In this document: positions 1 to 28,411 of the stretch, one piece after another
How the letters are laid out: each line of letters starts with the position of its first letter
Numbering within the stretch: the stretch's first letter is position 1
Virus record (IMG/VR): IMGVR_UViG_3300025141_000561
Location: 1 to 28,411 of that record
Origin: a virus
Reading direction: 5' to 3' (one strand)
DNA length: 28,411 nt
The notes under the pieces: model-generated
The model's input: the letters and a program-made list of their open reading frames with translations, nothing else
Told to the model about the DNA's origin: nothing
Database searches by the model: none
Program-made: the position numbers and the translations under genes

Positions 1-2
1 AC

Positions 3-1112
3 ATGTCAGCTGGGAGCAACCCGAAGCTTGTGATGCTCCACCAGGAAGAGAATTCCGACGCACCCCCTGAAGCCCTGGGGGACATCGTTGACATCCGAAG
101 CAAAGACATTCACATCCGAACGGATGATGGAGAGGATTATCGCGGGCCTGGGATTATTGGCGACGTTGTGATGTCCAAATCGGACTTCCAGGAATACGTT
201 TCGTCCAATCGTTTCCCCCGCCGGTCAGCCGAGATCTGGAAGGACGGTCACATGAGTGAAGTCGCCCTTCTTGGCAGGGAAACACCGGCCCGTCCTCTGA
301 GAGATACCCGGTTTGCGAAAGCCGGTCAAAAGTCCACTTTCACCCGTCCTGTGACCTTCGCCGAAGTGTCGCCAGGTGGGTCAAACACCTTTGTGCCTAC
401 GTTTGGCGATGAAGATAAAAAGGAACACGATATGCCTGAACAAGAAGACAGGTTGGTTATCGAGCATGACGGTGACGACAAGGATCTCATCGCCAAGCTC
501 CGAGCCGAGAACGACACCCTTCGTGATGATCTTGAACAGCTCAAGATGCAGATGAACGGTGGGGACGAAGAAGAAGAAGAGGCTCATTACCAGGACGACG
601 AAGAGGTCACTGATGAAGAGCGAATGATGGGCAAGGAATACCAGGAGGAAGAGGAGGAAGAGGAGGACAAGGTTATGTTCTCCAAGATCCGCCGAACCAA
701 GAATGGTGCTCAGTTCATCAAGAAGTACAAGAAACTTCGCGGCAAGAAGAACGCCTACCAGAAGCTGGCTACGGCCCTGGGCCTCAAGCTCCGCAAGGCT
801 AAGTTCTCCAAGATGGTCGATGCCATGGAGCGCGAGGGCTACCGGGTTCGGAAGCATCGCAACCACATGGTTGAGGAACTTCTTTCCTGCAAGGACGTAG
901 AAGGCAAGATGAAGTTCTGGCGATCTACGATGACTCGAGATCCGATCGGTCGTCGCCTGAACCTGGGCGAGTCCAGGGTCAACGGCAAGACGGAATACAG
1001 TTCAGAAGACCGTAAGAACGCAAGCGACCGCGCGGTTGCTCGTATGACAAAAGAGGGACTTAGCGCGGACCAGTTCCAGCAGGTCTTTGAAGAAGCACTC
1101 AAGGCCGGTTGA
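3..1112 (+). CDS. Prohead protease/scaffold fusion protein (5' end probably cut off)
   Basis: 369 residues are visible, and the frame is open to the left edge, so the true start probably lies outside the window. Residues about 70-105 (FPRRSAEIW, then SEVALLG) resemble the end of phage head-maturation protease domains. A linker with EVSPGGSNTFVPTF (residues 121-134) follows. The rest is scaffold-like: a coiled-coil stretch near 160-183, two strongly acidic Glu/Asp runs (about 188-222) and a basic helical tail. It precedes the decoration and capsid genes, the standard position for protease and scaffold. The catalytic residues cannot be identified here and may be upstream. Role in capsid assembly is inferred from domain layout and gene order. 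Confidence 0.7.
   Translation: MSAGSNPKLVMLHQEENSDAPPEALGDIVDIRSKDIHIRTDDGEDYRGPGIIGDVVMSKSDFQEYVSSNRFPRRSAEIWKDGHMSEVALLGRETPARPLRDTRFAKAGQKSTFTRPVTFAEVSPGGSNTFVPTFGDEDKKEHDMPEQEDRLVIEHDGDDKDLIAKLRAENDTLRDDLEQLKMQMNGGDEEEEEAHYQDDEEVTDEERMMGKEYQEEEEEEEDKVMFSKIRRTKNGAQFIKKYKKLRGKKNAYQKLATALGLKLRKAKFSKMVDAMEREGYRVRKHRNHMVEELLSCKDVEGKMKFWRSTMTRDPIGRRLNLGESRVNGKTEYSSEDRKNASDRAVARMTKEGLSADQFQQVFEEALKAG
432..1112 (+). CDS. Nested in-frame scaffold protein start (alternative product)
   Basis: An in-frame ATG at codon 144 of the protease/scaffold gene has AGGA at 421-424 with a 7-base spacer, a good ribosome-binding site. Starting there gives 226 residues: coiled coil, acidic runs and a basic C-terminal region, without the protease part. 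Phage lambda C/Nu3 and similar systems make a free scaffold from an internal start of the protease gene, so separate expression is plausible. It is inference from the start signal and domain boundary; only protein data would settle it. Confidence 0.45.
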   Translation: MPEQEDRLVIEHDGDDKDLIAKLRAENDTLRDDLEQLKMQMNGGDEEEEEAHYQDDEEVTDEERMMGKEYQEEEEEEEDKVMFSKIRRTKNGAQFIKKYKKLRGKKNAYQKLATALGLKLRKAKFSKMVDAMEREGYRVRKHRNHMVEELLSCKDVEGKMKFWRSTMTRDPIGRRLNLGESRVNGKTEYSSEDRKNASDRAVARMTKEGLSADQFQQVFEEALKAG

Positions 1113-1136
1113 TCCCGGTAAACGGAGATATTGAAC

Positions 1137-1544
1137 ATGGCACAGCAAATGTACCCAAACCTTGTTGCCGTAGGGACAATTCGGCCCTATCGCGCAGTTG
1201 CGCCGACTGGAAGCGCAGACAACGCTTGCGGTGAATCAAACGCAAACAACCTCAGCCTTGGCGTTGTTTCAGGTGACACAAAGTCATTCGATTCCGCTAA
1301 TCACGCTGAAGCAGATGACCAGGTTTCTTTGCAAACCGGAAACGTGCTTCTTATCGAACTTGGATCCGGTGGAGCCACCCGAGGCAATGGTCTCAAATCC
1401 GACGCAGACGGCAAGGGTGTTGAGGTTGCCACAAGTGGCGCAACTCTTCAATACCACCTTGGTGTTGCTTTGGAATCTGGCGCAGAAGGCGCAATCGTTC
1501 GCATGCTTTGGCAGCCCCAGGCTATTCGACCGGCACTTTCCTAA
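1137..1544 (+). CDS. Capsid decoration/stabilisation-like protein
   Basis: A 135-residue Gly/Ala/Ser-rich beta-type protein between the scaffold and capsid genes, the usual place for small head decoration proteins. It opens with an extended segment (NLVAVGTIRPYRAV) and ends AIRPALS. No transmembrane segment or enzyme motif is visible. ATG 1137 is preferred over TTG 1131 because GGAG at 1123-1126 sits about 10 bases upstream. Similarity to the DUF2190-type decoration group is suggested by size, composition and position only. A fibre-like structural protein is the main alternative. Confidence 0.55.
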   Translation: MAQQMYPNLVAVGTIRPYRAVAPTGSADNACGESNANNLSLGVVSGDTKSFDSANHAEADDQVSLQTGNVLLIELGSGGATRGNGLKSDADGKGVEVATSGATLQYHLGVALESGAEGAIVRMLWQPQAIRPALS

Positions 1545-1577
1545 TCTGACCCTTTCATTTCATAGAGGACTAAAACA

Positions 1578-2600
1578 ATGGCAGAAGTCGCACCAGGAGG
1601 CGGAAACACATTCGTCCCCACATTCTCAGAGGCGACGGGGCAGATTCAGGTTGAATTCACCCGTTCCCCAAACTCGTTTCCGGTAACCCAGTATTGCAAG
1701 CTGACTCCGGTTTCTAAATCAACTGGCTACTACCTCAAGATTGATGAGGAAGAAACCAGCCGCATTGTCAGCACAAACGACTACGTTTGGCGTGATGGCA
1801 ACGACGCACCCGAAGGCAACCAGGTCGATCACGAATTCACTTCGTACACGACTGAACGGTTCAGCCCAACCTTCACCCTGGGCCACAGGGCGGTTGGAAA
1901 TGCTGATTGGGATGTCATCGCAGCACACGCCAGGATCGCAGCCTCCAAGGCTATGCGTCTTCGTTCGTATCGGGCAGCAACCCTGCTCTCCACGACCGGC
2001 AACTGGCCTACGGGCACAACCGACACGGCAACCAATGTCGGCGGCGGAAAGATGGATGTAGCAACTGGCAGCAACAACTACATCCAGAAAGGATTCAACG
2101 GGGTCGTAGAGAAGATCCTGGAGAACACTGGTGAGGCTGTTAGCCCTCGCGACATCATGGCAATCATGTCCGTCAACACTGCTCACCAGATCACGCAGTC
2201 TGCCGAGTATCGTGAATACTTCAATGGTTCACCGTTCGCAGCGAACTTTGTTCGTGGTGCTGGTGAATTCGATGATTACGCCCTGCTCAACAACTTCTTC
2301 GGCATTGGCGGAATCGTAGTTGATACGACTACTCGTGTAACGAACCGCAAGGGGGCTACCAAAGCTCGCTCTGCGATCTTTGAAGACGATATCGCATTCG
2401 TCAGTCGCCCAGGCGGCTTGATGGGTACGGAAGGCGTCCCCGATTTCTCTACCGTTACCTGCTTCGCCTACGAAGACATGACGGTTGAGACAATGGATGA
2501 CACCTGGAACCGACGCACTCGCGGACGCGTTGTCGATGATTCGGCACTTGTCCTCACTGCACCGCTCTCCGGGTATCTTCTCCAGGACGTTGTTGACTGA
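1578..2600 (+). CDS. Major capsid protein
   Basis: A 340-residue major coat protein forming the head shell. It resembles a capsid family recalled from other tailed phages: an early TLGHRAVGNADWDV helix region, a TTGNWPTG loop, a central region ending AIMSVNTAHQI, then FVSRPGGLMGTEGVPDFST and a C-terminal TAPLSGYLLQDV segment. GAGGA at 1565-1569 lies 8 bases before the ATG. A hairpin terminator follows, consistent with a strongly expressed gene. The N-terminus (residues 3-16) nearly repeats a peptide of the protease/scaffold linker. The fold is presumably HK97-like, which is family-level inference. Confidence 0.85.
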   Translation: MAEVAPGGGNTFVPTFSEATGQIQVEFTRSPNSFPVTQYCKLTPVSKSTGYYLKIDEEETSRIVSTNDYVWRDGNDAPEGNQVDHEFTSYTTERFSPTFTLGHRAVGNADWDVIAAHARIAASKAMRLRSYRAATLLSTTGNWPTGTTDTATNVGGGKMDVATGSNNYIQKGFNGVVEKILENTGEAVSPRDIMAIMSVNTAHQITQSAEYREYFNGSPFAANFVRGAGEFDDYALLNNFFGIGGIVVDTTTRVTNRKGATKARSAIFEDDIAFVSRPGGLMGTEGVPDFSTVTCFAYEDMTVETMDDTWNRRTRGRVVDDSALVLTAPLSGYLLQDVVD

Positions 2601-2645
2601 TTCGCATAGCCTCCACACTCCGGGCAATTAGCCCACCCCTTCATG

Positions 2646-2680
2646 GCGGGTAGGGGTCTTCAACGATCCCTACCCGCTTT
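2646..2680 (+). terminator. Hairpin terminator after the capsid gene
   Basis: A 13-bp stem (2646-2658 with 2665-2677, one G-T pair) closes a 6-base loop and is followed by TTT. The T-tract is short, so termination may be partial, leaving some read-through into the connector genes 16 bases downstream. Confidence 0.7.
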
Positions 2681-2692
2681 CGGTTGGAAAGA

Positions 2693-3190
2693 ATGGCACA
2701 AACCAAATACATCACGATTGCAGAACTGAAAGAATCGTTTGACACCAGGCTCCTGGGTCAACTTGCTTCTTATTCAGGAACCCCCGACGCGCTTGGGGAC
2801 GAGAGCAATACCGTTGTCTTGAATGCTATCGAGAAGGCTTCGGCAGAAATCCAGTCCTATGCCCTTCGAGGCAACAGGTACACATCAGACAACCTGGACA
2901 CCATCAAATCAGATGATGATTGGACGCTAAAGGGGCTTTGCTGCACCTTGACGGTGAAGCATTTGTTCCGGGGGAAAGCCACTTCCGCGCCACCTGATGT
3001 CCAGTCCATGATTGACGAGGCCACCGCGACGTGCGAGGCCCTGGCTAACGGGGACCGTATCTTCAACTTCGATACGGCAGCTTCGGCGGGCAAGGCAGCT
3101 GTCAAGGTGATCAGCACCCAGACCAGGGGCAAGGTGAACATGGTGTCCGACTCCCAGTTCTTCCCGCCCCGACAAGATCGGGCGTATTGA
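2693..3190 (+). CDS. Head-tail connector protein, Mu gp36/DUF1320-like
   Basis: A 165-residue mostly helical protein. The start (YITIAELKESFDTRLLGQL), the block of helices with AEIQSYALRGNRY and the LCCTLTVKHLF helix match the pattern of gp36-like head-completion proteins that sit between capsid and tail. It comes right after the capsid gene and overlaps the next gene by one base. ATG 2693 is preferred to TTG 2684; no strong ribosome-binding site is seen for either, and the terminator hairpin lies just upstream. The family call rests on pattern and position. Confidence 0.6.
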   Translation: MAQTKYITIAELKESFDTRLLGQLASYSGTPDALGDESNTVVLNAIEKASAEIQSYALRGNRYTSDNLDTIKSDDDWTLKGLCCTLTVKHLFRGKATSAPPDVQSMIDEATATCEALANGDRIFNFDTAASAGKAAVKVISTQTRGKVNMVSDSQFFPPRQDRAY

Positions 3191-3639
3191 TGGCAGGGAA
3201 AATCACCATCTCGATTCGCGACCTTCCCAACCTGGGCAAGATCGTCAAGAAGAAGGCCGAGAAGTTGCTGGTTCAAGGCAACCCCCTGGGGCCAATATTG
3301 CGCGGCCAGGCGGTCGAGAGAGTGAGGAAGAGTGGGGATACGACGCACACCTACCCCGACCTGTGGGCGAAGAAGATTCCAGGACACCGGAGAGAGCACG
3401 GCCTACCGCTCTGGGATAAGGGGCACATGGTAGCGGCATTGCATTCTGAGACTACGACCAGGAGCAATGGTGTCACTGTGACCCTCTTGGACGGCAAGGG
3501 GTATGGCGTTTACCACCAGCACGGGTTCACCGCCTGGAATGGCGCAATAGTTCCACAACGTAAGATTTACAACATGCCGCCCGAGAACCTCGAGGAACTC
3601 GCGAATGCTGTTGTTGACGCAATATCAGATATGAGGTAA
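3190..3639 (+). CDS. Phage virion morphogenesis protein (Mu gpG/tail-completion type)
   Basis: 149 residues. The segment YGVYHQHGFTAWNGAIVPQRK carries the aromatic-HQ-G and P-x-R pattern typical of virion morphogenesis/tail-completion proteins, which help join head and tail. The upstream half is basic and helical, with a PLWDKGHMVAAL motif usual for this family. Its ATG overlaps the TGA of the connector gene (TGATG), indicating translational coupling. TTG 3187 is a weaker alternative start. Confidence 0.7.
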   Translation: MAGKITISIRDLPNLGKIVKKKAEKLLVQGNPLGPILRGQAVERVRKSGDTTHTYPDLWAKKIPGHRREHGLPLWDKGHMVAALHSETTTRSNGVTVTLLDGKGYGVYHQHGFTAWNGAIVPQRKIYNMPPENLEELANAVVDAISDMR

Positions 3640-3643
3640 TCAA

Positions 3644-4183
3644 ATGGCAACAACATTTAACGTTCAAGGGCCAACAGCCTTTCAAATCAAACACCAAGCG
3701 GTTGGGACTGCTACCGCAACCAGTTTTCTTACTATTGGACATACAGACAACGATGATTTAATTTCTGTTGCTGTAGAAAACATCCACGACCCTTATTACT
3801 CGACAGAGACTGGTCGCGAACCCGCTGCCCTGATCTACCAGGGAAGTATTGCTACGATCACTGCTACTCTCATCAAGTGGGACACAGCAGTCGTAGACAC
3901 TCTAAGAGAGTCTGTTTGGGCTGGTGCAGGTGGTACGACAGGCACAATCGGTCAAAATCAGTTCGATGATACCAACTTTACTAACACAGAGAACTTGCAA
4001 GTCAAGTTGTTGCCTACATATACATCGAACATCGAAACATACTCGTACTTGTTCTACAAGTGTTATGTGGAGTCGATGTCAGAAACCAACTGGGGTAATG
4101 CTCCCAAGAAGTTGGTCTTGTCGATCAAGGCCGTCACAAGGTCTGGTTCTGATCGAGGAATCTACACCAGAGCAAGTTCGTAA
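3644..4183 (+). CDS. Tail tube-like protein
   Basis: A 179-residue beta-rich protein with the repeating strand pattern of phage tail tube proteins (VAVENIHDPYY, then QGSIATITATLIKWD, and a C-terminal NAPKKLVLSIKAVTRSG). It lies after the connector genes and directly before the frameshifted tail-assembly chaperone pair, where the major tail protein is expected. The start is 5 bases after the previous gene and uses a GAGG inside that gene's end. No sheath gene is found, which supports a non-contractile tail. Family assignment is from position and strand pattern. Confidence 0.55.
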   Translation: MATTFNVQGPTAFQIKHQAVGTATATSFLTIGHTDNDDLISVAVENIHDPYYSTETGREPAALIYQGSIATITATLIKWDTAVVDTLRESVWAGAGGTTGTIGQNQFDDTNFTNTENLQVKLLPTYTSNIETYSYLFYKCYVESMSETNWGNAPKKLVLSIKAVTRSGSDRGIYTRASS

Positions 4184-4202
4184 CCTTTGAAGGAGGTGGA
4201 TG

Positions 4203-4469
4203 ATGCCAAGAATTGAAGTGGATAATGATGACCATGTGTTCATGGTTCAGGTGAAGGACAAATGCACGGTTTGCGTCGATGCGTTTGAACTTTCAGGCAG
4301 GATGATGGACATTGGTGAAGAAGAAATCGGTGTTTCGGAAATCGAGGAAGTGATGAGAGACATAGCCTGGACCGAGGGCGAAGCAGATATGGATTCGGTC
4401 AACAAGTACGAACTGTTTGCGGTAGCAAGCAAGACAATGAAACGGATGGATGAGCTGGGAAAAAAGTAA
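4203..4469 (+). CDS. Tail assembly chaperone, upstream protein (gpG-like)
   Basis: An 88-residue acidic helical protein between the tail tube and tape-measure region. AGGAGG at 4191-4196 is 6 bases before ATG 4203 and only 3 before ATG 4200, so 4203 is the better start. The last codons are GGA AAA AAG followed by TAA, forming a slippery site directly at the stop. In lambda-type phages the short product (gpG) and a minor -1 frameshift fusion (gpGT) guide tube polymerisation on the tape measure. Sequence similarity to gpG itself is not evident; the call rests on position and the frameshift signal. Confidence 0.65.
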   Translation: MPRIEVDNDDHVFMVQVKDKCTVCVDAFELSGRMMDIGEEEIGVSEIEEVMRDIAWTEGEADMDSVNKYELFAVASKTMKRMDELGKK

Positions 4470-4735
4470 GGCCCTACGCTCACTTCGCCCAGGTCTATGG
4501 ATACAGACCCAGGGTGAGAGGGCTAACCGAGGGCCAGGTAGACATAGGACTGTTGATGTGTATCAAGAGCACCGTCGCAACCAGGGTAATGGAAATGGTC
4601 ACTGCAATCAGTGCCTCATTCGATTCAGATGCCTACCTCTCAGTTCTTTCCATGACCGGAGTATCGGACAAACGATTGCAAGAAGCAGAAGTTCAAATCA
4701 TCAAGAATAAGGGTTCCGGCGATGGCCGGGCATAA
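4203..4735 (+). CDS. Tail assembly chaperone frameshift fusion (gpGT-like)
   Basis: A -1 slip on A AAA AAG (4460-4466) changes frame to GTA at 4466 and continues open to TAA at 4733-4735, giving a fusion of about 177 residues: 88 from the upstream frame and 89 from the downstream one. The T-like part begins VRPYAHFAQVYGYRP and ends KGSGDGRA. It could start independently at ATG 4544, but no ribosome-binding site is seen there, and the long open stretch before any ATG favours frameshifting. The next gene begins 14 bases later with its own GGAG. Confidence 0.7.
4460..4523 (+). promoter_or_regulatory. Programmed -1 frameshift signal: slippery heptamer plus stem-loop
   Basis: The heptamer AAAAAAG is phased A_AAA_AAG in the upstream frame, the same heptamer as in E. 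coli dnaX. After a 4-base gap a nested structure can form: 4471-4475 with 4519-4523, 4479-4483 with 4514-4518, and an inner 4492-4496 with 4505-4509. The zero-frame stop is the next codon after the heptamer. All the usual elements of a tail-chaperone frameshift are present. Confidence 0.75.
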
Positions 4736-4749
4736 GATCGGAGCCAGAT

Positions 4750-6120
4750 ATGGCGGTCACACTTACAGGTTCAAACGGTTTATTTACTCGCCTGGGGAAA
4801 CTGTTTCAAATCGCAGTCCAGGTCAAGACATTCCAAGCCACCCTGGCTACAGAGATCCAGGACGCACTTGATGAGTTCGATGGCGGGGATAACGATCACG
4901 CCCTGGCTATCACCGGAATCAAAACAGCTTCTCAGAAATCTTGCGCAGCGGTCTACGGATCGATCCGCGCGGCAGCTCATAAGACTCTGATCGAAATGGT
5001 CGATGATGATGATCCGTTGCCCGCCAAGACTGTTGACATGGCTCTTGAACGACTTATCAGGCAGATGGAAGACGCCAGTGCTTCAATCAATGCTTCTGCT
5101 TACGGGGCTCCCGATTCGGCAGACTCTGGAAACACGGGGAACGGCACAGTAGTCGCGACGACTACGGCAAACTCTAAGTTGACAGCAAACACTCGAGCCG
5201 AATCCCTAGTGATCAAATGCACGAAAGATGCACAGATTTCTGGCACTGCCGGAAGAGAAGTGTTTTCTGTCCAGGGCGAGCAACCTGTTTCAAGCATCGC
5301 TGACCCCGATTGGCCTGGTGGATCTGGAGTTTCAAAAAGCATCGTCGTAACCGATCCAGCCGTAGATGCTTCGTCGCAGTTCAATAAGAACCTGTTGACC
5401 AACTCGACCTACGAGAACTTCACGACGAATACCCCCGACAACTGGACGATTGCGGTAGGGTCTGCTGGAACGCAAATCACCAAGAACACAACGGAAGCAA
5501 AGATTTTTCAGGGGTCGGCAAACCTCAAAATCACTGGGGATGGTGGCGGGACACTGACGAAGATTACTCAGTCATTGAATACGTCGGGCCAAACCACTGG
5601 GAAACTGTTGCCGGACACCGTGTATTGCATGCACTTCAAATACTACCTGGACACTGGTATCAGTGCCGGAGCCCTGAAAGCCTCAATTACAGATTCTGGG
5701 GGGACGGCAATCACCGCTAACTCATTGACGGCAGAATCAACCGCAAACCTGGGCGCAGCTGCGGCAAGCCAATGGAATTCAGCCACTCAATTCTTCATGA
5801 CTCCGAAGGCCCTTCCGACCGGAACGCCATACAAAATGAATTTGGAGTTGACCACAGCGATCACGAATACGAAGAACTGCTATGTAGACCAAGTGTGCGT
5901 GTTCAAACCCACCCAAGTAGCAAATGGCGCGTTTATGGCACTTCTTCGGGGAACCACTGATTTCATCAGAGATGATGAGTTCGTGATCGCTCTTGCCAAA
6001 TCAAGCACCGGGACGTTCCAGGAGTACATGGACAAGTTCTTCGATATGTATGCTAGGAACAAACAACTTCCAGAGAACTCAGCTGGCGGTGAAACCATCG
6101 CAGATAGTCTGATTGCGTAA
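4750..6120 (+). CDS. Tail structural protein with carbohydrate-binding-like jelly roll
   Basis: A 456-residue virion-type protein. Residues 1-120 are helical, with repeated short helices (FQAT, ALDEF, LIRQMED). Residues about 213-390 look like a CBM4/9-type beta-sandwich: NLLTNSTYENF, DNWTIAVGS, FQGSANLKI, KLLPDTVYCMHFKYY, and a closing CYVDQVCVFKPTQ strand. The C-terminus is again helical. It lies between the tail chaperone and the tape measure, an unusual place for a binding module. It may decorate the tail tube or help adsorb to glycans. The domain call is by pattern only. Confidence 0.55.
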   Translation: MAVTLTGSNGLFTRLGKLFQIAVQVKTFQATLATEIQDALDEFDGGDNDHALAITGIKTASQKSCAAVYGSIRAAAHKTLIEMVDDDDPLPAKTVDMALERLIRQMEDASASINASAYGAPDSADSGNTGNGTVVATTTANSKLTANTRAESLVIKCTKDAQISGTAGREVFSVQGEQPVSSIADPDWPGGSGVSKSIVVTDPAVDASSQFNKNLLTNSTYENFTTNTPDNWTIAVGSAGTQITKNTTEAKIFQGSANLKITGDGGGTLTKITQSLNTSGQTTGKLLPDTVYCMHFKYYLDTGISAGALKASITDSGGTAITANSLTAESTANLGAAAASQWNSATQFFMTPKALPTGTPYKMNLELTTAITNTKNCYVDQVCVFKPTQVANGAFMALLRGTTDFIRDDEFVIALAKSSTGTFQEYMDKFFDMYARNKQLPENSAGGETIADSLIA

Positions 6121-6584
6121 TGGCTGCAACAACACCTGACAAAATGTACCAGGCGATTCTCGCTCGCATCCAGGCGATCGATACTCCGAAGGTGCATGAT
6201 GATTATGTGTACATCTCTCCCGAGCCGAATTTCACCCAGGAAGACGACCAGTACATCCAGGTCATACCAGGTGTTCCGAATGCAATAACCGCCCAGGCTG
6301 GTTACTATCTGATCGAGGAAGAGTTTGAGGTGGCGATTTGGAGCCGTTCCTACATCGACCAGGGCGGCAGATCAACGGCTCGATATGCCGATCTGACGTA
6401 TGGCGTGTTGGCGGTGATGAGCGAGGTCCGAAGCCAGCTTCTAAATCACTTCCTGAGTTTTGGAGGTGGCACAGCCTCGTTGCCGATTGTGTATGTTCGG
6501 GGCAGCAGGTTGTTCGAGTCTCCTGAATACCCTGGGTGGTGCTATATGTCGGACACCTACCAATTTGGATATGAGATTGCCTGA
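6120..6584 (+). CDS. Tail terminator/minor tail protein-like
   Basis: A 154-residue protein with an opening helix (DKMYQAILARIQAI), several beta strands (QYIQVIPGVP, FEVAIWSRSYIDQGGRS) and a long central helix, a layout common in tail-terminator or tail-completion proteins. It overlaps its neighbours at both ends by single bases (TAATG, TGATG), so it is translated with them. Such proteins cap the tail tube at its head-proximal end. The identification is tentative; the position between a structural protein and the tape measure is consistent with it. Confidence 0.45.
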   Translation: MAATTPDKMYQAILARIQAIDTPKVHDDYVYISPEPNFTQEDDQYIQVIPGVPNAITAQAGYYLIEEEFEVAIWSRSYIDQGGRSTARYADLTYGVLAVMSEVRSQLLNHFLSFGGGTASLPIVYVRGSRLFESPEYPGWCYMSDTYQFGYEIA

Positions 6585-7612
6585 TGGCTGAGAACCTTGG
6601 AAAAATCGACGTTGTCATTAAGAATGATGCTCAGGCCCTGAAGACACCACGTCCCGGCCAAGGGGGGATGCCGCAGGTTCCAGGAATGCCCGGCCAACCA
6701 GGCGAAGGCGGCGGACGAGGGCCTGGTGCGATACTTCCTCAACCCAGAATGCCCAGAGGTGGCATCGGGAAAGCAGCATTGGGGTTAGGAATTGCGGGGA
6801 TAGCGGTTGGGGCGTTTGCATTTGCGCTCAACAAAGCTGCTAAGAAGCTGGGAAAATGGGGAATGGAAATAGAGGCAACTACGGTTCGCCTCTCATATTT
6901 AAGTTCTCAAGCAGCACTTGCGGGCGTCATCAAACAACTGGGTCAATTCAATCGTGACCTGAAGACTGCCAAGATCCTGGGTCCGACGATCCTGTCCATT
7001 GCACGACTGAAAGAAGCGGTAAAAAACAACATCCAGCCCTTCAAGGATCTGTTTGCATCTTTGAAGGCAAAGGTTGTTGAGAACTTCATGGCTATTCTTG
7101 TCTTGGTAACAGATGCTTTAAAGGGATTATTGCCTGTCCTGGTCGAAGGGCTTAAAAAGGCAGCAGACAGCACGGGCATATTCGCAGCTAGGGCAGCTCA
7201 AGCCGCAAGGGGTTTGGCTAACGCAATGCTGAACGTGCACCCAGACGTACCAGGGTCCTCTTGGATTCAAAGCCTGGGCGTAATGCTGGGTGGCGTAAAC
7301 CATGCCATAGAAGAGGTATCAAAAGAACTTGCTGACATCAAGGCCGATTCAAGAGAGAAAAACGAATACGATGCGGCAAACGAGGCTAACGGAATGTTGC
7401 TGGCCCATCTCCAACAACTGACGGGAGGGCAGTGGAATTACGCAACCCAGGTAGCGGGGCAACAGGCGACTGGGTCACAACTCAGGCCAAATGGAATGCC
7501 GACCACGCCGAATGCACCAGCCAACACTCTTGGCCCCAAAGCACCTGGAGAGGTTCCTGATTGGATTGCGAGAAGAAAACGCAGGCCAGGTAGAACGAGA
7601 TTCGGAAGTTGA
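6584..7612 (+). CDS. Short tape-measure-like protein
   Basis: 342 residues. A Gly/Pro-rich N-terminal stretch (about 25-55) precedes a hydrophobic, probably membrane-active segment around residues 64-82. Then comes a long, almost purely helical Ala/Lys/Leu-rich region (about 85-270) and a Pro/Arg-rich basic tail. Alternating long helices with one hydrophobic segment are typical of tape-measure proteins, which set tail length. It is followed by the large tail proteins, as expected. At 342 residues it is short for the family; at about 1.5 angstrom per residue the tail would be near 50 nm. An alternative is a virion membrane-penetration protein. Confidence 0.5.
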   Translation: MAENLGKIDVVIKNDAQALKTPRPGQGGMPQVPGMPGQPGEGGGRGPGAILPQPRMPRGGIGKAALGLGIAGIAVGAFAFALNKAAKKLGKWGMEIEATTVRLSYLSSQAALAGVIKQLGQFNRDLKTAKILGPTILSIARLKEAVKNNIQPFKDLFASLKAKVVENFMAILVLVTDALKGLLPVLVEGLKKAADSTGIFAARAAQAARGLANAMLNVHPDVPGSSWIQSLGVMLGGVNHAIEEVSKELADIKADSREKNEYDAANEANGMLLAHLQQLTGGQWNYATQVAGQQATGSQLRPNGMPTTPNAPANTLGPKAPGEVPDWIARRKRRPGRTRFGS

Positions 7613-7621
7613 GGATAATCG

Positions 7622-9640
7622 ATGGCAAAATGGGCGATCACATATAACGGGTTTGGCACCGAGGGCGCATCCGCCCCTTTCCAGTGGTCGCATGTCCACG
7701 TAAATTCTCAATCCTCAGAGCCCGTGTATGGCGACGATGGCATCAGTGTTGAGACAGTTCGGCACACGATAAACGGGACCGCCCTCATATCTGCCGACAC
7801 AGACGCGGCATTCAGGGTGTTGCTGTTGAATGCAAGGGAGCATTTGACAAGGCCCCCAATGGACGGCCTGGCCAATTCTTTGAAGGTGTGGCTTGATTAT
7901 TCCAGCGGAACCGGAACCCAAGAGATCACCGCAGGGCAATTCAGTGCCAATAGCGTTGCTGGAATCGACACAGAAGTAGACACAGAACAAGTGACCGAAC
8001 CCGAGACGGTTTCAGTGTATTACTATGGTGCTCAAGAGGATGATTATGGCATTCCCAGGTGTACATTTGACATCAATGAAATTTACGGGACGAAAACGGC
8101 GATAATTTCATTCACCATTACCTGGCACAAACTCGAGCCACCGATAGCGGATGTTGACTGGGAAGTCATACATCATTCCTGGACCCAGACATACGACATC
8201 GATAACAACGGGCTGACGACTTTGACCATTGAAGGCGATCTGAAAGTCCGGCACTTCATGGATGGGGAACAGAATTTCGAGACCACGGCTAGGGGAACGA
8301 ATCCCGACAGGTATCGCACCCTGGTTATGCCTTCTGTGCCGCCCAACTTTCGAGTCCAGAATATGAACTGGGCGACGGACAGAACGGGCAACCGATTGAT
8401 GTATCGGATCACCTTGCGGGAGCACGCCAGGGCGTTGCCGTTCCCAGCAAAGACCGGATCGGGAAGGTTTTCTTACCATAGGGATCATGGATCGGCATAC
8501 CTGGGAATGAAAGTGTTTGACGGAGAGCTTGAGGGTGACGCAAAAACAGATCCCAGGTCGTTGTTGAACACCCTGATTCGAGTAGCAGCTTCCAGAATCA
8601 TGTTTGGGGGTTCTGGCGTTTCACCTGGCGAACCTGGGGCAACTCCTGTAGATAGAATCCTTGCGGTCACCGTGACGGAGCACGATATCTTCTCCAAGAA
8701 ACGCATTGGGTTGAGAATCACCGCCCAGGGCTTGCAGACCACTTCTCCGTCTGGACAAACAAATGACCCCAACGGGCCGATGGGCCTTGGGTTTAACTTG
8801 CTTGATAAGTTCTTTGATTCAGATGATCCTGCAACCCTGGCTGAAAGGCCAAATGCTTATGGATCTGGCTTGATCCAATCTATCAAACGGCAAATGTTTG
8901 TGCCCTGGAATCCTGGAACGGAGGATGAGTGGGTGGAAAAGACATTGCCAAGGGCGTTGTGGAGAAGGGCCGACGAGTGGGAGGGAGAAGAGCTCACCCT
9001 GGTGGTTGATTCAGAGGAGTTAGAAGAAATCACTCCTCCTCCCGTTGGCGAGGGTGACCATGCCAATTCTGACATCGAAGCCACTGGGCACGCCCAAAAC
9101 CCATACACCCACGTGTCAGGCTCCGAGAGCATTTCTGTCAACTCGAACGTCGTTGTTATGTCTGGGCAATCAATGAACTCAGTTGATATTCCAGTCCAGG
9201 TAGGCAAGCCTGTTGTGATTGTTGAATCAGAATACCAGTTGACCAGGACAAAGATTCCGCCGAAAAGACTTCTGATGTCTAAGCCTGCAAATGCGATTAT
9301 TTTGTCTGAATCGTTCGACGTTAATCGCGGTGCAATCGACGCAAACAACAACAACACATACGTTGCAGTCTACCGAAGAGTTGTCCGCCTTCTTGATGAT
9401 GGCAACGGAAGAGGCTTCTATAACGCCACTCTAATCCTTCCTGATTGGGGAAAAGTTGAAATGAGGTCGTGGTGGCCGGTCGAAGGCGCGTTGACTCAAC
9501 CCATTGACCCCAGGGTAGAAGGGCAAGAACTCGATGTCGGTTCTGTTCCCAGGGTCATCTTCGATATCGAGGGAACTAACCCAGAAATTCCGTCTTGGAA
9601 GCTGGGGCCAGCACCGCCCGTTTATGGAGTTGATGCCTAA
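7622..9640 (+). CDS. Large tail/baseplate structural protein
   Basis: A 672-residue beta-rich protein with no enzyme motif. The N-terminal half (WAITYNGFGTEG, YDIDNNGLTTLTIEGDLKVR) looks like strand repeats of distal tail proteins. The region 340-430 contains SRIMFGGSGVSPG and a Pro/Gly-rich linker. The last 150 residues are another beta domain (QSMNSVDIPVQVGKPVVIV). It directly follows the tape measure and overlaps the next large gene (TAATG), the position of distal-tail and hub genes. The family is not recognised. A role in the tail tip is inferred from position. Confidence 0.5.
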   Translation: MAKWAITYNGFGTEGASAPFQWSHVHVNSQSSEPVYGDDGISVETVRHTINGTALISADTDAAFRVLLLNAREHLTRPPMDGLANSLKVWLDYSSGTGTQEITAGQFSANSVAGIDTEVDTEQVTEPETVSVYYYGAQEDDYGIPRCTFDINEIYGTKTAIISFTITWHKLEPPIADVDWEVIHHSWTQTYDIDNNGLTTLTIEGDLKVRHFMDGEQNFETTARGTNPDRYRTLVMPSVPPNFRVQNMNWATDRTGNRLMYRITLREHARALPFPAKTGSGRFSYHRDHGSAYLGMKVFDGELEGDAKTDPRSLLNTLIRVAASRIMFGGSGVSPGEPGATPVDRILAVTVTEHDIFSKKRIGLRITAQGLQTTSPSGQTNDPNGPMGLGFNLLDKFFDSDDPATLAERPNAYGSGLIQSIKRQMFVPWNPGTEDEWVEKTLPRALWRRADEWEGEELTLVVDSEELEEITPPPVGEGDHANSDIEATGHAQNPYTHVSGSESISVNSNVVVMSGQSMNSVDIPVQVGKPVVIVESEYQLTRTKIPPKRLLMSKPANAIILSESFDVNRGAIDANNNNTYVAVYRRVVRLLDDGNGRGFYNATLILPDWGKVEMRSWWPVEGALTQPIDPRVEGQELDVGSVPRVIFDIEGTNPEIPSWKLGPAPPVYGVDA

Positions 9641-11859
9641 TGGGTTCAGGTATGGCGCAAATCTTCTTTCCCGACGTTCTTTCGCTGGAAGAGAACATTC
9701 CTGGTGCTGGCTTGGTGTTGGGCAGTAAACACGCAGCTGTAATCTCCATTTCTCCCGAGGTCGCTGGGTTGCTTTCCGACAGCGGTTACAACCCATCAGA
9801 TTTCAACAAGATGACCTGGCCGAACATCGGGGCAGCTTCTTATGCTTCAGGCACGTTTTTGATCAGCAGAACAACCCTGGATCACCTGATCTCATTGCAA
9901 GATCAAACAATTGACCCAGAAGAAGAGGCGGAAGAAGGCAAGGGTGAAGGCGAGGGTGAGGGAGACAGGGCTTTGGGAGATACGCCTGGGCCTATTACTG
10001 ATCCTGGGGTCATTGTGGAATCAGATGCGAAGCCCTTGAGGATGGTGTTTCAGGACACAATGGGCGTCATTGAGTTCGACAAGTTGTACATGATCAATGT
10101 CACCCCCCTGATATCCAAGAAGAAAAAGGCGGCCATCCCATACGAATACGACTTCTACATTGTTGACCTGGTAGATGAGAGATATTGGTGGCAATCGCAT
10201 CCGATCATCGACTCGTACAAGCTTGGTGACGAAACCATAGATGGCATTTTCAAGCACGGGTTGAACCTGGTTAACAGAAATGAGTTGACGGAATACCTCA
10301 AGCCATCTCTTTTTGATCCAGACCCAGAAGCAGATGCCGTCCCCTGGACAGCATTGGATGTCTTGAATGTGATGCTGGACCGAGGAGGGGCCTGGGGGGA
10401 GTTCGGCGGCAAGGCCGAATTCCCATTCTTGGACGAATCCGAATGGAAGTATTCGAGTGACCAGGCGGATTATCCAGATTTTGACATCATCGACTATCAC
10501 GCCACCGGGCGACCGCTGGGCGAGTTCCTGGATTCAATTCTTACCATGAGCGGGTTGGTGGTTGTCGCAAACCACATCAGCCAACCAGGTGCTGGGGGGA
10601 AGAGTTACAGGTATGAAATAAGGCCCATTGAAGATCAACTGGAGACGGCAGCTTCGTGGTGGACAAACCCAGGCGACCCAACGAACACCTGGGAAACTGC
10701 GATCATCTCTGGAGGAAGATTGCCCAGTTTCCCCCCGTTGTGTCCTGCTTGCTACGGCACGGGAGACGGTGACCAGGGCCTGGGGACCGGGGAGGATTTC
10801 ATATATCCGCTCGAGGCGATCCGAAACGAAGTGCCCTTCAAGGTCATAGTCATGCTTCCCAAATCTACCGGCGGCGGGGACGATCCCGAGACAGATAGGT
10901 GGGTTTCGTTGCAAACAAATAACGGCAGGCCGGATGTGTTTTCGGGGAATCGGAAATTCACGATATACGGCCATTTGCATGCGCGATTCACCTTCACCCC
11001 AGGGGTCGGGGGAGATGAGGGGGAACTCACCTGGGACAACGAGGATGACTGCAAGACATACGCAGACCGCATGGCCATGCGTTACTACGACCGATTTCGA
11101 AGCTCTCCGGTCAATCACTTGTACCAGGGTTGGGTATCGAGCCAAGGATTCAACTGGGCTGGACTCCAGGAGATCACTTGGTCACTCACAAGCCAGGGCT
11201 CGACTACTCAGTGGTCTGGGAATTATCACCACCCGCTGTTCGGATATCAGACTGATGAACAACTCTACCAGGGCGATATAACTGCAGCTGACGGTGCTAG
11301 GGTGTTGCCCAGGGTGGGCGGCGGTGTTCTCATTGAATCTCCTGGCGGTGGCGAGGTTAACCTGCACCAAGCGGTTATTACTGGTTGGGAGAACGGAAAC
11401 CCCGTATACAATGCGAAATATGGCGCGGTTTCGGTGTCTGATCCGTTGTTGCACATCACAAGCGCAATTCAGCCGATCCGACCACATTCAACATCATTCG
11501 TGAATTGCCAGCCGTTAGACCTGGGCGACCCTTGCGTGATCGGAGTCGTGCCCGAAGCCTGGGTTAGCGATAATCATCCCGTTATTTCATTAACCAACGG
11601 GTCGAGAGGGTTGTCTTCGGACAGGTTCCCAGGATTGCTGACGGGGTATGGGGCGTTCAATGGCCCTCCTGGCGAAAGGGGATTGGAAGATCCTGGAACC
11701 GTGTTTGAATACTTCCAGACAGAAGATGGCAGGTATTGTGTTTTGTATGTATTTGAAATACCAAGTACAGTCCGATGTGAGTTCATCAATCCCCCACTAG
11801 CGGCCAGGTCCCAAGACGGCGAAACCTTTTACACCAGAAGCAACTTGTACGGGTATTGA
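9640..11859 (+). CDS. Large tail tip/hub-like protein
   Basis: 739 residues. An N-terminal domain is followed by a low-complexity linker rich in Glu and Gly (about residues 92-118). The region 245-320 (TALDVLNVMLDRGG, then DYHATGRPLGEFLDSIL and SGLVVVANHIS) resembles the small alpha/beta segments of tail-hub proteins. Later parts are beta-rich, including VGGGVLIESPGGG. It overlaps the preceding tail gene by one base and leads into fibre-like genes. The exact family is not recognised; tail hub or host-contact protein is an inference. A second ATG at 9652 is an alternative start. Confidence 0.45.
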   Translation: MGSGMAQIFFPDVLSLEENIPGAGLVLGSKHAAVISISPEVAGLLSDSGYNPSDFNKMTWPNIGAASYASGTFLISRTTLDHLISLQDQTIDPEEEAEEGKGEGEGEGDRALGDTPGPITDPGVIVESDAKPLRMVFQDTMGVIEFDKLYMINVTPLISKKKKAAIPYEYDFYIVDLVDERYWWQSHPIIDSYKLGDETIDGIFKHGLNLVNRNELTEYLKPSLFDPDPEADAVPWTALDVLNVMLDRGGAWGEFGGKAEFPFLDESEWKYSSDQADYPDFDIIDYHATGRPLGEFLDSILTMSGLVVVANHISQPGAGGKSYRYEIRPIEDQLETAASWWTNPGDPTNTWETAIISGGRLPSFPPLCPACYGTGDGDQGLGTGEDFIYPLEAIRNEVPFKVIVMLPKSTGGGDDPETDRWVSLQTNNGRPDVFSGNRKFTIYGHLHARFTFTPGVGGDEGELTWDNEDDCKTYADRMAMRYYDRFRSSPVNHLYQGWVSSQGFNWAGLQEITWSLTSQGSTTQWSGNYHHPLFGYQTDEQLYQGDITAADGARVLPRVGGGVLIESPGGGEVNLHQAVITGWENGNPVYNAKYGAVSVSDPLLHITSAIQPIRPHSTSFVNCQPLDLGDPCVIGVVPEAWVSDNHPVISLTNGSRGLSSDRFPGLLTGYGAFNGPPGERGLEDPGTVFEYFQTEDGRYCVLYVFEIPSTVRCEFINPPLAARSQDGETFYTRSNLYGY

Positions 11860-11860
11860 T

Positions 11861-12208
11861 ATGGCACTATTCACCAAACACGCTAAGGGGCTGCTTGAGA
11901 ACACCGAGGAAATCGTATTGGTTCCTTCGTCAGCAGCTGGGGCGAACATTATCACAATGTTCCGCCTCATAAACCTGGACACGGAAGACATCACATTCAA
12001 GCTCAGGGTGTACGACGAAGCCAAACTTGGCTTTGATGACGAGTACGTCTACGTCATTCCCGAGACAACGCTGTCAACCCAGGAGTACATAACGCACTCT
12101 GGTCCGATGTTGGCACTGGCTACTCGAGCCAGGCTGGTCATTGAATTGAATTCAGACGTAACAACGAACCAGCCGCAGTATCAAGTCATCTATGTGGAGG
12201 AGGGCTAA
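11861..12208 (+). CDS. Small virion-associated protein, beta-type
   Basis: 115 residues, beta-rich (EEIVLVPSSAAGANIITMF, then TFKLRVYDE, YVYVIPETT, ARLVIELNSD, QYQVIYVEEG), suggesting a compact beta-sandwich. It begins two bases after the large tail gene and overlaps the next gene by one base, so it belongs to the tail operon. Small beta proteins here commonly form part of the tail tip or fibre attachment. No known family is recognised. Confidence 0.5.
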   Translation: MALFTKHAKGLLENTEEIVLVPSSAAGANIITMFRLINLDTEDITFKLRVYDEAKLGFDDEYVYVIPETTLSTQEYITHSGPMLALATRARLVIELNSDVTTNQPQYQVIYVEEG

Positions 12209-12828
12209 TGGGATTCCAAATCTACGACAGCAGCGGCAGGCTGAAAACAAACTCCGTGCAGACCGTTGACACGAACCTGCTGAGCCACCCAGGGTATCGG
12301 GAAGACCAGACTACCGATGGGTTCTACCTGGGCCAGAGTCATAGCGGCGGAACGGATGCCGGAACTGCACACGGGAACTTCGTCATCTATCAGCCGTGGT
12401 TTTTTCCGTACGGAGTGACAATCAAAGCAATGACAATTAGCGGCGACGATGCGGGCAACACTGGGAACCTTCGAGTGGCGATGTATAACAACTCCAAAGG
12501 GTTGCCGACCTCTCAAATCACATCATCCGTGACTAACATGACGGGCAATGGAACCGGCGACACCGAGGTAAGCGTGAGTTTCAAGATTGATGCAGGGTGG
12601 TATTGGATGGCTTCAGTCGAAACCTCAGGTGACATTGACATCGAGCAAACTTACTCCAGCGGCGAGGCTTCAACCGGGCACCTGGTTTCTCAAGCCGCCG
12701 CGTATTACAACGCAGACTGGGGGACGTATCACGAATCTGGAAGCGCATTACCCGCAACCGCCGCTGCCGCATCCAGGGCTCAATCGTCGTACATACCAAG
12801 AATCGGACTTAGATTGGAAGCGCAATGA
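12208..12828 (+). CDS. Tail fibre or receptor-binding-like protein
   Basis: A 206-residue Gly/Ser/Thr-rich beta-sandwich candidate: IKAMTISGDDAGNTGNLRVA, then SVSFKIDAGWYWMASVE, with a C-terminal PRIGLRLEAQ strand. The pattern (long strands, aromatic-rich turns, short basic tail) fits fibre tip or carbohydrate-binding domains. A strong GGAGGAGGG lies just before its ATG. It precedes a probable fibre-assembly protein, which supports a host-recognition role. The receptor cannot be inferred. Confidence 0.5.
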   Translation: MGFQIYDSSGRLKTNSVQTVDTNLLSHPGYREDQTTDGFYLGQSHSGGTDAGTAHGNFVIYQPWFFPYGVTIKAMTISGDDAGNTGNLRVAMYNNSKGLPTSQITSSVTNMTGNGTGDTEVSVSFKIDAGWYWMASVETSGDIDIEQTYSSGEASTGHLVSQAAAYYNADWGTYHESGSALPATAAAASRAQSSYIPRIGLRLEAQ

Positions 12829-13178
12829 GCACCCACAAGAAAAGGATGTTTTGTGATCAACAGGGCGACGTCTTACAGATCGTTGACGACCGCGAGGTCG
12901 AAGATGTGCGTGATTATCGTCTTGCTAGCATTCGCAGGCGCGCAAACAGAGCCATCGAAGAGGCTGTGCCTGAATACAAGCAAAGAAATATCGCGATGGG
13001 AATTGTTACGGGCGATGAGAAAGCCGAGTTACTTGCCAAAATCAATGAGGTTCGGGGATACTGCAACGGCCTGGAAGATCAGATCAACCAGGTATCTTGG
13101 GACGGCGAAGAATCTACGCGCGCCCAGGCGTGTGATGAGATAGAAGCTGTGTCATGGAATTTCGTTTCGCAGCTCTGA
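12825..13178 (+). CDS. Small tail fibre assembly-like protein
   Basis: A 117-residue charged helical protein. The centre (YRLASIRRRANRAIEEAVPEYKQRNIAMG) contains the E-YKQRN-MG pattern I associate with small proteins encoded after tail fibres that help fold or attach them. It overlaps the fibre-like gene by four bases (ATGA). It ends just before the 644-residue gene. Assignment as an assembly chaperone is from pattern and position only. Confidence 0.45.
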   Translation: MSTHKKRMFCDQQGDVLQIVDDREVEDVRDYRLASIRRRANRAIEEAVPEYKQRNIAMGIVTGDEKAELLAKINEVRGYCNGLEDQINQVSWDGEESTRAQACDEIEAVSWNFVSQL

Positions 13179-13186
13179 GGTGAAAC

Positions 13187-15121
13187 ATGGCAATTGAGTC
13201 TGACAGGGGCAACCTGGTTCACGGGGGGAATTACATTACCCACGATGGAGCCTATGTAAGCGTGGTTCCTGGGCAAGAGTGCGAATGCAATTGTTGTGAA
13301 GAGTGGTATGTATTCAGAAGGGATGATGGGCACGACATTCATTGGTATACCACCGGGGGAGGAATTGAGCCTGGTGTTTCCTTAGACACCCTGTATCCCA
13401 CTTACGTTGCGATTTGCGCGAACACGTTCTTGCCGACTGAACACACAGAAGCAGAATACTTTGCCAATGACGGACACCTGTCAAACAGCCCTGATGTCAG
13501 ATTCCACGAAAACTTCATCTACGGCTCTGGGGGCCCCGATGCGCGCGGCCAGTGTGGGCTGACAAATGTTTGGGTTGGAGAGCAGGGAGTTGGAACATGG
13601 AGAGGCCCGGTCTTTTACCATGTCACCTGGTATTTCCAAGTGAACTTTGCGGGGACGACTTGGCCCCTGGCGAACGGTTGGCCCAGGGGGGTCTACCAGG
13701 GCACTCTCACTAACAACAACAAACGAACCTCTCAGCAAATCGTCGATTGGAACAACAGCAACGACGAGAAAATCGAATTCGTGTTCAGAGAGCCATCGAC
13801 AGGGGTTCATAATTGCCAAAATGCGAATTGCAGCAACTGGTATATGTACAAGCGCGAGTATGAAGCTGTCGGGACTGGGGCTTATCTGGAACTCGAGATG
13901 CACTGGGGGTGCAGGCCAATACTTTGTACTGGCGACTATCAGATCGTGCCTGATCCTCCTGATCCCAACTGGCTTTACGATGTGACCTATGAGGATGTTC
14001 CTTGCGGAATGGGATGCCAGACCCTGGATCCAAACGTAGGAATTTATTGGCCGTATGAAACCGCTTGCTTATTCGGCAACTTTGGAGGGACTTTCCCAGC
14101 TGTATGGGAATTGTTTACGTCCTTGGATGGTGTTTATTCGGGAGAAGATCCAATCAACAACCCTGGTGCTGGGTCTCAAATACCATACGGAAGAATGAAT
14201 GTTTTGAGTGTTGCTCTGGGGCCGCCCCAATACAGAGCCAGTGCGTGTTCTTACAAGCCCATCAGCACATTTTGGCAAGATAACTTTCCCAACTCAGGCG
14301 TAGGCGTAGTTCCAGATTACCACGACCCAGTTTTCTTGGATCCAGATACCTACGCCGGATTCCACCACTCAATGGGGTATTTTACTACCGCGAATTCGAC
14401 CGGCAAATGTGGTTGCATTTCCTCTGATTGCGTCAGGGAATTTAACCCAGGGTCTGAAGGGTTCTACAAACTCGAGCCGGTTCCGTTTATTTCGTACAGT
14501 GGCTTGAGGATGTTTGTCGATTTGATCCCCCAGGTCGGCGACGAAGTTGAGGGTTATTCGATCTATCTTGATTATTTGAGTGACAAAGAAAAGGCCACTG
14601 AGTTCATATTTGAACACTCTGAAAGGATCGTGTTTGACTCCAGGGGGAACCAGTATTTGGTTTCTCTGCCTTACGGCGTGGACTTGTCAACCGATGGACA
14701 ACCGCACTATCCAGACCTGACTAGGAAAATGCCAAGGCTCCTCAAGGAACCGATGGTGAGGTTGAACCTGGCAGAGCTGTCGGAGTTGGTTTTGGAATTC
14801 GACTTTGTGTGCATGTATGCAAACCCAGGCTCAATTTGTTCCCTCAACTTAAATGTAGTATTGCAGCCCAAGGACCTGGTGCTAGAAACGGCCAAAACCA
14901 TCCGGCTCCAGGACGGGTACGAATTTTCCGTAAAGTCAGAGATGGTGAACGACCTGGTTATGATTGAGGTAGAAGTGCCTTACGGCCTGGGGACCGGGTT
15001 GATCAAGAAGACAATCAGGCCGATTTGCTACGTCAATGAGGGTTGCACCCACGAAGTGGTGAGCCAAGAAGATTTGAGGGGCACGTCATTGAACATCGTT
15101 TCGATCGGATATGTGGATTGA
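13187..15121 (+). CDS. Cysteine-rich tail-associated protein of unknown function
   Basis: A 644-residue protein, rich in Cys, Trp, Tyr and Gly, with clustered cysteines (ECECNCCEEWY near residue 31; NCQNANCSNWY; CGMGCQ; KCGCISSDC). These could be disulfide knobs or metal-binding knots, which are unusual in an intracellularly assembled virion protein. The C-terminal 150 residues are beta-rich. It lies among fibre genes, suggesting a host-contact role, but no known family or enzyme motif is recognised. GAGG sits shortly before the start. Confidence 0.4.
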   Translation: MAIESDRGNLVHGGNYITHDGAYVSVVPGQECECNCCEEWYVFRRDDGHDIHWYTTGGGIEPGVSLDTLYPTYVAICANTFLPTEHTEAEYFANDGHLSNSPDVRFHENFIYGSGGPDARGQCGLTNVWVGEQGVGTWRGPVFYHVTWYFQVNFAGTTWPLANGWPRGVYQGTLTNNNKRTSQQIVDWNNSNDEKIEFVFREPSTGVHNCQNANCSNWYMYKREYEAVGTGAYLELEMHWGCRPILCTGDYQIVPDPPDPNWLYDVTYEDVPCGMGCQTLDPNVGIYWPYETACLFGNFGGTFPAVWELFTSLDGVYSGEDPINNPGAGSQIPYGRMNVLSVALGPPQYRASACSYKPISTFWQDNFPNSGVGVVPDYHDPVFLDPDTYAGFHHSMGYFTTANSTGKCGCISSDCVREFNPGSEGFYKLEPVPFISYSGLRMFVDLIPQVGDEVEGYSIYLDYLSDKEKATEFIFEHSERIVFDSRGNQYLVSLPYGVDLSTDGQPHYPDLTRKMPRLLKEPMVRLNLAELSELVLEFDFVCMYANPGSICSLNLNVVLQPKDLVLETAKTIRLQDGYEFSVKSEMVNDLVMIEVEVPYGLGTGLIKKTIRPICYVNEGCTHEVVSQEDLRGTSLNIVSIGYVD

Positions 15122-15122
15122 C

Positions 15123-15578
15123 ATGGATAAAACGACCATTCACACAGTTTGCAGCAAACGGCAGAACGGGCATTTGTGTGTTGAGTTGTTCCTTGACCAT
15201 GAGATGAAGATCCAGGATGTGAGCAAGCCCTACCAGGCGGGCGAAAGGACAGATATTCGGTTAGATGGTCGGGTGATCCAGGAGGCAAATCCCGAACCAG
15301 AAAGCCAAGGATGTGCGTCCTGTGAAGAAGCCAGGAAGGCCAAGAAGGCGAATTTGCTAACTAGGCTGGCTAAGGGCGTCCCAGGGCTGTTGAAATCAGA
15401 ATTGGGGATCGACCAGGCTGGACCCAGTTTGGCGAGAGAAAGAAGGGGAATTTGCTTAGAATGCCCCAGTGGGTATTACGACTTTGGAGTGTGCAGTGAA
15501 GAGCGTGGGGGTTGCGGGTGCTTTTTGGCATCCAAGGTAACTATTGGGGGTGAGGCTTGCCCGGAGGGACATTGGTGA
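15123..15578 (+). CDS. Zinc-finger-like small protein with C-terminal CPxGxW module
   Basis: About 151 residues. The C-terminal 50 residues carry RRGICLECPSGYYDFGVCS, then GGCGCFLASKV and EACPEGHW: the C-x2-C / CGC-x3-K / CP-x2-W arrangement seen in small phage proteins next to tail genes. An earlier C-x2-C (CASC) is also present. The zinc-binding role is inferred from cysteine spacing. It starts two bases after the previous stop; ATG 15111, overlapping that gene, is an alternative start. Function unknown. Confidence 0.5.
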   Translation: MDKTTIHTVCSKRQNGHLCVELFLDHEMKIQDVSKPYQAGERTDIRLDGRVIQEANPEPESQGCASCEEARKAKKANLLTRLAKGVPGLLKSELGIDQAGPSLARERRGICLECPSGYYDFGVCSEERGGCGCFLASKVTIGGEACPEGHW

Positions 15579-15593
15579 TGCAAGGAGGCATCT

Positions 15594-16400
15594 ATGCCCG
15601 AAAGTGCAAGATTCGCAGCGATATCGTGTGTCCATGTAGGCCAGGTTTCCAGGGACCGTGAAGAAGCCCTAGAATGGCTCCTAAGGACACTTTCAGACCA
15701 CCAGGGGCAGACGGGCCCCCTGACCCATTTCGTCCTCCTGGGCGATCTGTTCGATGCTGCTGCCGCAAGTGTTCATCCGTCTGATGAGACAGAGCATTCT
15801 CTGGAAGATGAATATGAGCAGGGGGCGCAATATCTGCGCCAGATTCGTTCCCAGCTGCCAGGGGACTGCAAGCTGGTTTGGACACTTGGAAACCATGATG
15901 ACAACATCCAAGTCCGGGATGCTAGGCGGATACCTGGCGATCTTCGATCCCTGTGCGATTGGAACATGCACCCGGAGTTCGGCCAGGAGTTCAGGCTCTG
16001 GAGGCAGGTCCAATACCAGAAACCATCTACCCATGACTCGAGGGGGTGTTTTGAATTAGGCCAGGTGGTCTTCTGCCACGGGTTTGATGCAGGGGCTAAC
16101 AGTGATGAGCTGGAGGGCTTGCAGATTTGCTATGCCCTGGGCGGGTCTTCCTGGAGGCTTGTGGTCAGGGGGCACACTCACAGACCTCGAGATGTCACCC
16201 AGGCCCGGAGGTCTGCCAGGGTTCTGCTGCCCTATTGGTATGCGAATGTAGGCACGATGGGACCCTTACAGCCCCCGTACATGATGAGGAAGGACACATC
16301 TCAGTGGGGTGCTGGTTTGATGCTGGGAGAATCCAAGTTGGGTCGGGTGAGCCGGATGAACGGCAAATGCTGGGATGCCCAGGTGGTGACCCGTGATTGA
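15594..16400 (+). CDS. Calcineurin-like metallophosphoesterase
   Basis: 268 residues with most motifs of the metallophosphoesterase fold in order: LLGDLFD (Asp 51), TLGNHDD (near 99), VVFCHGFD and RGHTHRP. These bind two metals and hydrolyse phosphate esters, so it may act on DNA, nucleotides or proteins. The first motif reads ISCVHVG (residues 10-16): the usual Asp-x-His has Cys in place of Asp, which could change metal use. AGGAGG is 5 bases before the ATG. It lies after the tail genes and overlaps a conserved small phage gene. Confidence 0.8.
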   Translation: MPESARFAAISCVHVGQVSRDREEALEWLLRTLSDHQGQTGPLTHFVLLGDLFDAAAASVHPSDETEHSLEDEYEQGAQYLRQIRSQLPGDCKLVWTLGNHDDNIQVRDARRIPGDLRSLCDWNMHPEFGQEFRLWRQVQYQKPSTHDSRGCFELGQVVFCHGFDAGANSDELEGLQICYALGGSSWRLVVRGHTHRPRDVTQARRSARVLLPYWYANVGTMGPLQPPYMMRKDTSQWGAGLMLGESKLGRVSRMNGKCWDAQVVTRD

Positions 16401-16662
16401 TTGCCAAGAACTCAAGATGGTGACCTGGTTAGACATCACATCCCAGACCGAGCCCTGGATAGATGTGGGCGAGGCCAAGGAAATGAAACCAGCCAAGATG
16501 ATCACACTGGGGTGGATCGTCAAGGAAACCCACGAGTTCATCACCCTGGCAAGCACCTTAGATGCCGAAGAGGAGCTGGTAGGGGATGTGAACTGTATCC
16601 CCAGGCCGGCAATCCTGAGCATCATCCACCTTTCTGTAGTTGATGCTGCGATAGAAGACTGA
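16393..16662 (+). CDS. Conserved small phage protein (TWLDITS-type)
   Basis: An 89-residue protein with pattern VTWLDITS, PWIDVGEAKEMKPAKMITLGWIV, EFITLASTLD and GDVNCIPRPAI, which I recognise as a widespread small phage protein of unknown function. GTG 16393 overlaps the stop of the metallophosphoesterase gene. ATG 16417 is an alternative and would remove the first eight residues. No catalytic residues or membrane segments are evident. Confidence 0.6.
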   Translation: MIDCQELKMVTWLDITSQTEPWIDVGEAKEMKPAKMITLGWIVKETHEFITLASTLDAEEELVGDVNCIPRPAILSIIHLSVVDAAIED

Positions 16663-16720
16663 CAAAACCGGAGAAAAAGCAAAGTCCGGGCGGGAATAAC
16701 GCCGAAAAGGCAGGTTGACT

Positions 16721-16786
16721 ATGCTGTTTTGGCCTAAACTAATCGTGATCATTGGTTACCAATGGGCCAGAATGACTCTTTGTTGA
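16721..16786 (+). CDS. Possible 21-residue hydrophobic peptide
   Basis: ATG 16721 opens a 21-codon frame (MLFWPKLIVIIGYQWARMTL plus C) with a hydrophobic centre that could span a membrane. Its TGA runs into the AAAGGG ribosome-binding site of the next small gene, which would fit translational coupling. The upstream AGG is imperfectly spaced. It may be chance; the 130-base stretch 16663-16796 otherwise has no gene I can support. Confidence 0.25.
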   Translation: MLFWPKLIVIIGYQWARMTLC

Positions 16787-16796
16787 AAGGGCAAAG

Positions 16797-16889
16797 ATGA
16801 AACTATTAATCCACATTTTCGTTCGCATGTTCCAGGCCTTGGGTCGCCCCAATTCCTATGTCGATGACCCGACCACCTGGTTGGACTGA
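16797..16889 (+). CDS. Small 30-residue protein
   Basis: AAAGGG at 16786-16791 is 5 bases before ATG 16797. The frame encodes MKLLIHIFVRMFQALGRPNS and ten more residues (ending DDPTTWLD), with a hydrophobic amphipathic first half. It stops 16 bases before the next gene's ATG. Good translation signals support a real gene, but its function is unknown. Confidence 0.45.
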   Translation: MKLLIHIFVRMFQALGRPNSYVDDPTTWLD

Positions 16890-16905
16890 ACTACAAGGAA
16901 CCGTC

Positions 16906-17211
16906 ATGGTTATCCGAATCCTGAGGGATGGAAGAGTGACAAAAAAGAAGACCATTGAAGATTTCCGTTTCGATTACAACGGAAGTTATTTGGTTGGCAC
17001 AGCCACTTTTGAAATAGATGCCGAGTGGGTCGAAGCGTATCCAAGAACCGGATACGACTACGAGCCAAAAAGGTATTTCGTGTCGCTGACAAACCTCAAG
17101 ACCACCGACGGCAAGGCGCAAAAGGACATCGTCTTGTCAGATGATGCCGCAGAAGAAATCTACAACCAAACCGATATTGCGGTAGACGACTTCTTCAGGC
17201 AGAAGGAATAA
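16906..17211 (+). CDS. Hypothetical phage protein (small, beta/alpha)
   Basis: 101 residues from ATG 16906, where AAGGAA lies 5 bases upstream; the longer ATG 16858 start would run through the small gene before it and lacks such a site. The sequence is charged, with strands VIRILRDGRV, DFRFDYNG and RYFVSLTNLK, and ends in an acidic helix. No family is recognised. It is the last gene before the 17253-17293 terminator, so it closes the late transcription unit. Confidence 0.6.
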   Translation: MVIRILRDGRVTKKKTIEDFRFDYNGSYLVGTATFEIDAEWVEAYPRTGYDYEPKRYFVSLTNLKTTDGKAQKDIVLSDDAAEEIYNQTDIAVDDFFRQKE

Positions 17212-17221
17212 TGCTTTTTCT

Positions 17222-17257
17222 TTGACCTGAATCGGACTCCCCGATTCAATGGCTGCC
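17222..17257 (+). promoter_or_regulatory. Candidate promoter with palindromic operator
   Basis: TTGACC (17222-17227), a 17-base gap and TTCAAT (17245-17250) fit a sigma70-like promoter, 5/6 and 4/6 matches. Between the two boxes is a perfect 8-bp dyad, TGAATCGG-N5-CCGATTCA (17228-17248), placed as a repressor site would be. Transcripts would begin near 17257, inside the 5' arm of the terminator, so they would lack part of that hairpin. Promoter activity is predicted only. Confidence 0.35.
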
Positions 17258-17293
17258 GGAGACGCAGGATGCGTACCCTCCGGCAGTTTTTTT
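17253..17293 (+). terminator. Strong rho-independent terminator
   Basis: A 9-bp G/C-rich stem (17253-17261 with 17278-17286), extended by an inner ACGC/GCGT pairing, is followed by seven T. It separates the late genes from the recombination/replication genes and sits 19 bases before the next ATG. Confidence 0.85.
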
Positions 17294-17312
17294 ACACATG
17301 AAGGGATTTGTG

Positions 17313-18323
17313 ATGAATGAAATTATTGTAGCCAACAACGACAGTCGGATGTCCGTAGCGGACACAGTAGATCAGGTGCAGCAGATTCAGCACTTGATGA
17401 AAGAAGTGATGATTTCGGGAGAGCATTTCGGTGTAATTCCTGGGTGTGGCAACAAGCCATCGTTGCTCCAGCCTGGGGCACAGAAGCTTGCTCTGATGTT
17501 CGGATTTGCTGCCAAGTATGACATCGAAAAGACCATCGAACCCGGCGGACATCGTGAATACGAAATCACCTGCGAACTTGTCAGCAGGAACACGGGGACA
17601 ATCGTCGGCCAGGGTGTCGGAGTCTGCACGACGATGGAAGGCAAGTTCCGGTATCGCTCAGAGAACACCGGCAACCCTGTGCCGCCCGAATACTGGGACA
17701 CGAGGGACAGGTCGTTGCTTGGTGGTTCCGGCTACTCCCCCAGGAAGAACAATGGTGCGTGGTTCATTCACCACCAGGTAGACCATGACAATCCTGCCGA
17801 CTACTACAACACGGTGAAGAAGATGGCGAAGAAGAGGGCATTCGTTGATGCAGTCCTGACTGCCACGGCAGCCGCCGACATCTTTACCCAAGACATTGAA
17901 GACATGCCAGAAGTATTCAACAGCGAGGGCTCAAATGCCGAAACGCAAAACCAAGCGTCAGTCCAAGAAAGTAGTTCGCCACCCAGGAGGAAGTCAGGCG
18001 CGTCGATCAACAAGGAAGCCCAGTCGAAGCCAGAGTCGGCCAAGTCGAAAGACGTTTGGGATGACGTTCAGCAAGACGTCACGAGCATCGTAGTTGATCG
18101 GGTCGAAGAGTTCCGTCAAAAGGGGACTGATGGAAACGAAGTTGAAGATGGGTGGATTCTCTACCTGATCGTCAGTTCAGATGGCGAGAAGTACAGCACC
18201 TTCGATAAGAAGATTTACGAAGAAGCCCAGGCCCACGCCAATGAATCCGAAGCTGTCACGATTGAATACAAAGAGATGAAGGGCAAGAAGCGCATCACCG
18301 GGTACAACACAATCAAGTTCTGA
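17313..18323 (+). CDS. Conserved phage DNA-metabolism protein with OB-fold-like C-terminus (candidate annealing protein)
   Basis: 336 residues from ATG 17313, preceded by AAGGGA with a 6-base spacer; ATG 17298 is less likely. The N-terminal part matches a widespread phage family (GEHFGVIPGCG, LLQPGAQKLALMFGF, HREYEITCEL, then NTVKKMAKKRAFVDAVLTAT and DIFTQD). A Ser/Lys linker (about 190-245) leads to a C-terminal OB-fold-like domain ending ITGYNTIKF. Its place before replication genes suggests single-strand binding or annealing, but the family's activity is not something I can confirm. Confidence 0.6.
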   Translation: MNEIIVANNDSRMSVADTVDQVQQIQHLMKEVMISGEHFGVIPGCGNKPSLLQPGAQKLALMFGFAAKYDIEKTIEPGGHREYEITCELVSRNTGTIVGQGVGVCTTMEGKFRYRSENTGNPVPPEYWDTRDRSLLGGSGYSPRKNNGAWFIHHQVDHDNPADYYNTVKKMAKKRAFVDAVLTATAAADIFTQDIEDMPEVFNSEGSNAETQNQASVQESSSPPRRKSGASINKEAQSKPESAKSKDVWDDVQQDVTSIVVDRVEEFRQKGTDGNEVEDGWILYLIVSSDGEKYSTFDKKIYEEAQAHANESEAVTIEYKEMKGKKRITGYNTIKF

Positions 18324-18331
18324 GGTGAAGA

Positions 18332-18562
18332 ATGCAAGAACTATTGAAAACCTCCGACCTTGCAGAACGATTCAAGGTCACGGAGTCAACTATCGTGAAA
18401 TGGGTAAAGGGGGGGAAACTTCCCCCCCCGTCCATTCAAATGAATCAAAAGGCAAAGTATTGGTTTCCACATCACATTGAAAGCTTCATAAACAATGGAG
18501 GCAACAATGAAGATTCCGCCAGTGACTCCGACCCAGGGCTCGCACCTGAATTGCAGGAATGA
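18332..18562 (+). CDS. Helix-turn-helix DNA-binding protein
   Basis: A 76-residue protein. Residues 1-52 form an excisionase/MerR-type helix-turn-helix: LLKTSDLAERFKVTESTIVKW, then a GGKLPPPS wing and WFPHHIESFI. It likely binds DNA as a regulator or helper of the following replication genes. GAGG lies before its ATG. A G7/C8 inverted repeat sits inside the wing codons. The gene overlaps the next one by 56 bases. Confidence 0.65.
   Translation: MQELLKTSDLAERFKVTESTIVKWVKGGKLPPPSIQMNQKAKYWFPHHIESFINNGGNNEDSASDSDPGLAPELQE
18409..18429 (+). repeat. G7-C8 inverted repeat inside the HTH gene
   Basis: Seven G, six bases (AAACTT), then eight C form a very GC-rich hairpin with a tiny loop inside coding sequence (Gly-Gly-Lys-Leu-Pro-Pro-Pro). 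Such runs can stall replication or polymerase and can change length. Confidence 0.8.
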
Positions 18563-18821
18563 AGACCCACAAACAAGCCGAAGGGCGTTTCTGAATCACC
18601 GTGACACCGGCAAACTGGTTTCCAACCAGGCTATCGTCCTTGATTCAGTTCGCAGGAACCCAGGATTGACAGCTGGAGAGTTGGCAATCAAATGCAACCT
18701 CGAGCACGTTGAATGCCAAAGGCGATTGTCAGACTTGAACAACAAGAAACTTTTGTACCGAAAGGGTGCGCGCCGATGTCAAAGCAAAGGAACAAACATG
18801 ACTCTCTGGTGGCCGAAGTGA
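18507..18821 (+). CDS. Winged-helix-like small DNA-binding protein
   Basis: 104 residues from ATG 18507, with GGAGG at 18497-18501 and a 5-base spacer. The segment DPQTSRRAFLNHRDTG leads to a winged-helix pattern: IVLDSVRRNPGLTAGELAIK, CNLEHVECQRRLSDLNNKKL and LYRKGARR. Many phages carry such a protein next to replication genes. It lies between the HTH gene and the DUF1376 gene, so a regulatory or replication-initiation role is likely. It overlaps the HTH gene, in another frame. Confidence 0.6.
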   Translation: MKIPPVTPTQGSHLNCRNEDPQTSRRAFLNHRDTGKLVSNQAIVLDSVRRNPGLTAGELAIKCNLEHVECQRRLSDLNNKKLLYRKGARRCQSKGTNMTLWWPK

Positions 18822-18872
18822 ATAAGACGACGGCCCTGGTGAGACAAGGCACATCGTCGAGAGGAGAAGATC

Positions 18873-19574
18873 ATGAGTGATTTACCGTACATCCCCTTGA
18901 ATGTTGCTGATTTCTTGGCCGATGACAAAGTGGCCCTGATGAACACCGAGGAGGTAGGGGCATACATTCTACTGCTTTGTAGGGCTTGGCAGCAAGACCC
19001 TCCAGGAACCCTCCCAAACAACGATGAGTACCTTGCCGCCTGGGCCAGGTGTTCAGTCCTCAAATGGAATCAGTTGAAACCGATGGTGATGAAGCCGTTC
19101 CGGTTTGACGAGGACGGGTGGCACATGGACAGAATGATCAAGGACCATAATCAGGTTTCTGGAACATTGCAGAAACGAAGGGAAGCCGCTGTAAAGGGGG
19201 CTCAGGCAAGGTGGGGCGATGAAGACATGCGGTCGCAATGCGATGGCAATGCAAAAAGGAAAAAGGAAAAAGAAAAAACCAAAACTAAAGAACTAGTGGG
19301 GTGGAATGAAGATGAAGGGTGGTCGGGCGTTGAACCCAGGATTCCGGGTTGGGAGGACGCCTACCCGAATGTAGATGTGGCACAGGAACTCAAGGCCATG
19401 AATCAATGGCTGCTGGCTAACCCGTCGAAACGGAAGACTCAAAAGGGGTTGCCCAGGTTCATTACAGCATGGCTAAAACGGCAAACTGAAAAGGGGCCAA
19501 ATCGTGGAAATCAAACTGGATCAGAGTATGCAGAAACTGGACTTGGAGGAGTTTGCGACATTCGGGGAGCATGA
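18873..19574 (+). CDS. DUF1376/YdaU-like replication initiation protein
   Basis: 233 residues. The N-terminal domain (YIPLNVADFLADDKVALMN, AYILLLCRAWQQ, GWHMDRMI, then AAVKGAQARW) is the DUF1376 pattern typical of phage replication-initiator (lambda O/YdaU-like) proteins. A basic Lys/Glu linker near 125-140 leads to a helical end (SKRKTQKGLPRFITAWLKRQ) that may contact the helicase loader. It overlaps the helicase-loader gene by 71 bases, a sign of a working pair. AGGAG precedes the ATG. Confidence 0.75.
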   Translation: MSDLPYIPLNVADFLADDKVALMNTEEVGAYILLLCRAWQQDPPGTLPNNDEYLAAWARCSVLKWNQLKPMVMKPFRFDEDGWHMDRMIKDHNQVSGTLQKRREAAVKGAQARWGDEDMRSQCDGNAKRKKEKEKTKTKELVGWNEDEGWSGVEPRIPGWEDAYPNVDVAQELKAMNQWLLANPSKRKTQKGLPRFITAWLKRQTEKGPNRGNQTGSEYAETGLGGVCDIRGA

Positions 19575-20178
19575 TGCGATGAGGGTGAAGGGGTATTGGG
19601 TGAGATCTGGGTTTCCCCAGAAACACATGGATCACGCCAAATCGGTCCACCAGGGGACTGACCCCCAATGCCCTTGGCAAGCAACCTACAAGTACATGCG
19701 CGGGAAGCTGGGTGACCAAGGCTCGTTGTTCATCTTGGCCGGCAAGAGGGGAACGGGCAAAACCCAGATGACCGCTTGCTTGGGTCGCCTGTTCGCCTTG
19801 AACCTAGTCCCCGTCAAATACTATCGGGCTGCTGATATCTACACCCAGATCCGTTCGACATTCGATGGGGACGGTTCGGAGTTGGACATCCTAAAGCAGA
19901 TGGCCGGAAACCTTGGTTCCTGGGCGAACCCCAAATCATCTGATGCCCCCAGGCTGCTCGTCATCGACGAACTGCATGACAGGGGCGGGTCTGATTGGGA
20001 GGGAAGGGTGTTGAACCAGGTAGTAGATGCCCGATATGGGGCAAACCTTGATACGATCCTGATCACCAATGACCGGAAAGAGGAACTAGTGAACAAGATC
20101 GGACCCAGCATCATCTCGAGGGCTGATGAGACAGGCGGGATCATTGAGTGCCGCTGGGACAGTTTCAGAAGCCCGTAG
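19504..20178 (+). CDS. DnaC-like AAA+ helicase loader
   Basis: 224 residues from a GTG start, with AAGGGG at 19491-19496 and a 7-base spacer. The AAA+ motifs are clear: Walker A GKRGTGKT (80-87), Walker B LLVIDEL (151-157), sensor-1 TN (188-189) and a probable Arg finger in SIISRADE (Arg 206). The family loads the replicative helicase on single-stranded DNA and depends on the DUF1376/O-type partner encoded just upstream. The replicative helicase is not seen in the window and could be host-encoded or elsewhere in the genome. Confidence 0.85.
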   Translation: MEIKLDQSMQKLDLEEFATFGEHDAMRVKGYWVRSGFPQKHMDHAKSVHQGTDPQCPWQATYKYMRGKLGDQGSLFILAGKRGTGKTQMTACLGRLFALNLVPVKYYRAADIYTQIRSTFDGDGSELDILKQMAGNLGSWANPKSSDAPRLLVIDELHDRGGSDWEGRVLNQVVDARYGANLDTILITNDRKEELVNKIGPSIISRADETGGIIECRWDSFRSP

Positions 20179-20405
20179 AGCCCCCCTGAGGGCTTTGATT
20201 GCTTTCAATGGGGGTCCAGGGGCCTGTTACCTAACGCTCCTGGTGCGGGCCACCTGGCCCCCTAAGAGAAAGCAAGTTTTTTGGGTCAAAAAGGCAGATT
20301 TCATGCCGATATTGCTTTCGAAATACGGGGAAAAAGCCGACAATACAAATGAAGGGTTGGGCAAAAAGCCGGAAACCCAGGAATGCTCTTGAAAGGGGTA
20401 TCAAA
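20179..20405 (+). other. Structured noncoding region between loader and ATPase genes
   Basis: Three structures can form. AGCCC/GGGCT (20179-20183 with 20190-20194) is followed by TTT, a weak terminator. A long-range pairing joins 20210-20220 to 20253-20262. A hairpin 20354-20358 with 20374-20378, containing GGC/GCC around AAAAA, lies just before the ribosome-binding site AAAGGGG of the next gene. The middle is AT-rich. The frames here are short and lack ribosome-binding sites, so no gene is called. Confidence 0.4.
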
Positions 20406-21866
20406 ATGAGTCAAGCAACAAAGTGGTTTGATGTCGATAAAGAGGGGCTGTCAAAGCTTCTTGAACGCCAGGGCAAGGCGCATGTCATCTTTGAACTCGT
20501 CCAGAACGCCTGGGACGAAGACAGCAAGAATGTTCGCGTCACGTTGAAGACTGCCGGAGTCCGGGGTCGAAGCATTCTCATCGTTGAGGATGACAACCCC
20601 GAAGGCTTCAAGGACATTCGTCACGCGTACACCCTGTTCGCCGAGTCCGGCAAGAAGAACAATTCCAACAAGCGCGGTCGGTTCAACCTGGGCGAGAAAC
20701 TTGTTCTTGCCCTCTGCACCGAAGCAGAGATCTGCACGGTTGGAAACACTGTCAGGTTCAAGGAGAACGGGGACCGCGAGATCGTTGAGAACGATCGCGA
20801 ATCCGGCTCCATGTTCATGGCGACAGTCAAGATGACAAAGTCCGAGCGGGAGGGATGCATTGAGGAGTTCAACAGCCTCCTCGCCCAGCCCGGAATCGAC
20901 ACCTACATCAACGGTCGGATCTTGGCTCCGAAGGATCCCGTGCGAACAACCAATTCAATTCTTCCGACCATTGCAGCAGACGAAGAAGGAAGGATCTTTG
21001 AGACTGCTCGCAAGACCGACATTCTGATCTACAACGTCGGTCCCGATCAAAAGCCGTATCTCTACGAAATGGGAATCCCCGTCGTTGAGATCGACGGCAA
21101 GTTCAGTGTTGACATCCACCAGAAGGTGCCGATGAACATGAACCGCGACAACGTGAAGCCGGCGTACATGCGGAAGGTGAACACGGTTGTAATGAACGCA
21201 ACCTACGACCTGCTGGACTCCGATGATGTCAACGATTCCTGGGTGAAGGATGCTACAGAACACAAGGACATCGACCAGGGTGCGACGATTGCATTTCTTG
21301 ACATGAAGTTCGGGACCAACCGAGCCAAGTTCGATCCTTCTGATCTTGAAGCCAACAAGATTGCTACCGCTTCTGACATCAGGGTTATCGGAGGTCGCGC
21401 TCTCTCCAAGGCGCAGTGGGAGAACGTGAACACCCATGCTCCCGTTCAGCCGACCGGACAGATCACTCCCTCACCGAAGGCGTGGAGCGGTGCTGCATCC
21501 TGCACCAAGATTCCGACTGAAGAATGGACCGATGGCATGAAGAACATCAGGGCATTCTGTGTAGATTTCGCTGCAAGGATTATGGGGGTGGACGTATCTG
21601 TTCAGTTCTTCAACGAATCGCAAACCAGCACCATTGCCGCTTATGGTGGCAGGGAGTTGACTTTCAACATTGGACGCTTGGGCTACAAGTGGTTCAATGA
21701 GCCGATCCTCTCCGATGTTGTCGATCTCGTAATCCATGAGTTCGGACACGAATACGAGCCGGATCATTTGAGCGACAAATACTACCGTGCATTGACTGGA
21801 CTTTCTGGCAAGAGCACTCAGTTGGCATTGGACGATCCTGATTTCTTTCAACGGTACTTCGGCTGA
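20406..21866 (+). CDS. GHKL (Hsp90/MutL-type) ATPase with C-terminal metzincin-like HExxH motif
   Basis: 486 residues from ATG 20406, chosen because AAAGGGG lies 7 bases upstream. The Bergerat ATP fold shows ELVQNAWD (30-37), DDNPEGF (62-68) in place of the usual DNGxGF, and GRFNLGEK (91-98) as the lid motif. The C-terminal third carries HEFGHEYEPDH (444-454), matching HExxHxxGxxH spacing with Glu for Gly, a zinc-protease pattern. Phage proteins with this Hsp90-like N-terminus are known but poorly studied. The fusion suggests ATP-driven handling plus proteolysis of a target, or a zinc-bound structural domain. Its role here is unknown. Confidence 0.7.
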   Translation: MSQATKWFDVDKEGLSKLLERQGKAHVIFELVQNAWDEDSKNVRVTLKTAGVRGRSILIVEDDNPEGFKDIRHAYTLFAESGKKNNSNKRGRFNLGEKLVLALCTEAEICTVGNTVRFKENGDREIVENDRESGSMFMATVKMTKSEREGCIEEFNSLLAQPGIDTYINGRILAPKDPVRTTNSILPTIAADEEGRIFETARKTDILIYNVGPDQKPYLYEMGIPVVEIDGKFSVDIHQKVPMNMNRDNVKPAYMRKVNTVVMNATYDLLDSDDVNDSWVKDATEHKDIDQGATIAFLDMKFGTNRAKFDPSDLEANKIATASDIRVIGGRALSKAQWENVNTHAPVQPTGQITPSPKAWSGAASCTKIPTEEWTDGMKNIRAFCVDFAARIMGVDVSVQFFNESQTSTIAAYGGRELTFNIGRLGYKWFNEPILSDVVDLVIHEFGHEYEPDHLSDKYYRALTGLSGKSTQLALDDPDFFQRYFG

Positions 21867-21885
21867 ATTGACAGCCATGAGCGGT

Positions 21886-21904
21886 AGCCGTCCTTGTGAC
21901 GGCT
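21886..21904 (+). promoter_or_regulatory. Hairpin in leader of small zinc-finger gene
   Basis: A perfect 7-bp stem (AGCCGTC / GACGGCT) closes a 5-base loop 44 bases before the next ATG. There is no T-tract, so it is more likely a leader or mRNA-stability structure than a terminator. Confidence 0.4.
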
Positions 21905-21948
21905 CCCTCCTCACGGCTCTCAGTTCCTCTGACAAGAAAGGGTTAGAC

Positions 21949-22098
21949 ATGGCTACCGACACCCGACCAACTAACAACCGCGCACCAACGCGCCCCCGCT
22001 GCCCCAAGTGCGGCTTCCGCATGCGCGGCAAGAATCACGAGAACGGACAGCATTGCATCAGTGGTTCCAGAAGCAGTTTCAAACCGAGAAAGGGTTGA
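21949..22098 (+). CDS. Small zinc-ribbon-like protein
   Basis: 49 residues from ATG 21949, with AAAGGG at 21937-21942 and a 6-base spacer. The centre CPKCGFRMRGKNHENGQHC gives C-x2-C and H-x4-HC, a possible zinc site; the rest is basic and probably disordered. Basic zinc proteins of this size often bind nucleic acid. The AAAGGGTT-ATG leader is nearly repeated before the next gene. Function unknown. Confidence 0.5.
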   Translation: MATDTRPTNNRAPTRPRCPKCGFRMRGKNHENGQHCISGSRSSFKPRKG

Positions 22099-22100
22099 AC

Positions 22101-22382
22101 ATGGCAAAGAAAACGAGACTCCCGATTTCAATAAGACAGGCGAGAAAGACCAGATCCTCCATTGCGAGGTTCTTCGGCCTGGGCTCCGAGAAATGTCCGC
22201 TCATCTTCAAGAGCAACGTCACGGGGAAACTCCAGAATCCCCAAGTCCCATCCGAGTTCCGAGTCGAACTCCCATCCAGTTACGAGGCGTGTCCGCTTCC
22301 GAGCTTCCTCCGGTTCCACATCCCAAAGGGCGTGAACGTGGAGCCGCACGGCAAGCACTCGTACCGACTTACCCCGTCTTGA
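22101..22382 (+). CDS. Hypothetical small basic phage protein
   Basis: 93 residues from ATG 22101, with AAAGGG and a 6-base spacer, the same leader type as the zinc-ribbon gene immediately upstream. It is rich in Arg, Lys, Pro and Ser (RLPISIRQARKTRSSIARFF, then PQVPSEFRVELPSSY). No domain is recognised. A terminator follows, so it ends the transcription unit that starts at 20406 or 21949. Confidence 0.5.
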   Translation: MAKKTRLPISIRQARKTRSSIARFFGLGSEKCPLIFKSNVTGKLQNPQVPSEFRVELPSSYEACPLPSFLRFHIPKGVNVEPHGKHSYRLTPS

Positions 22383-22411
22383 CTTGACGGTCTTGTAGAC
22401 CGCTCTACCCC

Positions 22412-22450
22412 GGCCCGCTTTGCTTTGCATGTAAGACGGGCCTTTCTTCT
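22412..22450 (+). terminator. Terminator after the small basic gene
   Basis: A 6-bp GC stem (22412-22417 with 22437-22442) is followed by a T-rich run (22443-22450). Another 6-bp hairpin (22388-22393 with 22397-22402) precedes it. The loop of the main stem is 19 bases, so its strength is uncertain. Confidence 0.5.
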
Positions 22451-22481
22451 GTAAACTGTTGGTCGGTGACGGAAGAGAACC

Positions 22482-22524
22482 GCCTGGGTGGAGGCTTGAC
22501 TGCTTCCACCCAGGATTCAACCTT
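22482..22524 (+). repeat. Leader hairpin element, copy A
   Basis: A perfect 10-bp stem, CCTGGGTGGA (22483-22492) with TCCACCCAGG (22505-22514), holds the loop GGCTTGACTGCT and is followed by ATTCAACCT. Copy B before the 22875 gene has the same outer stem end, loop and tail. It lies 13 bases before the next ATG. Confidence 0.65.
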
Positions 22525-22536
22525 GAGAGAAACACA

Positions 22537-22815
22537 ATGCCAACTAAAATGAAACTATGGAATGCAAGAAGGCCATTTGGCATCTGCAAGAATGGCCGGT
22601 GGACAACTGATTCAAAGAATGGCGAAAACGTCCATTTGTGGGCACATGATCGCAGGGGAGCAGAGATAGTAGCGCGTCAATACTGGGGACATGATGATTC
22701 TGACATCGCAGTCCGACGGCAGCGTCTCGCCTGGAATGAAGACCTTTGCAACATTCCGATCGAACCGTGCATATTCAGTAAAGATCACTATCGGGGCTAC
22801 AGAAAAGCGGACTAA
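22537..22815 (+). CDS. Hypothetical phage protein with leader element
   Basis: A 92-residue protein from ATG 22537, rich in Trp, Arg, Asn and Asp (KLWNARRPFGICKNGRW, then RGAEIVARQYWGHDDSDI). No family, membrane segment or enzyme motif is recognised. Its ribosome-binding site is weak (GAGAGA), and the leader hairpin sits directly before it, so translation may depend on that structure. It follows the terminator at 22412-22450, so it probably has its own promoter. Confidence 0.45.
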   Translation: MPTKMKLWNARRPFGICKNGRWTTDSKNGENVHLWAHDRRGAEIVARQYWGHDDSDIAVRRQRLAWNEDLCNIPIEPCIFSKDHYRGYRKAD

Positions 22816-22857
22816 GCCTGGCGGTGGCTTGATTGCTCCTGACCAGGATTCAACCTC
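22816..22857 (+). repeat. Leader hairpin element, copy B
   Basis: GCCTGG, the loop GGCTTGATTGCT (11 of 12 bases as in copy A) and CCAGGATTCAACCT recur with near-identical spacing. The outer 5-bp stem (22817-22821 with 22843-22847) is kept while the inner stem has changed. AAAGGGG follows as the ribosome-binding site. Confidence 0.6.
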
Positions 22858-22874
22858 AAGAAAGGGGATGCCTA

Positions 22875-23237
22875 ATGAGCAAGTTGATTATTGATAACAG
22901 TTGCGGTGATCGTGAAATCATGAAGATCATGGCTCTGCCTGGTGAAAGTTACATCAGCCGAATCGAGTGCAGGGTTTATTTCACAGATCACAACCACCAC
23001 CCAGACGATGAGCCTGATTACCGGCTTGACAGCGTTGATGTCGAAAGCATTGCTTACGAAAGCTTCGATGAAGAGGCGAACGATTATCGCGAGATTGAAT
23101 ATGGGGGATGGCCGAGTTCAATTGGAATGTGCGAACGCAAGTTCAGGGAACTCATGAAAGCAATGGCAGAGTGGTTTGTGTGGGATTTCCAGGAAGACAT
23201 TGACGCACTTGACGCATTCTTGAACGGGAGAAGCTGA
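22875..23237 (+). CDS. Hypothetical acidic phage protein
   Basis: A 120-residue acidic protein with AAAGGGG at 22861-22867 and a 7-base spacer before ATG 22875. It contains a His/Asp patch (YFTDHNHHPDDEPDY), a DEEANDYREIEYGG stretch and a helical C-terminus ending AFLNGRS. No family is recognised. The next gene's ATG overlaps its stop. Confidence 0.5.
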   Translation: MSKLIIDNSCGDREIMKIMALPGESYISRIECRVYFTDHNHHPDDEPDYRLDSVDVESIAYESFDEEANDYREIEYGGWPSSIGMCERKFRELMKAMAEWFVWDFQEDIDALDAFLNGRS

Positions 23238-23560
23238 TGAGTTTTTCAATCAAGTCACACAACGAACGCCACCATGTCATCTGCGGTCTTGCAGAAGTTG
23301 ATCACGGTGTAGAAGAATCCTATGTAGTGGCAGAAGTGTATTCCTCCAGGCCCACGGCAAGGACAATGGCGAACTCCGAAGACCTCCTGGTTGCAGCCAT
23401 TGCCCTGGTCAAGAGCGCACCAAAGACAAGTGATGGCAATGCCTACACGGGATCGGCGCAGATATCCGCGCTGGCTGAACTTGAAACCCAGATCCGATAC
23501 ACACTTGGACCGGATGCCGTCAGGATTCTGGACGGTGAAAATCATGTTTCAGGTTCTTGA
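23237..23560 (+). CDS. Hypothetical phage protein before methyltransferase
   Basis: A 107-residue alpha/beta protein coupled to the preceding gene (TGATG) and overlapping the methyltransferase start by 17 bases. Strands (HHVICGLAEVDHG, YVVAEVYSS) and a long helix (AELETQIRYTLG) suggest a compact fold. It may be expressed with the methyltransferase, but no function can be assigned. Confidence 0.5.
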   Translation: MSFSIKSHNERHHVICGLAEVDHGVEESYVVAEVYSSRPTARTMANSEDLLVAAIALVKSAPKTSDGNAYTGSAQISALAELETQIRYTLGPDAVRILDGENHVSGS

Positions 23561-24680
23561 CCTGTTCTCTGGGATCGGCGGCTTCAGCCTGGGGCTCGAG
23601 GCAACGGGCGGATTCGATACGGTCGCATTCTGTGAGTGCGATAAGAAAGCCAGATTGGTTCTTGACAAGCATTGGCCTGGCGTAAAGCAATATGACGATG
23701 TCAAAGAACTGAATGCGTCGATCCTGGAGCAAGATGACATCAAGCCAGACATTATTTGCGGCGGATTTCCCTGCCAGGATTTGTCCTTAGCGAATAAGAA
23801 CGCATTAGGATTGGATGGAGAACGATCAGGATTATGGAGTGAATATGCAAGACTCATTGGCGAAATACGACCCAGATACGCAATCGTGGAGAACGTCGCA
23901 ACTCTGCTTTTTCGGGGGGTTGGAAGAGTACTTGGAGACTTGGCCGAGATCGGGTACGATGCAGAATGGCATTGCGTGCCAGCTTCAGCCGTTGGCGCTC
24001 CGCACCGAAGGGACAGAATCTGGATCATCGCTTATTGCAACCCCGACAGCGACGGGGAATCAATTAGCACCGAGCATGATGAAAAAGAACCCAGGGTGCA
24101 GGAACATGTTTCCCAGCCCCAGCAGGGCAACGGGGAACAAGGAAGTCATAGGAAGTCAAAGGTGCCGCAACCTGGTTGCATACGCCAAGATGTTTCCGAC
24201 ACCATGCGCGAACTCCAGGCCGAACGAAGGGAACGTCCGTCTGTTGAGGAAAAAGGTGGAGGCTGGGAAGATCAGCAGGGAAGAGGCGACAGCAATGTTG
24301 GGGAAAGACCCGTTCGAACCGCAAGGTGCGATACCCAGGAAACCGGAAGACGAAAACATGATGTTTCCGACCCCAGTGGCGAGCGATTTCAAGGGTGCCC
24401 CGTCCATAAAAGCGGTTCAAAGAAGGGCGAAAGAATCATCAAGAGGAGTAGCTTTGCCAGAGGAGTTGGCGAGACGAGGCGACACTGGGCAGTTGAACCC
24501 AACGTGGGTCGAGTGGCTAATGGGGTTCCCAACAGAGTGGACCGCATTATGCAACTTGGAAACGCAGTAGTGCCGCAGATTCCTTACCTGATCGGGCTGG
24601 CTATACTTGAACGCGAAGGGGTGACGGATGCCGGAACCAATACCAGACGAGATTTTGCAAGCTGGATTCGATGCGATTGA
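23544..24680 (+). CDS. C5-cytosine DNA methyltransferase (Dcm-type)
   Basis: 378 residues from ATG 23544. The cytosine-C5 motifs are present: LDLFSGIGGF (I), GGFPCQDLS with catalytic Cys 77 (IV), ENV 116-118 (VI), PHRRDRIWI (VIII), RVANGVPNRVDR (IX) and QLGNAVVPQ (X). It transfers a methyl group from S-adenosylmethionine to cytosine. The stretch between motifs VIII and IX (about 160-330), where the target-recognition domain should be, is low-complexity, Glu/Arg/Gly-rich and looks disordered. The same DNA encodes another protein in the next frame, which may explain this. A TET-type oxidase lies 2.8 kb downstream, suggesting that its product is modified further. Confidence 0.88.
   Translation: MFQVLDLFSGIGGFSLGLEATGGFDTVAFCECDKKARLVLDKHWPGVKQYDDVKELNASILEQDDIKPDIICGGFPCQDLSLANKNALGLDGERSGLWSEYARLIGEIRPRYAIVENVATLLFRGVGRVLGDLAEIGYDAEWHCVPASAVGAPHRRDRIWIIAYCNPDSDGESISTEHDEKEPRVQEHVSQPQQGNGEQGSHRKSKVPQPGCIRQDVSDTMRELQAERRERPSVEEKGGGWEDQQGRGDSNVGERPVRTARCDTQETGRRKHDVSDPSGERFQGCPVHKSGSKKGERIIKRSSFARGVGETRRHWAVEPNVGRVANGVPNRVDRIMQLGNAVVPQIPYLIGLAILEREGVTDAGTNTRRDFASWIRCD
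23845..24570 (+). CDS. Overprinted methyltransferase-associated protein in another frame
   Basis: ATG 23845 has GGAG at 23836-23839 and a 5-base spacer and opens 241 residues inside the methyltransferase gene, one frame over. It carries motifs I associate with a stand-alone phage/prophage protein family linked to C5 methyltransferases: SLAKYDPDTQSW, ETWPRSGTMQNG, repeated MFPTP-x-A units and NPTWVEWLMGFPTEW near the end. A 241-residue family-like frame under a true gene is unlikely by chance. Whether it is translated is not known; it could instead be the imprint of a shared ancestral sequence. Confidence 0.55.
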   Translation: MQDSLAKYDPDTQSWRTSQLCFFGGLEEYLETWPRSGTMQNGIACQLQPLALRTEGTESGSSLIATPTATGNQLAPSMMKKNPGCRNMFPSPSRATGNKEVIGSQRCRNLVAYAKMFPTPCANSRPNEGNVRLLRKKVEAGKISREEATAMLGKDPFEPQGAIPRKPEDENMMFPTPVASDFKGAPSIKAVQRRAKESSRGVALPEELARRGDTGQLNPTWVEWLMGFPTEWTALCNLETQ

Positions 24681-24792
24681 TGCGTATCGTGAACGAATTG
24701 CCATCTGCGTGATTGATGGCGAGAAGACGGAAGCCCAGGCCCGTCAAATAGCCCTGGCAGACTTCAGAAAGGGTCAACAAGATGGCGTGTGA
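24628..24792 (+). CDS. Small 54-residue helical protein
   Basis: ATG 24628, with GAAGGGG at 24615-24621 and a 6-base spacer, encodes 54 residues (MPEPIPDEILQAGF... ending RKGQQDGV), acidic and almost all helical. It overlaps the end of the methyltransferase gene and the start of the next small gene by 11 bases. No domain is recognised. Good translation signals and spacing make it a likely real gene. Confidence 0.55.
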   Translation: MPEPIPDEILQAGFDAIDAYRERIAICVIDGEKTEAQARQIALADFRKGQQDGV

Positions 24793-24979
24793 AGCTGTAG
24801 AAACCAAAGACGGGAAAGCCATTCTTACCTGCAACACGACGGACATCGCATTCGGGCCGATATTTCGGACCATCCAGGATGCTCGAGATTTCATCAGGAT
24901 CAACCGCGACCCCAGGCTGATGGCAGATGACGAGTTGGCAGAAGCACACCAGTCATATTACTCCGACAAGCCGTTATAG
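24782..24979 (+). CDS. Small 65-residue protein
   Basis: AAAGGG at 24768-24773 is 8 bases before ATG 24782. The protein is compact alpha/beta (KDGKAILTCNTTDIAFG, TIQDARDFIRIN, LAEAHQSYYS). It follows the 54-residue gene with an 11-base overlap and is followed by a terminator, so it ends the methyltransferase transcription unit. Function unknown. Confidence 0.5.
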   Translation: MACEAVETKDGKAILTCNTTDIAFGPIFRTIQDARDFIRINRDPRLMADDELAEAHQSYYSDKPL

Positions 24980-25030
24980 TTGTTCCGTCCCCGGTGGGAA
25001 GTTCAGTACAACTGGGGACACCCCTTTCGC

Positions 25031-25068
25031 AGCGGGATCAGGTTTCGGCCTGGTCCCGTTGTTTTTTT
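25031..25068 (+). terminator. Strong rho-independent terminator after methyltransferase unit
   Basis: A 12-bp stem (25031-25042 with 25049-25060, two G-T pairs) with loop TTTCGG is followed by seven T (25062-25068). Another small hairpin (AGTT-CAGTAC-AACT) lies just upstream. This separates the methyltransferase unit from the nuclease/lysis-candidate unit. Confidence 0.85.
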
Positions 25069-25095
25069 GCACGCACCTGGTCCATCAGATAGCAT
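25067..25095 (+). promoter_or_regulatory. Weak candidate promoter for the DUF1064 unit
   Basis: TTGCAC (25067-25072), a 17-base gap and TAGCAT (25090-25095) form a weak sigma70-like promoter directly after the terminator. The predicted start would be near 25102, the ATG itself, giving a nearly leaderless message. No ribosome-binding site is seen before that ATG. Confidence 0.25.
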
Positions 25096-25101
25096 CTAAT
25101 C

Positions 25102-25500
25102 ATGCCCAGGCGAATACCCCAACGTCACCCAAGAATCAAAATACCCAAGCGCAACAAGTTCAATGCGAATCCCACGATTTATCGGGGATGGCGGTTCGAC
25201 TCCAAGATGGAAGCGGAATACGCCAAGGACCTGGACAAGCTCCTGGGCTCGAGAATCGTCCTTTGGTGGCTTCGCCAGGTGCCAATCGACTTGACGGAGG
25301 ATGACCGCTACAGGGTCGATTTCCTGGTTTGCTACGCCGATGGCGAATTGGTGGCGGTAGAGGTCAAGGGGATGGAAACCGAAGCATTCCGAAGGGTCAG
25401 GAGGCTCTGGTTAAAGTACGGCCCAATGCCATTGAAAGTGGTAAAGAAGAATCGTACAACAGAGACATTATGGGATGGCGAAACCACATCAATGGAATGA
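25102..25500 (+). CDS. DUF1064 family nuclease-like protein
   Basis: 132 residues with the DUF1064 pattern: a basic start, KFNANPTIYRGWRFDSKMEA, then RVDFLVCYADGEL and AVEVKGMETEAFRRVRRL. These give the E, D and E-x-K residues of a PD-(D/E)xK nuclease fold. The family is widely found in phages near replication and DNA-processing genes and may cut branched DNA. An in-frame stop at 25090 forces a start near 25102; there is no obvious ribosome-binding site. It overlaps the next gene by 26 bases. Confidence 0.75.
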   Translation: MPRRIPQRHPRIKIPKRNKFNANPTIYRGWRFDSKMEAEYAKDLDKLLGSRIVLWWLRQVPIDLTEDDRYRVDFLVCYADGELVAVEVKGMETEAFRRVRRLWLKYGPMPLKVVKKNRTTETLWDGETTSME

Positions 25501-25783
25501 CCCTGGAATGGTTACGAACACATCGGAGTTGATATCACTGCTCGCCAGCTGCGTAGCCTCCACTGGTACATCAGCCGTAGGCCTGGCGGGAGTCATGAAC
25601 ACTGGGGGGAATACGGTGTTGTCAGAAGACACCCTTGTGCCGTTTGGCTTGTTTTTGGCAGGTTTGGCATTTACGTCAACCCTGATTTGGAAAGTTGCGA
25701 GCCATAAGGCAGCGACAGAAATGAAGTTAAAAGAGCTTGAGAAGAAGGTGGAACGGTTGGAGAGATCAGATAAGGAGAAGTGA
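25475..25783 (+). CDS. Small membrane protein with coiled coil (holin candidate)
   Basis: 102 residues from ATG 25475; ATG 25508 is an alternative, removing 11 residues. A possible first hydrophobic stretch (LISLLASCVASTGTSAVGLA) precedes a clear membrane segment (LVPFGLFLAGLAFTSTLIW), then a charged coiled coil (KLKELEKKVERLERSDKEK). Small proteins with two membrane stretches and a charged tail are typical holins, but no endolysin gene is seen nearby. It heads a run of membrane proteins. Confidence 0.5.
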   Translation: MAKPHQWNDPGMVTNTSELISLLASCVASTGTSAVGLAGVMNTGGNTVLSEDTLVPFGLFLAGLAFTSTLIWKVASHKAATEMKLKELEKKVERLERSDKEK

Positions 25784-25888
25784 ATGAACAGTCCTGGAAG
25801 ACTTGAGAGGATCGCAGCCGTTCTAGAAATAGCGGCTGTTTCTGGTTTGTTGATTGCGGTTATATTGTATTTGGTCACCAAACTATGA
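25784..25888 (+). CDS. 34-residue single-span membrane peptide
   Basis: AAGGAG is 6 bases before ATG 25784. The peptide has a charged N-terminus (MNSPGRLER) and a hydrophobic span (AAVLEIAAVSGLLIAVILYL), ending VTKL. The next gene starts inside its stop (ATGA), so the two are coupled. It may be a small holin or antiholin subunit. Excellent signals support a real gene. Confidence 0.55.
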   Translation: MNSPGRLERIAAVLEIAAVSGLLIAVILYLVTKL

Positions 25889-26475
25889 AAAACGTCATTT
25901 GCATTCTGTTCCTGGCCTCTCTTCTTTTCGGGTGTTCTTCAGCCAAAAAGGCCATAGGTAACTCTGCCCAGGTCATAAACGCCAGGTCATCAGACAGCTT
26001 GCAATATGCCACCGACATCCAGGCCGCTGCTCAATCGACGTTGGAGCTGGAATCCATCCAGAACGACCAGGTAGCCCAGGATGCCCAGGGCTTGATAATC
26101 AGCCTGGCGGGGAATATCCAGTCTGACCAGGCGTATATCCAGGCTTCGACCATCAGCATCCAGGACAACCTGCACCGGGTAGAAGACCTGACCCCCTGGT
26201 GGGCTTCAATGCTGGGAAACCTGGCGATAGCAGCCATCGTGATCGGGGTCATCATCCTGCTCTGGCAAACGGGCCTGGGGATGCTCATCAAGAAGGTGCT
26301 GTGGTCTATTGGCCTGTTCATCCCCAAGGCAACCATGAGGTCTGCCCAGGCGGACATGAAGGTGTTAGACCGGGGCCATGAGATGGCATTCCGAGAGGCA
26401 ATCGCTGTTCGTCGTTCTTCAGATCCAGCCTACGAGGCTGCACGCAACAAACTCAAACGGAAGGAAACGCAATGA
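25885..26475 (+). CDS. Phage lipoprotein with internal membrane segment
   Basis: 196 residues. An N-terminal lipoprotein signal (ILFLASLLFGC, lipid Cys 17) is followed by a helical Gln/Ala-rich region (about 30-100), a second membrane span (NLAIAAIVIGVIILLW, about 110-127) and a charged tail. The outer-membrane or periplasmic lipid anchor plus a span would suit a spanin-like lysis protein or a superinfection-exclusion protein, but it matches neither closely. It lies in the membrane-protein cluster and is dense in CCWGG. Confidence 0.55.
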   Translation: MKNVICILFLASLLFGCSSAKKAIGNSAQVINARSSDSLQYATDIQAAAQSTLELESIQNDQVAQDAQGLIISLAGNIQSDQAYIQASTISIQDNLHRVEDLTPWWASMLGNLAIAAIVIGVIILLWQTGLGMLIKKVLWSIGLFIPKATMRSAQADMKVLDRGHEMAFREAIAVRRSSDPAYEAARNKLKRKETQ

Positions 26476-26615
26476 ATTGGATTCTTTGGCTCGTAATCGG
26501 CTTTTTGGCAGGCATTTGCATGAGTGAACTTGGATGGGTCAAATGGCTCACCTGCCTGGTGCGAAAAGACTGCAAGGACGGTTGCCGTAATGCCGATAAA
26601 GGCACTGGGAAGTGA
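26472..26615 (+). CDS. 47-residue membrane protein
   Basis: ATG 26472 overlaps the lipoprotein stop (ATGA). A hydrophobic first segment (NWILWLVIGFLAGICM) precedes a short cytosolic tail with C-x3-C (DCKDGCRN). It is probably a one-span inner-membrane peptide, perhaps part of a lysis or envelope-interaction set. No family is known to me. Confidence 0.5.
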   Translation: MNWILWLVIGFLAGICMSELGWVKWLTCLVRKDCKDGCRNADKGTGK

Positions 26616-26888
26616 GTGGCAGCAAAAAGGATCATCCATGATGGTGTCGACCTGCCTGGGCCTTCCCGTTCGTTGATAACGGGAATGGCTCGAGCAGCGT
26701 ATTTGGCGATGGCATCGGGGATGTTTCTGAAGTTCAGTTCTGAATACACTGATTGGGAAGACCTGAAACCGCAGTACAAGGAGATTTGGGAGCAGGTTGC
26801 AAGGTCTGTGTATGCTGTAGTCGCAATCGAGGGTGGCGCAAAGGTGGAGGATATACCTAATGCCAAAGACAAAGACAAACCCAGCTGA
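26616..26888 (+). CDS. Small conserved-type phage protein
   Basis: 90 residues from GTG 26616, with GGGAAG 4 bases upstream. The core (ARAAYLAMASGMF, DWEDLKPQYKEIWEQVARSV) matches a pattern of short phage proteins with an invariant W-E-D and helical pair; their function is unknown to me. It directly follows the membrane peptides and overlaps the ParB-like gene by 29 bases. Confidence 0.5.
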   Translation: MAAKRIIHDGVDLPGPSRSLITGMARAAYLAMASGMFLKFSSEYTDWEDLKPQYKEIWEQVARSVYAVVAIEGGAKVEDIPNAKDKDKPS

Positions 26889-27525
26889 AATGCACATCGA
26901 GTCCCTGAGCATCCAGGACCTGGAACATGACGCCAGGAACGCCAGGGAACACGGCCATCACAACATTGAGGCCATCAAAGAGTCCTTGAGGCGATGGGGA
27001 CAACAGAAACCAATCGTCATTGACGAAGATAACGTGGTTATTGCGGGTAACGGCACCCTGGCTGCTGCAAGGGAAATGGGCTGGAGCCAGATTCAAGTCG
27101 TCAGGACCGATTTGAACGAAGCCGAGAAGCTTGGATACGCCATTGCTGACAACCGAACGGCTGAATTGGCCGATTGGGATGAGGTCCAGCTTGCTGCAAC
27201 ACTCCAGGACATCGCCCAGGAAGACATAGAATCCACGGGCTTCAGCATCAATGACCTCAATAAACTGGTTAACAGCATCAGCAAGACCCTCGAGTTGAAC
27301 ATGCCGCATGACGAGCAAACCCAGGGCCTGGTCAGTCAACCAGGCGGCCAGGGCATGCAAGCACCCCCATCACACGTCCGCATGGTCCAGTTGTTTTTCG
27401 ACGTTGACACGATTGAGCAGTACCTGGATGCGATAAAAGATGCTTCTGAGGCCCTGGGGACTGATAATCCGACCGACACCGTCCTGGGTTCATTAAAAAG
27501 GGTTGCAGGGCATGAAAACGATTGA
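26860..27525 (+). CDS. ParB-like (ParB/sulfiredoxin-fold) protein without HTH
   Basis: 221 residues from ATG 26860, with GGTGGAGG at 26842-26849 upstream. The N-terminal ParB domain is clear: ARNAREHGHHNIEAI, QQKPIVIDEDNVVIAGNGTLA (around 62-66 GNG), LGYAIADNRTAELADW. The C-terminal part is helical and lacks a typical helix-turn-helix, and no methyltransferase is fused. It overlaps the TET/JBP gene by 14 bases, so it is probably part of the DNA-modification locus. ParB/Srx-fold proteins include nucleotide-using enzymes, but a chemistry for this one is inference. Confidence 0.75.
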   Translation: MPKTKTNPAEMHIESLSIQDLEHDARNAREHGHHNIEAIKESLRRWGQQKPIVIDEDNVVIAGNGTLAAAREMGWSQIQVVRTDLNEAEKLGYAIADNRTAELADWDEVQLAATLQDIAQEDIESTGFSINDLNKLVNSISKTLELNMPHDEQTQGLVSQPGGQGMQAPPSHVRMVQLFFDVDTIEQYLDAIKDASEALGTDNPTDTVLGSLKRVAGHEND

Positions 27526-28411
27526 AGCAAAGAGGCACATGACAGACGAGGAGTGTGCCGAATATGCGGGCAAACTGCTGAATGACGGTGCGTACGACCT
27601 GGTGGTGAGGGAAGACACCCTGGTCCTCGACGAAAACGGCGATTTGCTGGTTAGATACATTCCAGGAGCGATTCCAGCCCGGTTGATCCGCCAGGGCTAC
27701 CAGGCGTTGAATGATGCCGCTGGAATGACTGATAATCGCGGTATCGCAGCTGGTATCAATGAAGACATGAGTGCCAAGACGGGTAAAAAGGTCGCTAAGT
27801 GGAAGGCGGTCAAGAAAGACGGCACTCTGAGCAACACTAACCGGGCTGAGAGCGTTATGTCGGGCATCGTCGGTTATTTCGACCGTTCCCCCAGGATGCC
27901 TTATTGCCGGCAGACCAGTTACACAGTCAAGCACCAGGAGAAATACCAGGCAGCGATTCCCATGATTGAGCACATCTCAGGCTTATTCCAGGAGCATGTG
28001 CCGGATCTGCACTCCAACCAGGCCCAGGTCACCCAGGACACAAGCAAGGATTTCGTGATCGGAGATTCGGTCTTCACGACGGTCACCGTCAATGCCAACT
28101 GGCAAACAGCTGTCCACAAGGACGTAGGAGACTACAAACAGGGCTGTGGGGTAATGACGGCCATGGAAGCTGGGAAATACGAAGGCGGATACACCTGTTT
28201 CCCCGAATATCGCCTGGCGGTGGACATGCGGACCCAAGGGGTCCTGTTCGCCAACGTCCACAGGTGGCACGGGAACACCCCTTTAGTGGGCCATCCAGGA
28301 CAATATCGTCGCCTGGCCCTGGTGTTGTATTACCGAGAGAAGATGCGTCACTGCGGAACAGCTGCTGAGGAGGTTGATCGAGCCAAAAACCGCTCTCACA
28401 ACAACCCGATG
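27512..28411 (+). CDS. TET/JBP-family 2-oxoglutarate/Fe(II) dioxygenase (3' end cut off)
   Basis: 300 residues of an open frame run to the right edge without a stop. The core fits the TET/JBP dioxygenase fold: TVTVNANWQTAVHKDVGDY with metal ligands His 202 and Asp 204, then GKYEGGYTCFPEYRLAVD, VHRWHGNT with the third ligand His 253, and QYRRLALVLYYRE with a probable 2-oxoglutarate Arg (266/267). The family oxidises 5-methyl groups of pyrimidines in DNA. With the C5-methyltransferase in the same region, 5-methylcytosine is the likely substrate. The N-terminal 170 residues are typical of phage members. Downstream tailoring genes may lie beyond the window. Confidence 0.85.
   Translation, partial: MKTIEAKRHMTDEECAEYAGKLLNDGAYDLVVREDTLVLDENGDLLVRYIPGAIPARLIRQGYQALNDAAGMTDNRGIAAGINEDMSAKTGKKVAKWKAVKKDGTLSNTNRAESVMSGIVGYFDRSPRMPYCRQTSYTVKHQEKYQAAIPMIEHISGLFQEHVPDLHSNQAQVTQDTSKDFVIGDSVFTTVTVNANWQTAVHKDVGDYKQGCGVMTAMEAGKYEGGYTCFPEYRLAVDMRTQGVLFANVHRWHGNTPLVGHPGQYRRLALVLYYREKMRHCGTAAEEVDRAKNRSHNNPM

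Follow-up and report, generated by a model that had tools for sequence, protein, structure and literature searches.

Can the part of a DNA methyltransferase that chooses its target be encoded inside the gene for its catalytic part, in another reading frame, and does a phage that carries such an enzyme use the methylated base as the substrate of a TET/JBP dioxygenase encoded nearby? Both questions are raised by the IMG/VR virus record IMGVR_UViG_3300025141_000561. The window analysed here is the whole record, 28,411 bases long, and its right end is the contig end. A first-pass annotation had described in it a C5 cytosine methyltransferase (C5-MTase), a ParB-like gene and a TET/JBP dioxygenase belonging to a locus whose end lies beyond the window. 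All three genes are real, as judged from profile matches and, for the dioxygenase, also from a fold search, and the dioxygenase gene indeed runs into the contig end of this complete record. Phage sets of C5-MTase, TET and glycosyltransferase have already been published (Burke et al. 2021, as cited in PMC12730594).

The locus

On the plus strand, the C5-MTase gene (23544–24680) lies 2.83 kb before the start of the TET gene at 27512. The interval contains a Holliday-junction-resolvase-like/DUF1064 gene (25102–25500, plus strand; phrog_190, E = 1.1e-22; PF06356, E = 5.6e-10), which is context and stands outside the modification pathway. No megablast relative of the window was found in the phage collection. 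Before the methyltransferase, a 505-aa protein (20349–21866) combines an N-terminal HATPase/sacsin-like domain (PF13589, E = 2.1e-6; NF047352, E = 1.3e-8) with a C-terminal HEFGH metallopeptidase-like motif, which is an unusual combination, and it has no sequence relative in the PDB.

A nested reading frame in the methyltransferase gene

The larger ORF, called alpha here (378 aa), matches PF00145 (E = 1.7e-40) and phrog_363 (E = 4.6e-73) in profile searches, and its phmmer match to M.HhaI covers residues 4–166. It holds motifs I–VIII, including GFPCQ at residue 74, ENV at residue 116 and RDRIW, as well as motif X (GNAVVPQ); the PF00145 match together with the catalytic PCQ and ENV marks it as a C5 cytosine methyltransferase. 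An ordinary single-chain C5-MTase, however, would have motif IX and the target-recognition region in the same chain, which is not the case here. Motif IX is absent from the translation of 23544–24680 and is found in the +1 frame at 24493–24531 (plus strand), where the bases read LNPTWVEWLMGFP, while their alpha reading is NVGRVANGVPN. The first-pass annotation was therefore correct on PCQ, ENV and motif X, but it assigned motif IX to the same protein and treated the enzyme as one ordinary chain, whereas the gene is a nested arrangement of two ORFs, of which the 251-codon ORF 23815–24570 had been overlooked.

This second ORF, called beta, lies on the plus strand in the +1 frame, entirely inside alpha, and encodes 251 aa when counted from the ATG at 23815; an internal ATG at 23845 is preceded by GGAG at 23836. 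It matches phrog_1008, named ‘DNA methyltransferase’ (profile search, E = 1.2e-29), and contains a specificity region with FPTP/ATPT repeats in addition to motif IX. The beta profile also aligns with residues 191–354, in the C-terminal half, of the one-chain MTase of Mycobacterium phage WillSterrel (probability 97.9%, E = 4e-13), in which TPT repeats, LNPAFPEWMMGWP and GNGVVPQ are all found within one frame. Beta is thus predicted to be the part of a C5-MTase that comprises the target-recognition region and motif IX. Against PDB sequences the beta profile gave short unconvincing matches only; beta by itself is modelled poorly by AlphaFold (pLDDT 63, pTM 0.34), and Foldseek returned no fold match for it, perhaps because beta folds together with alpha.

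By tblastn, the beta ORF matches annotated phages whose gene calls include one of the frames or both. In phage records L002 to L006 the public annotation of the MTase region is inconsistent, since either frame may be listed alone, or the two as distinct ‘DNA methylase’ genes.

Selection on the two frames

A long ORF inside another gene may be an untranslated by-product of the codon usage of that gene. GC-rich genes do show long alternative frames, and conserved alpha motifs could be mirrored in part of the beta N-terminus, so the relatives of the window have to decide. A scan of viral contigs for beta gave at least 594 confirmed stretches, and the architecture was read in the best 80 of these, in two phage records and in the window. 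All 83 have the second frame shifted by +1 from that of the MTase. It should be noted that this set was chosen by beta and that WVEWLMGF was a search pattern, and consequently the first selection test on it was biased around motif IX. Because the set had been chosen by the second frame, the test was redone on an independent set of 80 loci fetched with the first 169 MTase residues only.

In 77 of these 80 alpha-selected loci, more than 90% of the interval between motifs VI and X is open in the +1 frame, and ORF length has a median of 244 codons in +1 and of 38 in +2. In 70 loci the +1 frame contains MG[FWY]P, a sequence resembling motif IX, which occurs in none of the 80 in either the +2 or the alpha frame. 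The alpha synonymous codons lying under motif IX of beta are almost fixed, namely GCT at 96% against a background of 16%, GTG at 96% against 19% and GGG at 93% against 16%, and in the same set this fixation falls to background right after the beta stop. For the window itself, resampling of the alpha codons predicts about five stops in the +1 frame and none is seen, a zero that is partly built in, since the interval was taken from stop to stop.

The substitutions in nine close pairs point in the same direction. In the alpha-only part, 66% of the changes fall at alpha position 3, whereas in the specificity region 51% fall at alpha position 1, which is beta position 3. Amino-acid identity over the specificity region is 76% in the beta frame, 57% in the alpha frame and 58% in the third frame; two of the pairs (L010/L277 and L255/L258) show little contrast, and the pooled figure therefore rests on the other seven. 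The higher identity of beta and the shifted excess of third-position changes indicate that, in this region, beta is constrained and alpha is close to passive. Taken together, the openness of the frame with its third-frame control, the substitution pattern and the fixed synonymous codons reject the by-product explanation, which we consider highly improbable, and they indicate that beta is under protein-level selection and that both frames are conserved.

Spread and variant forms

The nested design was found in every group of relatives examined, and probably hundreds of phages carry it. Other architectures are present as well. One of the 80 alpha-selected loci (L331) encodes a classical one-chain enzyme, and yet another form is seen in the phages Lilbooboo and ArV1, whose two frames overlap only in part and whose motif X lies in the second one. 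For 80 loci from bacterial and archaeal genomes, which include five copies from one Roseovarius chromosome, 72 are nested, five partly overlapping and three single-frame. The five beta-like matches of that Roseovarius MAG chromosome (L221, L222, L224, L225 and L226) are of equal length and far apart, as if they belonged to several related elements. A plasmid search for a nearer bacterial counterpart gave seven distant records only. Within the clade of the window the specificity region is highly divergent between members, yet both frames are open. No report of a nested design across phages was found in the literature searched, the coverage of which was partial.

We lean slightly towards the view that a large family of phage C5-MTases has, as its standard architecture, a specificity subunit that is nested and dual-coded. 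The target-recognition region of this subunit would be overprinted in +1 together with motif IX, the catalytic frame being there a near-passive filler that is kept open to reach motif X, and in the phage studied here beta would decide which cytosines can be decorated by the unit of ParB, TET and glycosyltransferase (GT).

A proposed enzyme of two polypeptides

The small chain of the C5-MTase M.EcoHK31I comes from a different reading frame within the gene for the large chain. This enzyme (YGGCCR) is a natural two-polypeptide C5-MTase, whose large chain carries motifs I–VIII and X, motif IX being left to the small chain (PMC3404938). Compared by that published description, and here from the genes alone, the window is alike in having motifs I–VIII and X in the large chain and motif IX in a second ORF. 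The predicted target-recognition domain of M.EcoHK31I is, however, in its large chain (PMC3404938), whereas selection and the one-chain relative place that of the window in beta; moreover, no restriction-enzyme gene was recognised alongside the window MTase, unlike M.EcoHK31I. In the split C5-MTase M.AquI, motif X is together with motif IX in the small chain (PMC3404938). The motifs of the window are likewise divided over two polypeptides, but motif X stays in the large one; it is Lilbooboo and ArV1 that look like the M.AquI form.

Based on these comparisons, alpha, in frame 0, would provide the catalytic core with motifs I–VIII and X, and the nested beta, in frame +1, would provide the target-recognition region and motif IX. 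The two chains may form a complex and jointly make 5-methylcytosine (5mC) at a short site that beta sets.

Could the two frames instead be joined by the ribosome? A frameshift would carry translation from the N-terminal part of alpha into the +1 frame and give a single chain with motifs I–VIII, the specificity region and motif IX, and no separate beta subunit. A one-chain relative (L005) is known, three in-frame forms occur among the bacterial loci, and the start codon of beta is not kept at one position among the relatives, all of which would suit a frameshift. Such a fusion, however, would be without motif X, which remains in alpha in nearly all relatives; usable start codons are available upstream of the conserved part of beta in 108 of 109 loci; and M.EcoHK31I is a precedent for two polypeptides (PMC3404938). 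We therefore regard the frameshift as improbable and retain alpha and beta as two chains. We also considered that beta starts at a fixed codon behind a conserved Shine-Dalgarno sequence made from alpha codons, which is unsupported among the relatives.

The dioxygenase and its ParB-like partner

The TET/JBP gene (27512–28411, plus strand; PF12851, E = 5.4e-23) is cut by the contig end, and relatives end about 8 aa beyond the cut. The core that the first-pass annotation had recognised by its His-x-Asp, HGN and Arg is borne out, since H202-x-D204, WHGN (H253) and R267 are invariant in 32 relatives. The AlphaFold model (pLDDT 92.4) has TET2 (Z 21.7), NgTet1 (Z 19.5), CMD1 (Z 19.5) and CcTet as its best fold matches, well apart from the AlkB-type rows, and the best non-TET row scores 14.2. 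A structural search had been named as a check on this gene, and it places the protein inside TET/JBP.

The ParB-like N-domain protein (26860–27525, plus strand) overlaps the TET start by 14 nt, as had been noticed before. Its ParB_N match (22.3 bits) is below the Pfam cut-off of 26.3, and the assignment is carried by phrog_620 (E = 1.3e-41). A gene on the same strand abuts TET upstream in 74 of the 77 loci with enough sequence, mostly overlapping it, and ParB was recognised by tblastn at 76 of 82 TET loci. It is thus ParB, and not the C5-MTase, that this TET family has as its constant partner. Of 36 long TET contigs, two carry a C5-MTase gene (PF00145), and these two belong to the clade of the window; most of the contigs are fragments and near relatives are numerous among them, so that the 34 absences do not count as 34 independent events. 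A PF00145 gene is also absent from six of the seven TET-bearing phage records that were searched whole, and from both counts it follows that TET enzymes of this family often do without a C5-MTase encoded by the phage. A similar neighbour is known for CmoX, a cytosine C5-carboxymethyltransferase and thus another phage C5-modifying enzyme, which often has a ParB-domain gene nearby (PMC12783734); CmoX has an SPPC motif and the window enzyme GFPCQ, the general annotation of the window showed no CmoA gene, and the ParB-domain neighbour is common to both.

Substrate and final modification

What follows TET can be seen in the contig L092, which is 97.9% identical to the window over the final 140 nt of the latter. 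Past TET, this contig encodes a protein of 272 aa that weakly matches the TET-associated glycosyltransferase (TAGT) and alpha-glucosyltransferase families, so that the extension to the right proposed by the first-pass annotation in search of a glycosyltransferase has met a TAGT-like gene directly after TET. Against TAGT (PF20691), post-TET genes of the neighbours, which lie beyond the window, score 21.6 and 17.9 bits, where the cut-off is 27.5, and the gene has a DDD motif in common with the TAGT of P12024L. L090, L093 and L094 have a gene at the same place, and the order MTase ... ParB-TET-GT is retained in two relatives, L093 and L094. In L007, L137, L154, L168, L170 and L171, TET is followed by a gene for an FkbM-type methyltransferase and not for a glycosyltransferase, which hints at a different final modification.

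In the proposed pathway, TET/JBP would oxidise 5mC to 5hmC with the ParB-like protein as its probable DNA-binding helper, and the TAGT-like enzyme would glycosylate the 5hmC, which may hide the phage DNA from host nucleases. With the enzymes present in the lineage, this phage could plausibly convert C to 5mC, then to 5hmC and then to glycosyl-5hmC, and 5mC is the likely substrate of its TET. The enzyme classes and the presumed product type are those of the pathways of Burke et al. 2021; the description of these in PMC12730594, as far as it was available, mentions neither a nested MTase nor a constant coupling with ParB. Of the first-pass proposal that 5mC is made, oxidised and perhaps decorated, the route itself has gained, as all its enzymes are found in the lineage, their order is kept in L093 and L094 and the TET fold is firm; the simple pair of MTase and TET has given way to a unit in which ParB is constant.

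The same genes could also be read with the C5-MTase as an independent anti-restriction gene that happens to be near, and with ParB-TET-GT acting on thymine (giving 5hmU and then a base-J-like sugar) or on 5mC made by the host. JBP members of the TET/JBP fold use thymine. The constancy of ParB-TET and the frequent lack of a C5-MTase described above agree with such a substrate, as does P12024L, which has a TAGT gene and no C5-MTase. On the other hand, the MTase and ParB-TET-GT co-occur in a fixed order in the clade of the window, and the top structural matches are 5mC oxidases, though the fold does not fix the substrate. The Melnitz phage (L009, 3303–5487), in which the C5-MTase gene overlaps the TET gene, is an independent pairing of the two and also argues for phage-made 5mC. 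Of 30 TET records, 28 gave no match to a thymidylate-synthase-type gene, and the other two gave one clear match (Cr30) and one weak match. On balance we think this second reading rather unlikely, and hold the full module, in which a two-polypeptide MTase is followed by TET with a ParB-like partner and then by a TAGT-like enzyme, to be fairly probable.

Implications

Reading the locus as a hypermodification pathway is reasonable, and pathways of this type have already been published. The conservation of a nested specificity subunit was less to be expected and is the stronger result. For the TET enzymes, the ParB-TET pair is a conserved unit that is usually without a recognisable C5-MTase, and therefore a phage TET should not be presumed to act on phage-made 5mC. 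If the two-polypeptide reading is true, the annotation of many C5-MTase genes in phages, and of some in bacteria, would lack half of the enzyme or name beta vaguely, and protein produced from the annotated ORF alone would be inactive or without specificity. If the nested design is standard, swaps of specificity must preserve two open frames. The family would then offer a large and testable case of conserved overlapping genes, both products of which act in one enzyme.
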